In this document: one piece after another, positions 1 to 37,215 of the stretch | Layout of the letters: the number at the start of each line of letters is the position of its first letter | Numbering within the stretch: position 1 is the stretch's first letter | Source of the DNA: Planctomycetota bacterium | GTDB taxonomy: Bacteria > Planctomycetota > Planctomycetia > Planctomycetales > Planctomycetaceae | Assembly: GCA_003671275.1 (NCBI GenBank) | Contig: QWPB01000008.1 | Span: 1-37,215, forward strand | Direction: 5' to 3' | Length of the DNA: 37,215 bases | The notes under the pieces: generated by a model | What the model saw: only the letters and a program-made list of their open reading frames with translations | The model's database searches: none | What the model was told of the DNA's origin: nothing | Made by a program: the position numbers and the translations under genes

Positions 1-1
1 A

Positions 2-361
2 TCGACTTTTGGCTTGCCAGACTTGCGGGGGCGGACACCCATCGGAATGGGTGCCGGTCCCGGACTGTCCCCGCGTCAACTTGGTGAGTTGGATGGCGTG
101 GAAAATGTGACTCTTCTGCAGCCTCAGATGCCTGTGCATTCGCACTTTCTAATCGCATCAAGCCAAGGGGCTAACGAAAGTTCTCCCCAAGGGGCGGCCC
201 TGGCGGCCGCTGAGATCTGGGCGCAAAATTCCCCCACAGTGGCAACCAGCCCCGGATCAATTGGAATGTCGGGCGGCAACATGCCTCACGAGAACATGCA
301 ACCGTCTCTCGCGATCAACTGGTGTATTGCCTGCTCCGGATACTATCCGACTCGTCCGTAA
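2..361 (+). CDS. Phage tail collar / MdpB-like protein, C-terminal part (5' truncated)
   Basis: The frame is open from the left edge to the TAA at 359-361, so only the C-terminal 119 or so residues are seen. The visible start reads STFGLPDLRGRTPIG, then a GENVTL-like segment (GVENVTLLQPQMPVHSHF) and ends with PHENMQPSLAINWCIA...GYYPTR. These are the hallmarks of phage tail-collar (microcystin-dependent-protein-like) C-termini: the FGLPDLRGR strand, the QMPxHxH turn and the PHENxQPxLxxNW tail. Proteins of this family form fibre or collar parts of phage tails, but many bacterial chromosomes carry small tandem sets whose role is unknown. Whether this belongs to a prophage, a tailocin or a stand-alone set cannot be told because the left flank is missing. 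Nothing phage-like follows on the right. Confidence 0.85.
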   Translation, partial: STFGLPDLRGRTPIGMGAGPGLSPRQLGELDGVENVTLLQPQMPVHSHFLIASSQGANESSPQGAALAAAEIWAQNSPTVATSPGSIGMSGGNMPHENMQPSLAINWCIACSGYYPTRP

Positions 362-453
362 AGACCGGGCAATCCATTTTGTTGCCGGGGGAGGTCTGTG
401 TGGCCCGCAGCCTCCTCCGGAGTGTTTCTAGCAGGTTTTCAGAACCGTTCTTT

Positions 454-473
454 CCGAATTTGCGGCAATTCGG
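454..473. repeat. Inverted repeat upstream of lspA
   Basis: CCGAATT and AATTCGG (7 bp, perfect) flank a 6-nt spacer, 46 bases before the lspA start. There is no following T-run, so it is a poor terminator for the collar gene. It could be an operator or mRNA hairpin; function is inferred only from position. Confidence 0.35.
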
Positions 474-519
474 CAGAATACCTCCCGCGGCCCCTGATCG
501 GTCGCTCAAGGGAGGGGTG

Positions 520-1044
520 ATGTCGCAGGGTGGTCGCCTGAAGTGGTTTGCCGTGTTGCTGTTGGTGGTTGTGGGGATTGACCAGTGGACCAAGGTCTAT
601 GCGGTGGCCCACTGGAAAGAACAGCCTCCCCAGCAGTTTCTCGGGGATACTTTTCGCATTGATTATGCGGAGAACAAAGGGGCCTTTCTGAGCCTGTTTG
701 GCAATTTGCAAGAAAGCCTACGGTTTCAGATCCTGGTGGTCGGTAATGGGATTGGACTAGCGCTGATTGCGGGATATCTGCTGATGCGGCCAATACCTCG
801 CTGGGAGTTTTTTGCCTGGCTGCTAGTGCTGACCGGAGGGATTGGGAATCTGATTGATCGCGTGCGGATCAATGCGGTGATTGATTTTCTGAATCTGGGA
901 GTCGGCGGGGTCCGGACGGGCATCTTCAACGTGGCTGACATGGCGATTACAGCGGGATTTTTGATGCTGGTGCCACTGCTCTTTCGAGGAGAGCCCTCGC
1001 CAGCAGACACCTCCGCACCGCATCCCGAGGATTCCGCGACATGA
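520..1044 (+). CDS. lspA: Lipoprotein signal peptidase (signal peptidase II)
   Basis: LspA is an inner-membrane aspartyl protease that removes the signal peptide from diacylglyceryl-modified prolipoproteins. The 174-residue product has the usual length and four hydrophobic segments. Visible motifs are GIDQWTK in the first helix (19-25), AENKGAF (50-56), GGIGNLIDRV (106-115) and GIFNVADMAI (134-143); D113 and D140 are the expected catalytic pair. The frame is open further upstream, but the ATG at 520 is chosen because a GGAGGGG ribosome site lies at 511-517 and the N-terminus then matches the family. The stop overlaps the next start as ATGA, suggesting translational coupling. Substrates plausibly include the two lipoproteins encoded in this window (3587-4066 and 16354-17481). 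Confidence 0.95.
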   Translation: MSQGGRLKWFAVLLLVVVGIDQWTKVYAVAHWKEQPPQQFLGDTFRIDYAENKGAFLSLFGNLQESLRFQILVVGNGIGLALIAGYLLMRPIPRWEFFAWLLVLTGGIGNLIDRVRINAVIDFLNLGVGGVRTGIFNVADMAITAGFLMLVPLLFRGEPSPADTSAPHPEDSAT

Positions 1045-2132
1045 ACTGCCGTTATGGTGAGGGCGTATCTCGTCATGGGGCCGATCGGTGGATCGGTCCT
1101 GGGGGGCGTTGTCTGTTTCTGGTGGGGTGGCTGCTGAGCGGTGGAGGTTCCTCGTTATTCGCGGATGATCGGGTCACCTTGATCCCGGAAGGCGCTGTCG
1201 ACCCCGTGGTCATTGTGGGAACCGTTGAGAATTACACCGGCGAGAGTTTAATCATTCGACGGAATGGAGTGCCGAATGACCGCTATCCGGCCTCTTCAGT
1301 CGTCAGCGTGGAAACGCTGCGAATGCCGAAACATGACCAGGGACTGGAGCTGTTTCAGGCTGGGGAAATTGCGATGGCCGAGGCCACCTTGCAGGCGGGC
1401 CTGCGTGAAGAGCCCCGCGAATGGGTCCAGCGGGAGGTCCTGGCCGAACTGGTCCGGTGTGCGATTCGGCAGGGGAATCTCGATGCAGCGGGTACGTATT
1501 TCCAGCGGATCACCAAGGATGACCCGACCACCCGTCACTGGAAGGTGGCTCCACTCACGTGGGCTCCTCAGGCAATGGCTGAGGGGCAACGGGCTCTGGC
1601 TCGCAGTTGGTTTGACAGTCCTGCGTCTTCCGAACGATTGATGGCTGCCAGTTGGTTGTTGCTGGATACGGTTTATGGCCATACGGCGGAGACGAAGTTG
1701 AAGGATCTTTCTCGCGATACTAATCGCGTGGTGTCGGCCCTGGCCCGGTGTCAGTTGTGGCGGTTGCAGATGGGGACCCCGCTGGATGAAGTCGAGCTGG
1801 CGCGGTGGCGGCGGGATGTTCGAAAGCTGCCGCAGGAGTTACGGGCGGGGCCACACTATCTGGTGGGCAAGGCACTCATGCAGCGTCGTGAACCGACACT
1901 GGCAGCCGCTGAATTTTTGTGGTTGCCGATGGTCTATCGCGAGCCTGAAGATCTGGCAGCCCGTGCACTGCTGGATGCTTCACGGGCCTTGGAATCGGTG
2001 GGGCAGACCGTGGATGCCATCGCATTGCTGGATCGCCTGGATCGCAATTACCGCTGGTCAGCGTCCGCCGCAGAGGGGCGTCAGGCTCGTTCGGTCTTGT
2101 CCTCCGAGGGCAATTCGGACAAGAATCCCTGA
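1041..2132 (+). CDS. Secreted repeat-type (TPR-like) protein of unknown function
   Basis: This 363-residue protein has a basic N-terminus followed by a hydrophobic stretch (about 24-40, CLFLVGWLLSGGGSSLFADD) that looks like a signal peptide cleaved before ADD. The mature part starts with a beta-rich segment (about 45-90, VVIVGTVENYTGESLIIRR) and continues as alpha-helical hairpins rich in Ala and Leu (about 98-350), in the style of tetratricopeptide repeats; for example 100-135 and 255-345 read as helix pairs (GLELFQAGEIAMAEATLQAGL; ASRALESVGQTVDAIALLDRL). It overlaps lspA by 4 bp and lies about 80 bp before the ExbB-like gene. In planctomycetes repeat proteins often sit beside ExbB/ExbD genes, so a periplasmic adaptor for that motor is plausible but not shown. 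Confidence 0.8.
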   Translation: MNCRYGEGVSRHGADRWIGPGGRCLFLVGWLLSGGGSSLFADDRVTLIPEGAVDPVVIVGTVENYTGESLIIRRNGVPNDRYPASSVVSVETLRMPKHDQGLELFQAGEIAMAEATLQAGLREEPREWVQREVLAELVRCAIRQGNLDAAGTYFQRITKDDPTTRHWKVAPLTWAPQAMAEGQRALARSWFDSPASSERLMAASWLLLDTVYGHTAETKLKDLSRDTNRVVSALARCQLWRLQMGTPLDEVELARWRRDVRKLPQELRAGPHYLVGKALMQRREPTLAAAEFLWLPMVYREPEDLAARALLDASRALESVGQTVDAIALLDRLDRNYRWSASAAEGRQARSVLSSEGNSDKNP

Positions 2133-2210
2133 CGCTGGGCGTGCGGACCTCCGGCCTGATATTCGGTGGGCGGGTTATGCCGTCGTCAGCCATCTGCCAA
2201 GGAGGGCGGA

Positions 2211-3029
2211 ATGTTTGTTGATCGAATCACTCGAACCCTGACATTGCGAGGTTTTCTCCGAGTGGTTGTCGTGGTGCTGCTTTGGAGCGGCATGGCCACG
2301 ATTGCCGATGCTGCCGGTGCTCGGATTATTGATAAGGGGCAGTTGGATGTTCGGGAATTGTTACGGGCTGGCGGGTTTATCGGCTATCTGACGATTGCCT
2401 TGAGTATCGCCATGGTCGCGATGATCGTGGAGCACCTGCTCACGATTCGACGAGGGGTACTGGTGCCTCCCCGGTTCACCGAAGAGTGTCGGCAACTGAT
2501 TGCCGCAGGGCAGATCACTCAGGCGGAAACGCTGTGTCGTGAGAAATCGAGTCTGCTCTCGTATGTCGTGGGGATTGGCTTGCAGGAGTCCGAACTGGGA
2601 ACGGCGTCCATGATCAAAGCCATGGAAGATGCCATCGCCGAACAGGCCGCCCGATTGTCACGGAAAATCGAGACCCTCGCGCTGATCGGCGTCATTGGTC
2701 CCATGCTTGGGCTCATGGGGACCGTATGGGGGATGATCCAGGCGTTCGGCGAATTTGCCGAGAAGGTCACCCCGCGAACGGCGGACTTTGCCCCCTCGAT
2801 CTCGGAAGCACTGGTCACCACGCTGTTCGGGTTGTGTGTCGCGATTCCTGCCCAAGTGGCCTACAGCATGTTTCGCAATCGGATCGACAGCTACATCGCT
2901 GAAGCGGCACTCAGCGCGGAACAGATAATTGGTCCTCTGAAGCGACGGGCGATGGCTAAGCGGGCCACGACGTTACCGGGAAATCCTTCCCCATCGCCAC
3001 CGACCGCTGACGGAGGACGCCGCGCGTGA
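2211..3029 (+). CDS. MotA/TolQ/ExbB-family proton-channel protein
   Basis: The product (272 residues) is an inner-membrane subunit of a proton-driven ExbB/ExbD-type motor that powers outer-membrane processes. An N-terminal hydrophobic segment (about 12-32, ending ATIADA) may be a signal peptide or extra helix. It is followed by the three classic helices: 49-74 (GGFIGYLTIALSIAMVAMIV), about 155-178 (ALIGVIGPMLGLMGTVWGMI) and about 200-222 (LVTTLFGLCVAIPAQVAYSM). The GPMLGLMGTVWGMIQAF and SEALVTTLFGL stretches are diagnostic of the family. The ATG at 2211 is preferred over an upstream GTG because AAGGAGGGCGGA immediately precedes it. The stop overlaps the GTG of the ExbD-like gene (GTGA), so the two subunits are probably made together. 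Substrate (siderophore, Tol-Pal role or other) cannot be inferred. Confidence 0.93.
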   Translation: MFVDRITRTLTLRGFLRVVVVVLLWSGMATIADAAGARIIDKGQLDVRELLRAGGFIGYLTIALSIAMVAMIVEHLLTIRRGVLVPPRFTEECRQLIAAGQITQAETLCREKSSLLSYVVGIGLQESELGTASMIKAMEDAIAEQAARLSRKIETLALIGVIGPMLGLMGTVWGMIQAFGEFAEKVTPRTADFAPSISEALVTTLFGLCVAIPAQVAYSMFRNRIDSYIAEAALSAEQIIGPLKRRAMAKRATTLPGNPSPSPPTADGGRRA

Positions 3030-3436
3030 GGCTGCCTTCGAAAACGAGGCGTTCGCTGCGCATGGATATCACGCCGTTGATCGACGTGGTGTTTAACCTG
3101 GTGATTTTCTTTCTGGTGGCTTCTCACTTCTCCACGAATGAGACACTGGCTCCCGTGGAGTTACCCGTGGCCGGTTCTTCCCGAGAGGATGAAGAAGATC
3201 CTCGTCGGTTGGTTGTAACAATCACCGAGGATGAAACACTGTACATCGGGGATCAACCCGTGACACTCGAAGAGCTGAAAGTACGAGTTCAGAATGATCT
3301 GTCCGCACAAGGCCCTGAGTTTGCAGTCCAGGTCCGAGCTGATCGTCGGGTGCCCTATCGGGCGGTGGAACCATTGCTGATTGCTTGTGCTGAAGCCGGT
3401 GTCACCCGGTTTGGCGTGAAAACTGCCGGACAGTAA
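3026..3436 (+). CDS. ExbD/TolR-family biopolymer transport protein
   Basis: A 136-residue single-pass membrane protein: a short basic cytoplasmic N-terminus (KTRRSLRMDITP), one helix (about 17-36, PLIDVVFNLVIFFLVASHF), and a periplasmic domain. D20 in the helix matches the essential proton-carrying Asp of ExbD/TolR. The periplasmic part contains LYIGDQPVTLEEL and ends AVEPLLIACAEAGVTRFGVKT, the usual ExbD C-terminal fold. The GTG start overlaps the stop of the ExbB-like gene and has GGAGG at 3012-3016. A later ATG (3062) would remove part of the conserved basic N-terminus, so the GTG is preferred. It would act as the stator-associated rod of the channel encoded just upstream. Confidence 0.93.
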   Translation: MRLPSKTRRSLRMDITPLIDVVFNLVIFFLVASHFSTNETLAPVELPVAGSSREDEEDPRRLVVTITEDETLYIGDQPVTLEELKVRVQNDLSAQGPEFAVQVRADRRVPYRAVEPLLIACAEAGVTRFGVKTAGQ

Positions 3437-3586
3437 GTCGGGGGATTGTGGCGGAATGTGCCGCCGTGGCCGCGATGAGTCGGGTTTCTCTTGCTTCGAT
3501 ACGGGGCATCGTGAGATTCTGGACCGAGGTTGTCGGCGATTGTGCCGGTCTATCTCTGTTTCCCCATTCTTGATCTGGGCTCGATC

Positions 3587-4066
3587 ATGCCGCGAACCGC
3601 TTCACGGTCAGTTCTGTTACTCTTGACGGTGGCCATCTGGGGGATGGGGTGCCAGTCGGCACGGGTAATCTCCAAAGATGAATCGGGTGGAGTGATTTCC
3701 ATCCCGGCGAATACCGATGCATGGCCGTTTCGTTATCGGAGCAAGGCCAATGAACTATTGGCCCAGCATTGCCCCGAAGGTTACGTGATCGAACGCGAGG
3801 AAGAGGTAATCACCGGCCAGCGGACGATCGTGGAGCAGGACGAGCAGAATCGCACTCAGCAAATCAGTAAGCGAACCAGCTTGTCGATGGGCAACACCAC
3901 GACCACGGAGACCACCTCGGATGTTACGGAGTGGCGGATTCACTATCGGAAAAAGACAGCTGAGGATGACCGGGAGTCGTCCGTGCATGCTGCCAGCCTG
4001 GAAATCGAAGAGGGATCAGGAACGGGCGTAGAGGGCGCGGATTCGAGTGACGTGACTGAAAATTGA
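3587..4066 (+). CDS. Small lipoprotein, unknown function
   Basis: A 159-residue protein starting MPRTASRSVLLLLTVAIWGM with a lipobox ending G-C at C22 (WGMGC), so it should be lipidated and then cut by LspA. The mature part is polar and acidic, with a Thr-rich middle (MGNTTTTETTSDVTEWRIHY) and a disordered-looking acidic tail. The segment AWPFRYRSKANELLAQHCPEGYVIEREEEVITG looks like a small folded domain; no family was recognised with certainty. The ATG at 3587 is chosen because it gives a clean signal peptide; the frame is open upstream to 3530. It follows the ExbD gene by 150 bp on the same strand and could be part of the same envelope module. Confidence 0.75.
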   Translation: MPRTASRSVLLLLTVAIWGMGCQSARVISKDESGGVISIPANTDAWPFRYRSKANELLAQHCPEGYVIEREEEVITGQRTIVEQDEQNRTQQISKRTSLSMGNTTTTETTSDVTEWRIHYRKKTAEDDRESSVHAASLEIEEGSGTGVEGADSSDVTEN

Positions 4067-4263
4067 TGTGACAGGGGAGCAAACCGGGATACTTGGATTC
4101 GTGAGTATGGCAAATCCCTTGCAATTTCGGATCTTCTGGTCTGCGGCCCTTGATGTGGTCGCGCGGCCCCGGTAGTGTGGGGGTTGGTCACGCAGCGCGG
4201 TCACAGCAGGTCTGGTCTAAAATTCCCTGCCCCCGAGCGAATGAGCGGATCTGGAGGGTAGAA

Positions 4264-4650
4264 ATGTCGACTCAACGGGCCACTCTGGTGGCGGAAATTC
4301 TCTGGGAACTCAAGCGAGCCGACCGGTTTGCAACGCTGACATCAATCGCTCGTCGGGCCGGATTCAGTCCGGGGGCTCAGTGCCGAACGATTCTGGCCTG
4401 CATGAACACCATTCAGAAGGAATGGCCGCACTTGGAGTGGTGGCGGGCGCTCCACGATGATGGCGTGGTTGAGAAGAAATCAGTACAGGCGGAAGCCATG
4501 GAACGGCTGGGCATTGAATTGCGGGAAGACGGGGCTCACCTGACGGTGATTCTGGATGTCGCCCGGATGATGGCCTGGGACACCACGATGGATGGCAAGG
4601 CGATCAAGGGCAAGGCCGCAGCTGTGGTCGAACCATTGAAAACCGAGTAG
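4264..4650 (+). CDS. Alkyltransferase-like (ATL/MGMT DNA-binding-domain-like) protein
   Basis: The 128-residue product begins MSTQRATLVAEILWELKRAD at an ATG preceded by GGAGGGTA. The order of elements follows the C-terminal domain of O6-alkylguanine-DNA alkyltransferases and ATL proteins: helix (8-19), T-S-I-A-R-R-A-G (26-33, the helix-turn-helix lead, compare YGDVAKLAG in an ATL), R41 at the place of the arginine finger, then EWWRALHDDGVV (58-69) where the family has P-[CW]-H-R-V-V-x-x-D/H-G, and QAEAMERLGIEL (compare QRQALLAEGV). Trp59 stands at the reactive-Cys position, as in ATLs, and Trp60 replaces His. This predicts no alkyl transfer but possible damaged-base or plain DNA binding. The family link is inferred by eye and is moderate. 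Confidence 0.5.
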   Translation: MSTQRATLVAEILWELKRADRFATLTSIARRAGFSPGAQCRTILACMNTIQKEWPHLEWWRALHDDGVVEKKSVQAEAMERLGIELREDGAHLTVILDVARMMAWDTTMDGKAIKGKAAAVVEPLKTE

Positions 4651-4670
4651 TGTCTCTCGTCAACATGCCG

Positions 4671-4820
4671 TTTTGACGGCGTTTTGACTGTCAGTGTTTT
4701 GACGGATGGGACATCCTCGGAAAAACAAACACCTGCTCAAACAAAAAGCCGCCTTCTCCCGGGGAGAAGGCGGCTTTTGTTTTTGGCGGCGATTGCGTTG
4801 ACGGTTCGATTTTGACTGTC
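4671..4820. repeat. Four copies of TTTTGAC in the convergent intergenic region
   Basis: TTTTGAC occurs at 4671-4677, 4682-4688, 4697-4703 and 4810-4816; the second and fourth are part of a longer match, TTTTGACTGTC. The copies flank the terminator hairpin at 4744-4778. TTGAC resembles a -35 element but no matching -10 boxes were identified. Confidence 0.45.
4744..4778. terminator. Bidirectional intrinsic terminator
   Basis: A perfect 16-bp stem (4744-4759 with 4763-4778; core GCCGCCTTCTCC / GGAGAAGGCGGC) closes a 3-nt loop. It is flanked by A-runs on the left and T-runs on the right (TTTTGTTTTT), so it can terminate both the forward gene ending at 4650 and the reverse helicase gene ending at 4867. 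Confidence 0.92.
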
Positions 4821-4866
4821 TGATGCCGGACCCCGACCGGTGGCCCCGGCTTTCGTGAGGCCACCG

Positions 4867-7800
4867 TTATGACAGCAGGTGTTCCAGGTCTTCCGCCGTC
4901 AGGCTGTCGAGGACGGAGCCCTCTTCGGCGGCGAGGATGGCATCGGCGAGTTCCCGTTTCTGCTTTTGCAGTTCCAGGATCTTCTCTTCCACTGTGTCTT
5001 TACAGATCAGGCGGTACGCGAACACCTGGCGAGTTTGGCCGACGCGGTGAGCCCGGTCGATGGCCTGGGCCTCGACAGCGGGGTTCCACCATGGGTCGAG
5101 CAGGAAGACATACTCGGCCGCAGTCAGGTTGAGACCCAAGCCCCCGGCCTTCAGGCTGATGAGGAACACCTTCGTGTCGGGGTCGTTCTGGAACTGCTCG
5201 ACGACTTGCTTGCGATTGCGGGTTTTGCCGTCCAGGTAGACATACGGCACCCCCTTCTTGTCGAGATGTTCCTTCAAGATCGACAGCATGCTGGTGAACT
5301 GCGAGAAGACCAGCGACTTGTGGCCTTCCTCGATCAGTTCTTCGATCTGGGGGACCAGGATGTCGAGCTTGGCGAACGCTTCTTCGCGGGTCTCGCGGTC
5401 GAGAAGTGCCGGATGGCAGGCGGCCTGACGCAAGCGCAGGAGGGCTTCCAGCACATGCATCCGGGACTTGTTCATCCCTTGCTGTTTGACCATCCCCAGC
5501 AGCGAGTCGCGGTAATGCTCTCGCAGTTCGCTGTAGAGCGCCTTTTGCCGTTTGCCCATCTGGCAAAAAATCGTTTCCTCGAACTTATCCGGCAGATCGG
5601 CGGCGACCTCCCGTTTGGTGCGGCGGAGCACAAACGGGCGAATCCCCTTGGCCAGCATCTGGCGGGACTGGTTGTCCTTGCCATCGAGGGCATGCACGCG
5701 GAATGCGGCACTGCGGCCCAGCATACCCGGATTGAGGAACTCGAAAATGGACCACAGGTCGCCCAGGTGGTTCTCGATTGGCGTTCCGGACAAGGCCAGC
5801 CGATGTTCGGCCTTGAGCAGGCGGCATGCTTTTGCCACCTGCGAATTGGCGTTCTTGATCGTCTGGGCTTCATCGAGCACGGCGTAGTCAAACGCGATGT
5901 CTCTCAGCTGTAATATGTCACGGCGCAGCGTTCCATAGGTGGTGAGGACGATGTCCGTTTTGGCCAGATGCTCACGCAAATCCGCCCGCTGCAAGCCGGT
6001 GTATTCCACGCAGCTGAGTTCGGGGGTGAATCGCTGGATTTCCTGGACCCAATTGAACAGCAGTGATTTGGGCACCACGATCAGAGAGGGACGACGTTCG
6101 GCGGCTTTACGTGATCGTTCCAGAAGGAGCGCGAGTAACTGGACGGTCTTACCGAGCCCCATGTCGTCGGCCAGGCAGCCTCCGAAGTGGAAGTCTTGAA
6201 GGAACTGGAGCCAGCCAAGACCTTCCTTCTGGTAGGGGCGCAACGTGCCCTTAAATCCTTGCGGTTCGTCAGCCGCCTCAACACCGCCGAAGTTCCGCAG
6301 CTTGTCTCGGATCGCGAGAAATTTTTCGTCGACATCGACGGAGGCTTCGTCTTCCAGCAGTGCGTCCAGCAGGCCAACCTGAGTGGCACCGAATCGCAGG
6401 TGGTCTTCTTCAACCGATCCCAGCCCGGCCAGCATTCCGTACTGCTGTAACCATTCTTCGGGCAGAATTCCGAGAGACCCATCGTCCAGGCGGATCGTGT
6501 TGTCGCCGCGTTTGAGGGCGGCCAGCAGTTCAGGGAAGGAGGCTTTGATTCCGTCGAAGTCCGCATCCCCGCCGAGCTCGAACCAGTCGATGCCCGTTCG
6601 AATGCGGAATTGCAAGGCGGCACCTTGCCGAACCTGCTTCCCATCGGCGCGGACCTGCCATCCGGCGGGGATCAGCTTGCGGACGGCATCCGCGAGATCG
6701 ATGACGGGGATTTCCACATCGTGGAGCGTCTGTCGATGATCCAGCAGGCGGCGGAAGCCCCCTTCTTTGAGCTGGGACCAGAAACCGTTTTCGGCCTCCC
6801 GGTCACGCAGAATACAACGGCCCTGCTCGCGCTGGACGATGGCCCACTGGGAGCTGGCTCCGGGAACCACGGCTCCTTCGTATTCGAACTCGACGACTCC
6901 CGTCAGGCGTTCATGCCGCCAGCCCTTGGTTCGGGGAGATTTTAACGTCAGGTAGGCCCGCGGGACGGCCCGGATCTCGTTGAGTCGCAACTCTTCGGGA
7001 AGATCAAGCTTGGGAAGGTTGGGCATGTCGAGCAGTTGGTCGACCAGCTCGCGTTGTTCCCCCCCGGGGACCGCCAGGCTTTGCTCCGAGCGTAGCAACC
7101 GCACCCAGTCGAATGCGCCGAAATCGTCCACACGACTGATCGTCGTTCCGGCGATGACCAGTCCGCCAGGAACGATGACGCGAACATCGGTCAGCGGCAT
7201 CACCTCTTCACCGCGACGCAATTCGCCGTTCAGTTTCCATTTATCCTGTTCGCCTTCTTCACGAAGGGCCATGCACAACGTCCACTCCGGACCATCGTCC
7301 CAGGTCAGCGCGGGCGATTTGCCTTCGTCCCCAATGAATCGGAGTCGTTCCGTCTTGCACATCAGCGGCAATAGCAGCGTGCATAATTCGTAGGGCAGGC
7401 GGTAGCGGAACAAGGCTGACTGAAATTCCGCCTGTTGAGCAAACCAGCCGGAACGGTCGGGAGTCCCGCCAATCAGGTAAGCGAGAATCTGCCGATCGTC
7501 CTGGTGCTCGATCTCCTCGAGCTTACCGGGACGGACCTTCAGTGGCTTGAGCTTTCCCCACTGGCCGCTGGCCCGGATCTGACGCTGGGATGTCTGGATG
7601 ACCAGCATCTCCGACTTCAGGCTTTCTTCGACATCGACTTCGTAGAAGAGTTCCCGCTCTCGTGATTCCGCAGACTCACTGGAAGTCGGGACTGCCGGAA
7701 CCATCCGAGTCTTCAGTTCCCGAAGCTTGGCCTCCCAGTCCCGCAGTGCAACTGTCCGCAATACCGGAGAGGCTGCCATCTGCGTTGGGGCCGCAATCGT

Positions 7801-8202
7801 GCGGGTGACCGAGGGGATGTAAACATCCCCGCCCATGTCGTCGTCTTCGCCGAAGGGGGTGTCCAGCAGAGACGGTACGACTTCTTGAACGAAGGGGGGG
7901 ACGTGTCCCGGCCGGGCGGGGGAACTCAGCAGGTGACCATGGTCCACCGCCAGAAGCGTGGCCCAGAGATGTTTGCAGGCTGGGTCGCGGGTGTTTCCGT
8001 CACCGACACAGCTGCAAAACATGCGCAGCTCGCCGTCCTGTCGACTGAGCTGGGTGTGGAATTCCACTCCATCGCGGACGATGGCATAGAGCTCGTCAGT
8101 TAGAACCCGTGTGACAGCGACTCGTTCGGCCTGAACGTAAGCTGCGCCACGAAAGCGGATGTCTCCGCGGAACTTCGACTCAAACAACTTCGCAAGCGAC
8201 AC
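4867..8202 (-). CDS. SWIM zinc-finger SNF2-family helicase (DEAD/DEAH, HepA-like)
   Basis: A 1111-residue Swi2/Snf2-type ATPase expected to translocate on double-stranded DNA or remodel protein-DNA complexes in the cytoplasm. An N-terminal SWIM zinc site is seen (C63-S-C65 ... C76-K-H78), followed by a long linker/SNF2-associated region (about 100-620). The ATPase core has DDMGLGKTVQ (Walker A, about 680), LDEAQ (Walker B, about 777), LALSGTPIEN (motif III), VFSQFT and LKAGGLGLNLTAA (motif V), and QAIDRAHRVGQTRQVF (motif VI, about 1050). The GTG at 8202 is chosen because AGGGAGG lies 5 nt before it; a GTG 10 codons upstream lacks such a site. Its target is unknown. Similar proteins are widespread in bacteria; nothing nearby (methylase, nuclease) suggests a defence island. 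Confidence 0.95.
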   Translation of the reverse strand: MSLAKLFESKFRGDIRFRGAAYVQAERVAVTRVLTDELYAIVRDGVEFHTQLSRQDGELRMFCSCVGDGNTRDPACKHLWATLLAVDHGHLLSSPARPGHVPPFVQEVVPSLLDTPFGEDDDMGGDVYIPSVTRTIAAPTQMAASPVLRTVALRDWEAKLRELKTRMVPAVPTSSESAESRERELFYEVDVEESLKSEMLVIQTSQRQIRASGQWGKLKPLKVRPGKLEEIEHQDDRQILAYLIGGTPDRSGWFAQQAEFQSALFRYRLPYELCTLLLPLMCKTERLRFIGDEGKSPALTWDDGPEWTLCMALREEGEQDKWKLNGELRRGEEVMPLTDVRVIVPGGLVIAGTTISRVDDFGAFDWVRLLRSEQSLAVPGGEQRELVDQLLDMPNLPKLDLPEELRLNEIRAVPRAYLTLKSPRTKGWRHERLTGVVEFEYEGAVVPGASSQWAIVQREQGRCILRDREAENGFWSQLKEGGFRRLLDHRQTLHDVEIPVIDLADAVRKLIPAGWQVRADGKQVRQGAALQFRIRTGIDWFELGGDADFDGIKASFPELLAALKRGDNTIRLDDGSLGILPEEWLQQYGMLAGLGSVEEDHLRFGATQVGLLDALLEDEASVDVDEKFLAIRDKLRNFGGVEAADEPQGFKGTLRPYQKEGLGWLQFLQDFHFGGCLADDMGLGKTVQLLALLLERSRKAAERRPSLIVVPKSLLFNWVQEIQRFTPELSCVEYTGLQRADLREHLAKTDIVLTTYGTLRRDILQLRDIAFDYAVLDEAQTIKNANSQVAKACRLLKAEHRLALSGTPIENHLGDLWSIFEFLNPGMLGRSAAFRVHALDGKDNQSRQMLAKGIRPFVLRRTKREVAADLPDKFEETIFCQMGKRQKALYSELREHYRDSLLGMVKQQGMNKSRMHVLEALLRLRQAACHPALLDRETREEAFAKLDILVPQIEELIEEGHKSLVFSQFTSMLSILKEHLDKKGVPYVYLDGKTRNRKQVVEQFQNDPDTKVFLISLKAGGLGLNLTAAEYVFLLDPWWNPAVEAQAIDRAHRVGQTRQVFAYRLICKDTVEEKILELQKQKRELADAILAAEEGSVLDSLTAEDLEHLLS

Positions 8203-8646
8203 TGACGCCTCCCTGGCGATCGCTCGGGTCACTGGCCGTCACCGAGTCGGAATCATCCGCCCCGTGACCTTGGAAGGCGAGGGATTCCCGCTGCTCCAAA
8301 GTCCTCGAACCAGCCACCCCCGCACGTCAGGTGTGGAATGGAACCAGAACAGACCGCAAGCGGTACAGGTTAGCGAAACAAGGGGGGAAGCGGCTACCGA
8401 GAGTTACCGGATTTTCCAATTCCGGAAGGGGATTCACAAAGTGAGTGAAAATCGGAGCCTCGATCTGGTGAGGCCAAGCGAGGGAACTCGGAGCGGGACT
8501 GGTGAGATCGATGCCAATCGTCGGGTGATGTGGATCACCGTTGGTGTCCGTGTGCACGCCTTTTGAAAATTGGTACGTCAGGCAATCCTGCTGTGGCCCA
8601 GATCGATGTTCTTCCCGGGCGCGCAGGGGAGGCCGGTTTGCCTGCC
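8203..8646. other. Intergenic region, no gene seen
   Basis: 444 bases between two reverse-strand genes. I see no convincing coding frame or RNA gene. It must hold the helicase gene's leader. At 8625-8648, next to the stop of the channel gene, an imperfect hairpin (AGGGGAGGC / GCCTGCCCT, one mismatch, 6-nt loop) could slow or end transcription, but no T-run follows on the reverse strand. Confidence 0.5.
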
Positions 8647-9486
8647 CTACTTGGGGGACGGACACACGGAGTCCGCAACGGGAGGATTGGTCTCGCGGAG
8701 ATACACCATCCAATAGACGCCCGCCACGAGCAACGTCCCGCCTGCCAGATTACCCAGGGTGGATGCAATCAGATTGCGAATGACCCCGGAGGCGGAAATG
8801 GTGTGATCGGGATCCCAAAGCATTCCCAGTGGCAGGAAGTACCAGTTGGCAATGGAGTGCTCCAGCCCCATGGCAACAAAGGCGGTGACGGGAAACATGA
8901 TGGCCATAATCTTGTCCGAGACCGTTCGTCCGCCCATGGCGAGCCACACCGCCAGGCAGACGAGTGCGTTGCAGAGGACCCCTCGAAAGAACACCGTTCC
9001 CCAGCCCAGTTCTGCTTTGGACTGAGCGATCTGAATGGCGGTTCTTCCGACGGCTCCACCGCTCAGCGAATCCAGATCACAGCATGCCACAATCGCGACG
9101 GTTGTCAGACAGCCCAGAACATTTCCGAGATAAGCCAGCCCCCAGTGGCGCAGGAGAGAACGCGTCGTGATCAGTCGACTGACCCACGACATGGCGAGCA
9201 GATTGTTCCCCGTGAACAACTCAGCGCCGCCGATCACCACCAGAACTAGTCCGAGCGAGAAGCTCATCCCCCCCAGCAGTCGCGTGACGCCAAAGCCCAG
9301 CTCGGAATTCTCGGTCGTTACAACAATAAAGAAATTGGCTCCGAGCGAGATAAAGGCCCCTGCCAGAACAGCCAGCAGCAGAATCGTCAGGACGCTGGCT
9401 TTCGCTTTGGTGACCCCCATGCTTTCCACTCGTCGGGCGATCTGTGCCGGCTGGAAGGCGTCATTGCTGAAATTACCATCGGCCAT
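8647..9486 (-). CDS. Formate/nitrite transporter (FNT) family channel
   Basis: A 279-residue membrane protein with six hydrophobic segments, the size of FocA/NirC. Family marks include GGAELFTGNNLLAMSW (the conserved G-x-E-LFTGN segment), the re-entrant LGNVLGC, RGVLCNALVCLAVWLA, and MGLEHSIANWYFLPLG, where the EHSIAN motif supplies the pore His. FNT proteins carry small monovalent anions (formate, nitrite, hydrosulfide, acetate/lactate) across the inner membrane; the specific ion cannot be read from sequence. The N-terminus is unusually extended with a polar helix (MADGNFSNDAFQPAQIARRVESMG). The ATG at 9486 has GGAGTG upstream. No formate- or nitrite-metabolism genes are adjacent. Confidence 0.93.
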   Translation of the reverse strand: MADGNFSNDAFQPAQIARRVESMGVTKAKASVLTILLLAVLAGAFISLGANFFIVVTTENSELGFGVTRLLGGMSFSLGLVLVVIGGAELFTGNNLLAMSWVSRLITTRSLLRHWGLAYLGNVLGCLTTVAIVACCDLDSLSGGAVGRTAIQIAQSKAELGWGTVFFRGVLCNALVCLAVWLAMGGRTVSDKIMAIMFPVTAFVAMGLEHSIANWYFLPLGMLWDPDHTISASGVIRNLIASTLGNLAGGTLLVAGVYWMVYLRETNPPVADSVCPSPK

Positions 9487-9946
9487 CGATCACTCCGTCA
9501 GGGGGCTGTGTCTGTCTGCCATGGTACGCGAACCAGCGATGTTCGAGCCAATGACCCGGCATTCTGCCCGTTGTTCGGCGTAGAAGCCGATCCTCGGCGT
9601 TCTTCAACAGGCCATTTTAGCGGGGACTTTTATTCCAGCCGCTTGCCTTAAGGAATACGATGCTTTGGACGGCATGCGCCAGGCAAGATTATTAGCCGTA
9701 CTGACGTTCCGAACGCACACCCTGCATACGATGTGGTCGGGAAGATGATTTGGAGCCAGACAATCGGGAGTGTAAGCTGGCGTGACGGCGGGTTGCGATT
9801 CGTGAGTCATGATGGGGAAGGCGATCCTGGATCGTTCTTCGGATGGTGAACATCATCCGAAATTGCTCGGCACCCGTCTGAGGCCATTGAATCGCCAACA
9901 GTCGCCGGACGATTGCATCCGCATACCTTACCGCAGGGAGTGCCCA
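9487..9946. other. Divergent intergenic region, no gene seen
   Basis: About 460 bases between the reverse channel gene and the forward gene starting at 9947. Short frames exist on both strands but none has a ribosome site plus recognisable protein. It should contain both divergent promoters; none was identified with confidence. Confidence 0.5.
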
Positions 9947-11236
9947 GTGGCCTGGAACCTTATGATTACTGGAAGCCTGCTCGGCCTGTGGAGTGTCTTG
10001 TATGCTGCCAATCCAGATGGTTCCGCTCGCCCTTTGGCGATGGTTTTGCCGCAGCAGGTCGCTGCGTTCGCGGCCGATCTTTCCTCGGATGCGCGGGCGA
10101 CTCGAACTCAGGCGGAGGCCGGGCTGATTGCCCTCGGGCCCGCTGCGCTGGAGCATCTGCCTCACGCGGACTCCGCACGTGATCCGCAGACCCGTGATAG
10201 CTTGCGACGTATTGCCAGGACGCTGGAAGCTGCGGATGCCGCCATCGCGCTCGAATCTCAGACCGTGTACGTTGCCGAACAAAGCACTCGGCGAAAATGG
10301 ATCGACGCATTGGCCTCGCAGACCGGGAACCAGTTCCGCCTGGATCAGGTTCCCCCGCGTTGGCTGGACGCGGGGACCAGACCGCCGGGCGTCGACCCGA
10401 TCAGTTTCTGGGAAGTAATTCGCTGGCTGGAAGCCGATCAGCAGGTTACAGCCACGATCGGTCGCGAAGCGAAGCTGCTTCCGCGTGCTTCTCAGCAGCC
10501 TTCCGCGAAGGTGCTGGCCGAACAGCATCGTGGTGTTTTCCGACTGCAATGTCTGGAGTGCCAGAGTCGACCGCTTCCTCGGGGGGGCCATTTGATTCGT
10601 ATTCGCGTCGGGGTGTGTGGCGAGCCCCGGTTGCGACCGTTGTTTCTGGTGTCGGGAGTGGATCAGTGGAAGGTGGTTGCCAAGCAGGAGGTCTGCGCCC
10701 CTTACACGCCCGGAGCCCGTCGTGAACTTCCGGGTGGGACGGGGACCATCGAAGTCAGCTGGGATTTTGTGATCCCTGCTGGAACACCGGTGCCAGACGC
10801 GGTGACGATTGACGGTGAGCTGGCGCTGACCTTGGCGACGCGCACTTCACGGATTGACTTTCGTGATCTGCAAGGCCCTTTTCCAATCACCCGTCGCCGG
10901 GGGCAATCGAGTGTCTCGGTGCTGGGGGTGACGTCCGATGTGGCTCATTCGAACATCCGGCTGGCTGTGGCATTGGGAGGGCGGGATGGTCTCTTTGAGT
11001 CGTACCGGGCCGCGTTGATGACGCCTGATCTGAAACTGGAACCGACACCGGGCAATATTCTTGCCCCGGTTGATATCAACCAGATTCAGGAAGCCCCGGA
11101 AGGGGTCGTGCTGGAATGTCATTTTCCGGCGGAGATTCCCGCAGGGGCCAGTTTACAAGCTCAGGTTCCCACGGTCATTGCGACGGAGAAGATTGCATTC
11201 TGGTTTGAGCAGGTTCCGGTAACGCCCGCCCCGTGA
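9947..11236 (+). CDS. Secreted protein of unknown function (HEAT-like N-terminal region)
   Basis: A 429-residue protein from a GTG preceded by CAGGGAG; the frame is open upstream to 9809 but the GTG gives a clean signal peptide (VAWNLMITGSLLGLWSVLYA, cleavage before ANP). Residues about 25-100 are helical and resemble one or two HEAT-like repeats often seen in planctomycete proteins (RATRTQAEAGLIALGPAALEHL...TRDSLRRIARTLE). The rest is beta-rich with no family I recognise. A C-L-E-C pair (RLQCLECQSR) and other Cys could form a disulfide or metal site. It is convergent with ftsI (20-bp gap). Role unknown. Confidence 0.75.
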   Translation: MAWNLMITGSLLGLWSVLYAANPDGSARPLAMVLPQQVAAFAADLSSDARATRTQAEAGLIALGPAALEHLPHADSARDPQTRDSLRRIARTLEAADAAIALESQTVYVAEQSTRRKWIDALASQTGNQFRLDQVPPRWLDAGTRPPGVDPISFWEVIRWLEADQQVTATIGREAKLLPRASQQPSAKVLAEQHRGVFRLQCLECQSRPLPRGGHLIRIRVGVCGEPRLRPLFLVSGVDQWKVVAKQEVCAPYTPGARRELPGGTGTIEVSWDFVIPAGTPVPDAVTIDGELALTLATRTSRIDFRDLQGPFPITRRRGQSSVSVLGVTSDVAHSNIRLAVALGGRDGLFESYRAALMTPDLKLEPTPGNILAPVDINQIQEAPEGVVLECHFPAEIPAGASLQAQVPTVIATEKIAFWFEQVPVTPAP

Positions 11237-11256
11237 TCATGATTGAGTCGGAGGAA

Positions 11257-12969
11257 TCAGGGGCGGCGGTCTGAGATTCGGGTAGGAACTTGCATGTATG
11301 GCAAGACCTCGCGAACGATCTCGGCGGCCACCGGCGCGGCAACGATTCCGCCGTAGTCGCTGCCCGCGCTGGTCGGCTCATCGACCGTGACGATGACCAC
11401 CACGCGGGGGGCAATCACCGGGGCACCGCAAACAAACGAACTGACGTGGCGAGTGTGCGAGTATTTGCCATTGGGTTCGATTTTCTGAGAAGTCCCGGTT
11501 TTTCCAAACAGTGGATACTCATCAATGCGGGCTTTGGTTCCTGTACCTCGTAAGACGACATCCGTCATGGCTTCCTGCACTACCCAGCGTGCGGATTCGT
11601 GGCCAAAGACTTCCGTCGAAAGCACGTTGGAACTGCTCCCCGTTCCGGGGCGGGAAAGTGTCAGGTGCGGTGTGACCCAATGGCCTCCGTTGGCCAGTGC
11701 CCCATGTGCCGCCAGTAGCTGAAGCGGCGTTGCGGTCAGCTCCTGCCCCATGGGGATCGATCCCGTCGAGTAGATCGTCCATTCTTCGATGGGATGGAGT
11801 GTCCCAGGCAATTCGCCCGGCAGTTCGATACCCGTCCGGCGACCGAAACCCAGCTGCCGCGCGACATGCTCCAGCCGGGTGTTGGTCATTCGCTCGCCGA
11901 TCCGGGCCATCCCCACATTACTCGATTTGACCAGGATCTCTTTGACGGTCAGCGAACCATAGCGGTGATGGTCATGCAGCACACGTGGCCCCATGCGATA
12001 GACGCCGTGGCCACAGTGGAACGATTCGTCGTTACGGATCACACCTTCATCGAGGGCACCCGCCACGATCAGCGGTTTGAACGTCGATCCCGGTTCATAG
12101 GCAGCCTGGATCGCCAGATTCCGCCATGAGTTGGGCGGGGCCTGGTCTGGCTGTGTCGGATTAAATGCCGGACGACTGGCCATGGCCAGAACTTCGCCCG
12201 ACCACGGATCCAGGACTACGGCACAGGCCCCATGCGGCCGGTGCTGTTCCATCAGTTTGTCGAGTTGTCGTTCCACATGCAGTTGTGTCACGGTATCGAT
12301 CGACAGCTGAATGTTTTCACCGGGGGTGGCTGGTTCGGATTGCTCGCCATCGATCGCGATTACGAAACCTCGCGAATCTCGGACAATAGGACGGCGTCCC
12401 GGGGTTCCGATCAGTCGGGAATGCAGGCTTTCTTCCACTCCACCGTGGGGCATACCGTCAATGTCACGCCACCCCAGAATATGCCCGGCAAGGGCTCCCT
12501 GAGGATATTCCCGCTGAAACTCAGAACGAAACCCCCATTCGGTACGCGGCAGTCTGGCAATGAGTATCCGGTTGACTTCGTCATCTGTCAGCCGACGTTT
12601 GATCCACAGAAAGCGTTTGTCCTGCGCATTCAGAATCCGTTCCTGGAGCGTATCCGCCGGGATGCCGATGGCAGCTTCCAAAGCCAGGGCCGTGGCCAGC
12701 GGGTCGCTGACCGCCTGCGGGTCAAGAAAAAGACTCTGAACCGAAACGGTGGTTGCAAGCAGCCGACCCCGACGGTCCACAAGATCACCGGGACGCGCGG
12801 GAACAATTTCGAACGACTGCTGCTGGCGCGTGGCCCGCCGCGTGAATTGTTCGCGCTGCCACCCCTGAATCTGGAGCAGTCGCAGGATGAGCAATCCCCA
12901 GACCACGGTCAGCCCCCAGGCGACCGTCAGTGAACGCCATCTCATCGGGGGGGCTGTGTCAGCAGACAT
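11257..12969 (-). CDS. ftsI: Peptidoglycan transpeptidase, class B PBP (FtsI/PBP3-like)
   Basis: A 570-residue class B penicillin-binding protein that cross-links septal peptidoglycan. It has a single N-terminal membrane helix (about 12-31), a PBP-dimer/pedestal region starting RPGDLVDRRGRLLATT (58-73), and a transpeptidase domain with the three active-site motifs: S-T-F-K in EPGSTFKPL (about 295), S-S-N in KSSNVGMARIG (about 350) and K-T-G in FGKTGTSQK (about 490). LDPWSGEVLAMASRPAFNP is typical of FtsI rather than PBP2. No C-terminal PASTA domains. It lies 100 bp downstream of the FtsL-like gene on the same strand. Planctomycetes make peptidoglycan but lack FtsZ, so its partner machinery is of interest. 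The start could also be an ATG 8 codons in; the longer form is given. Confidence 0.93.
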   Translation of the reverse strand: MSADTAPPMRWRSLTVAWGLTVVWGLLILRLLQIQGWQREQFTRRATRQQQSFEIVPARPGDLVDRRGRLLATTVSVQSLFLDPQAVSDPLATALALEAAIGIPADTLQERILNAQDKRFLWIKRRLTDDEVNRILIARLPRTEWGFRSEFQREYPQGALAGHILGWRDIDGMPHGGVEESLHSRLIGTPGRRPIVRDSRGFVIAIDGEQSEPATPGENIQLSIDTVTQLHVERQLDKLMEQHRPHGACAVVLDPWSGEVLAMASRPAFNPTQPDQAPPNSWRNLAIQAAYEPGSTFKPLIVAGALDEGVIRNDESFHCGHGVYRMGPRVLHDHHRYGSLTVKEILVKSSNVGMARIGERMTNTRLEHVARQLGFGRRTGIELPGELPGTLHPIEEWTIYSTGSIPMGQELTATPLQLLAAHGALANGGHWVTPHLTLSRPGTGSSSNVLSTEVFGHESARWVVQEAMTDVVLRGTGTKARIDEYPLFGKTGTSQKIEPNGKYSHTRHVSSFVCGAPVIAPRVVVIVTVDEPTSAGSDYGGIVAAPVAAEIVREVLPYMQVPTRISDRRP

Positions 12970-13069
12970 CGCCAGTTCGTGACCTCAGCGGTATGTCGTT
13001 CACCCCGGGGCGTACACGAGACGCTGGTACAGGGTGAAGGAGTGTGGGAATTCCGGGCGAATCGTCATG

Positions 13070-13339
13070 TTATCGACGCGGGGGCGGTGGGACTCGCGAT
13101 TTCCCACGCTGGACGGTACGTTCAACCTCAGCGAGCCGTAACCCCTCCATTAATCGCTCGGGAGCCCCCAATTCCTGGCTGCGGAATGTGAGTTTTACGT
13201 ACCGTTCCTCCAACTGTTGCAATCGATATTGCTGGAGTGTTCGTACTCTTCTCAAGTCGAGAGTCCGCTTCTGAATAGCCACGCCTGCGGCGGCGATCAG
13301 CACGATCAGCGTCAAGGCGGCGCAGAATCGGAAGAACAT
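13070..13339 (-). CDS. FtsL/DivIC-like short membrane coiled-coil protein
   Basis: An 89-residue bitopic protein: MFFRFCAALTLIVLIAAAGVAIQ (helix, about 3-22), then a charged helix with leucine-type heptads (LRRVRTLQQYRLQQLEERYVKL, about 27-48) and a basic, Pro-rich tail (VPPPPRR). Size, topology (short N-terminus, one helix, periplasmic coiled coil) and position directly before ftsI match FtsL, the division scaffold that recruits and activates FtsI. Sequence identity in FtsL is always low, so the call rests on architecture and context. The ATG at 13339 has AAGGAG about 11 bases upstream. rsmH/mraZ, which normally precede ftsL, are not present here. Confidence 0.7.
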   Translation of the reverse strand: MFFRFCAALTLIVLIAAAGVAIQKRTLDLRRVRTLQQYRLQQLEERYVKLTFRSQELGAPERLMEGLRLAEVERTVQRGKSRVPPPPRR

Positions 13340-13542
13340 GGCTGATCAGACTCCTTTCCGGGGGATCGTATGGCAGATATCGACCATTCTGGACGGGCCG
13401 GGTGATGGTGATTTCCACGTTCCCAACCGGAAGTGGTCCCGTGACTTGCGTTGTCGAATTCACGGCCACAGAATCGGAATGAGGGGCTCGACTCATTCGA
13501 GACGGGCTCTCTGGTGACACCGCCCGCAATTGGAATGCACAC

Positions 13543-14199
13543 ATGAAATGCTTGTGGCTGCTGTTGTTGGTTTTCAATTGGGAATCTGTCAGTGGTGCGG
13601 AAGAATTGCCGGTGCTGGCCACCGAGGACTTTGAGTCTGGTAATCTCTCTCGATGGACGGCGACCGATCCCACCGCGTGGAATTGGGAAGAGGCTCGCGG
13701 ATCGCACGTCCTTCACCAGTTCCGTCAGAGCCAGGTGGCCACTCCCGTGCGTTCGCCCTTCAATCGGGCCGTTCTGAAAGGGGTGCCTGTTCGCGATTTT
13801 CAGCTGGATGTCGATCTCCAGACGACGACTCGCGACTATCCTCATCGGAGTCTTTGCCTGGTGTTTGGGTATCAGGATCCCACGCATTTTTACTACGTGC
13901 ATCTGGGGCAGCAGGCGGATGACCATGCGAATCAGATTTTTATTGTGAAGGAGGCCCCGCGAATCAAGATCTCTCTGACCTCGACTCCGGGGACGCCTTG
14001 GGATGATCAGTGGCACCATGTGCGGATTCGTCGGACAGTTGAGTCGGGCGATATTGCCGTTTATTTTGATCAGATGGAGAAACCGGTTATGACCGCACGT
14101 GACACATCGTTGGAATGGGGGGCCGTCGGGATCGGTTCTTTTGATGACACGGGCCGGTTCGACAATTTTGTGTTGCGAGGAGTCTCCGCCGCCCGGTAG
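13543..14199 (+). CDS. Secreted LamG/DUF1080-like beta-sandwich protein
   Basis: A 218-residue protein with a signal peptide (MKCLWLLLLVFNWESVSGAEE, cleavage after SGA). The mature part has the layout of concanavalin-like beta-sandwiches related to the 3-keto-disaccharide hydrolase (DUF1080) group: TEDFESGNLSRWTATD at the start, VLVF/GYQDPTHFYYVHLGQQAD in the middle, WHHVRIRR and IAVYFDQMEKPVMTARD, closing with GAVGIGSFDDTGRFDNFVL. Such domains bind or process carbohydrate outside the cytoplasm, but catalytic residues cannot be confirmed by eye and this may be a pure binding domain. It is divergent from the ftsL-like gene and followed by another secreted protein after 69 bp. Confidence 0.82.
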   Translation: MKCLWLLLLVFNWESVSGAEELPVLATEDFESGNLSRWTATDPTAWNWEEARGSHVLHQFRQSQVATPVRSPFNRAVLKGVPVRDFQLDVDLQTTTRDYPHRSLCLVFGYQDPTHFYYVHLGQQADDHANQIFIVKEAPRIKISLTSTPGTPWDDQWHHVRIRRTVESGDIAVYFDQMEKPVMTARDTSLEWGAVGIGSFDDTGRFDNFVLRGVSAAR

Positions 14200-14268
14200 G
14201 AAGGTGTTCCTGCGGGTTGCGGTTTTCAAACCAACTCGCGTCTGTTCTCTCTTGCCGGAACTTTGGTC

Positions 14269-15105
14269 ATGTTTCGAACTCTTCTGATGCTGCTGGGGAT
14301 GACTCTCTGCCTGTCGACAGTGGTCACGGGGCATGATCATCTCCATTTTCGTGGCAAGTTGTTGACCTTCCGGCATTACGTTTACGGGAAGTTCAACTCC
14401 GCCGCCGGTCGGTCCGGGACCGTGAATCTGGGCTATGCACACGGACTGATGATTGGACAGGAACTGGCCGTGTTGCGGCCCGCCGAGGGGAAATTGCTTC
14501 CGATGGGAGTACTGCGGTTGACGGACGTGCGGGCGGGAGATGCCTATGGGCGTTTTGAGTCCGACTACACACTGGATTCCGAAGATCTCGTGCTGGTGTC
14601 GGCCCGCGATCTGAATCTTTGGCGGGGGCGATCGCGAATCGATCAAGTCACCCTCGATACACTTTACATCCGGTCGTCCCAGCGGGGGTACGACACGGGA
14701 TCACTGTCTCCTGAACTGATGAAGGAACTGGGACATGATGACGACTTGATGAATCGTCGCGTCATCGCGCGAAACATCAATGCGATCAATCCGTTACCCG
14801 ATCAGCCCATCGTTAAGGTTGATCGAACTGTCCGGGGGGCCTTTCGTCCGGCCAATTCAATGGAAGGTCTCGATCTGTTTCTGTCTCCTCATGACAAGGA
14901 GCTGGCACGGGATCAGCCCACGTTGAATCTCGAAACAGGACTGGCTCGGTTTGTACTGTCCAATGCCGCCGGACGGGTTGAAGTCAGTCCCGAGATATTG
15001 CAATCGCTGACCCATCACTTGTCCGAAGATGCCAAGACGGAGGATGTGCGGCAGATTCTGGACGACAATAATGGGCGCATTCGGCACTTGATTCAACCGC
15101 GGTAA
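14269..15105 (+). CDS. Secreted protein of unknown function
   Basis: A 278-residue protein with a clear signal peptide (MFRTLLMLLGMTLCLSTVVTG). The mature start is His-rich (HDHLHF). Residues about 45-95 (SGTVNLGYAHGLMIGQELAVLR...MGVLRLTDVRAGDAYGRF) resemble the small SH3-like barrel found in planctomycete and FlgT-like secreted proteins, with the GTV-x-L-G-x-x-x-G-L-x-x-G-x-E pattern. The C-terminal half is acidic and helical with no recognised domain. An upstream TTG is in frame, but the ATG at 14269 gives a better signal peptide. It follows the beta-sandwich protein on the same strand. Confidence 0.75.
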   Translation: MFRTLLMLLGMTLCLSTVVTGHDHLHFRGKLLTFRHYVYGKFNSAAGRSGTVNLGYAHGLMIGQELAVLRPAEGKLLPMGVLRLTDVRAGDAYGRFESDYTLDSEDLVLVSARDLNLWRGRSRIDQVTLDTLYIRSSQRGYDTGSLSPELMKELGHDDDLMNRRVIARNINAINPLPDQPIVKVDRTVRGAFRPANSMEGLDLFLSPHDKELARDQPTLNLETGLARFVLSNAAGRVEVSPEILQSLTHHLSEDAKTEDVRQILDDNNGRIRHLIQPR

Positions 15106-15199
15106 CGGGTGCGATGACAGCCTGGAACGGATCATGGTAAAATCGGCATAGAGGCAATGCGATCACAATCAGGGTGTGACGTTCTCCGTGGAGAAATCA

Positions 15200-15853
15200 G
15201 TGAACCCCCTCGACGATCCCAAATATCAGATTGGTCCAGTCCGGTCACCAGCGGATGCGCCTCCGGGGGCGATCATCAGCTCGGACACTTGTCGAACCCA
15301 ACGTATTCCTCCGGGACAGTCGCAGACTCGCAAGTGGCCCGTGCTGCACTTTGCGGATGTTCCGGATGTTGATTTGTCGACATGGACGCTGCAGGTGGGC
15401 GGACTGGTCGCGACACCACTGACATACACTTGGGAGCAGTATCGTGCTCTGCCCCGAGTGCGGGTGTTTGCGGATTTCCACTGCGTGACTCGCTGGTCAC
15501 GACTCGGGAATGTCTGGGAAGGCGTCTCCGTTCACGAACTGGCCCGGCGGGCGGGGCTGCAGCCCCAGGCTCAATATGTCATTGCCACGGGATACGATTA
15601 TGGCTGGACAACCAACCTGCCATTGTCGGATTTCCTGGCTCCGGATGCTCTTATCGCTGACCAGCATGATGGAGAGCCGATCGATGCGGATCACGGCGGC
15701 CCGGCGCGGTTAATGGTTCCTCTGCTCTATGCCTGGAAAAGTGCCAAATGGATCAAACGGATCGACTTCGTGGCGCATGACCAGCCCGGATATTGGGAAC
15801 GCGCGGGCTACCATAATCATGGCGATCCCTGGACCGAAGAACGGTTCGGCTGA
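15200..15853 (+). CDS. Sulfite-oxidase-like molybdopterin oxidoreductase
   Basis: A 217-residue protein of the oxidoreductase molybdopterin-binding family (sulfite oxidase / MsrP type). Diagnostic parts are RIPPGQSQTRKWPVLH near the N-terminus, WTLQVGGLV, FHCVTRWS with C95 as the molybdenum ligand, GYDYGWTTNLPLSDF, and the C-terminal GGPARLMVPLLYAWKSAKWIKRIDF. No signal peptide or heme/dimerisation domain is seen, so it resembles the short cytoplasmic SOR-like group, for which the substrate is unknown. A GTG at 15200 with GGAG 6 nt before is preferred over an earlier in-frame GTG at 15176 with no proper site. It lies 21 bp before a DUF4149-like membrane protein gene, which suggests an electron-transfer or anchoring partner. 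Confidence 0.9.
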   Translation: MNPLDDPKYQIGPVRSPADAPPGAIISSDTCRTQRIPPGQSQTRKWPVLHFADVPDVDLSTWTLQVGGLVATPLTYTWEQYRALPRVRVFADFHCVTRWSRLGNVWEGVSVHELARRAGLQPQAQYVIATGYDYGWTTNLPLSDFLAPDALIADQHDGEPIDADHGGPARLMVPLLYAWKSAKWIKRIDFVAHDQPGYWERAGYHNHGDPWTEERFG

Positions 15854-15874
15854 GTCGCGGCATTCTGGAAAATC

Positions 15875-16357
15875 ATGTCTCAATTCGCACTGATGGTTTC
15901 ACGACTGGCTGCCTCCGCCTGGGTGGGGGCAGCCGTGTTGTTTGTCGCAACCGGGGTCCGTCAGGTCACATCCGGGCTGTTCTCAATGACGACGACAGAC
16001 CAGTTGGTCCTGCTTCGCTTTCCGTTGTACTACATTTGCGGTTACAGCCTGATGACCGTGGCGATCGTGGGGACGACATTGGCGCGGGCTGCTCTGGGCC
16101 GCGGTCAGCGTGCGTGTTCGATGGTCTGCTTAGGAGTGGCATTACTGCTGATGTCCTTCGACTATATGGTGATCTACTCACCACTGGCCGGGATGATCAG
16201 TCCGCCGGGCCAACCGCGTGGGCCAGGGTTTCAGACGCTGCATCGGGCCTCCATGGGAATCAATCTGGCGGATCTGCTGTTAGTCGCCGTCGCTGCTGGG
16301 ACGCTATGCTGGCCCAGGAGCACCGAGTTTGTGGTTTCACGGGAGGCCAACGGATGA
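15875..16357 (+). CDS. DUF4149-like four-helix membrane protein
   Basis: A 160-residue protein with four hydrophobic helices (about 7-27, 45-70, 78-100, 125-147). LAASAWVGAAVLF near the start, LRFPLYYICGYSLM, DYMVIYSPLAGMI and FQTLHRASMGINLADLLLVAVAA near the end fit DUF4149-type integral membrane proteins (the F-x-x-L-H-R-x-S-x-G-x-N motif). The function is unknown. It starts 21 bp after the molybdoenzyme gene and its stop overlaps the next start as ATGA, so the three genes are probably one transcript. An anchor or quinone-linked partner for the molybdoenzyme is a guess from context. Confidence 0.8.
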   Translation: MSQFALMVSRLAASAWVGAAVLFVATGVRQVTSGLFSMTTTDQLVLLRFPLYYICGYSLMTVAIVGTTLARAALGRGQRACSMVCLGVALLLMSFDYMVIYSPLAGMISPPGQPRGPGFQTLHRASMGINLADLLLVAVAAGTLCWPRSTEFVVSREANG

Positions 16358-17481
16358 ACCCTCTCCATCGATGCCCGTGGTGGCTGTGGGCGATGTGTCT
16401 GGCGGGGTGTGGTGAGGCGAATACGCCCGTTTCATCACCGTCCCCGGTGCCTTCCGTTTTGCCAGTCCCCGTTGTCGTGGCCCCGGTGGCACGACCATCG
16501 ATCAGAACTCCACTCCCGCCAGTCGCCCAGCCACTCCCCGCCGACCAGCCCCCTTCCGAGATGGCGTTTTCGCTGACGGATGATCCGTTCAACTATTCCA
16601 TCCTTTCCGAGACCGCACCGGGGACGATGTGGCTTGTCAGTCCGGAGGATTCGCGGGGTGCTGTTCTGGAGATCGAGCAGCCTGCCGTCGAGCAGCCTGC
16701 GAAAGTTCAGGCAGTGCCCGATGGTTTTGACCCGATTCCCGAAGCGGGATACACCTCCGAAGGATGGCCGCAGCGTGTCCGTTGTCGTCACGATCAGAAG
16801 GAGATGGCGTGTGTCTCCGGCGGGTTGTTCACCCAGGGAGCCAACGAAGGACCGCCCAACGTTCGCCCGGCCCATCCCGCTCGAGTGACCACGTTTTACA
16901 TGGATGTGACGGAAGTCACCGTGGGCGAAATGTTAAGGTTTCGTATGGCCTTCAAAGGGAAGGACGGTGGTCCTGCGGCTGCGCTCAATCTGACAGGGGA
17001 TCCCGCCCGACCAGTGACGGGGGTATCGTGGAAAGATGCTCAGGGTTATGTCCAGTGGTGCGGGAAAGATCTCCCGACGGAAGCGGAATGGGAGAAAGCC
17101 GCTCGTGGACCCGAGGGGTGGAAATACCCTTGGGGCAATGACCGAGTGATCTGGGTAACACCGCGAAAGTTCGGCCAGATCGATCCAGTCGGCTCACACG
17201 TTTTTGATACCAGCCGCTATGGCATCCGGGATCTGTGTGGAAACGCCCGGGAATGGTGCCTCGACTGGTATGGGGAGAATGCCTATCACGAGGCGGTTGG
17301 CAAGGATGGTTCGCCGCTGACGAACTGGTCCGGCCCCCGGCGATCTACCCAGGGAGAGCGGGTGGTCAAGGGCGGTGGGGACCGCTGGGAGTTGTGGTGT
17401 CGGGGAGGCGCACCAATACTGAAGCCGCCCGTCGATTTAGGGTTTCGCGGTGTACTGCGTATTCGTGAACCGAGTCCCTGA
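16354..17481 (+). CDS. SUMF1/FGE-domain lipoprotein
   Basis: A 375-residue lipoprotein: signal sequence with lipobox L-A-G-C (C19), a Pro/Ser-rich linker (about 23-75), and a C-terminal sulfatase-modifying-factor (C-type-lectin-like) domain. Landmarks are MACVSGGLFTQGANE, FYMDVTEVTVGEMLRF, PVTGVSWKDAQGYVQWCGKDLPTEAEWEKAARGPEG, YGIRDLCGNAREWCLDWYGE and GERVVKGGG...WCRGGAPI...LGFRGVLRI. The twin cysteines of true formylglycine-generating enzymes (C-x4-C before the last strand) are not present; only the single Cys of WCR is. So it is likely a non-catalytic family member that binds ligands or partners at the envelope. GGGAGG precedes the start, which overlaps the upstream stop. A link to the neighbouring molybdoenzyme is inferred only from gene order. 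Confidence 0.88.
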   Translation: MNPLHRCPWWLWAMCLAGCGEANTPVSSPSPVPSVLPVPVVVAPVARPSIRTPLPPVAQPLPADQPPSEMAFSLTDDPFNYSILSETAPGTMWLVSPEDSRGAVLEIEQPAVEQPAKVQAVPDGFDPIPEAGYTSEGWPQRVRCRHDQKEMACVSGGLFTQGANEGPPNVRPAHPARVTTFYMDVTEVTVGEMLRFRMAFKGKDGGPAAALNLTGDPARPVTGVSWKDAQGYVQWCGKDLPTEAEWEKAARGPEGWKYPWGNDRVIWVTPRKFGQIDPVGSHVFDTSRYGIRDLCGNAREWCLDWYGENAYHEAVGKDGSPLTNWSGPRRSTQGERVVKGGGDRWELWCRGGAPILKPPVDLGFRGVLRIREPSP

Positions 17482-17615
17482 CAGCATTCCTGGCGAGGAA
17501 CCACAGGGGGCAGTCAACGACGAGCTGCCTTTTGTCTCGTGACACATCCGAGAGACGGTACGGATCAGCGCACACGGGATGCCTCGATTCTCCGTGACGA
17601 TCCGGATTAGGAATA

Positions 17616-18419
17616 TCAGCTGCGCATGCTGCCTTCAACGAGTCGGCGGTCGAAGTAATTCACCCCCATGCCCGCGTCGATCACCAGTCCCTGAGCGTTG
17701 ATGCCCGAGGCACGCGGGCTCAATAGAAAGGCCGCTGCATTGGCCACTTCTTCCGTTTGGACCGCTTCTTTGCGAAGGGTCGCCTGCTCGGCGAAGAGGT
17801 AAGAATCGACATATCCCGGGATCCCGGCAGAGGCTGATGTTTTGAGCAGTCCCGGACAGACCGCATTGAACCGGATGCGTGAGAAATCGGAAAACGACTT
17901 GGCGAGAAAGCAGATCGCCGAGTCGAGCGCCGCCTTTACGGGGGCCATGTAGCCGTAGTTCTCGGCGGCCATTCGCGTTGTCGAGATCGAAATGGCGACC
18001 ACACTGCCCTGCTGGGGATCGAGCAGGTCACGAAATGCATTGGACAGAGCCATCAACGAGAAGCAGGAGATGTCGACGGCCTGTAGAAATGCGGATCGGG
18101 GTGTCGCATGAAATGGCTGCCATCCCGCGCTGTAATCCGCGAAGGCGATCGAATGCACCAATCCGGCGATCTGGGATCGGTCCCGACCGACTTCCTCACG
18201 AAGTCGGTCGATGTCCGATTGCTTTTCGACATCGCAGACGTAAACCGGGGCGTCCCCGACCAGCTTGCGGATCGCATCCTGACGGGTGCTCGATCGCACG
18301 GCATACAGCACATCCGCACCGGCGGCCCGCAATACTTGGGCAATGTGCCAGGCGACGCTCTTTTTATTAGCGACCCCCATGACAAGGATCGACCGACCTT
18401 CGAGTTGCAGGAAATCCAT
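17616..18419 (-). CDS. fabI: Enoyl-ACP reductase, FabI-like (SDR family)
   Basis: A 267-residue short-chain dehydrogenase, FabI type, that reduces enoyl-ACP in fatty-acid elongation with NAD(P)H. It starts [20 protein letters not shown], the FabI form of the cofactor loop (GVANKxSVAW), and continues [31 protein letters not shown], matching the FabI core. Y155-x6-K162 (YGYMAPVK) fits the catalytic Tyr and Lys. The residue ten positions earlier, normally a second Tyr in FabI, reads Ile145 ([12 protein letters not shown]). The C-terminus ([12 protein letters not shown]) is family-like. The ATG at 18419 is preferred because an extended frame would run into the metK terminator at 18480-18504. No clear ribosome site was seen. 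Confidence 0.88.
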
Positions 18420-18479
18420 GAGAATGACCGTACGTTGGAGGTTCGGTGATGCCGGGAACGCAGGCTGGGAGAACGCAAA

Positions 18480-18504
18480 ACGCCCCTTCCATGAGAAGGG
18501 GCGT
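18480..18504 (-). terminator. Intrinsic terminator after metK
   Basis: A 10-bp stem (ACGCCCCTTC with GAAGGGGCGT on the plus strand, 5-nt loop) lies just past the metK stop; read on the reverse strand it ends in TTTT. It separates metK from the fabI-like gene, so the two are likely transcribed separately. Confidence 0.85.
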
Positions 18505-18532
18505 CGCATGTCCTGTCGGCGAACCGGTCAGG

Positions 18533-19672
18533 TTACTTTGCGGCAGCCTTCAGGTCGTTGACCTTGTCGGTCTTTTCCCAAGTGAATCCGTCGCCGGTGC
18601 GGCCAAAGTGACCACCCGAAGCCGTGGGCAGGAAGACCGGACGACGCAGGTCGAGGTGCTTGATGATTCCCCGAGGAGTCAGTGGGAACACGGCTCGCAC
18701 GGCCTGTTCCAGGGACTCTTCGCTGACGGTTGAGCTGCCACGGGTGTCGACGCGGATCGAGACCGGATCAGCGACGCCGATGGCGTAGGCGAGTTGCACT
18801 TCGCACTCTTTGGCCAGACCTGCGGCGACGATGTTCTTCGCCACATAGCGGGCCATGTAAGCTGCGGAGCGGTCGACCTTGGTCGGGTCTTTCCCGCTGA
18901 AGGCTCCCCCGCCGTGCCGACCCCAGCCGCCGTAGGTGTCGACGATGATCTTGCGACCCGTCAGACCGCAATCCCCGTGCGGGCCGCCGACCACGAACCG
19001 ACCGGTCGGGTTGATGTGGTACTTGATCTTGTCGGAGATCAGTTCCGCGGGCACGGTTGCGGGGATCACATGCTTCTTGATGTACTCTTCGATTTGCGGC
19101 TGCTCGACGTGCTCGGCGTGCTGGGTCGAAACGACGATCGCCGAGATGCCGACGGCCTTGCCGTTGACGTATTCGACCGAGACCTGGCTCTTGCTGTCCG
19201 GGAGCAGCCAGTCGACGGCATTCGAGTGCCGCAACTCGGTGAGCTTGTTCAGGATGCGGTGCGAGAGGGCAATCGGCAGCGGCATCAGCTCCGGCGTCTG
19301 GTCACAAGCGTAACCGAACATCAACCCCTGGTCCCCGGCCCCATCCCGGTCGACGCCCATGGCGATGTCGGGACTTTGCGAGTGCAGCTTGACCAGCACG
19401 TGGCAGGTATCGGCGTTGAAGCCGATATCGTTGCTGGTGTAGCCGATGCCACGGATCACATCGCGGGCGACCTTTTCGAAGTCGACCTTGGCCGTCGAGG
19501 TGATTTCCCCGGCCAGACAGACAAAATCGGTCGTACACAGCGTTTCACAGGCCACGCGGGCCATCGGGTCTTGTGCGAAGATCGCGTCAACGACTCCGTC
19601 GGAAACCTGGTCGGACACCTTGTCCGGATGCCCCTGGCTCACCGACTCGCTCGTGAAAATGAATCGTGACAT
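18533..19672 (-). CDS. metK: S-adenosylmethionine synthetase
   Basis: MetK makes S-adenosylmethionine from methionine and ATP in the cytoplasm. The 379-residue product has all expected motifs: [13 protein letters not shown] (10-22, with the catalytic His15), [16 protein letters not shown] (107-122), [24 protein letters not shown] and [19 protein letters not shown], plus a normal C-terminus (GHFGR...FTWEKTD). Codons here are visibly richer in third-position C than in the secreted-protein genes nearby, as expected for a highly expressed gene. AGGTG precedes the ATG at 19672. It is divergent from dapL and ends in a strong terminator. No SAM riboswitch was recognised in the 5' leader. Confidence 0.97.
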
Positions 19673-19768
19673 CAGTCAATCACCTGTCGAAAGGACCAGC
19701 TGCTGCGGGAATCCGTCCGGCAGCCTTGAACGGGTATGGTCTACGATGCTTAGCCACTGTTCAACGGT

Positions 19769-19786
19769 TCAAGAAGAATTTCTTGA
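19769..19786. promoter_or_regulatory. Inverted repeat in the metK-dapL divergent region
   Basis: TCAAGAA and TTCTTGA (7 bp, perfect) are separated by 4 bases between the two divergent genes. Size and position suit a dimeric regulator site or the core of a divergent promoter, but no promoter boxes were assigned. Confidence 0.3.
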
Positions 19787-19966
19787 GAATGTGAGAGAAC
19801 CGATTTGAGAGCGGGATTCCTTGAGCCCGGCGACCATTCATCGGATGACACTAGAACACCGGATCGTTCCCTTCCTCGCCTCATCTACGCTACCATGCTT
19901 GCCCCGCATTTTGAGTCTGTTGACCTGAATGCGGTGCCCCTCTTCCCCAGGACAATGCCCCGACTC

Positions 19967-21196
19967 ATGGCCCGGATCAACGACAACTACCTCAAGCTGG
20001 CAGCTGGTTACCTGTTCCCCGAGATCGGTCGGCGGGTCAAGGCATTCTGCGAGGCGAATCCCAGTGCCAAGGTCATTCGCATGGGGATCGGCGATGTGAC
20101 CGAGCCGCTGCCGGGAGCCTGCATCGCGGCCCTGCACAAGGCCACCGACGAGATGGCTGTCCGCAGTTCGTTCCGCGGCTACGGCCCGGAGCAGGGGTAC
20201 GACTTCCTGCGAGAGGCAATCGCGAAGCACGATTTCCAGTCCCGTGGAGCAAACGTCTCGGCCAACGAGATCTTCGTCTCCGATGGCTCGAAGTGTGACG
20301 TCGGGAACATCCTCGACGTCTTCGGAGCCGACAACACGATCGCGGTCCAGGACCCGGTCTACCCGGTCTATGTCGATACGAACGTGATGGTCGGCCGGAC
20401 CGGTTCCGCCGATGCCAGCGGGCGGTATCCGGGGTTGGTGTACTTGCCGTGTACTGCTGACAACGGGTTCACTCCGGCCTTGCCGCCGGGGAAGGTCGAC
20501 CTGATTTACTTGTGCTCGCCGAACAACCCGACCGGGACCGTGATGAGCCGCGAGACGCTCACGAAGTGGGTCGAGTACGCTCGGGCGAACGAAGCGATCA
20601 TCCTGTTCGACGCCGCGTACGAGACGTACATCACCGACCCCGCCATCCCGCACTCGATCTACGAGATCCCTGGCGCCCGCGAGTGCGCCATCGAATTCCG
20701 CAGCTTCAGCAAGACCGCCGGGTTCACCGGGTTGCGGTGTGCTTTCACCGTTGTGCCGCAATCACTGATGGGGCGCACGTCCGATGGCTCGCAGAAAGAC
20801 GTTCACAGCCTGTGGAACCGTCGGCACTGCACGAAGTTCAATGGCGTCTCCTATCCAATTCAGCGAGCCGCCGAGGCGATCTACTCCGCTGAGGGGGCAC
20901 AGCAGGTGAAGTCGGTGATCGCCTTCTACCTGGAAAACGCCCGGCTGCTCCGCGAGGGAATCGCTCAGGCCGGAGTGCAGGTCTTCGGCGGCGTGAACGC
21001 CCCGTACATCTGGCTGAAGACCCCCAAGGGCCTTAAGAGCTGGGACTTCTTCGACAAGCTGCTGAGCGAAGCCCACCTGGTCGGCACCCCCGGCAGCGGC
21101 TTCGGCAGCTGTGGCGAAGGTTACTTCCGGCTGAGCGCGTTCAACAGCCGCGAGAATACGATGGAAGCGGTGCAGCGGTTCCAGAAGCTGGGATAA
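19967..21196 (+). CDS. dapL: LL-diaminopimelate aminotransferase
   Basis: DapL converts tetrahydrodipicolinate directly to LL-diaminopimelate using glutamate and PLP, feeding lysine and peptidoglycan synthesis. The product is 409 residues, the usual length, and begins [24 protein letters not shown], which is the conserved DapL N-terminus and decides this start although the frame is open 54 codons further upstream. Seen are [51 protein letters not shown], and the PLP lysine K249 in [13 protein letters not shown]; the end has [20 protein letters not shown]. Codon use is C-ending, like metK. It is divergent from metK and ends at a strong terminator. DapL is typical of Chlamydiae, Planctomycetes and plants. 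Confidence 0.97.
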
Positions 21197-21216
21197 GACT
21201 GGAGTCGAGGCTTTCC

Positions 21217-21255
21217 AAACATGCCGCCGCAGGGTCACCAGCGGTCGGCATGTTT
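21217..21255. terminator. Bidirectional terminator between dapL and the membrane protein gene
   Basis: AAACATGCCG+CCGC pairs with GCGG+CGGCATGTTT: 14 bp with one bulged T at 21245 and a 10-nt loop. A's on the left and T's on the right allow use in both directions. Its right edge touches the stop codon of the convergent gene. Confidence 0.85.
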
Positions 21256-22985
21256 CATTCTTCCCAGGGATTCAGTGTATAGAGATCGACGCCCGCCGGG
21301 TCACTGTGAACCAGTTTGATCTCCATGTTTTCAAACTCGCGAGTCACCATCCAGTCCGTGGGGAACATATTGCGTTCCACCACCAGCCACCGGACACCAC
21401 GATCGTAGACATACTGCAGTGTCTTGTCGGTAATTCCGTGTTCGATGAACATTCCTCGGAATTCGGCTTCCGCCTCTGGAAAGAATCCCGAATAGCCGTT
21501 CAGCATGGGGGCTTGATGGTCCAGCCCCAGAACCATCCACTCCGTGGTCTTTTCAAAGCTCTTGAGATTCGGCGACAGTGCAAATGGCAGGTGGACAATT
21601 GCCTGATCCGGCAGGACATGGGTTCGAACGTACTCGACCCAGGAGCGATGGACGGTGCGATCCGGGACTGCTGCCAGTTCGGTCTTCCAGGGCAGAACCT
21701 CTCCCGCCGCGATCAATGCCAATGCGGTAACAACGAAAGACGTCAACCGCTGGCTTGTTCGTGACCCGTGTCGACCGAGCAGGTAGATTGTGTGTAATGC
21801 CTGGACCGTCAACAGGACACAGATCATCTGGACGTAGAAGCTGAAGCGATAGCAGCTGCGCACTTGAGCCAGGCCGGGAATCCAGTTTAAGCGGCTCCAC
21901 AGCGACCAGGCTCCCCATCGAAGATTGATTCCCAATGAGAGGGCGACCGCGATCAGTCCGGTCAGAGTCAAAAACAGGGTCCATCGTCGTGTCCGCCGTC
22001 GCCACAATCCCAGGATAATTCCGACGATGGCCAGCCCGAGCTTGAACGCACCGGGGGAGGCCGCCCAGACGGGGCGGGACGCTTGCTGTCCCCATGGGAA
22101 AATTCCGTAGCCGCAAGCGGCTCGGTAATCATCCAGGACCAGAGACAGCTGCGACAACTGACCGAAATCGCGTTCAAATTGGAACTGCTTCAGCGTGTGA
22201 TGTACTTTCCAGGCGATGGGGCCGGCCAAGGCCCCCGCGATGGCCACGGCCAGTGACCAGACGAGCCAGGTTCGCAACTGCTTCCCGCGACGAATTAGCA
22301 CCCCGCCCGCGGGTACTCCCAGAATCGCCAGGAACAGACCGTAGTGCATACACATCAGGCTGGTCACCGCCGCTGCCAGCCCCAACTCGATCCCGCGGCG
22401 CCAGGTGGCCTCGCGTGAGACGCGATCGGCGGCCCACCAGACCCAGAGGATGCCCCACAGCGGTACCAGCTGAAGGACATCTCCCTGCCAGTACACAGCC
22501 GGGATCCAGAGCATGGCCATGCCGCCCGCTCGGGCCAGGGCCCGCCCCACACCGCGATCGCGCAGCAGAGCCTCGGTGACAACCGCATTCAACAGCAGTG
22601 CCAAACCGTAATAGACGTTGTACGCCAAGGCTCCCGACCCCATCAGCCAGACCAGTGGAGCCACCACAATCAGCGTGGGTTGAGGTTCAGAAAATGCGAA
22701 CGAACCCCGGGCGGGATGAAAAATGGGGGCATCCCAATAGCCCTGAAATCCGTGTAGAACGCGGTCTGCATTCCATTCCAGAGTCCACATATTGAACAGT
22801 GGGACCGCCGTGGCCAGCGTTGGCCCCTGAGTCAGATGGGTCGTGGCGAATCGGGCCAGAGGCCAGGTCGTGATCACGATCAGCAGCAGATACCACGCAA
22901 TCGAGAACCACCACGACTGCCAGACGCTTCTCCAGCGGCTGGCCTCCTCTCCCGTTTCTCGAGCGAGACTGGAAGTCGGGCTCAC
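21255..22985 (-). CDS. Large polytopic membrane protein (GT-C-like), unknown function
   Basis: A 576-residue protein with about ten to twelve hydrophobic helices in residues 25-445 and a soluble C-terminal domain (about 450-576). The first long loop (TTHLTQGPTLATAVPLFNMWTLEWNADRVL...FHPARGSFAFSEPQPTLIV) and the overall shape are like bacterial GT-C-type membrane proteins (YfhO/PMT-like), with D/E residues in the first loop that could be catalytic, but no firm family was recognised. A GTG at 22985 overlaps the stop of the nucleosidase gene (GTGA) and has GAGGA 7 nt before it, giving translational coupling; an open frame upstream lies wholly inside the nucleosidase gene and was discarded. Confidence 0.8.
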   Translation of the reverse strand: MSPTSSLARETGEEASRWRSVWQSWWFSIAWYLLLIVITTWPLARFATTHLTQGPTLATAVPLFNMWTLEWNADRVLHGFQGYWDAPIFHPARGSFAFSEPQPTLIVVAPLVWLMGSGALAYNVYYGLALLLNAVVTEALLRDRGVGRALARAGGMAMLWIPAVYWQGDVLQLVPLWGILWVWWAADRVSREATWRRGIELGLAAAVTSLMCMHYGLFLAILGVPAGGVLIRRGKQLRTWLVWSLAVAIAGALAGPIAWKVHHTLKQFQFERDFGQLSQLSLVLDDYRAACGYGIFPWGQQASRPVWAASPGAFKLGLAIVGIILGLWRRRTRRWTLFLTLTGLIAVALSLGINLRWGAWSLWSRLNWIPGLAQVRSCYRFSFYVQMICVLLTVQALHTIYLLGRHGSRTSQRLTSFVVTALALIAAGEVLPWKTELAAVPDRTVHRSWVEYVRTHVLPDQAIVHLPFALSPNLKSFEKTTEWMVLGLDHQAPMLNGYSGFFPEAEAEFRGMFIEHGITDKTLQYVYDRGVRWLVVERNMFPTDWMVTREFENMEIKLVHSDPAGVDLYTLNPWEE

Positions 22986-23773
22986 CGCAGATCCTCGCCG
23001 AGTCGTTCGACGACATTCTTCAAATACAGCCCCAGACGGGCGGCGGCCATCGTTGACTGCTCCCGCAGCTCCCAAAGGTCGCTCCAGCTGCTGGGACGAC
23101 GCCATAGAGCCCCCAGCACCGCGCCCGCTCGCAAGAAGCCGGTACTGCCAAAGATTGCCGAAACTTCAGGTGGTAGATCCTTGTCCATGGTGTCGCTGAT
23201 GACACGGACGGACATAAATGGAATCTGTCGCTGGGCACAGACACGCCCGACAGCCAGCGATTCCATGTCAACGGCCAGCCCTGTGGTTTTCTCACCCAGA
23301 GCTTTCTTCTCGGCGACCGTTCGGACGATCTGTGGCAGATTCACGAATTTGCCGACGAACAGGCCATCGGAAGGCGAAGACTTCATCCGGGTGTCGAGCT
23401 TGATTCCTTTACCATCGCCATCCACGATCGAATCAGCGACAACCAGATCACCGAGCTTCAAGTGTGGTTGCAGCGCCCCCGAAAATCCAACCGAAATCAC
23501 CCATTGCGGCCGATGCCCATCGATCAGGGCGTTGGTGGCGCGCGTGGCGTGATTGGCCCCCGTTCCCGATTCCACGGTGGCAATCCGGATATCGTGGAGC
23601 AGCAGGCCCTGAAATCGGTACTTGTCACCGACGTACGATTGTACCGGCAGACACCGATTCACGAACGGAGCCAGTTCCATCGACAGAGCAGAAACCAAGG
23701 CCACGTCGGCGTCGGCGGCGCTCCGCGGGGCAGCCTGATCAGAAGTCGACGACGGAGGAGTGGCAGATGACAT
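22982..23773 (-). CDS. MTA/SAH nucleosidase-like protein (phosphorylase superfamily)
   Basis: A 263-residue protein of the PNP_UDP_1 superfamily. After a polar N-terminal extension of about 22 residues it reads VALVSALSMELAPF, then SGTGANHATRATNALIDGHRPQWVISVGFSGAL, GDLVVADSIV and AVDMESLAVGRVCAQRQIPFMSVRVISDTMD. E33, E171 and D194 sit where E. coli MTA/SAH nucleosidase has its three key residues, with the same 23-residue spacing between the last two. This suggests cleavage of methylthioadenosine or S-adenosylhomocysteine, or a related nucleoside. The chemistry is inferred, and a squalene/hopanoid-type phosphorylase relative is an alternative. It overlaps the membrane-protein gene downstream by 4 bp. 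Confidence 0.82.
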   Translation of the reverse strand: MSSATPPSSTSDQAAPRSAADADVALVSALSMELAPFVNRCLPVQSYVGDKYRFQGLLLHDIRIATVESGTGANHATRATNALIDGHRPQWVISVGFSGALQPHLKLGDLVVADSIVDGDGKGIKLDTRMKSSPSDGLFVGKFVNLPQIVRTVAEKKALGEKTTGLAVDMESLAVGRVCAQRQIPFMSVRVISDTMDKDLPPEVSAIFGSTGFLRAGAVLGALWRRPSSWSDLWELREQSTMAAARLGLYLKNVVERLGEDLR

Positions 23774-23893
23774 GCGAGGAAGTTTATCCCGGGGAAATGA
23801 CGCATGTAGATCTTATCGCACGCGACAAATGTCTCCCAGTCCGCGTGATGGGTGACTGCTGGCTTCCGGAAGTCACGCTGACTCTTGGATCGA

Positions 23894-23913
23894 GGCAGGC
23901 AAGTGTGCCTGCC
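23894..23913. repeat. REP-like hairpin downstream of ileS
   Basis: GGCAGGCA-AGTG-TGCCTGCC: a perfect 8-bp stem with a 4-nt loop, flanked by TCGA and CGACC. It lies in the 197-base gap between ileS (stop at 23971) and the nucleosidase gene. It lacks a T-run, so it looks like a repetitive extragenic palindrome rather than a terminator. Loop size matches the hairpins inside ileS but the sequence differs. Confidence 0.6.
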
Positions 23914-23970
23914 CGACCACCTGCTTTTCTGGGGACGCCCCATTTCTGACGCGCACTCTGGCCCCGCGAC

Positions 23971-26900
23971 TTAGGAAATCGACAAGGACACCTCGGTATC
24001 GCCGATCAGTACGCTCTTTCCACTCGCTGAAGGGTTGGCTTCGATCCGATCGGCTCGGGTTTCGGACAGGACCGTTTCACGCCACTCTTCGATCATGGTC
24101 GCAATGTTGTAGGCCCCCTGTGCTGCTGACCAGCGGATCGTGATCCGGTCATTCTCTTCCAGGTCATGCTCCTTGCGCAGCTGTTGGATTTGGCGGATCA
24201 TGTCGCGGGCCATCCCTTCGCGAAGCAGTTCCGGGGTCAGGTGGGTCGACAGGGCGATCTGCACCCCTGCGTCATCGGCACACGCCCAATCTCCGGCCCG
24301 TTCGGTGCTGATGACGATATCCTCGGGGGCCAGTGTGACGGGTTGGCCTTCGATGGTTAGCGTCACCGGTTCACCGCGCCGCAACGGGGTCAGCGTGACG
24401 GCTTCGATCATCGGCAATGCATTCTTCACCGCATTGAGCAGCTTGCCGAGCTTCGGTCCGAGGGTCTTCAGGTTCGGCTTGTAGCTGTACTGGACCAGGG
24501 CATCGAGGTTATCAGCGGAGGTGATCGCCTTGACGTTCAGTTCGTCGGCGATCACGTCCGCGAGGGCCGCGATGTCCGCAGAGTCCTGCGGCGTGGCACA
24601 GGCGAACTTGAGTTCGGCCAACGGTTGCCGCACGCGCTGGTTGACCTCTTCTCGCAGCCGGTGTCCCATCTTCACCACGCGCTGGGCCAGGGCCATGCGG
24701 TGGTTAAGAGAGGCGTCGATGAGGGCGGGGATGGGTTCGGGGTACGACTCCAGGTGGACCGAAGCGAGCGGCAGACGTGAGTCTGCCATGTAATCCACGG
24801 GAGACTTACGTCCCCCGCTCGCTGTCAGATTCTGGAACATTCGCTCGGTGACGAACGGGATGCACGGGGCCAGGAGTTTGGTGAGCGTGACCAGCACCTC
24901 ATGCAGCGTCTGGTAAGCCGCGAGTTTGTCGGCGTCCCAACCACTCCCCCGACTTACGTCGGAGGCTCGTTCTTCTCTGGCCTTCCAGAACCGTTTGCGA
25001 TTCCGGCGGATGTACCAGTTCGACAGGTTGTCGATGAACTCCGCTGCGGCTTGCGTCACGCCGGGGCTGTTGAAGTTCTCGAACTCGGTGCGGCAGGTGC
25101 CGATCAGAACGTTGAGGTTCGAAATGATCCAGCGGTCGATCTCGGGCCGCTCACTAACCGGCACAGCTCCCAACGTTGGGTCGAACCCGTCGAGGATCGC
25201 GTAGTTCACGAAGAACGAGTAGCTGTTCCACAGCGGGATCAGGACTTGCCGACGGACTTCATCGGCGGGGGTGCTCGTGACCTTGCAGGTCGGGGCCCCC
25301 TCCAGCGTCTGGGAGATCGGGCCGTCGACCGTTTGCAGCGTGACCGGCTCACTGGCATGTCGAGTGCCAAACCGCAGATCCGCAGCTGGGTTCTGTGCCA
25401 GATACAACCATCGCAAAGTGTCGACGCCGAGTTGCTCAGCGGCCTCTTCGAACCAGATGGCGGTCCCATCGGATTTGTGCATCGGCTTCCCTTCCTCGTT
25501 CATGACGAGGCGGTGGCCGAGGAGAGTTTTGAAGGGGCGCTTTTGAGAGCCGAGAGACGAGAGACGAGAGTTGAGAGCCAGAGAAGATGAGTCGTTGGAG
25601 CCTGCTGGCTCTTCTCTCTCCTCTCTCGTCTCTTCTCCTTCTTCATACCCCATCATCGTCGCCAGACTCAGCAACGAATAGAACCAGTTCCGGAACTGCC
25701 CTGGGAAGCACTCGGTCACCAGTTCCGCCGGGAACCAGTCTTTCCACTTGAGCGCGGTCTCGGGATACCGCCCGTTGTAGTTCAGCGTGGAGAACGGCAC
25801 GATTCCAGCATCGAGCCACGGGTTGCCGACATCTTCGATGCGCTCGAGGATCGCTCCCGTCTTCAGGCTCTTGATCTTGACCTTGTCGATCCACGGACGG
25901 TGCGGCGTGTGCCCTTCGAACTCGTCCCAGCCCTCGACGGCGCGCTCCTTCAGCTCAGCCAGTGACCCGATCACGTCGAAGTCGGTTGAGTCGTTTGGAT
26001 TGACCCAGATCGGCAGGGCCAGACCCCAGAACCGCTTCTTGGAGATCATCCAGTCGCGCATGAGCGTCAGCCACTCGACCTCGCGCTCCTGCCCCTGGAT
26101 TGAGTCCGGTAGCCACGTAATCGCCCGCGTGACCTCCTTGATCTCGTCCCGCCAGTCCATGTTGATGAACCACTCATCGACAAGACGGAAGATCAGCTCA
26201 TCGCCCGTCCGCCAGCAGTGCGGGTAGATGTGGGGGTAGGTCTCGATGGCAAAGAGCATCCCTTTCGCCTTCAATTCATCGAAGACCTTGTCGGCCACGG
26301 ATGGTGAGGTGGCTTCCATGCCTGTGAATTCGCCAAAGCCGCTTTCGAATCGAGCATCCTGTCCGAGAGGAGCGATGGCGGGCAGATCAAGTTCCATACC
26401 AATCATATGGTCGACATCACCACACCCCGGTGCGGTGTGAACGATGCCTGTACCTTCGCCCGCAACCACGAGTGGGCTTCCCTTGAAGTCTCGTCCACAC
26501 GGAATCACACGATGAATAGGATTCGGGGTTTTCAGTTCATCGAGAAACACCTCAACTAGACTCTGGACATCAGTTGTTTTGGTCTCCAGGTCTACAAAGT
26601 TTGCGAGTCGGTAAGTTGCATCGGCTGAATTTGGCATCCCAAAAGACTTGAACATGAAACGCAGATTCAAGAGCCATTCGTCCACGTTCAATAAATCCCT
26701 CTGGGGAGGAGCAACTGACGGGGAGTTGAAATTTGCGATCCACCGCTGGCATACACCACAGACGTAGGCATTCGCGTTCCCACAGTCACTTGGGTTTCCA
26801 AGGATCTCGGTAATCGATTCAGCACCGAAGTTCCGAATCAACTTTGTCCGTGGCAATGCAGAGACATCTTGTTGACCCTGTAGATTTTGAAACGGCATCT

Positions 26901-28092
26901 CATATTGCCAGCCGAGCAAATCACGGCCACTGACGATGGAGTCCTCCGGCGAGTCACCATCGGCACCTCGCTCCTTGAATAATTGCCTGAGTGATTTGAG
27001 TTTTGGAACACCCGTTGGCCATTGCCATTCCGGACGACCGAATCCCTCTTTGAATTCCTTTTCGAGTCGCTTGGTGTCGAAGTTCTCTTTGAGGAAGTAG
27101 TACTTGGCTTCTTTGTCGTCGCCCTTCAGTGTTGCATGAAACACCGTGTAATACTCTTCAGGATTGATCATGCACGCGACATTCGATGTCAGAGTCCAAG
27201 GTGTCGTCGTCCACACCAGAAGATATCTACGCTGAGGCTCTTCTCCGTGCCTCCGTGCCTCCGTGGTGAATTCCTCCTTCGCAGCGGAAGAACCATCCGG
27301 CTCACGCCGGACGCTCGCCTGGATCAGTGGGAACCGCACGAAGCAACTCCGGTGCGTGGTCAGCTTCCTGCCATCCGCAATCTCCATCTGCGAGTACGCA
27401 CTCCCCGCGCGGCCGCTCCAGGGCATCACGTCGTGCCCCATGTAGATCTTGCCGCGCTCGTGGCACTTCTTCAGGAACGACCAGATCGTCTCGTTGTTCT
27501 CGGTACTGAACGTGAAGTAGCTGCCGCCCCAGACCGGGTTGCCGAGCTTCTCGACCAGTTGCTCAGCTGTGCCGGTGGCCACGACACCCTTGGGAGTGGT
27601 CAGTGTGACCTGCTTGTCGGTCCCGACCGATTCGGCCAAGCCGCGCAGCTGAGCGGGGTCGTCCCACTCCATCCAGTAGCCGAGCCGGATTGACTGTTCG
27701 GTCTGGCGAGCGGCGAACTTCAGCACGCGCTTCTTGCACTCCCACACGAACTTGTCGATCCCGTACTCCGCGATCGCCGTCTTTGTGCCGAGGTTCAGCT
27801 GCTTCTCGACCTCGACCTCGACCCACAGCCCCTGGCAATCGAACCCGTTCTGGTAACGGAGTTCGCGCCCAGTCATCGCGAAGTACCGCTGGAACGTGTC
27901 CTTGTACGTCCGGCCCCAGGCGTGATGCACCCCCATCGGGTTGTTGGCCGTGATCGGCCCGTCGAGAAACGACCACTTCGGCTTGCCGGCGTTCTGGGCC
28001 TTCAAGCGATCAAAGATCCGCTGCTGCTGCCAGAAGCGGAGGACTTCGTGCTCGCCGGACACAAACTGAGCTTCATCAACACGTTGGAACAT
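23971..28092 (-). CDS. ileS: Isoleucyl-tRNA synthetase with several extra segments
   Basis: The enzyme charges tRNA-Ile. At 1373 residues it is far longer than the usual 900-1100. The class I HIGH site reads HHAWG (56-60) in [21 protein letters not shown], and the KMSKS-like site reads PMHKSDG (about 867-873). The editing domain shows [11 protein letters not shown] and [17 protein letters not shown]; the catalytic core and anticodon-binding region follow ([43 protein letters not shown]). Extra segments: about 270-290 (TEARRHGEE, over an 8-bp repeat), about 405-525 (Cys cluster, lower G+C), about 815-850 (over a 7-bp-period repeat), about 1041-1050 and 1090-1110 (over hairpins). A further stretch near 908-945 may also be extra. 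The ATG at 28092 starts [21 protein letters not shown]; an open extension upstream lacks family features. The reading frame is intact throughout. Confidence 0.95.
24763..24823. repeat. REP-like hairpin doublet inside ileS
   Basis: Two head-to-head hairpins bounded by a perfect 9-bp inverted repeat (AGCGAGCGG at 24763-24771, CCGCTCGCT at 24815-24823). The left hairpin is GGCAGAC-GTGA-GTCTGCC (24770-24787); the right is GGGAGAC-TTAC-GTCCCCC (24799-24816, one A-C mismatch). Outer sequences read CGAGC before the left and GCTCG after the right. It is translated in frame as about 20 residues of IleRS ([20 protein letters not shown]). Confidence 0.8.
24946..24969. repeat. Third REP-like hairpin of the same family inside ileS
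   Basis: CCCCCGAC-TTAC-GTCGGAGG (24946-24965, one C-A mismatch) followed by GCTCG at 24965-24969. The GAC-TTAC-GTC core and the GCTCG at the same offset from the loop match the right hairpin at 24799-24821, while the outer stem bases differ and still pair. Confidence 0.75.
25545..25636. repeat. 7-bp-period purine/pyrimidine inverted repeat inside ileS
   Basis: Five units of GAGAGNN (25545-25579) are followed by a spacer of about 29 bases and four units of the complementary type CTCTNNT (25609-25636). The whole could fold into a long imperfect hairpin. Translated from the reverse strand it gives a charged, Ser/Leu-rich stretch ([19 protein letters not shown]...) absent from ordinary IleRS. 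Confidence 0.75.
27241..27264. repeat. 8-bp tandem repeat inside ileS
   Basis: Three units in a row, TTCTCCGT then two of GCCTCCGT (reverse strand ACGGAGGC, ACGGAGGC, ACGGAGAA). On the ileS strand it is followed by coding for [10 protein letters not shown]. Repeats of this ACGGAGGC type are, from memory, scattered in several environmental bacterial genomes. Confidence 0.8.
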
Positions 28093-28248
28093 GACACCTG
28101 ACCGCGAAAAGACTTCGACCGGCTCCACCTCGCTGCGGGGTCGGCAAGCGGTGTAGCTTCGCAGGTCGCGCGAATTCCGCCAAGGCATCGGCAAGATTGG
28201 AATGGCTGTCGTGTGCGGCGGGCAAATCGCTGGCGGTATTCGCTGTTA

Positions 28249-29592
28249 TCAAAGCGGCTGGATGAGTGCGACCCGCAGGTCCATCACGTTCGTATGGGTC
28301 GGGCCCGTTTTGAGTAGCCCTTGGGTGCGACGAAAGAATTCGTAGCTGTTGTGAGTCGCGAGAAATGGGGCGATGGTCAGTCCTTCGTGGGCGGCGTGCT
28401 GGAGGACAGCCAGTTCGGCGAAAGCCCCGGCGGCGTCGGTGGGACCGTCTTCTCCGTCGGTGCCCCCCGAGAGAATGGTAATTCCGATCCCCTTGTGAGG
28501 GGATTGCGCCAGTTCGTCGAGCGCGGCCAGGGCCAGCTCCTGATTTCGGCCCCCTTTCTGTGGGCCGGGGGCGGGTGTCACGTGGACCACTGGCTCACCG
28601 CCGCTGATCATGCACAGGGGGCGGCTGAGTCCATTCTGTCGTCGCAGGCACTCACGGGCCAGTTCGCGTCCAACCTCCGCAGCCACACCGGCTTGATCGG
28701 CTCCCAGGACAACCACATCCAGGTCGAGAGATCGGGCAGCTGTGGCTGCCGCGTCGACTGCCGTGAAGTTGTTGCCGATGATTTGAACGGTCGATGGGAA
28801 CGATGAATCATCTCCGGGCTTGGAGGCGAAAGCCCGAAAAGGCAGGGTCAGTGAGTGGCGGATCGAAGCGGGGATGTTCGCTGGGGGCATAAATCGCTCC
28901 AGAGTGGTCAGCGCCTCTGCCGGGTTCCGAGGGGTCTGGATGGTGGGTCCACTGGCGATGGTATCCAGTGGATCGCCAATGACATCCGAGATCACGAGCG
29001 TGACGAGCCACTCGGCCCGGCAGGTCCGGGCCAGTCCTCCGCCCTTGATCCGCGACAGAGCCCGGCGGACCTGGTTCATTTCGTGAATTGTGGCTCCCGC
29101 GAGTGACATCATGCGAATCACGGCGAGCTTGTCGGACAAGGGGACCCCCTCGACCGGTGCTGGCAACAGGGCACTGCCGCCCCCCGAGATCAATACCAGG
29201 CAGAGGTCGCCCGGACCTAGGGACGACACTCGCCGCAGAATCTCCTCAGATCCCGCGACCCCATCGGGCGTTGGTTCGTTCCTTCCAGCCGGGCGGGCGG
29301 CGTGCAGATGCAGTCGAGGTAATGCCTTGACGCAATCAGCGGGGACATTCACCCATCCCTGAACGTCGGGAAGTGACGCGAGGGCTTCCTCGGCCCCCCA
29401 AGCCATCCCGGCCCCGGCCTTGCCCGCCCCGACAATTTCGACTCGACGCAACTCACTGCGGGGGATTGTCAGGCCACCGACGAGTAGCGATTCGGGTGCC
29501 AGTTGAAGCGCCTTCTGGACCAACTGTCGTGAGTCGACCGCCGCAACACCGGCTCTCCAGATCGATTCGACCATTGATCGTTCGGACGACAT
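28249..29592 (-). CDS. Glycerate 2-kinase (MOFRL family)
   Basis: A 447-residue protein of the GckA/TtuD (DUF4147 plus MOFRL) family that phosphorylates D-glycerate at O2 to feed glycolysis or the serine cycle. The N-terminal domain has VEIVGAGKAGAGMAWGAEEAL and LVLISGGGSALLPAPVEG, then MNQVRRALSRIKGGGLA and LVISDVIGDPLDTIASGPT. The C-terminal MOFRL domain has MISGGEPVVHV, GPQKGGRNQELALAALDEL, ILSGGTDGEDGPTDAAGA and THTNVMDLRVALI. It lies 156 bases upstream of ileS on the same strand and 87 bases after an M20 peptidase gene; this grouping has no evident pathway logic. No strong ribosome site was seen before the ATG. Confidence 0.93.
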   Translation of the reverse strand: MSSERSMVESIWRAGVAAVDSRQLVQKALQLAPESLLVGGLTIPRSELRRVEIVGAGKAGAGMAWGAEEALASLPDVQGWVNVPADCVKALPRLHLHAARPAGRNEPTPDGVAGSEEILRRVSSLGPGDLCLVLISGGGSALLPAPVEGVPLSDKLAVIRMMSLAGATIHEMNQVRRALSRIKGGGLARTCRAEWLVTLVISDVIGDPLDTIASGPTIQTPRNPAEALTTLERFMPPANIPASIRHSLTLPFRAFASKPGDDSSFPSTVQIIGNNFTAVDAAATAARSLDLDVVVLGADQAGVAAEVGRELARECLRRQNGLSRPLCMISGGEPVVHVTPAPGPQKGGRNQELALAALDELAQSPHKGIGITILSGGTDGEDGPTDAAGAFAELAVLQHAAHEGLTIAPFLATHNSYEFFRRTQGLLKTGPTHTNVMDLRVALIQPL

Positions 29593-29679
29593 GACAATCG
29601 TTCTCTCGGAGGAGCGCCCGGCTCGGGAAGATACGATGGGCAGACCACCCTGCTCTGTTTCTCTTGAATGATTCGCCCG

Positions 29680-30873
29680 CTAATCGGCGTTTGCCGTTGC
29701 GAGCAACAGCCCTATGCGGCATGCCTTGAGAAAGCTGGGCAGGTGCAGCCGCTCTTCGGTGGTGTGAATCGCCTGCTGGCCGCATCCGAGAGTGACGGTC
29801 GGGAACCCATGGGCGGTCATCCAATTGGCGTCTAGCCCGCCGTTGCTGATCTTGTTGGCGGGGGTGAGGCCAACCTGCTGGAGTGCGGCGTGGGCCGTGC
29901 TGATGACCGGCGAATCGTCGGGGAGTCGGAATGCTTCGTATTTCATCTGGGCTTCGAATTCGACCGAGCCCCGGACGCCGTCCACATTCCTGGTCGCCTT
30001 GGCGGCCTTGGCAAAGGCCCGTTCGAACTTGCGAACGATCTTGGCGCGGAACTCGGGATTGTGACTGCGCGCTTCGCCTCGCAAATAAAGCTTGTCGAGG
30101 ACCACGTTCGTGGCATCGCCGCCCTGGATGATGCCGAGATTGCTGGTGCCACTTTGTCGCCCCTTCTGAACGAGGCCGTGCCAGCCGTCCTCGACCAGAT
30201 CGTGGATGGCCCGTGAGGCAATGGCGATGGCGCTGATCCCCTTTTCTGGATGGACCCCGGCATGTGCGGCCAGTCCCTGAATGTGAATCCGCAGGTCATC
30301 CGCACCCGTTGCACCGATTGTCACGAGCGAGGCATCGCCCCCATCCCAATTGAAGCACCGCTTGGGGTTGCCGAGCTTGCTGACGGACACGTTGCGGGCT
30401 CCGACCAGTCCGACCTCTTCCTGAACCGGCCAGAAGAGCGTGAGGGGCGGGTGCGGCAGCTTGTGCTTGAGCAGCATCAAGGCTGTGTGCAGAACGACGG
30501 TTGCGCCACCGCGATCATCTCCGCCCAAGGCCGTTGCCTTGTTGCGGGAGACGAGGTATTCGCCTTCGACCAAGGGGTCACAGCCAACGCACAGCGGAAC
30601 GGTGTCGATGTGAGCCATCAACAACCGTCGGGGCCCCCGGATCGTTCCCGGCAGCTTGACGATCAGATTGCCGCACTGGCCACCATAGGGGCTCTTTTTG
30701 TGAGCATCGTCCCAGGTGATCGCGGAGTCCGGGACGCCAGCGGCCTTCAGTTCCTTGACGATTCTCTGGGCAGTGGCCAGTTCCTCTCCACTCTTACCGG
30801 GAATTCCAACCAGTTCCGAAAGCAACTGGATGGCCTGGGCATCGTGGATGTGCGCAAGCAGGTCAGTCGACAT
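29680..30873 (-). CDS. M20-family metallopeptidase (tripeptidase/PepT-like)
   Basis: A 397-residue dizinc aminopeptidase of the M20 group, probably cytoplasmic. Visible metal-site motifs are MAHIDTVP (H88, D90), ALGGDDRGG (D119), PVQEEVGLVGA (E152-E153), NWDGGDA (D177) and the late His in GQQAIHTTEERLHLP. The inserted lid domain begins GADDLRIHIQGLAAHAGVHPEKG, where the conserved AHAG-x-x-P is present. This fits peptidase T-like enzymes that cleave short peptides, with di-/tripeptidase or carboxypeptidase relatives as alternatives. The start at 30873 gives MSTDLLAHIHDAQAIQLLSELVGIPG, which matches the family N-terminus. Confidence 0.9.
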   Translation of the reverse strand: MSTDLLAHIHDAQAIQLLSELVGIPGKSGEELATAQRIVKELKAAGVPDSAITWDDAHKKSPYGGQCGNLIVKLPGTIRGPRRLLMAHIDTVPLCVGCDPLVEGEYLVSRNKATALGGDDRGGATVVLHTALMLLKHKLPHPPLTLFWPVQEEVGLVGARNVSVSKLGNPKRCFNWDGGDASLVTIGATGADDLRIHIQGLAAHAGVHPEKGISAIAIASRAIHDLVEDGWHGLVQKGRQSGTSNLGIIQGGDATNVVLDKLYLRGEARSHNPEFRAKIVRKFERAFAKAAKATRNVDGVRGSVEFEAQMKYEAFRLPDDSPVISTAHAALQQVGLTPANKISNGGLDANWMTAHGFPTVTLGCGQQAIHTTEERLHLPSFLKACRIGLLLATANAD

Positions 30874-30987
30874 GTGAAGTCTCTCGTGAGGCGGATCGCG
30901 ATTGGCGAACTATAGCTGCCGGGATCGCTGGCGGGCGAGTGGTCGCTCCTGCGGACTGGAGCGGTTTCGGAAAAGGCACCGGTTCAT

Positions 30988-32241
30988 TCACTCTTCCGCC
31001 GCCGTGCTGATGGCATCTCCATAACGCAGATCGACGTCCTGATGTCCACGGCTCAACCAGGCGTAGGTCGGAACGGATAATGTCAGAATCGCGGTCGTGG
31101 TAATCAGCATGGCCTCGAATCCAGCGGCCGCGTAGCGCACGATGATCCACCCCAGAAGCGGCGACATGATCCCACGGCCCAGGTCGATGAATGCCAGAAT
31201 CATCGTGGTCCCGGTTCCGCGATATTGCGGGGGAAACGGCTCGGACCCCAAGGAAACGACACAGGGAAACAGTAAGGCATGCCCAAACCCGATGCAGATC
31301 GCAGGAATGGCAAACTGCCATGACTGGTGAGCAAAGATCAATGTCAGATGCCCAATGGCGTGTCCCATCAGCCCGCACAGGATCATGACTCGCCGTCCCA
31401 GCTTGCGGCTGAGCGTGCGGGTGGACAGGCGGAAGGAAAATGCCGACAGGGCGTAACATGTAAAAAACACGCCGAATCCATGTGACTCAGCCCCGCCGCG
31501 GGTGGTGGCCAGTCGGGTTACGTAGACCATTGTGACTGCAAATCCGAGTCCCATCATCAGGGCGACGAGTACCACCGGGCCCGGCCAGTATCGCCGCATC
31601 AGCACGTGAACTGGTGGAGTGATCTCGGGGCGTACATGGTTGTCTGAGTGGGTCAGCATCAGCACGAAGATCAGGTACAACAACCCGAAAACAATCATCG
31701 TGCTGAACAGCTGGGTGAACAGAATGGCGGTGGCGGGGCCGCTGAACACCCAGTTGCCAAGCTGCGCACCGACGATCATGCCGACGAATCCGCTGGACCC
31801 GAGTGAGCCAATGGCCTCGGTCCGGCGATGCTCGGGGACACGCAGCTGGATATGCAGATTCGAACAGACAAACATGCAGGCGGTGCCGATTTCGTAGGCA
31901 ACCCGTGCTGCAAACAGGCCCGTTCCGAGGGCTTGAGTCGCCAGCATCGTCCCGGAACCGACGAGGAACAGCATGGTGCCGATCAGCCAGATTCGCCGCA
32001 CCCCAAAACGGTCAATCGCCTGCCCGAGCCAGATGCGGGAGATCAGCGCCCCGATCAGCCCGTATGCCACAATCCGCCCGGCGACCGCTTCACTGCCATC
32101 CAAAAAATGAATGAACTCGGCAAAGCGAAAAGCCAGAGTGTTCGCCGCAACGAGTGACATATTGGCGAGATACGCCCATACAAACGATCGGTTGTAGATC
32201 GCCGCAGACTCAGATTTGTAGCTTTCGGGGGGAAGTGACAT
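30988..32241 (-). CDS. Major facilitator superfamily transporter
   Basis: A 417-residue polytopic protein with twelve predicted helices. The loop between helices 2 and 3 reads GLIGALISRIWLGQAIDRFGVRR, the MFS signature G-x-x-x-D-R-x-G-R-R/K; a matching loop follows helix 8 (FSFRLSTRTLSRKLGRRVMILCG). The C-terminus carries a short acidic tail. Substrate unknown; it resembles efflux or sugar-permease-like members. The ATG at 32241 (MSLPPESYKSESAAIYNRSF) is chosen over an ATG 15 codons upstream since the extension has no family features. It is divergent from the glycosyltransferase-like gene at 32466. Confidence 0.9.
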   Translation of the reverse strand: MSLPPESYKSESAAIYNRSFVWAYLANMSLVAANTLAFRFAEFIHFLDGSEAVAGRIVAYGLIGALISRIWLGQAIDRFGVRRIWLIGTMLFLVGSGTMLATQALGTGLFAARVAYEIGTACMFVCSNLHIQLRVPEHRRTEAIGSLGSSGFVGMIVGAQLGNWVFSGPATAILFTQLFSTMIVFGLLYLIFVLMLTHSDNHVRPEITPPVHVLMRRYWPGPVVLVALMMGLGFAVTMVYVTRLATTRGGAESHGFGVFFTCYALSAFSFRLSTRTLSRKLGRRVMILCGLMGHAIGHLTLIFAHQSWQFAIPAICIGFGHALLFPCVVSLGSEPFPPQYRGTGTTMILAFIDLGRGIMSPLLGWIIVRYAAAGFEAMLITTTAILTLSVPTYAWLSRGHQDVDLRYGDAISTAAEE

Positions 32242-32465
32242 GTCGCCGGTCTGTGAACTTCTGGGACGGGACTGTAGCGTAGCCAATCGTCCAAGTCATC
32301 ATGGGTTCGCGAAAACGATTCCCAGAATCACTTGGCCTTCAGGCACGGGGCGAGTAGCCTGCGAACTCATCGGGAGTTCTGGGGTGATACTCTACGAGGG
32401 CGATTCCCCCAGGAGTCGCCTCGCAGTTCCGCCCGCAATTCCATCCAAGGTCCGGGGGTTTGAGC

Positions 32466-33815
32466 ATGACACTCCGGGATGGGTGGTTGCTGATCGTAAT
32501 TTCAGGGCTGGCGATCGCCTTGCGGCTGGCTGTGATGGGGACCGCTCCTCAGCAATTGACGATGGATCGGGACTTATACCTCGGGCTTGCGGAACAGATT
32601 CAGGCGGGGAACGGATACTCTACACCGGGAATTGCCCCCTCGGTCGCGACGGCGTTCCGGCCCCCCCTCTATCCGCTGTTACTGGCGGGGATACCGCATA
32701 CGCCATGGGCCATCGGCGGGCTGCATCTGCTACTGGCAGTGGGGATGGGATGGGCCGTGGCGCGGGCAATCCTGGGAGCGGTCGGGGAACTCTCGTGGGG
32801 GGGGTATATTGCGGCACTGGTGGTGGCGGTCGATCCCCTGCTGGTGGCTTACGCCGGGATGCCGATGACGGAAACCTTGTGCGCCGCGTTATCGGCAGTG
32901 TTGTTATGGCGAGTGCGGTTTGTGGAGGCACCAAGGTCCGAAGGTGCCTCTTCGGCATGGGTGTTTCCGTGGCGGGGGCCTTTTGTGGCGGGCGTATGGT
33001 GGGGCCTGTGTGTGCTGGCTCGTCCGACCTATCTGGCTCCGTGGGGCCTGTGGCTGGCGTGTGAATTCCTCGTGGCCGGGTTTTCGTCATCGACCCAGAC
33101 CCCGATGCGCCGGGTGGCGCGTGCGGGGGTGTGCTCGATTCCGGTTGCGGTGGGAATGTTTCTCGTGCTGGCTCCCTGGATGATTCGGAATCAGATGGTT
33201 TGGGGGAAGCCAATCGCCACCACGACGCATGGCGGGTATACGTTGTGGTTGGCGAATAATCCGGTCTTCTTTCAGGAAGTGGTTGACGGCCACGATGTCA
33301 CCTGGCAAGGAGAGTCACTGGCCCGCTGGCAGGCCGCCACCGCACAGGAAATGCGTGTAGCCGGGATCAATGGCGAGATTGCGCAAGACCGCTGGCAGGC
33401 ACAGCGGGCCCGCCAGTGGATTGCCGGGAATCCGACGGCATTTTTGCGGGCGATGGGATACCGGGCCCGATCGTTCTGGGCGCTGTCGCCCAGCCATTCG
33501 AGTGCGAATTCTCCGATACTGGTCAGCGGAGTTCGACTTTACTACGGCGGATTGTGGATTCTGGCGGTCCTGGCCGTGGGGCGACTGGTACAAGTTCGGG
33601 CATGGAGTCAGCTGGTGTTGCCGCTGAGTTTGATCGCTGGCTTTAGCGTCGTCCATCTGGTTTACTGGACTGACACCCGGATGCGGGCTCCGGTCATGCC
33701 GGCGATTGCGGTATTGATCGGGGCCGCGATGCAAACGATTCCCCGACGGGATCGCACAGCGGCAACAATCCAGTGGTCGGGCGGACCGCGTTCGGAGTAT
33801 GCTGCCCGTCCCTGA
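32466..33815 (+). CDS. Membrane glycosyltransferase-like protein (GT-C, PMT/ArnT type)
   Basis: A 449-residue polytopic protein. The first periplasmic loop has TMDRDLYLGLAEQIQAGNGYS then TAFRPPLYPLLLAG, the acidic pair and the F-R-P-P-L-Y-P motif of lipid-linked-sugar transferases of the ArnT/PMT type; MTETLCAALSAVLLW and LARPTYLAPWG follow in the membrane domain. About ten helices are seen, ending with VHLVYWTDTRMRAPVMPAIAVL. Such enzymes move sugars from a polyprenyl carrier to proteins or lipids on the outer face of the inner membrane. Acceptor unknown. The ATG at 32466 follows a TTG two codons earlier. It lies 21 bp before the DUF3472-like gene. Upstream, 32396-32424 can form a 7-bp stem with one bulge (GAGG-GCGA / TCGCCTC). 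Confidence 0.85.
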   Translation: MTLRDGWLLIVISGLAIALRLAVMGTAPQQLTMDRDLYLGLAEQIQAGNGYSTPGIAPSVATAFRPPLYPLLLAGIPHTPWAIGGLHLLLAVGMGWAVARAILGAVGELSWGGYIAALVVAVDPLLVAYAGMPMTETLCAALSAVLLWRVRFVEAPRSEGASSAWVFPWRGPFVAGVWWGLCVLARPTYLAPWGLWLACEFLVAGFSSSTQTPMRRVARAGVCSIPVAVGMFLVLAPWMIRNQMVWGKPIATTTHGGYTLWLANNPVFFQEVVDGHDVTWQGESLARWQAATAQEMRVAGINGEIAQDRWQAQRARQWIAGNPTAFLRAMGYRARSFWALSPSHSSANSPILVSGVRLYYGGLWILAVLAVGRLVQVRAWSQLVLPLSLIAGFSVVHLVYWTDTRMRAPVMPAIAVLIGAAMQTIPRRDRTAATIQWSGGPRSEYAARP

Positions 33816-33836
33816 TCGTTCCACTCGAGAAATGCC

Positions 33837-34685
33837 ATGCGTCTGATCGTTGCCGGTGTTCTGGCCCTGATTCTCCTGAGATCCCCCGCCTCGGCGGATG
33901 AGAAGCTGAAAGGGATTGCCTGCCGATCAATCCATCTCGGCTATCCCGCGGAAGAGGGGATCAGCTTCTACAATGAGATTACGGTTCGTGAATCCGCCGA
34001 GGGGACCTATTTCATGGTCTGCGGGTGGGGCAAGGGGTACTTTGGGATTCAGGAACTGGGAAACAAGAAGAAGGTTGTGCTGTTCTCGGTCTGGGATCCC
34101 GGCGAACAGAACGATCCCCGTCAGGTTCAGGACGATGTGCGTGTCAAGTTGTTGCACAAGGACGATGCGGTGCGAGTGGGACGGTTTGGGAATGAGGGGA
34201 CCGGCGGTCAGTCGTTCTTTGATTATGACTGGAAAGTCGGCGAGACGTATCGTTTTCTGGTCACCGCGCGAGCCGAAGATCAACGCAGTGAGTACGCGGG
34301 GTACTTCTATGTCCCCGAGGAGAAGGCGTGGAAGCACCTCGTGACGTTTTCGACCCCCACGGGCGGCGACCTCCTGCGCGGGCACTACAGTTTTGTCGAA
34401 GACTTTCGACGCAACCGGGTCTCTGCCACTCAAACCCGGCTGGCCGAGTTTGGACCGGGCTGGGTCCAGAGCCCGAAAGGCGAATGGTCTCCGCTGAAGA
34501 AGGCTCGTTTTACTGGCGATGGCAACCCCGTGATGAACGTCGATGCGGGATTGCGCGAGGGGCGAATGTTTCTTGCGACCGGGGGCGAGATTTCGAACAC
34601 GACGATTCCGCTCTGGAAATCGATGGAGCAGACGACGGAGTTCAAGCTGCCCACCGATCTGCCGATCGGAGAAAAGAAGGAATGA
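33837..34685 (+). CDS. Secreted DUF3472-like protein
   Basis: A 282-residue protein with a signal peptide (MRLIVAGVLALILLRSPASA). The mature part starts KGIACRSIHLGYPAEEGISFYNEITV and continues FMVCGWGKGYFGIQEL, LFSVWDPGEQNDP, GNEGTGGQSFFDYDWKVGETYRFLVTA and GGDLLRGHYSFVEDFRRN, the recognisable pattern of DUF3472, a family of extracellular proteins with no confirmed activity; sugar or protein binding is often suggested. The 21-bp gap to the membrane glycosyltransferase gene suggests co-transcription, and it is convergent with the next gene (27-bp gap). Confidence 0.88.
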   Translation: MRLIVAGVLALILLRSPASADEKLKGIACRSIHLGYPAEEGISFYNEITVRESAEGTYFMVCGWGKGYFGIQELGNKKKVVLFSVWDPGEQNDPRQVQDDVRVKLLHKDDAVRVGRFGNEGTGGQSFFDYDWKVGETYRFLVTARAEDQRSEYAGYFYVPEEKAWKHLVTFSTPTGGDLLRGHYSFVEDFRRNRVSATQTRLAEFGPGWVQSPKGEWSPLKKARFTGDGNPVMNVDAGLREGRMFLATGGEISNTTIPLWKSMEQTTEFKLPTDLPIGEKKE

Positions 34686-34712
34686 CGGAGACCCGTTGGT
34701 GGGGACGGGCCA

Positions 34713-36353
34713 TCAGTCCTTGCCGATCCGGGAACCGATCAGCGTGAGAAACGCCTCGTCGAGCGTGACGGAGAGCCGCAGCCCATTGTCCTCGGGAAGC
34801 AACAGGACGTGGATGCCATCGCGTTCCGGGTCTTTGATGGCCAGACGGGCGGCTTCGGTGAACTGTTGCGTCTTGTTGTCCGCCGAAGCTCCCAGAATGC
34901 CCAGCCAGTCGGCCATGTGCAGGTGAAACTGGCCGAGAGCTGGAGCCGAAGTACGCGTGGCTTGTGGCTCCGAGGGAAGATCCGCAAAGCTTTGTACGGC
35001 GGACTCGTTTCCAATCAGGAACCAAATCGTGCTGGGTTCTGCACCGATGTAGAGGCTGGGCTGGCCCCCGTAGAACTGAGCTTCCCGAGAGCCTTCGCCC
35101 TGGCCATTGATACGGGCAAAGGACACGCCGCGAGCCTTTCCCGCGTTGAGCGTAACGCTCTCCACTTTGTCAGACTCCTCAGCGGTGGGCAGGAGCGTGT
35201 TAATGGCGGTTCCCATGGCGGCCCCATCGGCCACATGCAGTCCACCGACCACGGACATGCCGGTCTGGGATTCGCCGGTGAACTGCAGCAAGAGTTCCAG
35301 TCGGCCCGACTCCAGGGTTTTCGTCAGACCGTCGAGTAACGTGTTCAGAGATGTCCGTTGTGGTTCGGGAACATTGGCCAGATGGGTGTCTTCGCTTCGT
35401 CCGACGCGGAGGTTACTGACAATGGCTGTCCGGATTTGTTCCGGAAGATCCACCGCCAGATGCAGTGATGCGGGCAAATCGCGAGTGGCGGATTCCGTCA
35501 AGGCGGCGGCGGGCGGGACCATTTTAGCCAGAGCCTGTGCCACCTTTCCCGAAGATACGGTTTCGAATTTGACATCCCAGGAGAGCGTGCGTGACTCTCG
35601 GGAAATGTTGAGGCCAAACCAGATCGACCGGACTTCATCCAGTGTAGTCACGGCGATCTTGCGGGCCACGGACAGGGCCTGATGCCGGGCGGCACTCTTG
35701 GGATCGCTTTTCGCCTTGAGGTCTCGCAGATGTTGATCGAGTTGCGAGGCGGCTCCGATGACGGCGACATCCCAGAGCAGCTTGGGGACACCCTCCCGGC
35801 GCAGCTGAACCACCAAGTCATACTTTCCAGCCAGCGGTGCAGTCAGAACAGAAGGGGCGATCGGAGCTGCCTCCAGGAGTTCAGCCTTTTCCGCGATGAA
35901 CGCAACGCCATCTTCAATTCGAATCTGGAGCGTTTTTTCAGGAGTCGTCAGTTCATAGCGATTGGCAGCCTTTCCATCGACAAGTGAGATCTGATTGCTG
36001 AGATGAGCCGTCTGTTTCAGGTCTTCAATGGAAGTCACCGAAACGAAACCCACGATGTCCGGTTGTTTGTTCGATCCGCTGAAATCCACGGGAACATACA
36101 GGTAGACCCCGACTGGCCGGGTTCGGTCGATCCCCTTCAGATCGTTGAGATTTGCCAGGAAGCCCGTCACCACCGGGAGCAGCTCAGGCTGGCCACCGGT
36201 CTCCAGTACATAGCTGACATCTCCCAGTAGCTCATCCAGGCTCGAAAGGTAGGCAACAGCTGCCGGTTCCCGAACGGGCGGAGCTGCGAAGAGCGAGACA
36301 GTCGTTGCGTGACTCAGGGAAAGCGTCAACAAAACGGCAAGGAAGCGAGCCAT
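34713..36353 (-). CDS. Large secreted protein of unknown function
   Basis: A 546-residue protein with a signal peptide (MARFLAVLLTLSLSHATTVSLFA, cleavage before APP). The sequence alternates beta strands and helices with repeats of the form D-x-V-G-F-V-S-V and S-V-V-G-G-L-H-V-A-D-G, reminiscent of two copies of one domain (about 40-190 and 280-420), but I could not name the family. Many planctomycetes have such proteins of about 550-650 residues. The ATG at 36353 has AGGAG 8 nt before it; an upstream in-frame ATG (36422) would spoil the signal peptide. It follows the PQQ propeller gene on the same strand. Confidence 0.8.
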   Translation of the reverse strand: MARFLAVLLTLSLSHATTVSLFAAPPVREPAAVAYLSSLDELLGDVSYVLETGGQPELLPVVTGFLANLNDLKGIDRTRPVGVYLYVPVDFSGSNKQPDIVGFVSVTSIEDLKQTAHLSNQISLVDGKAANRYELTTPEKTLQIRIEDGVAFIAEKAELLEAAPIAPSVLTAPLAGKYDLVVQLRREGVPKLLWDVAVIGAASQLDQHLRDLKAKSDPKSAARHQALSVARKIAVTTLDEVRSIWFGLNISRESRTLSWDVKFETVSSGKVAQALAKMVPPAAALTESATRDLPASLHLAVDLPEQIRTAIVSNLRVGRSEDTHLANVPEPQRTSLNTLLDGLTKTLESGRLELLLQFTGESQTGMSVVGGLHVADGAAMGTAINTLLPTAEESDKVESVTLNAGKARGVSFARINGQGEGSREAQFYGGQPSLYIGAEPSTIWFLIGNESAVQSFADLPSEPQATRTSAPALGQFHLHMADWLGILGASADNKTQQFTEAARLAIKDPERDGIHVLLLPEDNGLRLSVTLDEAFLTLIGSRIGKD

Positions 36354-36442
36354 GCAGGTGCTCCTGGGATAGAACGGGGGCAGATGAGTGAATCTACCCT
36401 GCCCCGAAGGAGCAGGTTGCAAAAAAGTGATTGAGAAACGAC

Positions 36443-36464
36443 AGCGCGGCCTTACGGCCGCGCT
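36443..36464 (-). terminator. Hairpin after the PQQ-propeller gene
   Basis: AGCGCGGCC-TTAC-GGCCGCGCT, a perfect 9-bp stem with a 4-nt loop, 30 bases past the propeller gene's stop. On the reverse strand a T-run appears only about 17 bases later, so it could be an intrinsic terminator or another REP-like palindrome; the loop is again TTAC. Confidence 0.5.
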
Positions 36465-36493
36465 GCGTTCGCTTGTTCATTGACTCGAAAAGG

Positions 36494-37215
36494 TTATTTT
36501 CCTTCTCGCAGGTCGTAGCACATCAACTTATTCTGTTCACGCAGGAACAGCAGGCCACCCGAGATCACGGGATGGGCCCAGCTCTTCCCTTCCTGATAGG
36601 TCGGGGTGAAGCTGCCACTCAATTCGTAGCCACTGGGGGTGGCCCGGATCAACGCGACCAGACCGTTTTCGTAGCGGAAGATCACCTGGCCATCGGCCAT
36701 CGTGATGGCGGCGGACCCGTTGCCGCCTTCCGGGCGGATCTCTCCGCCCCACTTCACATCGCCGGTCTTCAGTTCGACGCAGATCGGGAATCCCTGATTG
36801 TGCTTGGCACCGGAGTAGATGTAGCCATCCGAAAGAATCAGACCGCCGTGGTGGTTCTGAAACACCTTGCCGTCGAGGAAGTAGACCTCGTCCGCTTTGA
36901 CGCCATCGCCATCCGGGCTCAGTTTCAGCAGGCAGGAGCCGGTGCCATATCCACTGGAGGCGAACACATAGTCGCCCTCGGTGACAGGCGTTGGGATGTT
37001 GGCAGTCTTGTTGGCGACCTTGTTATAGCCCCACAGAAATTTGCCATCCGAGGCGCGGATGCCGATTACACCACGACCCACCAGTGACACGTACTGCTTC
37101 ACTCCGCCCCCGTTGCCAATGACGATTGACGAGTAACCGGCCCCATCGCCGCCGTTGTCGCCGATCGCGGGGAGGGCGCTCTTCCAAACCTCTTGACCGG
37201 TCTTCTTGTCGAGGG
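36494..37215 (-). CDS. PQQ-type beta-propeller repeat protein (5' truncated)
   Basis: The frame is open to the right edge, so the N-terminus is missing; about 240 C-terminal residues are seen. Repeats of the blade type are visible: LDKKTGQEVWKS, IRASDGKFLWGYN, VELKTGDVKWGGE, each with the D/K-x-x-T/S-G-x-x-x-W pattern of PQQ-like propellers (as in BamB-related proteins). In planctomycetes such proteins are typically secreted and lack the enzymatic quinone site. The end (KLMCYDLREGK) is a normal last blade. Role unknown. Confidence 0.9.
   Translation of the reverse strand, partial: LDKKTGQEVWKSALPAIGDNGGDGAGYSSIVIGNGGGVKQYVSLVGRGVIGIRASDGKFLWGYNKVANKTANIPTPVTEGDYVFASSGYGTGSCLLKLSPDGDGVKADEVYFLDGKVFQNHHGGLILSDGYIYSGAKHNQGFPICVELKTGDVKWGGEIRPEGGNGSAAITMADGQVIFRYENGLVALIRATPSGYELSGSFTPTYQEGKSWAHPVISGGLLFLREQNKLMCYDLREGK

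Follow-up and report, generated by a model that had tools for sequence, protein, structure and literature searches.

We wanted to know what is encoded by a short reading frame in a 37,215-nucleotide stretch of DNA from a bacterium of the Planctomycetaceae (hereafter the window, meaning the whole stretch). A sequence-only reading had seen in it a divergent alkyltransferase-like protein (ATL) with EWWR in place of the PCHR or PWHR of alkyltransferases (MGMT or AGT) and ATLs. ATLs are one known route by which a small base lesion is turned into a substrate for excision repair, and they are recognised by the PWHR motif of their pocket. A protein in which this motif is altered raises two questions: whether it is related to the ATLs at all, and what it might do.

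The gene and its surroundings

The frame has its ATG at 4264 and its stop codon ends at 4650 on the forward strand, giving a protein of 128 aa. The translation bears out the frame, the EWWR and the arginine at residue 41 that had been read from the letters (Table 1). Homologues were found in 96 of the 150 sampled genomes of the window's family, its own genome counted. Among 57 pairs of homologues more than 80% identical, 47 usable dN/dS ratios were obtained, with a median of 0.07 and a maximum of 0.22. The frame is a real gene under strong constraint.

On the 5' side lie a MotA/ExbB gene, an ExbD gene and, between ExbD and the ATL-like gene, a 178-aa frame (3530-4066, forward strand) for which no Pfam match was found at E <= 0.01. 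On the 3' side is a convergent gene for an SNF2-type helicase, and the terminator-like hairpin lies between the two. The terminator scan returned 2 sites of this kind against a mean of 1.1 in shuffled sequences, so that stem length alone makes the hairpin notable.

Table 1. Positions in the window of the ATL-like gene, its parts and the nearby signals, with examples of the partner gene at other loci
Feature	Position	Strand	Basis
QWWR-type ATL-like gene	4264..4650	+	ORF, homologues, AlphaFold2 model, motif tally, dN/dS
Ribosome-binding-like GGAGGG, 5 bases 5' of ATG	4253..4258	+	sequence pattern only
Helix 2, residues 25-32, first helix of presumed DNA-binding HTH	4336..4359	+	DSSP on model
Presumed recognition helix, residues 38-53	4375..4422	+	DSSP on model
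Arg41, arginine-finger equivalent	4384..4386	+	alignments
WPHLEWWR, family signature loop	4423..4446	+	alignments and motif tally
EWWR, residues 58-61, in place of PCHR/PWHR	4435-4446	+	alignments and motif tally
Trp105, aligns with the C-terminal Trp of ATLs	4576..4578	+	alignment
Intrinsic-terminator-like hairpin, 16 pairs and T tail	4744..4778	+	terminator scan
Partner gene, examples	L033:4237-5055, L048:4034-4468, L046:1354-1821	-	~145-aa protein

Kinship with alkyltransferase-like proteins

Scanned alone, the window protein gave no Pfam match at E <= 10, PF01035 included, and did not match TIGR00589 in the NCBIfam scan. An NCBIfam match to OmpL37 was discarded (E 0.044, 13.3 bits against a cut-off of 150). 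In a single-sequence search of the PDB, S. pombe Atl1 matched weakly but collinearly (E 0.56); the top match, the isoprenoid enzyme 5b8f (E 0.15), was rejected since it was absent from the profile search. When a profile of 43 relatives was run against the PDB, exactly two sequences were returned at E <= 10 and both are ATLs, those of V. parahaemolyticus (E 0.012) and S. pombe (Atl1, E 0.016), with W59-W60-R61 aligned on W-(F or H)-R. E-values of 0.01-0.02 give the kinship moderate support at the sequence level. Taken individually, 14 of the 43 members matched PF01035 at E <= 10 without reaching its curated cut-off; the best of them, at E 0.0034, is weaker than another protein (E 0.00012, 22.2 bits) that itself falls under the 27-bit cut-off of PF01035.

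The sequence-only reading had proposed a profile-profile comparison as a check. For this, the profile of the relatives, which we call the QWWR clade, was compared by hhalign with seven ATLs (that of E. coli and six planctomycete ones), six ATL-endonuclease V (EndoV) domains and eight AGT domains. The ATLs reached 94.5%, the ATL-EndoV domains 89.1% and the AGTs 34.6% (19 columns), and the reversed profile used as a control gave at most 1.4%. ATLs against AGTs reached 99.3% in the same test; on these profiles, the QWWR clade is far more remote from ATLs than ATLs are from AGTs. In a maximum-likelihood tree of 37 rows with a midpoint root, all 16 QWWR proteins used (of the 43) formed one clade with 100/100 support, on a stem of 2.84 changes per column. 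Because its placement rests on this long stem and on the midpoint root, we do not claim an exact sister group for the clade.

An AlphaFold2 model based on 23 sequences had a mean pLDDT of 87.1. Searched by Foldseek against the PDB, its only matches at E <= 1e-3 were the S. pombe ATL entries, and the overlay on S. pombe ATL gave a Z of 11.6 over 100 residues (rmsd 2.7, model 1..105 on 2..108, 21% identity in the structural alignment). The weaker AGT rows were outscored by an unrelated topoisomerase domain (Z 7.3, 63 residues). With a second model, built with another member as lead sequence (pLDDT 90.8), Foldseek returned nothing at E 1e-3, the best match being the Vibrio ATL at 1.5e-3. Here S. 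pombe ATL lay outside the first 50 rows, yet it came first after realignment with a Z of 12.5; ATLs were on top and unrelated rows stayed at Z 5.1 or less. A fold unlike the MGMT C-terminal domain, which had been named as fatal to the proposal, is thus not what the models give: in both, the 128-aa protein is predicted to take this fold, without the N-terminal domain. In the first model, the ATL rows extend to residue 105-106, whereas 24 of the 28 AGT rows stop at residue 84-88 and the other 4 at 96-98. Together with the terminal Trp common with ATLs, these rows indicate that the ATL-type C-terminal extension past the AGT domain is present.

To describe the motif, tallies were made over 97 distinct cores, 2 of 99 being left out (L082, a wrong-frame fragment, and L192, a copy interrupted by a stop or a change of frame). 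Where ATLs have the motif Pro, there is Q in 72 cores, H in 15, E in 9 and N in 1, and Pro in none. At the position of the reactive Cys (Trp59 in the window protein) there is W in 95 and F in 2, never Cys, and at that of the motif His, W in 92, F in 3 and Y in 2, never His; the motif Arg (R61) is present in all 97. Read as whole strings, the cores are QWWR (68), HWWR (14), EWWR (7), EFWR (2), QWFR (2), QWYR (2), NWWR (1) and HWFR (1), and the usual PWHRV motif of ATLs is absent from all of them. The replacement of PCHR/PWHR noticed earlier is therefore real, but EWWR is not the usual form in the family; in the aligned cores it is one of several outcomes of a change of PWHR that runs through the clade, with Trp and Arg retained. 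Before the motif, W54 is found in 96, H56 in 97 and L57 in 97 of the 97 cores, and the Trp105 column holds W in 93 of the 94 cores having a residue there.

The earlier emphasis on Pro and His being replaced together stood as regards the combination; loss of His alone turned out not to be unusual among ATL relatives. It is seen in the V. parahaemolyticus ATL (PWFR), in one planctomycete short ATL (PWQR) and in two ATL-EndoV fusions (PWYR, PWFR). Among the short ATLs compared, loss of Pro was found in the QWWR clade only; the EndoV fusions L128 and L144 likewise have no Pro, though C and H are retained there (FCHR, VCHR). Uniqueness of the motif as such was rejected, while Pro loss and the combination remain distinctive, and among the sequences compared it is the combined loss that sets the QWWR clade apart. 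Because PWHRV is absent, we file the protein as an ATL-like variant and not as a canonical ATL, although the motif is usual rather than universal, as the Vibrio ATL without the His illustrates. That protein is grouped with the ATLs in a passage of a review (PMC10779285).

Alignments by HMMER, hhalign and MAFFT agreed on the residue mapping first proposed, with Trp on the reactive Cys and R41 on the arginine finger. In Atl1, Arg39, Tyr25 and Trp56 are the finger, flipping and pocket residues, and their pairing with residues of the window protein comes from the alignments. The finger is present in the window protein, and in the family its position holds R in 76, K in 20 and Q in 1 of 97 cores, that is, a basic residue in 96 of 97; the tree implies 8 changes at this position. 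The base-flipping residue of ATLs is Tyr, or Phe in some species; the corresponding position is Leu25 in the window protein, Y or F in 82 of 97 cores and non-aromatic in 15. The first helix is nearly invariant (R5, A6, A10, E11, K17) in a family-specific way that is not seen in the canonical ATLs compared.

From profile, profile-profile and predicted-structure comparison, we conclude that the window protein is an ATL homologue, and that the resemblance to ATLs is more than chance. The suggestion of an ATL-like protein has held up in homology and in predicted fold. A search for literature on ATLs or alkyltransferases in Planctomycetes found none among open-licence papers, which is weak evidence of novelty.

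Distribution, partner gene and other genes of the family

All 22 named contig loci with a homologue were titled Planctomycetota or a subgroup of it, in a scan that detects close relatives only. Profile searches were positive in 41 of 248 genomes at class level and in 14 of 392 at phylum level, every one in the window's family. Both searches missed members of the Pirellulales, and the class search was redone with a query from Bythopirellula (Lacipirellulaceae, order Pirellulales). It was positive in 76 of 397 genomes. All but one of these belong to the window's family (75), and the lone match in another family is 100% identical to the Bythopirellula query. A mobile-element origin was rejected, since the plasmids searched gave no match to the ATL-like gene at E <= 1e-5 and none of the 31 stretches of viral contigs that fit a pattern was confirmed as a relative of the protein. 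At four loci (L017, L019, L024, L042), the ATL-like domain is followed by a long Asp/Glu-rich C-terminal tail, absent from the window protein.

A second gene recurs beside the QWWR gene. It encodes a ~145-aa protein with the consensus YxxHGVxFxYPxxW... and was found in 136 of the 150 family genomes, mostly in one copy. Both genes are present in 91 genomes, on the same contig in 64 and adjacent in 54; all 54 adjacent pairs are on diverging strands with gaps of 118-711 bases, and the head-to-head pair occurs in 27 of the 45 genera having the QWWR gene. In 10 of the 64 same-contig genomes the two are not adjacent, and in the window's genome (G000) the partner is on a separate contig (C1:76818-77237, reverse strand). 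The partner is also found in 45 of the 54 genomes without the QWWR gene. These cases, together with the non-adjacent ones, indicate that neither gene depends on the pairing. When 23 loci were clustered, the divergent partner gene appeared in 10 of them; a 20-locus group corresponded to reverse-strand frames over or beside the QWWR gene, and apart from the partner gene, these frames and the QWWR gene itself, no group was present in more than 4 of the 23 loci. Where the upstream region is common to both genes, as in many relatives, co-regulation is likely, and the head-to-head layout is equally compatible with a co-regulated pair and with one gene regulating the other. As for the partner itself, no solved relative was found in the PDB (best E 1.1) and no usable match in NCBIfam; Pfam gave a weak PsbP-like hint in 2 of 9 members (E 0.032), by which it is perhaps PsbP-like. 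Separately, a ~220-aa protein is encoded directly 3' of the QWWR gene at three loci (L034:5370-6101, L036:3532-4197, L041:5384-6052 (+)) and a related one farther away at a fourth (L046:5047-6189); this neighbour has no Pfam family over the cut-off.

Other AGT/ATL-type proteins are common in the family. PF01035 matches, with AGTs, short ATLs and fusions pooled, were found in 142 of the 150 genomes, the best 30 loci all being PCHR, and a match pooled in the same way coexists with the QWWR gene in 94 of 96 genomes. The window's genome has genes for a Cys-bearing PCHR AGT, UvrA and Mfd. With the E. coli ATL as query, nine genomes gave a match at E 2e-16 or less. Eight belong to genus g42; the ninth is G028, where a PWHR domain forms part of a longer frame that also has EndoV-like sequence. 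For the weaker matches, 30 loci were inspected. Short ATLs are present in 8 of 8 sampled g42 genomes (seven with PWHR, one with PWQR; one has a disturbed C-terminus), and among the 150 family genomes these 8 include none with the QWWR gene. This is suggestive of replacement between the short ATL and the QWWR type in g42, in one genus and as at most one event. On sequence, canonical short ATLs were recognised in only 8 of the 150 sampled family genomes.

Some further proteins were seen along the way. In the same family, a bacterial AGT/ATL-like domain is fused to endonuclease V at L125, L127, L128, L130, L135, L137, L143 and L144; Pfam recognised PF01035 and PF04493 in L125 and L137, and the remaining six were recognised by eye. 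Their motifs vary (CPCHR, CFCHR, CVCHR, GPWYR, IPWFR), and such ATL/AGT-EndoV fusions are mentioned for archaea in part of the review cited above (PMC10779285). The window's genome also has two copies of a ~150-160-aa ATL-like protein with PWWR or PYWR, one at L002:1186-1674 (+), which is G000 C157:11618-12103, and the other at G000 C113:925-1362. This protein was found in 7 of 61 sampled genomes, and the C157 copy has no NCBIfam match and is under the Pfam cut-off. In the same genome, a 1422-aa frame (C134:1269-5303, reverse strand) aligns with the UvrA profile over 2-427, 426-924 and then 2-258 again, as if it were a UvrA with a partial second copy.

Possible roles and comparison with known systems

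ATLs are described in parts of a review (PMC10779285) as flipping O6-alkylguanines into a large hydrophobic pocket without chemistry, and as bending DNA and recruiting UvrA/UvrC. Because its predicted fold, finger and Trp are those of ATLs, the most likely role of the QWWR protein, to which we would give close to an even chance, is that of a non-enzymatic lesion sensor for excision repair. Its HTH would bind the DNA minor groove, and its Arg/Lys finger would flip an alkylated base, either O6-alkylguanine or a related but bulkier one, into a pocket whose walls are Trp59, Trp60 and perhaps Trp105. Transfer of the alkyl group would be impossible there, and with its two aromatic residues the site would be well suited to an adduct that is bulky or of another shape. 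Bent DNA and persistent binding would then flag the lesion for UvrA-led excision repair, alongside the separate Cys-bearing AGT of the genome. Nanomolar binding to O6-alkylguanine DNA without repair activity and interaction with UvrA/UvrC are among the criteria for an ATL. Several findings speak against the sensor role: the finger is Lys in 20 cores and Gln in 1, 15 of 97 cores have a non-aromatic flipping residue, both flanking residues of PWHR are lost, and the sole conserved neighbour is no recognised repair gene and stands in a layout that is also typical where a regulator faces its target.

Given the rebuilt pocket, the R/K finger and the head-to-head partner, there is room for other readings. 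The protein could be a repurposed ATL that keeps the fold as a winged-helix binder of DNA or of a partner and has lost base flipping, for example a local regulator of the head-to-head neighbour or a chromosome-associated protein. This is the main rival, though less likely than the sensor role, and both had been put forward in the sequence-only reading. The same ~145-aa gene lies head-to-head in 54 of the 91 genomes with both, the finger is exchanged between R, K and Q, the flipping residue varies, and both the family-specific first helix and the long stem fit such a change. However, few parts of the protein are as conserved as the putative pocket (W59 in 95, an aromatic residue at 60 in 97 and R61 in 97 of 97), which counts against repurposing since a plain DNA-binder would not need a pocket; the ATL C-terminal extension and its Trp are also retained, and the partner is found without the QWWR gene or away from it, as in the window's genome. 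Flipping could instead be kept with a Trp-Trp/Gln site tuned to a base or adduct other than O6-alkylguanine, which we consider distinctly improbable. The complete replacement of P and H in 97 sequences, with W, R and the overall predicted fold kept, is consistent with it, and a PF01035 protein coexists in 94 of 96 QWWR genomes, so that the usual lesion is otherwise covered; against it, no candidate lesion or modification enzyme was found beside the gene, and the Vibrio ATL (PWFR) tolerates the loss of the His. A bolder version, which we regard as unlikely, would make the protein an ATL offshoot with a pocket rebuilt on two adjacent aromatics and Gln/His/Glu, either reading a base other than O6-alkylguanine or a bulky adduct, or acting as a lesion-responsive regulator of the head-to-head gene.

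The two remaining explanations concern the kinship itself and catalysis. HTH folds are common, the single-sequence match to Atl1 ranked under an unrelated one and unrelated HTH rows reached Z 7.3, as might be expected of an unrelated winged-helix protein resembling ATLs by chance. This is nevertheless highly improbable, given that two models and the profile and profile-profile tests put ATLs first, that the second model separates them from unrelated rows (12.5 vs 5.1 or less) and that the reversed-profile controls fail. An active DNA alkyltransferase would share the predicted fold superfamily and is still barely conceivable, because all 97 sequences lack both the reactive Cys and the His next to it; the E. 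coli ATL stays inactive even when its Cys is restored, as stated in a passage of PMC10779285. Judged from these residues, catalysis is very unlikely. A conserved clade in which the predicted fold and the Trp persist without Pro and His shows what the pocket can do without, and it provides a ready comparison set for what sets lesion choice. It also gives a name to a protein so far unannotated in a majority of the sampled genomes of one planctomycete family, and ties this ATL-like protein to an equally uncharacterised head-to-head partner.

Set beside known systems, the window protein has the C-terminal domain fold of MGMT/AGT (human 1yfh, Z 8.5 on the predicted model; C192 in its own genome) and differs from them in the reactive Cys and His, the N-terminal domain and the ATL-type C-terminal extension, which the alkyltransferases are without; the AGT pair of a reactive Cys in PCHR and a catalytic His is missing in 97 of 97 cores. 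Like the E. coli ATL (YbaZ), which is within the ATL profile matched at 94.5%, it is short and has the C-terminal Trp in a common column, whereas YbaZ retains PWHRV and scores above the TIGR00589 cut-off, which the window protein does not match. The V. parahaemolyticus ATL (PDB 2kif), its best profile match, has also lost the motif His, but to Phe rather than to the Trp of the QWWR clade, and retains the Pro. The P[YW]WR proteins of its own genome share with the clade the Trp that replaces the motif His; unlike it, they retain Pro and have about 150-160 aa with an N-terminal extension, and hhalign related the two at 64% in the C-terminal part only. Compared with S. pombe Atl1 (PDB 3gva, 3gx4), the motif is EWWR (mostly QWWR in relatives) against PWHR, the Tyr position is Leu, and the window protein differs from Atl1 and other ATLs in having extra residues ahead of the recognition helix and of the loop. 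With Atl1 it has in common the single-domain MGMT C-terminal fold, as predicted, the Trp at the Cys position and the Arg finger.
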